Of a stretch of 13,440 bases of DNA, positions 1 through 13,440 are shown one piece after another. The stretch's first letter is position 1; every line of letters begins with the position of its first letter. The DNA lies in the NCBI GenBank assembly GCA_947178115.1, contig CAMWXF010000011.1:1-13440 (forward strand), read 5' to 3'. Both the position numbers and the translations under genes were made by a program. Under the pieces are notes generated by a model that made no database searches, was not told where the DNA came from, and was given only the letters and a program-made list of their open reading frames with translations. The DNA is from an uncultured Lachnospiraceae bacterium (GTDB taxonomy: Bacteria; Bacillota; Clostridia; Lachnospirales; Lachnospiraceae).

Positions 1-2
1 CT

Positions 3-1100
3 TATCACGATAAGCAGATCGGATATCCTTTTTATTTTGAAACGAGTTGTTTCCTATATAATGAGACATATCTGAAGGATTGGGCGGCGGCACAGATTGA
101 GGCAGAGCTGGACGCGCAGGCAGCCGAGGAAGCACAGCAGCAGCTTGAGGAGGAAGGAGAGCCGCAGGAGGATGAGGGCGGAAGCGCACAGACAGTCGTC
201 ATCGACGAGGAAGTGGTGAATGCAAGAGTAGAGCAGACGCTTCCGAAAACGATAGACGATATCCTCGCTTTTGCGGATGTGTATGATGCACCGGAGCAGG
301 TGGAGGCGGTCTTTAAATGGGATGTGTCCGATATTTTCTATAATTATTTCTTCGTGGGAGACTCCATTGACGTAGGCGGTAAAAACGGGGATCAGTCTGA
401 TTCCATTCATATTTATAATGAAAATGCGATTAAGTGCCTGCGGGTATATCAGAGCTTGAACCAGTTCTTTTCTATTGATACGATAGAGATCAGTTATGAC
501 GGTGTATTGCAGGATTTCATGGAAGGTAAGATCGTCTATACGGTAGCTACTACGGATGCGATTTCAAAGATTGAGAGTGCTAAGGCAGAAGGGAATTTTG
601 CTTATGATTACGGGGTATCCACAGTGCCGAACGTAAGTGAAGTCCTGCCGTCAGCCTCGCTGTCCGTGACGCAGTGCGTGGTGGTCAACGGTTACTCCGG
701 AAAGAAGGAGAAGGCCAATGATTTTGCGGTATATCTGACGGAATATGCCACGGATACGCTTTATACCAGAACCGGTAAGCTGCCTGTGTATGATAATGGC
801 GGCAACACCTATGATGATCCCAACAAAGAGGCCTTTTTACAGGAGTATATGAATTCCGTTCCGATGCCGAAGATGATCGAGACGAGTAATTTCTGGGTGG
901 AGCTGGAAATTGCTTTTGCCAAGATCTGGGATGGAGATGACGCCAACGATGACCTAAAGGCGCTGTCGGAAAAGATCATGTCTCAGGTAGTGGGCGGAGA
1001 GTATGTAGAAGAATATATTGATGTGCCCGAAGAAGTGACGGAAGAGTATGAGGACGAGACCGAAGAAGGCGCGGAAGAAAGCACCGAGCAGACGGAGTAG
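3..1100 (+). CDS. ABC transporter sugar-type substrate-binding protein, 5'-truncated
   Basis: The reading frame is open from the left edge of the window, so the N-terminus and any lipoprotein signal are missing; 365 residues remain. Near the start, 'GYPFYFET' followed by 'LYNETYLKDWA' matches the MalE-type pattern of family 1 extracellular solute-binding proteins. Later segments such as 'DDILAFAD' and the C-terminal helices fit the same fold. The protein would bind a solute, probably a sugar or oligosaccharide, outside the membrane and deliver it to an ABC permease; no permease or ATPase is visible here. Two oddities stand out. An Ala/Gln/Glu-rich insertion sits between the 'YNETYLKDWA' segment and 'TLPKTIDDILAF' (about bases 90-225). 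The last 30 or so residues form a strongly acidic Glu/Thr tail. The family call is solid; the substrate is unknown. Confidence 0.85.
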   Translation, partial: YHDKQIGYPFYFETSCFLYNETYLKDWAAAQIEAELDAQAAEEAQQQLEEEGEPQEDEGGSAQTVVIDEEVVNARVEQTLPKTIDDILAFADVYDAPEQVEAVFKWDVSDIFYNYFFVGDSIDVGGKNGDQSDSIHIYNENAIKCLRVYQSLNQFFSIDTIEISYDGVLQDFMEGKIVYTVATTDAISKIESAKAEGNFAYDYGVSTVPNVSEVLPSASLSVTQCVVVNGYSGKKEKANDFAVYLTEYATDTLYTRTGKLPVYDNGGNTYDDPNKEAFLQEYMNSVPMPKMIETSNFWVELEIAFAKIWDGDDANDDLKALSEKIMSQVVGGEYVEEYIDVPEEVTEEYEDETEEGAEESTEQTE

Positions 1101-1154
1101 TATGGATCAGAATTAGCCGGGACGGCATAAAGGGGTGCAGACACGGCATGGAGA

Positions 1155-1174
1155 TAAAGCGAACCGACGCTTTA
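1155..1174 (+). other. Small stem-loop between the binding protein and the DMT transporter
   Basis: Bases 1155-1161 (TAAAGCG) pair perfectly with 1168-1174 (CGCTTTA) around a 6-nt loop. No T-run follows, so it is not a terminator by itself. It lies in the 158-nt gap before the next gene, upstream of the terminator hairpin, and could be part of a leader structure if a promoter lies further upstream. No function can be assigned. Confidence 0.3.
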
Positions 1175-1200
1175 GTGCATATATAAAGCAGAATATGGAT

Positions 1201-1239
1201 AAAATAAGACAAGGTGTTGAAAACCTTGTTTTATTTTTT
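1201..1239 (+). terminator. Rho-independent terminator after the binding-protein gene
   Basis: Bases 1201-1214 pair with about 1224-1237 (AAAATAAGACAAGG against CCTTGTTTTATTTT) with a single G-T wobble. The loop is short and the descending arm runs into a T-rich tract. This is a typical A-/U-tract intrinsic terminator. It ends only about 20 nt before the ATG of the next gene, leaving no room for a separate promoter between them. Confidence 0.85.
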
Positions 1240-1258
1240 TTATTTCGGAGGGTATATC

Positions 1259-1690
1259 ATGTTTGGATTTTTGATTGCACTGTTATCGGGCGCGCTTATG
1301 AGTGTGCAGGGTGTATTTAACACACAGGTTACCAAGACTTCCGGCATCTGGGTGGCCAATGCGTTCGTGCAGTTTACTGCGCTGATTGTCTGTCTGGCGG
1401 CATGGCTTACCACGGACCGGTCTTCCTTTACCACGCTGTGGAAAGTGGAACCGAAGTATATGCTCCTTGGCGGTGCCATCGGGGCATTTATCACCTATAC
1501 GGTAATCAAAGGCATGGAGATGCTGGGGCCTGCCAAGGCTGTTATGATCATCGTGATCTCGCAGTTGATCGTTGCGTATCTGATCGAACTGTTTGGTTTG
1601 TTCGGGGTGGAAAAACAGCCGCTGGAAATGCGTAAGATCGTGGGAATGGGAATAGCGATTGCCGGAATTGTGATTTTTAAGTGGACATAG
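1259..1690 (+). CDS. DMT-superfamily transporter, YdcZ/DUF606 family
   Basis: This is a 143-residue, very hydrophobic protein with about five membrane helices: near residues 2-22, 30-47, 65-85, 90-115 and 122-142. The start 'MFGFLIALLSGALMSVQG' with 'NTQ' shortly after, and the 'GGAIGAF' segment, are typical of the YdcZ/DUF606 half-size drug/metabolite transporter proteins, which are normally about 140-150 residues. It probably works as a dimer or with a partner; the substrate is not known for most members. The ATG at 1259 is chosen because a CGGAGGG ribosome binding site lies at the right distance (about 1246-1252). An upstream in-frame GTG at 1214 lies inside the terminator hairpin and is unlikely. 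The terminator directly upstream means expression depends on read-through, attenuation, or a promoter overlapping the hairpin. Confidence 0.85.
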   Translation: MFGFLIALLSGALMSVQGVFNTQVTKTSGIWVANAFVQFTALIVCLAAWLTTDRSSFTTLWKVEPKYMLLGGAIGAFITYTVIKGMEMLGPAKAVMIIVISQLIVAYLIELFGLFGVEKQPLEMRKIVGMGIAIAGIVIFKWT

Positions 1691-1830
1691 GGAATAATTT
1701 ATCTTACAATGAAGATACAGTGCATAGCGGGAGCTTCCCGGAGGGACCGGCAGGGTTCGGAAGGAAAACTATGTGTAGGGTAATTATACAGGAAAAAGTG
1801 AATCATACAGGAGACGGCAGGCAGGACAGA

Positions 1831-2610
1831 ATGCGGAAAGTGCGTTGCACGGTGCGGATGGCTGTACTGTTTGTTTGTGTTATACTCTGCGGATGTACCC
1901 GCAGGGAACAACTTGTGTTGGAGACCGGGAGAGAGACCGGGACAGCGCAGGCAGCGGATGAACGGCAGGAGCAGGCAGGAAGCGATGCAGAGTCGGCGCT
2001 GCCGGAGGGGATACAGACGCGAGGGGACAGTGAGAGTCTGCCATCGGGGCAGACTATTTCGGAATCGAACGGAGCAAAGAGGGACACAGAACAGATAGCT
2101 CAGGAAGAGGAGGCAATCTGGGTGCATGTCTGCGGCGCAGTGAAGAATCCGGATGTGTATGAGCTTCCTGCAGGAAGCAGAGTGTATGAGGCCGTGAAGC
2201 AGGCGGGCGGATTTACGGAGGAAGCAGACGAAAGTTATGTAAACCAAGCGCAGATTCTGTCGGACGGAGCAAAGCTGGTCATTCCGACAACGGAGCAGAC
2301 ACAGGCGATGGCGCAGGGAGATCAGGACGGCAATATCGGTATTATCGATGGAGACACGACAGAGTCCGGTGCGCCTAAGCAGGATGTTGCCGAAGGGGGC
2401 ACTGATGCAGCGGGTACAAAGATCAACATCAATACTGCCACGCAGGCGCAGTTGTGTGAGATTCCGGGAATCGGAGCCACCAGGGCGGCGGCGATCGCGG
2501 CATACAGGCAGGAGCACGGCGCATTTGCCCGGATTGAAGATATCATGAATGTGAGTGGTATCAAGGAAGGGACATATGTGAAAATCAAGGATAGTATTAC
2601 AGTAAATTAG
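1831..2610 (+). CDS. comEA: ComEA-like DNA receptor (SLBB + helix-hairpin-helix), predicted lipoprotein
   Basis: This is the DNA-binding receptor of the transformation machinery, acting outside the membrane and handing DNA to ComEC. With the ATG at 1831 the 259-residue product starts with a short basic region, a hydrophobic stretch and a lipobox L-C-G-C (Cys22). A Glu/Gln/Ser-rich linker follows (about residues 25-95). Next comes an SLBB domain (about 96-155, 'VHVCGAVKNPDVYELPAG') and a C-terminal helix-hairpin-helix pair (about 198-259, 'ININTA', 'IPGIGATRAAAI'). This is the ComEA layout. The frame is open back to a GTG at 1681; ATG 1771 and GTG 1798 are alternative starts, the former with a good GGAAGG upstream. 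I prefer 1831 because it gives a standard lipoprotein signal. It lies 12 nt before the response regulator and in the same operon as comEC. Confidence 0.88.
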   Translation: MRKVRCTVRMAVLFVCVILCGCTRREQLVLETGRETGTAQAADERQEQAGSDAESALPEGIQTRGDSESLPSGQTISESNGAKRDTEQIAQEEEAIWVHVCGAVKNPDVYELPAGSRVYEAVKQAGGFTEEADESYVNQAQILSDGAKLVIPTTEQTQAMAQGDQDGNIGIIDGDTTESGAPKQDVAEGGTDAAGTKININTATQAQLCEIPGIGATRAAAIAAYRQEHGAFARIEDIMNVSGIKEGTYVKIKDSITVN

Positions 2611-2622
2611 GGGCGGAGCAGA

Positions 2623-3309
2623 ATGGGACAAAGGGTTTTGGTAGTTGATGATGAGAAATTAATCGTGAAGGGTATACGGTTCAGTCTGGAGCAGGACGAT
2701 ATGGAAGTTGACTGCGCATACGACGGGGAGGAAGCGCTTGAGCTGGCGAGACAGAATCAGTATGACATGATCTTACTGGATGTCATGCTTCCTAAGATGA
2801 CCGGTTTTGAAGTTTGTCAGCAGATCAGAGAATTTTCCAACGTCCCAATAGTTATGTTAACCGCAAAAGGGGATGACATGGACAAAATCCTCGGGCTTGA
2901 ATATGGTGCAGACGATTATATCACAAAGCCCTTTAACATTCTGGAGGTCAAAGCGCGCATTAAGGCGATCATACGCAGGACGACCCGTAAGAGCGGCGAT
3001 AAGGAAACGCAAAGAATGGTAGAGAAAGGCGGCATGCGCTTAGACTGCGAGGGCAGAAGGGTCTATATCGAGGATAAAGAGATCAATCTGACAGCCAAGG
3101 AATTTGAAGTATTAGAATTATTGATGAAGAATCCGGGCAAGGTATACAGCAGGGAAAGCCTGTTAAAGCTCGTGTGGGGCAACGATTATCCGGGAGATGT
3201 CAGAACTGTGGACGTACATATCAGGCGGCTGCGAGAGAAGATCGAGATTGTTCCCGGTGAACCTGTTTACGTGCGGACTAAGTGGGGTGTGGGGTATTAC
3301 TTTGCTTAA
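2623..3309 (+). CDS. OmpR/PhoB-family response regulator
   Basis: This is a transcription factor of a two-component system, 228 residues, the usual length. The receiver domain (residues 3-118) has the acidic pair Asp9/Asp10, phospho-acceptor Asp53 ('LLDVMLPKMTG'), Thr80, Tyr99 and Lys102 ('ITKPF'). The C-terminal winged helix (about 130-227) ends with the typical 'VDVHIRRLREKIE' recognition helix and 'RTKWGVGYYF' wing. The partner kinase starts inside its last codons (8-nt overlap), so the pair is translationally coupled. The regulon is unknown. Its location between comEA and comEC suggests, but does not prove, control of competence or envelope genes. Confidence 0.95.
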   Translation: MGQRVLVVDDEKLIVKGIRFSLEQDDMEVDCAYDGEEALELARQNQYDMILLDVMLPKMTGFEVCQQIREFSNVPIVMLTAKGDDMDKILGLEYGADDYITKPFNILEVKARIKAIIRRTTRKSGDKETQRMVEKGGMRLDCEGRRVYIEDKEINLTAKEFEVLELLMKNPGKVYSRESLLKLVWGNDYPGDVRTVDVHIRRLREKIEIVPGEPVYVRTKWGVGYYFA

Positions 3310-4771
3310 GGATAGGATACATAACATTATATTTCTGAGAAGTCTAAAGACAAGGATCTTTCTGATCTTGCTTATCGTCGGGCTGATACCATGTGTCAGT
3401 ATGCGGTATGCGATCTTACGGAATTATGAGCAGCGTGCGGTCAGTGTCAGAACATCGGACATCACCACGCAGCTCAGGATTCTGGCGAATCACCTGATTA
3501 CTTATCATTATCTGCAGGATACCTCTTATGAGGTAATTAATGCTGAGCTTGACCAGCTGTCCAATCTCTATGACGGGCGTGTCATGGTTATTAACAGTGA
3601 TCTGCGCATCGTCAAGGACACTTATGGGATCAGCGAGAACAAGACCATGATTTCGGAGGAAGTGGTACGCTGTATCAAGGGAGAGAGCACCAACAAGTAT
3701 GATAAAGACAACGGATATATCGAGATGACGATCCCGATCACGGAGACGGTCCGCTTTGAAGACGGTCCGCAGGAGACGGTCGAACAAGAGGTCGTGAGAG
3801 GCGTCATGTTAGTCAGCGCTTCCACAGACAGCATCAGGGTGACGATGGATATTTTAAGCCGTAAGGCGCTGCTTGTGGAGATCATTGCGATCATCGTTCT
3901 TTTCGTGTTATCGACTCTGGCAGTGCAGGCGCTGATCAGACCTTTTGAGAAGATTACGGAGGCGCTGAATAAGGCGCAGGAGGGATATACGGACGATCCG
4001 ATTTCCGTTACCGATTGTCTGGAGACAGAACATATCGGAGATGCTTTTAACAGGGTGCTCGGCAGAATGAAGCTTCTGGATGATTCCAGACAGGAGTTTG
4101 TGTCCAACGTGTCCCACGAATTAAAGACGCCCATCACTTCCATGAAAGTGTTGGCGGACTCGCTGATCAGCCAGCGGGATGTGCCGATAGAATTGTATCA
4201 GGAATTTATGACGGACATTGCGAAGGAGATCGAACGTGAGGATAAAATCATAACGGATCTTCTGGCGCTTGTGAAGATGGACAGAACAGCGGCGGATCTG
4301 AATATTGCCGAGGTGGACATCAATGTGCTGGTGGAACTGATTATGAAACGGCTGCGTCCCATTGCGCAGAAGAGGGATGTGGAGCTGGTGTATGAGAGCG
4401 TGCGCCCTGTCACTGCGGCGGTGGACGAGGTGAAGATGACGTTAGTCATTTCCAATCTGGTGGAAAATGCGGTCAAATATAATAAAGAGCACGGCTGGGT
4501 CAAGGTAACGCTGGATGCGGATCACCAGTTTTTTACCATAGAAGTGGCGGATTCCGGTATCGGTATCCCGGCTGAATCGCTGGATCATATTTATGAGAGA
4601 TTCTATCGCGTGGATAAGTCCCGGTCCAGAGAAATTGGCGGAACGGGGCTTGGACTTGCGATTACCAGAAGCGCGGTCCTGATGCACAGGGGTTCCATCA
4701 GGGTGGAAAGTGTAGAAGAAGAGGGAACCGTTTTCAGGGTGAGGATACCTTTGTCCTATATTCCAGTCTAA
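3302..4771 (+). CDS. Membrane sensor histidine kinase (HAMP-HisKA-HATPase_c)
   Basis: The product is about 489 residues. TM1 lies near residues 17-35, followed by an extracellular sensor region of about 150 residues, then TM2 (about 188-210) and HAMP (about 210-262). The HisKA domain carries the phospho-acceptor His272 ('VSHELKTP'). The ATPase domain has an N-box (Asn385/Asn389, 'NLVENAVKYN'), G1 'DSGIGIP' near 417 and G2 'GGTGLGL' near 446. The first in-frame ATG (3401) would remove TM1, so I chose TTG 3302, which overlaps the response regulator stop and gives 'MLKDRIHNII'. Longer in-frame starts run back into the regulator gene and add no recognisable domain. It would phosphorylate the upstream OmpR-type regulator. 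The ligand is not evident; the sensor region resembles the PAS-like (dCache/sCache) folds common in such kinases, but this is a guess. Confidence 0.93.
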   Translation: MLKDRIHNIIFLRSLKTRIFLILLIVGLIPCVSMRYAILRNYEQRAVSVRTSDITTQLRILANHLITYHYLQDTSYEVINAELDQLSNLYDGRVMVINSDLRIVKDTYGISENKTMISEEVVRCIKGESTNKYDKDNGYIEMTIPITETVRFEDGPQETVEQEVVRGVMLVSASTDSIRVTMDILSRKALLVEIIAIIVLFVLSTLAVQALIRPFEKITEALNKAQEGYTDDPISVTDCLETEHIGDAFNRVLGRMKLLDDSRQEFVSNVSHELKTPITSMKVLADSLISQRDVPIELYQEFMTDIAKEIEREDKIITDLLALVKMDRTAADLNIAEVDINVLVELIMKRLRPIAQKRDVELVYESVRPVTAAVDEVKMTLVISNLVENAVKYNKEHGWVKVTLDADHQFFTIEVADSGIGIPAESLDHIYERFYRVDKSRSREIGGTGLGLAITRSAVLMHRGSIRVESVEEEGTVFRVRIPLSYIPV

Positions 4772-4799
4772 AAACGGAAACATAGAAGGAAGTGTGCTT

Positions 4800-5729
4800 A
4801 TGAACAGAATACGGACTGCGGTATGGCTGATTATAGTGTCTGCGCTGCTTTGTGCGGCGTGCGGCAGTGAGTCCCAGCCGGAGAGCGGAAAAGTATATAA
4901 TATATATTATGTAGATAATGATGAAACGAAGACGCTTGCGCGGGAGTATGTCAGCGAGACGGAAGAAAGTGAGAAGCTGCTTGAGGAACTGCTTGGACAG
5001 TTGGAAGAGATTCCTTCCAAATTTGAATATAAGGCACCGCTTGCAAGCGGCTTCGGACTGATCGGTTACACCATAGACAACGGTCAGATTACTATGAATT
5101 TCGATGAACATTATAAAGAGATGGACCGAGTCAGAGAAGTGCTTATGCGGGCGGCGATCGTCAGAACCGTGACGCAGGTATCCGAGATCAATTATGTTTC
5201 CTTTATGGTGCAGGGGGAACCGCTCACGGACAGCAGCGGCAACGCTATCGGTACGATGTCGGCGGATTTGTTTATCAACAATGCCGGCAATGAGATCAAT
5301 GCCTATGAGAAAGTGAATCTGCACCTGTATTTCGCCAACGAGGACGGCAACGGGCTGGTGGAGGAGAATCGCCGGAATGTGGTATACAGCAGCAATATTT
5401 CTCTGGAGAAACTGGTAGTGGAGAAGCTGATCGAGGGCCCCATGGCGGAAGGGGCATATCCTACCGTAAATCCGGAGACGAAGGTCATCAGTGTGACAAT
5501 TAAAGATGGAATATGTTATGTAAACTTAAATGAAGCATTTTTGAATCAGCCGTATAATGTCAGTGCGGATGTGACGATCTATTCCCTTACCAATTCGCTG
5601 GTGGAATTATCCAATGTGAATAAGGTTCAGATCTCGATCAATGGCGAGTCAAATGTTTCATATCGTGAGAATGTTGCTTTAAGCAGTGTTTTCGAGAGAA
5701 ATCTGGATCTGTTGGCAACGCCGGAATGA
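4800..5729 (+). CDS. Lipoprotein with two GerMN domains
   Basis: The 309-residue product has a signal peptide ending in C-A-A-C. The cysteine at -3 makes a slightly atypical lipobox, but lipidation is still likely. Two GerMN repeats follow, about residues 50-155 and 165-295. The second contains the recognisable pattern 'LEKLVVEKLIEGP', 'VISVTIKDGICYVNLNEAF' and 'TIYSLTNSLVELSNVNKVQ'. GerMN is the domain of spore germination protein GerM and of actinobacterial LpqB. It probably binds a wall or envelope component at the outer membrane face. ATG 4800 is preferred over GTG 4794 because the AAGGAAG ribosome site then has normal spacing. The gene lies 28 nt after the kinase and just before comEC, in the same operon. 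A modulator role for the kinase is inferred from the LpqB parallel. Confidence 0.88.
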   Translation: MNRIRTAVWLIIVSALLCAACGSESQPESGKVYNIYYVDNDETKTLAREYVSETEESEKLLEELLGQLEEIPSKFEYKAPLASGFGLIGYTIDNGQITMNFDEHYKEMDRVREVLMRAAIVRTVTQVSEINYVSFMVQGEPLTDSSGNAIGTMSADLFINNAGNEINAYEKVNLHLYFANEDGNGLVEENRRNVVYSSNISLEKLVVEKLIEGPMAEGAYPTVNPETKVISVTIKDGICYVNLNEAFLNQPYNVSADVTIYSLTNSLVELSNVNKVQISINGESNVSYRENVALSSVFERNLDLLATPE

Positions 5730-5758
5730 TGAGGAATTATGAACAGTGGGAGGAAAAC

Positions 5759-8134
5759 ATGATAAATATAAGAAGACCTATGTGCGTGGTCGGGGCAGTC
5801 TATGTGGCGTTAAACGTTGCCATGATGTTAATTACAAACAGGGGCGCGCCGACGTACGGGAATTTGGATAAAGAGCGGGTAACCGTGGCGGGGTACGTGA
5901 CCGGCAAGGAATACCGAGTGAGTCGGAATGATAAAGTACCCGTCGTAACCCTGTCTGAAGCAGTTATTCTTGAGGAAAGTCGGATTTCCGTTCTGGAACA
6001 ATTCTTATCAGATTCTGAGAAGATTCCACAACAAAGATTACATCGTATCTGGAAAGAAAACAAAGAATATTTAAGAAGGAAGGACACCGTCGGAATCGAG
6101 GGAGTCTTATGTTATATGGATGAGGCGGAGTTCCCCGAGATGGGAAGCCTTGTGATCATGCGCGGCAGTTACCGTGCTTTGACACACGCTACAAATCCCG
6201 GAGAGTTCGACGGAGCGGACTATTATAGAATCATGGGGCAGCAGGGCAGAGTCATGGAGTGCGGGCTCTTAGTAAAGAGTACGACCCATGACGGCTTCGG
6301 AGAGTGCATGTATCGGCTCAGAGAATACTGTTCGCTGTTACTGGATGCCTGTTACGGTTCGGAGAACGCCTCTGTTATGAAAGCCATGCTTCTGGGGGAA
6401 AAAGGCACTCTGGATGCGGATATCAAAGAACTCTATCAGCAAAACGGAATTATCCACATATTGGCCATCAGCGGACTTCACTTGTCCGTGATCGGGATGG
6501 GGTGCCATGCATTCCTTAAGAAAATAAGATTGCCGGAAGCGGTTAACATAATATTTGCTATCGGACTGATGTACTGTTACGGCACGATGACCGGAATGGG
6601 AGTTTCCATGCTGCGGGCATATATTATGTTTGCCCTGCATTTGTGCGCGGGACTGATAGGCAGAACCTACGACCTGCTGTGTGCGGTGACTGTGGCGGCA
6701 CTGGTAGTTTTAAACAGGCAGCCGCTGTATTTGCAGCACAGCGGTTTTCTGTTTTCATTCGGCGCCATCTGCGGCATAGGGATTTTCCTGCCTGCCACGA
6801 AGCAGAATCTGTTTGGTCAGGGCAGAGTAGAGCAGGCCGTCTTTGCGGGAATTGCCGTATCCCTCTCCACGCTTCCGGTGTATCTGAACTTCTATTATGA
6901 GTTTCCGCCCTATTCGGTGCTTTTAAATCTCATTGTAATTCCCTGCATGACACTGACGCTTCTGTGCGGTCTGATCAGTCTGGCTGCCGCGGCGTGTTTC
7001 CTGCCCCTCGGCGTGGCGGTCTCATACCCGGTGGCGGCGCTGCTGGGATTCTATAAAAAATGCTGCGATTTCTGTCTGTCGCTTCCGGATAACCGGTGGG
7101 GGACAGGCTGTCCGAAGCCGTGGCAGACAGTGATGTTCCTGCTTATTCTTGCGGGACTGTGTGTCGGAAACAGATGGCTGCCGAAGCTGTATTTCTGGCA
7201 GGGTGTGCTTTGTGCGCTTCTGGTGCTGACGATCAGACTGCCCTACGGCCTGCAGATCACCATGGTGGATGTTGGGCAGGGAGACTGCATATATCTGGCG
7301 GAGGACAGCGGCATGCATATGCTGATAGACGGCGGAAGTTCTGACCAGAGTGATGTGGCAGAATATCAGATTATGCCGTTCCTGAAACATGAGGGCGCTA
7401 CCTGTCTGGACGCCGTGGTGGTCACCCATCCGGATAGCGATCATATATGCGGCATCCGTGGGCTGCTGGAGGAGGCAGGCACAGGCGGCATATCCATCAG
7501 AGCCCTGTACTTGCCCGATGTGGGAGAACGGGGCAGGACGGAAGAATACTGCAAGCTGGAAAAGGAGGCAGAAGCGGCAGACGTTCCGGTACGCTATATC
7601 GGCGCAGGAGATATTTTACAATGCGGAAAAGTTATGTTAACCTGTCTGCATCCTGAGAAAGGATGGAATACCACAGATACGAATGCTTATTCTACAGTGC
7701 TGTACTTGACCTACGGGGATTTCACCGCGCTTTTCACAGGAGATTTGGAAGGAGAAGGAGAGCGGAAGGTGGTGGATTTGATAAGAACGGGGCAAAACAG
7801 TGGAAAAAATATAATCGGAGAAAATGATTCCGGACAGGACGACATAGGAGTGGAGAAGCCGGTAGCGGATGTGAATATACATGATATTACACTGCTGAAA
7901 GTGGCCCACCACGGCTCCGGGAATTCTACCGGGGAGGATTTCCTGCAGGCGGTAAATCCTAAAGTCGCCCTGATCTCGGCAGGGCGAAACAACAGATACG
8001 GACATCCTCACGAAGAACTGCTGGATAGGCTGCGAAACTGCGGATGCCTGATCTACCGAACTCAGGAGAGCGGCGCAGTGACCGTGCGGGTACGAGGCGG
8101 TAAGGTGCGGGTGAGCGGGTATCTGGAAGAGTAG
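5759..8134 (+). CDS. comEC: DNA internalisation channel ComEC/Rec2
   Basis: This is the polytopic membrane channel that carries single-stranded transforming DNA into the cytoplasm; 791 residues, normal for the family. The N-terminal DUF4131-type region is followed by the competence domain with the signature 'LAISGLHLSVIGMG' near residue 236 and many membrane helices. The C-terminal metallo-beta-lactamase-like domain has 'MVDVGQGD', 'THPDSDH' (His557, Asp561, His562), 'FTGDLEGEGE', 'VAHHGSGNST' and a late 'GHPHEELL'. This domain is thought to degrade the non-transported strand. About 35 polar residues are inserted between the last 'TGDL' and 'HHGS' motifs. ATG 5759 has a textbook GGGAGG site 5 nt upstream. 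An in-frame ATG at 5726 overlaps the previous stop as ATGA and would add 11 residues. Confidence 0.95.
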   Translation: MINIRRPMCVVGAVYVALNVAMMLITNRGAPTYGNLDKERVTVAGYVTGKEYRVSRNDKVPVVTLSEAVILEESRISVLEQFLSDSEKIPQQRLHRIWKENKEYLRRKDTVGIEGVLCYMDEAEFPEMGSLVIMRGSYRALTHATNPGEFDGADYYRIMGQQGRVMECGLLVKSTTHDGFGECMYRLREYCSLLLDACYGSENASVMKAMLLGEKGTLDADIKELYQQNGIIHILAISGLHLSVIGMGCHAFLKKIRLPEAVNIIFAIGLMYCYGTMTGMGVSMLRAYIMFALHLCAGLIGRTYDLLCAVTVAALVVLNRQPLYLQHSGFLFSFGAICGIGIFLPATKQNLFGQGRVEQAVFAGIAVSLSTLPVYLNFYYEFPPYSVLLNLIVIPCMTLTLLCGLISLAAAACFLPLGVAVSYPVAALLGFYKKCCDFCLSLPDNRWGTGCPKPWQTVMFLLILAGLCVGNRWLPKLYFWQGVLCALLVLTIRLPYGLQITMVDVGQGDCIYLAEDSGMHMLIDGGSSDQSDVAEYQIMPFLKHEGATCLDAVVVTHPDSDHICGIRGLLEEAGTGGISIRALYLPDVGERGRTEEYCKLEKEAEAADVPVRYIGAGDILQCGKVMLTCLHPEKGWNTTDTNAYSTVLYLTYGDFTALFTGDLEGEGERKVVDLIRTGQNSGKNIIGENDSGQDDIGVEKPVADVNIHDITLLKVAHHGSGNSTGEDFLQAVNPKVALISAGRNNRYGHPHEELLDRLRNCGCLIYRTQESGAVTVRVRGGKVRVSGYLEE

Positions 8135-8171
8135 GCGGTGGTTACTGCTTGCAGTATAATGTTATTTTGCG

Positions 8172-8339
8172 AAACCGGACGCGCCGGACAGTATGTAGTT
8201 GTCCTAAGGACGCGCTTCCGCTCGGTTCCAAACGCAACGGTACTAAGCTCGAAAGTTGCGTTGCAACTTTAAACCTCGCTAAGTGCCGGCGTTTTCCAAC
8301 GGTCCTAAGGACAACTACATACTATCCGACGCTGTGTAT
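8172..8339 (+). repeat. Large hairpin repeat element, copy 1
   Basis: This is a 168-nt imperfect palindrome. The outer stem pairs 8181-8211 with 8302-8332 over 31 positions with only a few wobbles or mismatches. An inner stem pairs 8230-8235 with 8289-8294 (AAACGC/GCGTTT) and 8238-8244 with 8282-8288. The apex 8252-8259/8263-8270 is a perfect 8-bp stem (AAAGTTGC/GCAACTTT) with a 3-nt loop. It begins with AAACCGGACGCGC, which recurs inverted at the far end of copy 2. The apex flanks CTAAGCTCG and CCTCGCTAAGTGC are identical in copy 2. It could be a structured RNA, a REP/MITE-like element or a DNA hairpin. I do not recognise a named family. Confidence 0.85.
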
Positions 8340-8381
8340 CGAAAAAATAATAGCATATCGATATTAGATTAGCCATAGCCA

Positions 8382-8549
8382 ATACCCAGCGCAGAGGGAG
8401 GGCAATATCTTAAGAAGCCCCTAGAACAGCGCCAGCACTTAGCGAGGTCATGAGTTGCATTGCAACTCACGAGCTTAGTGTCTGCTGCGCTGTGAAAGGA
8501 GCGAGAGCGCGGCTTCGTAGATATTGCCCTCCTTCTGCGCGTCCGGTTT
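8382..8549 (-). repeat. Large hairpin repeat element, copy 2 (inverted)
   Basis: This is the same architecture as copy 1, on the opposite strand and of equal length. The outer stem pairs 8389-8419 with 8511-8540. The inner stem pairs 8426-8432 with 8487-8493 (ACAGCGC/GCGCTGT). The apex TGAGTTGC/GCAACTCA has a 3-nt loop. The outer arm sequence is mostly different from copy 1, yet it still pairs with itself. The apex flanks (8435-8447 and 8470-8478) match copy 1 exactly in reverse complement. The outer end CGCGTCCGGTTT is the inverse of the start of copy 1. The two copies face each other across a 42-nt AT-rich spacer. Confidence 0.85.
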
Positions 8550-8609
8550 AGATAACCCATAAAAGAAACCTAAAGCAAATCTTTACATATATCCCGACCA
8601 AGAAACAAT

Positions 8610-8637
8610 ATGACATTTACAAAGAGTATGATATAAT
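8610..8637 (+). promoter_or_regulatory. Promoter for the receiver-alarmone synthetase gene
   Basis: ATGACA (8610-8615), 16 nt, then TATAAT (8632-8637) preceded by TG at -14/-15, making an extended -10. This is a strong housekeeping-sigma-type promoter by sequence. Transcription would start near 8644 and give a leader of about 150 nt before the ATG at 8793. Confidence 0.7.
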
Positions 8638-8643
8638 ATACGC

Positions 8644-8792
8644 GATATCAATAAGCCGTGCCGCGAAGCAATATGCAAAGTGAATGCCTTCATTCATCTT
8701 TGACAGAGTGCGGAATGATAGTGCGAAGCCCACAAGCGATCCTCAGGCGGGTATGCACAGCGGAAGTTATATATTGTACTAAAGGGGAAAAC
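8644..8792 (+). promoter_or_regulatory. Long 5' leader of the alarmone synthetase gene
   Basis: About 150 nt lie between the predicted start site and ATG 8793. It contains a clean hairpin, TGAATG (8681-8686), loop CCTT, CATTCA (8691-8696). The coding frame is open through the leader back to GTG 8658, so a longer N-terminus is possible in principle. The AGGGG site and the canonical receiver start argue for 8793. No known riboswitch class is recognised. Confidence 0.4.
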
Positions 8793-9890
8793 ATGAGAAG
8801 GGTATTGGTAGTAGACGATGCGGAAATCAACCGCGAAGTATTAAGTAATATTTTAGCAGACGATTACGCAGTTGATAAGGCGGCAGACGGGGAAGAGGCG
8901 CTTGATATATTACAGAGGAACGGCACCGATACGGCGGCAATTCTTCTGGATCTGTATATGCCTAAGATGGATGGCTTTGCAGTGCTTACTGTACTGAAAG
9001 ATAAAGGCTGGCTGCAGAAGCTCCCTGTGCTGATCATAACCAGTGAACCCGCTACGGAGATCGAGAGCCGCTGTCTTGAAATGGGAGCCAGCGATTTTAT
9101 TCATAAGCCTTTTGAGGCATCTGTTGTCAGAAACAGAGTCCGTAATGTGACGGAACTGTTTGTCTGTAAGAACAAGCTGGAACAGAAGGTGGAAGAGCAG
9201 GAGGAAGTGCTTAAGAAGCAGTACCGGATTATAGAGATGCAGGCGGAGAAACTGCGGGAGTCTGGGCCTTTTAACAGGCTGATGATGGAGTACCGGTCCG
9301 CGATCATGGAAGTGGAGACGAGGCTTAAGATACTCAACGAAGAATTTTCCCAAGTGTATAACAGGAATCCTTTTGAATCCATCAAGAGCCGTCTGAAATC
9401 GCCCACAAGCATCTACGAGAAGCTGGCGCTTAAGGGATATCCGGTGACGGTGGAGAGTATCAGAGAACATCTGACGGATGTGGCGGGACTGCGGGTAATC
9501 TGTTCTTTTCCGGACGATATCTACCGACTGGCGGATCTGCTCATCAAGCAGGATGAATTCATTTTGCTGCGCAAGAAAGATTATATTCGCAATCCTAAGA
9601 GTAACGGTTATAGGAGTCTGCACCTCATTCTGGACGTGCCGATCTTTTTATCGAATGAAAAGAAGTACGTGAAGACGGAAGTGCAGTTCCGCACGATTGC
9701 CATGGATTTCTGGGCGAGTCTGGAGCATAAGCTGAAATATAAAAAAGATGTGGCAAATACGGAGGAGATCGAGGGACAGCTAAGAGCGTGTGCAGATTCG
9801 ATTGAGATGTTGGATTATCAGATGCAGGATATCCGCAATAAGATTGACAGGTCCAACCCGTCTGATATACAGGTCAGGGGTAATGCCTGA
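8793..9890 (+). CDS. Receiver domain fused to RelQ-like (p)ppGpp synthetase
   Basis: The 365-residue product has three parts. (a) A CheY-like receiver, residues 3-118, with Asp8/Asp9, phospho-acceptor Asp53 ('LLDLYMPKMDG'), Thr83 and Lys105 ('IHKPF'). (b) A long Glu/Gln/Lys-rich coiled coil, about 121-190. (c) A RelA/SpoT-type synthetase domain, about 195-320. The last has 'RLKSPTSIYEKL' (substrate-binding Arg/Lys), 'DVAGLRVIC' with the likely Mg ligand Asp229, the G-loop 'DYIRNPKSNGYRSLH' with the guanine-stacking Tyr273, and 'EVQFRTIAMDFWASLEHKL' with Glu296. It lacks a hydrolase domain and the TGS/ACT regions of long Rel, so it is a small alarmone synthetase under a receiver. It would transfer pyrophosphate from ATP to GDP/GTP in the cytoplasm, controlled by phosphorylation. 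ATG 8793 has an AGGGG site. No kinase gene is adjacent. Confidence 0.92.
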   Translation: MRRVLVVDDAEINREVLSNILADDYAVDKAADGEEALDILQRNGTDTAAILLDLYMPKMDGFAVLTVLKDKGWLQKLPVLIITSEPATEIESRCLEMGASDFIHKPFEASVVRNRVRNVTELFVCKNKLEQKVEEQEEVLKKQYRIIEMQAEKLRESGPFNRLMMEYRSAIMEVETRLKILNEEFSQVYNRNPFESIKSRLKSPTSIYEKLALKGYPVTVESIREHLTDVAGLRVICSFPDDIYRLADLLIKQDEFILLRKKDYIRNPKSNGYRSLHLILDVPIFLSNEKKYVKTEVQFRTIAMDFWASLEHKLKYKKDVANTEEIEGQLRACADSIEMLDYQMQDIRNKIDRSNPSDIQVRGNA

Positions 9891-9985
9891 TTTGGGGGAT
9901 TTTGTGTGCGTTTATCGTTGTACTTTTCTTCAAACATTTGAGTTATTGCAAAGACTGTTGTGGGTGTGAATTGTAATGAAATAAA

Positions 9986-10014
9986 TTGATTAATCAGGCG
10001 CTGTATCGTATACT
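9986..10014 (+). promoter_or_regulatory. holA promoter, predicted to give a leaderless mRNA
   Basis: TTGATT (9986-9991), a 17-nt spacer, and TATACT (10009-10014). With normal spacing the first transcribed base is at or next to 10021, which is the A of the holA ATG. No Shine-Dalgarno-like purine tract is present upstream of that ATG. Confidence 0.65.
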
Positions 10015-10020
10015 GAATAT

Positions 10021-11001
10021 ATGAAAAAATTAGCAGAAGAGATCAAATCCGGACAATTAAAACAAGTGTATATCCTGTACGGTGAAGAGGCATACCTGAG
10101 AAACCAGTATAAGGAGAAGCTGAAAACTGCTCTGCTTGACGGAGGGGATGCTATGAACCTTCATTGCTTTGAGGGCAAGGATGTGAAGACCGGAGACGTC
10201 ATTGATCTGGCGGAAACCATGCCATTTCTTGCACAGCGCAGAGTGATCGTACTGGAGAACAGCGGACTTTTCGCCCATGGAGGGGAAGAACTGGCGCATT
10301 ATCTGGGAGCACCTTCCGAGACGACCTATTTCGTATTCGCTGAGGCAGCAGTGGATAAGCGGAGCAAGCTCTACAAGGCGGCGACGGCCAAGGGACGTAC
10401 CATAGAATTTAAGGCGCAGGATGAGACGACGCTGAAACGCTGGATCATGGGCTTTTTGAAGAGAGAGAACAAGAATATTACGGAGCGGGATCTGAATCTT
10501 TTCTTAGATAAAACGGGATCAGATATGGAGAATATCCGAGGAGAATTGGAGAAGCTTCTTTGTTACTGTCTGGAACGTGACGTGATCACGGCGCAGGACA
10601 TCGAGGCGGTCTGTACGAAGCAGGTGACAAGTCAGATCTTTGATATGATAAATGCGGTGGCGGAACGGCGGCAGAAGGCGGCAATGGAGCTGTATTACGA
10701 TCTGTTGACGCTGAAGGAACCTCCTATGCGGATTTTGTTTCTGATTACGAGACAATTTAATCTGCTTTTGCAAGTAAAAGAATTGAAGAATAAAGGACTC
10801 GATGCCAATGCGATCGGAGAGAAAGTCGGCCTGGCGGGCTTTATCGCCAGAAAATATGTGACGCAGGCGGCGAAATTTAAAGAGGCCGATCTGCGAAGGG
10901 CGCTTGCAGACTGTGTGGAGGCGGAGCAGGCGGTTAAGACCGGCAGGATGAACGATATCATGAGCGTGGAGCTTTTGATCGTGAAGTACAGCGCGGCATA
11001 G
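10021..11001 (+). CDS. holA: DNA polymerase III delta subunit (clamp loader)
   Basis: The 326-residue product is of normal length for the delta subunit, the clamp-loader component that opens the sliding clamp during replication. The N-terminus 'MKKLAEEIKSGQLKQVYILYGEEAYL' region (residues 1-26) is diagnostic. A degenerate AAA+ module follows ('VIDLAETMPFLAQRRVIVLEN'), then the helical middle and C-terminal collar domain ('QVTSQIFDMINAV', 'LYYDLLTLKEPPMRILFLI', 'GRMNDIMSVELLIVKY'). The start is well supported by similarity of the first residues, even though no ribosome site precedes it. In many Firmicutes holA follows comEC; here the hairpin elements and the alarmone synthetase gene separate them. 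Confidence 0.95.
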   Translation: MKKLAEEIKSGQLKQVYILYGEEAYLRNQYKEKLKTALLDGGDAMNLHCFEGKDVKTGDVIDLAETMPFLAQRRVIVLENSGLFAHGGEELAHYLGAPSETTYFVFAEAAVDKRSKLYKAATAKGRTIEFKAQDETTLKRWIMGFLKRENKNITERDLNLFLDKTGSDMENIRGELEKLLCYCLERDVITAQDIEAVCTKQVTSQIFDMINAVAERRQKAAMELYYDLLTLKEPPMRILFLITRQFNLLLQVKELKNKGLDANAIGEKVGLAGFIARKYVTQAAKFKEADLRRALADCVEAEQAVKTGRMNDIMSVELLIVKYSAA

Positions 11002-11032
11002 CGAGATTATACGGAAGGATGGAAAACGGATA

Positions 11033-11563
11033 ATGATTGAATTAGTGATCATGATCATTGTATGCGTGACGATTTATAAGAGAGTGCAGCGTGCCAGAGG
11101 GGAAGGTAGTGTGAAAGGGAATTCTTCTCTTCCGAACACAACGGTGACTACTGCGAATCAAAATAACACATTTGGGCAGAGCAGTGCAAATCCTTATGAG
11201 CAGAAGAAACTTGGCGGCGGCATGCCTGCAGCACATAATGCCGGCAGACCGCAGCCACGGACGACGCAGACTCCGGCCAAGTCGGCGATTGAGGAAGCCA
11301 AAGAGGACGGCAATTCCACAACGGCATATTTGATGGAGAAGGCGGAGGCTGATGCCAGAGAGCATGCGAAAGAAAAGCTCGAGGAGCAGAAACGGCTTCA
11401 TGAGACGAGAGGCGGGCTTGCGGTGGCAACGAGGTATCTTGACGGCGATGCGATTCCGAAGGGCATGCGCTGTGTGAACTGCGGATACTGCGGTGCGGAA
11501 AATCTGGTGCCGATGGTGCCGAGAACGCGTTATAGCTGTTATTTTTGTAGGGAAGCTTTATAG
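11033..11563 (+). CDS. Membrane-anchored zinc-ribbon protein, unrecognised
   Basis: The 176-residue product has an N-terminal membrane helix (about residues 2-14, 'LVIMIIVCVTIY') and then a basic stop ('KRVQRARG'). A long low-complexity region rich in Asn, Thr, Gly, Pro and Gln covers about residues 25-85. A charged helical stretch rich in Glu/Lys/Ala follows (about 85-125). The C-terminal zinc ribbon has cysteines in the pattern C-x2-C-x2-C-G and later C-x2-C. I do not know the function; the layout suggests a tethered cytoplasmic zinc finger that binds a partner. It begins 31 nt after holA and probably shares its transcript. The ribosome site is modest (GGAAGG, rather far upstream). Confidence 0.75.
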   Translation: MIELVIMIIVCVTIYKRVQRARGEGSVKGNSSLPNTTVTTANQNNTFGQSSANPYEQKKLGGGMPAAHNAGRPQPRTTQTPAKSAIEEAKEDGNSTTAYLMEKAEADAREHAKEKLEEQKRLHETRGGLAVATRYLDGDAIPKGMRCVNCGYCGAENLVPMVPRTRYSCYFCREAL

Positions 11564-11588
11564 AGTGTTATCAGGGGACAGATATAAG

Positions 11589-12410
11589 ATGGGTGATGAG
11601 CAGAGTCGGTTTCAGGAGATACATTTCCTTTATCCGGAAGGAAAAGATAAGGCGTTAACGTTTAGTTATGACGATGCGCAGGTCTATGACAGGCGGTTGG
11701 TCAGCATATTTGATCAGCATGATATGAAAGCAACTTTTCATCTCAACAGCAGTACGCTGGATCGGGCAGGCTTTGTTACCCGCTCGGAGATAAAACAACT
11801 TTATGTAAACCATGAGGTTGCCTGTCACGGGGTAACGCATCCCTTTTTTAATCAAATGTCTCAGGCACAGACCGTTGCGGAGTTGTATGAGGACAGGCGT
11901 GAGCTGGAACAATATAGCGGCAGGATCGTCAGAGGGCTTTCGTATCCTTTCGGAGTGTATAGCGACAATCTGATAGAAACGGCGCTAAAGCTGGGGATCG
12001 TGTACAGCCGCACGGTGAACAGTACGATGGATTTTGCGCTACCTACTGATTTTATGCGATGGAATCCGACCTGCCACCACGATCAGGTGACTGACGCACT
12101 GCTTTCGGATTTCTTAAATCCGCCGCCGTTTCGGGGGATGGCGCTATTGTATATCTGGGGACACAGTTATGAGTTCGAGCGCGACGGCAAATGGGAACAC
12201 ATACACGGAATCTGTGAGAAGCTGCAGGGCAGAAAAGATGTCTGGTACGCCACTAATATAGAAATCTATGATTATGTAACGGCTGTGAGAGGGCTGATCA
12301 TGTCTGTGGACGGGCATATTCTGTATAACGCGTCCGCTCTGCCGGTCTGGATCCTGACAGGCGGGAAGGTATACTGTCTGGCGGCGGGAGAGCAGATGTC
12401 ATTCGGGTAG
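11589..12410 (+). CDS. Polysaccharide deacetylase (CE4/NodB) family protein, no signal peptide
   Basis: The 273-residue product has NodB-type motifs. Motif 1 is 'LTFSYDDAQ' with catalytic/metal Asp28-Asp29; motif 2 is H-x3-H at His80/His84 ('CHGVTHP'); a later 'RGLSYPFG' matches the R-x2-x-P-x-G motif 3. A 'WGHSYEF' segment near residue 197 fits the last conserved His motif. The family removes acetyl groups from N- or O-acetylated sugars using a metal. No signal peptide or membrane helix is seen, so this copy is probably cytosolic and may act on a small or precursor substrate. ATG 11589 is preferred because the deacetylase fold begins just after it and AGGGGA lies upstream. The frame runs back to 11493 but overlaps the zinc-ribbon gene. 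It starts 25 nt after that gene, probably the same operon. Confidence 0.85.
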   Translation: MGDEQSRFQEIHFLYPEGKDKALTFSYDDAQVYDRRLVSIFDQHDMKATFHLNSSTLDRAGFVTRSEIKQLYVNHEVACHGVTHPFFNQMSQAQTVAELYEDRRELEQYSGRIVRGLSYPFGVYSDNLIETALKLGIVYSRTVNSTMDFALPTDFMRWNPTCHHDQVTDALLSDFLNPPPFRGMALLYIWGHSYEFERDGKWEHIHGICEKLQGRKDVWYATNIEIYDYVTAVRGLIMSVDGHILYNASALPVWILTGGKVYCLAAGEQMSFG

Positions 12411-12411
12411 T

Positions 12412-12440
12412 TTGCTTATGGAAATAATAAATTGTTATAT
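12412..12440 (+). promoter_or_regulatory. Possible thrH promoter
   Basis: TTGCTT (12412-12417), a 17-nt AT-rich spacer, and TTATAT (12435-12440), or TATATA one base later. It is a weak match but sits in an AT-rich gap right before the GGAGG site of thrH. Read-through from the upstream gene is the alternative. Confidence 0.35.
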
Positions 12441-12458
12441 AAAACGGAGGTGTGAGGG

Positions 12459-13070
12459 ATGAGTATGAATATTGTATGTCTGGATCTGGAAGGGGTACTT
12501 GTGCCGGAGATCTGGATTGCCTTTGCCGAGGCAAGCGGTATTCCGGAGCTGAAAAGGACTACCAGAGATGAGCCGGATTACGATAAATTGATGAACTGGC
12601 GGCTTGGCATTCTAAAAGAACACGGTCTGGGACTGAAAGAGATTCAGGAGACCATAGCGACCATCGATCCCATTCCGGGAGCGAAAGAATTTCTGGACGA
12701 GCTCAGAAGTATTACACAGGTCATCATTATCAGTGATACATTTACGCAGTTTGCGGGACCGTTAATGAAGAAGCTTGGATATCCGACAATCTTCTGTAAT
12801 TCATTGGAGGTGGCAAAAGACGGCGAGATCACGGGATTTAAGATGCGTATCGAGAATTCCAAGCTGTCCACGGTGAAAGCTCTCCAGTCCATCGGATATG
12901 AGACGATTGCCAGCGGTGACAGTCACAATGATATGGGGATGATCAAGGCGAGTAAGGCAGGATTTCTTTTCAAGAGTACGGAACAGATCAAGAAGGATAA
13001 TCCGCAGATACCGGCTTATGAAACTTATGAAGAACTGATGACAGCGATCAGAGCTGCGCTGGAAGATTGA
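12459..13070 (+). CDS. thrH: ThrH: phosphoserine phosphatase / homoserine phosphotransferase
   Basis: This is a HAD-superfamily enzyme, 203 residues, the same size as characterised ThrH. Residues 7-24 match the ThrH family closely ('CLDLEGVLVPEIWIAFAE'), including the DxE rather than DxD catalytic loop (Asp9, Glu11). Motif II is 'IISDTF', and motif IV is 'GDSHND'. ThrH dephosphorylates phosphoserine and can transfer the phosphate to homoserine, giving phosphohomoserine for threonine synthesis. GGAGG at 12446-12450 sits 8 nt before ATG 12459; an in-frame ATG at 12465 is a second option. No other serine or threonine genes are nearby. Confidence 0.92.
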   Translation: MSMNIVCLDLEGVLVPEIWIAFAEASGIPELKRTTRDEPDYDKLMNWRLGILKEHGLGLKEIQETIATIDPIPGAKEFLDELRSITQVIIISDTFTQFAGPLMKKLGYPTIFCNSLEVAKDGEITGFKMRIENSKLSTVKALQSIGYETIASGDSHNDMGMIKASKAGFLFKSTEQIKKDNPQIPAYETYEELMTAIRAALED

Positions 13071-13090
13071 TCTATGGGATGAAAAGGGGA

Positions 13091-13107
13091 GAAACATCAA
13101 ATGTTTC
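13091..13107 (+). other. Short perfect hairpin before the last gene
   Basis: GAAACAT (13091-13097), loop CAA, ATGTTTC (13101-13107). No T-run follows. It ends 5 nt before the GGAGG ribosome site of the gene at 13123, so it could influence its translation. It is too short to be a convincing terminator. Confidence 0.35.
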
Positions 13108-13122
13108 GGAATGGAGGCAATT

Positions 13123-13413
13123 ATGAAATGTAGACGTATCGCATTGGAATCGGATGTTGAGAAGTATGAAGTCGGCAAGGGGATGGAAGACGGATTTGAA
13201 CTTTGGGCTGACGTGGTGACGAAGGAGTGGATCGTTGCAGATACGCTCGTAAAAGTGACCAAGGACAGCGGTATGATCATGTGTCCTTACATCATGCACA
13301 GAAGGGGACGCACGTTCTTAAATGAAGGGGATTACATCATCACCGATTCGGACGGCACGAAGCATGTGTGTGGCGAGGACAAGATCTTCACCCGGTATCA
13401 GAAGATGGAGTGA
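13123..13413 (+). CDS. Small protein of unknown function
   Basis: The 96-residue product has no membrane helix and no signal peptide. The start at 13123 is preferred over ATG 13111 because GGAGG (13113-13117) then sits 5 nt upstream; the earlier ATG would place the ribosome site inside the gene. The C-terminal part, 'NEGDYIITDSDGTKHVC' followed by 'DKIFTRYQ', resembles the 'GDYIITG...G..YPC.PDIF...Y' ending of a widespread family of small phage-type proteins of unknown role. That resemblance is from memory and short. A function cannot be assigned. It may be an isolated phage-derived gene or a general accessory protein. Confidence 0.7.
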   Translation: MKCRRIALESDVEKYEVGKGMEDGFELWADVVTKEWIVADTLVKVTKDSGMIMCPYIMHRRGRTFLNEGDYIITDSDGTKHVCGEDKIFTRYQKME

Positions 13414-13440
13414 ATGCGTGATAAATGCAGGTATGTAAAC

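Follow-up and report, generated by a model that had tools for sequence, protein, structure and literature searches.

Small alarmone synthetases are set by transcription and, in the case of RelQ, by pppGpp. In the sections of Steinchen et al. (2018; PMC5794853) covered here, short RSH proteins are defined by a synthetase domain alone, and a proline of the G-loop (Pro146 in SaRelP) is what distinguishes RelP from RelQ; it keeps the G-loop ordered and accompanies a lack of pppGpp stimulation: pppGpp gives no stimulation of Staphylococcus aureus RelP, whereas RelQ, which is without the proline, is stimulated. Two-component input to a small synthetase has been described for Bacillus subtilis sasA, where it acts at the promoter through WalR (PMC6853874, in the part covered). 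The Rec-GGDEF diguanylate cyclases (DgcR, WspR, and PleD) combine a receiver, a coiled coil and a nucleotide-messenger enzyme, and their linkers fall into length classes separated by sevens. According to Teixeira et al. (2021; PMC8041772), DgcR is activated by binding of a phosphate mimic: the alpha4-beta5-alpha5 receiver dimer (D104-R118) repacks, the coil changes register and the output is set free.

The window analyzed here, meaning the whole stretch of 13,440 nucleotides, comes from contig C11 of a 2.13-Mb bin (64% complete, 371 contigs) of an uncultured Lachnospiraceae bacterium (GCA_947178115.1). It carries a gene whose 365-aa product holds, by Pfam and alignment, a receiver, then a coil, then an alarmone synthetase. 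Its features are the following:

8793..9890, plus strand: receiver-coil-RelP fusion gene (open ORF, 365 aa; Pfam; 45 distinct loci aligned).
8793..9143, plus strand: receiver domain, residues 1-117 (Pfam 4-116; conserved receiver residues).
8949-8951, plus strand: codon of Asp53 of the receiver.
9144..9266, plus strand: inter-domain coil, residues 118-158 (heptad core; model helix 109-189; match to a REC-HD-GYP coil).
9267..9854, plus strand: RelP-type synthetase domain, residues 159-354 (Pfam; PDB sequence and structure matches).
9588..9623, plus strand: G-loop region RNPKSNGYRSLH, residues 266-277, with the RelP-type Pro268 and Tyr273 (sequence; PMC5794853, in part).
9429..9431, plus strand: codon of Leu213, at the place of the ATP-phosphate contact Arg91 of SaRelP (alignment of 45).
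8781..8787, plus strand: AAAGGGG, a likely ribosome-binding site before the ATG of the fusion (read from the sequence).
8610..8637, plus strand: promoter-like site matching 11 of 12 positions, with TG before the second hexamer (weak evidence).

The Pfam search of the fusion protein returned Response_reg at 4-116 (E 5e-24) and RelA_SpoT at 199-319 (E 3.6e-32) and no third family at E <= 0.001, which bears out the initial annotation in that neither a DNA-binding nor a hydrolase domain was found at this threshold; the receiver at 4-116 separates the protein from short RSH enzymes as defined above. Translation and alignment also place D8, D9, D53, T83, and K105 of the receiver and D229, Y273, and E296 of the synthetase where that annotation had named them. 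Regarding the promoter-like site, the pattern search found 5 sites against a mean of 3.5 in shuffled sequences; its 28 letters are identical in L073, L074, L075, L076, and L095, and the pattern is without a match in the other 15 loci tested.

The receiver-synthetase fusion is real and is encoded by 45 distinct loci, a set that leaves out eleven loci of named genomes lying on the same contigs as loci of the G-numbered genomes. Full-query matches were found in at least 24 of the 77 species genomes of the genus, at least 7 of 200 genomes of the family sample, at least 2 of 295 of the order sample (both in the same family) and at least 1 of 398 of the phylum sample (the window itself); these counts are lower bounds because the best 5-26 candidates per genome were scored and the window's own bin is incomplete. 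Among the best candidates scored, no full-query match was found in 53 of the 77 genus genomes. The search of named genomes, which reaches close relatives only, gave 26 full-length loci among 56 matches, the other 30 matching receivers only or nearly so; by title, the 26 comprise 19 Lachnospiraceae bacterium, two Hungatella, one Petralouisia muris, and one each of Clostridiaceae, Clostridium, Eubacterium, and Peptostreptococcaceae. In plasmids and phages no place covered 80% of the query, and the matches listed (8 of 32 and 8 of 34 records) all concerned the synthetase part. Followed across relatives, as had been proposed, the domain combination is patchy in Lachnospiraceae, the one family in which it was found within the genome samples searched.

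Two apparent variants were set aside. A Sebaldella match (L117, residues 1-220 matched) encodes a regulator of 227 aa that has no synthetase and looks OmpR-like in sequence, and the extra domain suggested by long tblastn spans at L100, L112, and L114 disappears on inspection of the ORFs, whose lengths of 356, 370, and 375 aa are near the usual one. Separately, a single 483-aa frame in one genome of the family sample (G006) carries RelA_SpoT and, after it, a GDSL lipase-like domain (L071 1149-2600, plus strand).

The synthetase had been described as RelQ-like, and this label has to be replaced: judged from sequence, the domain is of the RelP type. The fusion protein scored 183.8 bits against SaRelP (6ewz) versus 124 bits against BsRelQ (5dec) among PDB sequences, the first structure match of its predicted model was 6ewz (TM 0.87 by target length, 41% identity) versus TM 0.82-0.86 by target length and 29-34% identity for the RelQ chains 5dec and 5ded, and the G-loop proline, Pro268, is present in 45 of 45 aligned fusions. 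Against a RelP assignment, the sole alarmone-synthetase equivalog among the best 25 NCBIfam rows was YjbM (RelQ), the top row, at 160.8 bits, which is half its cut-off of 320; no RelP model was among those rows. Two free synthetases of the genus that were tested scored best with RelP or YwaC, not RelQ. Compared with RelP / SAS2 / YwaC (SasA) enzymes (PDB 6ewz, 6fgj, 6fgk), the fusion shares the best sequence and structure match, the G-loop proline and the catalytic residues checked, whereas it adds a receiver and a coil in front and has Leu213 for SaRelP Arg91; with RelQ / SAS1 / YjbM it shares the fold and catalytic residues, but scores lower and differs by the proline. The fusion is predicted to work like a RelP without being a single-domain SAS. 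The reassignment changes the argument about control, because S. aureus RelP is the enzyme that pppGpp does not stimulate (PMC5794853, in part).

The claim that substrate and metal motifs are kept held for the catalytic residues checked and failed at one place. Among the ATP and metal contacts of SaRelP reported in the covered sections of PMC5794853 (R78, K80, S84, K88, R91, D107, R112, E174, and H190), eight of nine are kept in the window protein, and R91 is replaced by Leu213. Across the 45 rows position 213 reads R in 33, L in 7, K in 3, and Y in 2, with Leu in the window's own clade and Lys or Tyr in other fusions. In close homologues the other catalytic residues checked are retained: R200, K202, S206, K210, D229, P268, Y273, E296, and H312 are present in 45 of 45 fusions and R234 in 43, the remaining two rows reading X there (such rows were counted apart).

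The receiver is complete in the fusion protein, with its acidic pair, phospho-Asp, Thr/Ser, and Lys: D8, D9, and D53 are invariant (45 of 45), position 83 is Thr or Ser in all rows, and K105 is kept in 44, being Arg in L066. Asp101 and Arg115 are invariant too (45 of 45) and fall, when mapped by the offset from DgcR Asp56 to Asp53, at the places of DgcR D104 and R118, which predicts the contact by sequence only; the D-R dimer pair is 14 residues apart in both proteins. In the coil, the heptad core L122 K126 L129 V133 Q136 L140 Q143 I147 Q150 L154, in 4-3 spacing, holds one residue per position in 42-45 of the 45 rows, and mean hydrophobicity over 113-158 has its strongest period at 3.5 among the periods tried. 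The only indels within residues 4-352 are 7-residue coil deletions in three of the 45 rows (L078, and L059 with L090), and L078 and L059/L090 stand in different clades of the synthetase tree. The predicted monomer model (mean pLDDT 82.6; pTM 0.53) has one helix over 109-189, from receiver alpha5 through RelP alpha1, and is least sure at 141-160, where pLDDT is 66-73. Because RelP alpha1 carries the medial tetramer interface (PMC5794853, in part), the coil would enter the enzyme at an assembly contact. The coil of about 70 residues in the initial annotation corresponds to an inter-domain coil of about 40 (118-158), and 70-80 is reached only by counting receiver alpha5 and RelP alpha1.

By its sequence the fusion thus resembles the register-switch enzymes of the DgcR kind and is not a member of them, since the fold and product of its output are unrelated (RelA_SpoT) and a tetrameric RelP would replace the GGDEF dimer. 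The S-helix is similar in its length of about 40 residues; its ERT signature in the central heptad (PMC1592074) is absent from the window protein sequence.

Mean pairwise identity among the 45 fusions was 0.62 for the receiver, 0.64 for the coil, and 0.80 for the synthetase. In four close pairs the synthetase had a dN/dS of 0.01-0.07 and the receiver one of 0.17-0.34; the coil gave 0 to 0.25 in three of them and, in the fourth, where changes are very few, 0.98. Two pairs further apart were partly saturated. The synthetase parts of the 45 fusions formed one clade (SH-aLRT 99) against 51 free rows and two references, in a quick-search tree with long branches flagged and some free rows representing the same protein twice. 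The free synthetase of the window's own genome is 52% identical to the synthetase part; up to 65% is seen with free RelPs from other families of the order. The receiver tree explains the fusions by one change, but the branch uniting them has support 9; the evidence for a single origin is therefore the synthetase tree, by which the fusion appears to have arisen once and to be conserved where present.

Taken as one piece, receiver and coil have their closest matches among the REC-HD-GYP proteins of the genus, with 47-48% identity across residues 3-157. In single-subject BLAST the coil 113-158 alone matched those of L192 (53%, E 3e-15), L193 (51%, E 7e-15), and L196 (36%, 1.6e-7), with E 0.33 for a fourth REC-HD-GYP protein (L089), versus E 0.06, 0.02, 0.02, and no match for four free RelPs. 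The coil goes with the REC-HD-GYP proteins, not the free RelPs, which places the join near residue 158, just before the RelP domain. These response regulators (e.g., L070 9578-10687, the same protein as L192, with Pfam Response_reg and HD) share receiver and coil with the fusion as a matched unit, whereas their output is HD-type (HD-GYP by motif) and includes no synthetase. This HD-GYP output presumably serves c-di-GMP breakdown.

In the window the fusion lies between comEC and holA. In four fusion-less species, which give no match to the fusion, these genes lie 41 (L206), 74 (L210), 148 (L209), and 302 bp (L212) from each other; in the fusion-less set, 5 of 9 loci were without comEC inside the flank and 1 of 10 genomes without a holA match. 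Neighbor counts refer to 44 of the 45 loci, L080 having been missed by the simple gene caller: holA directly follows the fusion in 11 and is elsewhere or further off in the rest. An amylase-family gene directly follows it in 5 of 44 loci (L087 7203-9389, minus strand, and kin in L059, L086, L089, and L090; Alpha-amylase and CBM_48 by Pfam on L059). Between comEC and the fusion, the 378 bp of window 8172-8549 end in perfect inverted repeats of 13 bp, contain nested palindromes that are imperfect, and look like a small non-coding mobile element; kin are found at the same place in sibling loci, with short partial matches in L084 and L062.

The initial annotation reported no adjacent kinase. This stands for the window, where no kinase directly adjoins the fusion and the kinase ORF 3197-4771 lies about 4 kb upstream with an OmpR-type regulator of its own (2623-3309). 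That pair (2623-4771) is upstream of a Germane-domain gene (4794-5729) and comEC (5726-8134), and a kinase of this type precedes comEC in other loci of the genus. In relatives the statement does not hold throughout: by BLAST similarity, a kinase frame on the same strand immediately precedes the fusion in 3 of the 39 loci with an upstream neighbor in view, with gaps of 46 (L087), 8 (L089), and 376 (L105), and one is second downstream in L100, L112, and L114. Hybrid-kinase pairs occur in two loci, L087 and L089, in the order REC-HD-GYP, HK-REC-Hpt, HK-REC-DegV, fusion, amylase-family gene (domains come from Pfam for L087's Hpt protein and L089's DegV protein, and counterparts were assigned by BLAST). 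The proposed gene-neighbor analysis, then, gives kinase linkage in a minority of loci and varying neighbors.

The DegV protein of L089 (10555-13254, minus strand) is a hybrid histidine kinase with HisKA, HATPase, receiver, and C-terminal DegV by Pfam, and in many genomes of the genus an HK-REC-Hpt gene accompanies HK-REC-DegV as its pair. L177 has the same gene row minus the fusion, with 25 bp from HK-REC-DegV to the amylase-family gene. In the window's own genome the kinase row is on contig C63, which ends inside HK-REC-DegV (G000:C63; L172 5865-8041). As an obligate partner, however, the HK-REC-Hpt / HK-REC-DegV pair was ruled out: the fusion genomes G241, G250, G259, G260, G272, and G274 gave no match to either kinase at E <= 1e-120, and many fusion-less genomes carry both. 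The same six are the only ones of the 77 genus genomes without an HK-REC-DegV match at this threshold, and all have the fusion; their absence of HK-REC-DegV may reflect one loss, because their fusions form one tight tree group.

Taken together, these results suggest that the fusion is probably a (p)ppGpp synthetase whose activity a histidine kinase or phosphorelay controls directly, with the receiver gating a RelP-type enzyme; we infer the kinase, the control by phosphorylation and its sign. The phosphate on Asp53 would come from a kinase, probably a hybrid one with Hpt; the receivers would then dimerize through their alpha4-beta5-alpha5 faces (Asp101-Arg115) and move the coil, which starts near residue 118, into another register, as in DgcR. 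Running straight into RelP helix alpha1, the medial tetramer interface, the coil could alter assembly or active-site geometry. The unphosphorylated receiver would most likely hold synthesis down and phosphorylation would release it, a brake suggested by the ordered G-loop and absent pppGpp stimulation of RelP-type enzymes. Product or zinc inhibition of RelP has reportedly been described by a second group, which would weaken the argument that no other brake exists. The product would be removed by a co-resident long Rel: each of the 8 genus genomes searched, of which 6 carry the fusion, has a 774-794-aa frame of long-Rel size, in which the synthetase domain was seen, and at least one further small frame.

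The proposal that a receiver places alarmone synthesis under a histidine kinase is the best fit and partly supported, with control at the level of the enzyme: the invariant receiver Asp, low dN/dS in both domains, heptad-sized indels, the REC-HD-GYP match and the upstream kinase in 3 of 39 loci speak for it, and its RelQ-like element was lost. It is weakened by Leu213 at the place of SaRelP Arg91, by the receiver being less conserved than the synthetase and carrying Arg for Lys105 in L066, by the single coil dN/dS of 0.98 (few changes), and by a model that is a monomer of pTM 0.53, least sure at 141-160. It is weakened as well by the varying neighbors and the fusion missing among best candidates of 53 of 77 genus genomes, by the L087/L089 kinase pair being unmatched in six fusion genomes and present in many fusion-less ones, and by the support of 9 for the branch uniting fusion receivers.

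Among the alternatives, a phosphorylation signal of opposite sign, in which the unphosphorylated protein is active and phosphorylation turns (p)ppGpp synthesis off, is unlikely. The same conserved residues would serve both ways and the sequence does not fix the sign, but a RelP-type enzyme free of pppGpp control and on by default would presumably be costly, and DgcR is activated by its phosphate mimic (PMC8041772, in part). Distinctly unlikely is a receiver acting as a phosphate-independent pairing module that sets the oligomeric state only, under transcriptional control as known for B. subtilis sasA through WalR (PMC6853874, in part). Although the faster change of the receiver and the varied neighbors would suit such a module, it sits poorly with Asp8, Asp9, Asp53, and Thr/Ser83 in 45 of 45 fusions, Lys105 in 44, and a receiver dN/dS of 0.17-0.34.

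The replacement of an ATP-contacting Arg by Leu213 in the window's own clade raises the question of whether the synthetase part is still an enzyme or now serves a regulator by sensing nucleotides or binding a partner. We consider this loss of activity very unlikely, given that the rest of the catalytic residues checked are unchanged wherever the rows can be read, the G-loop proline is universal, synthetase dN/dS is as low as 0.01-0.07, and other fusions carry Lys or Tyr at 213. Nor does the incomplete bin, fragmented into 371 contigs, make an assembly or binning chimera of two genes credible; its probability is vanishingly small, because the fusion recurs at 45 distinct loci in varied contexts, with synthetase parts in one clade, and includes records titled as strains, namely Petralouisia muris NM01_1-7b (L112) and Lachnospiraceae bacterium MD308 (L107).

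Returning to receiver-gated synthesis, a wider version is held tentatively, at somewhat below an even chance: a c-di-GMP-type response regulator would have been rewired into an alarmone response regulator, with a phosphorelay turning on (p)ppGpp production by acting on the enzyme itself; in the species whose fusion comes after REC-HD-GYP, HK-REC-Hpt, and HK-REC-DegV genes, c-di-GMP breakdown and (p)ppGpp synthesis would be driven jointly by one relay.

Among the open-licence PMC papers that the literature searches listed, no title or abstract dealt with a receiver-synthetase fusion. The words 'receiver' and 'two-component' are absent from the portion of Atkinson et al. (2011; PMC3153485) covered, as are 'SpoT', 'ppGpp', and 'alarmone' from that of a two-component survey (PMC4558063), while the covered text of PMC6416229 mentions the two domains apart. 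Automatic annotation may already list this architecture. Enzyme-output response regulators and RelP are both known, and the new part is their combination together with its likely direct control. If this is true, a sensed signal would set alarmone production directly and fast, not through gene expression, in the Lachnospiraceae that carry the fusion. The fusion would also test whether the coil-register switch of c-di-GMP enzymes works on an unrelated fold, and may offer a phosphorylation-controlled source of (p)ppGpp for research.
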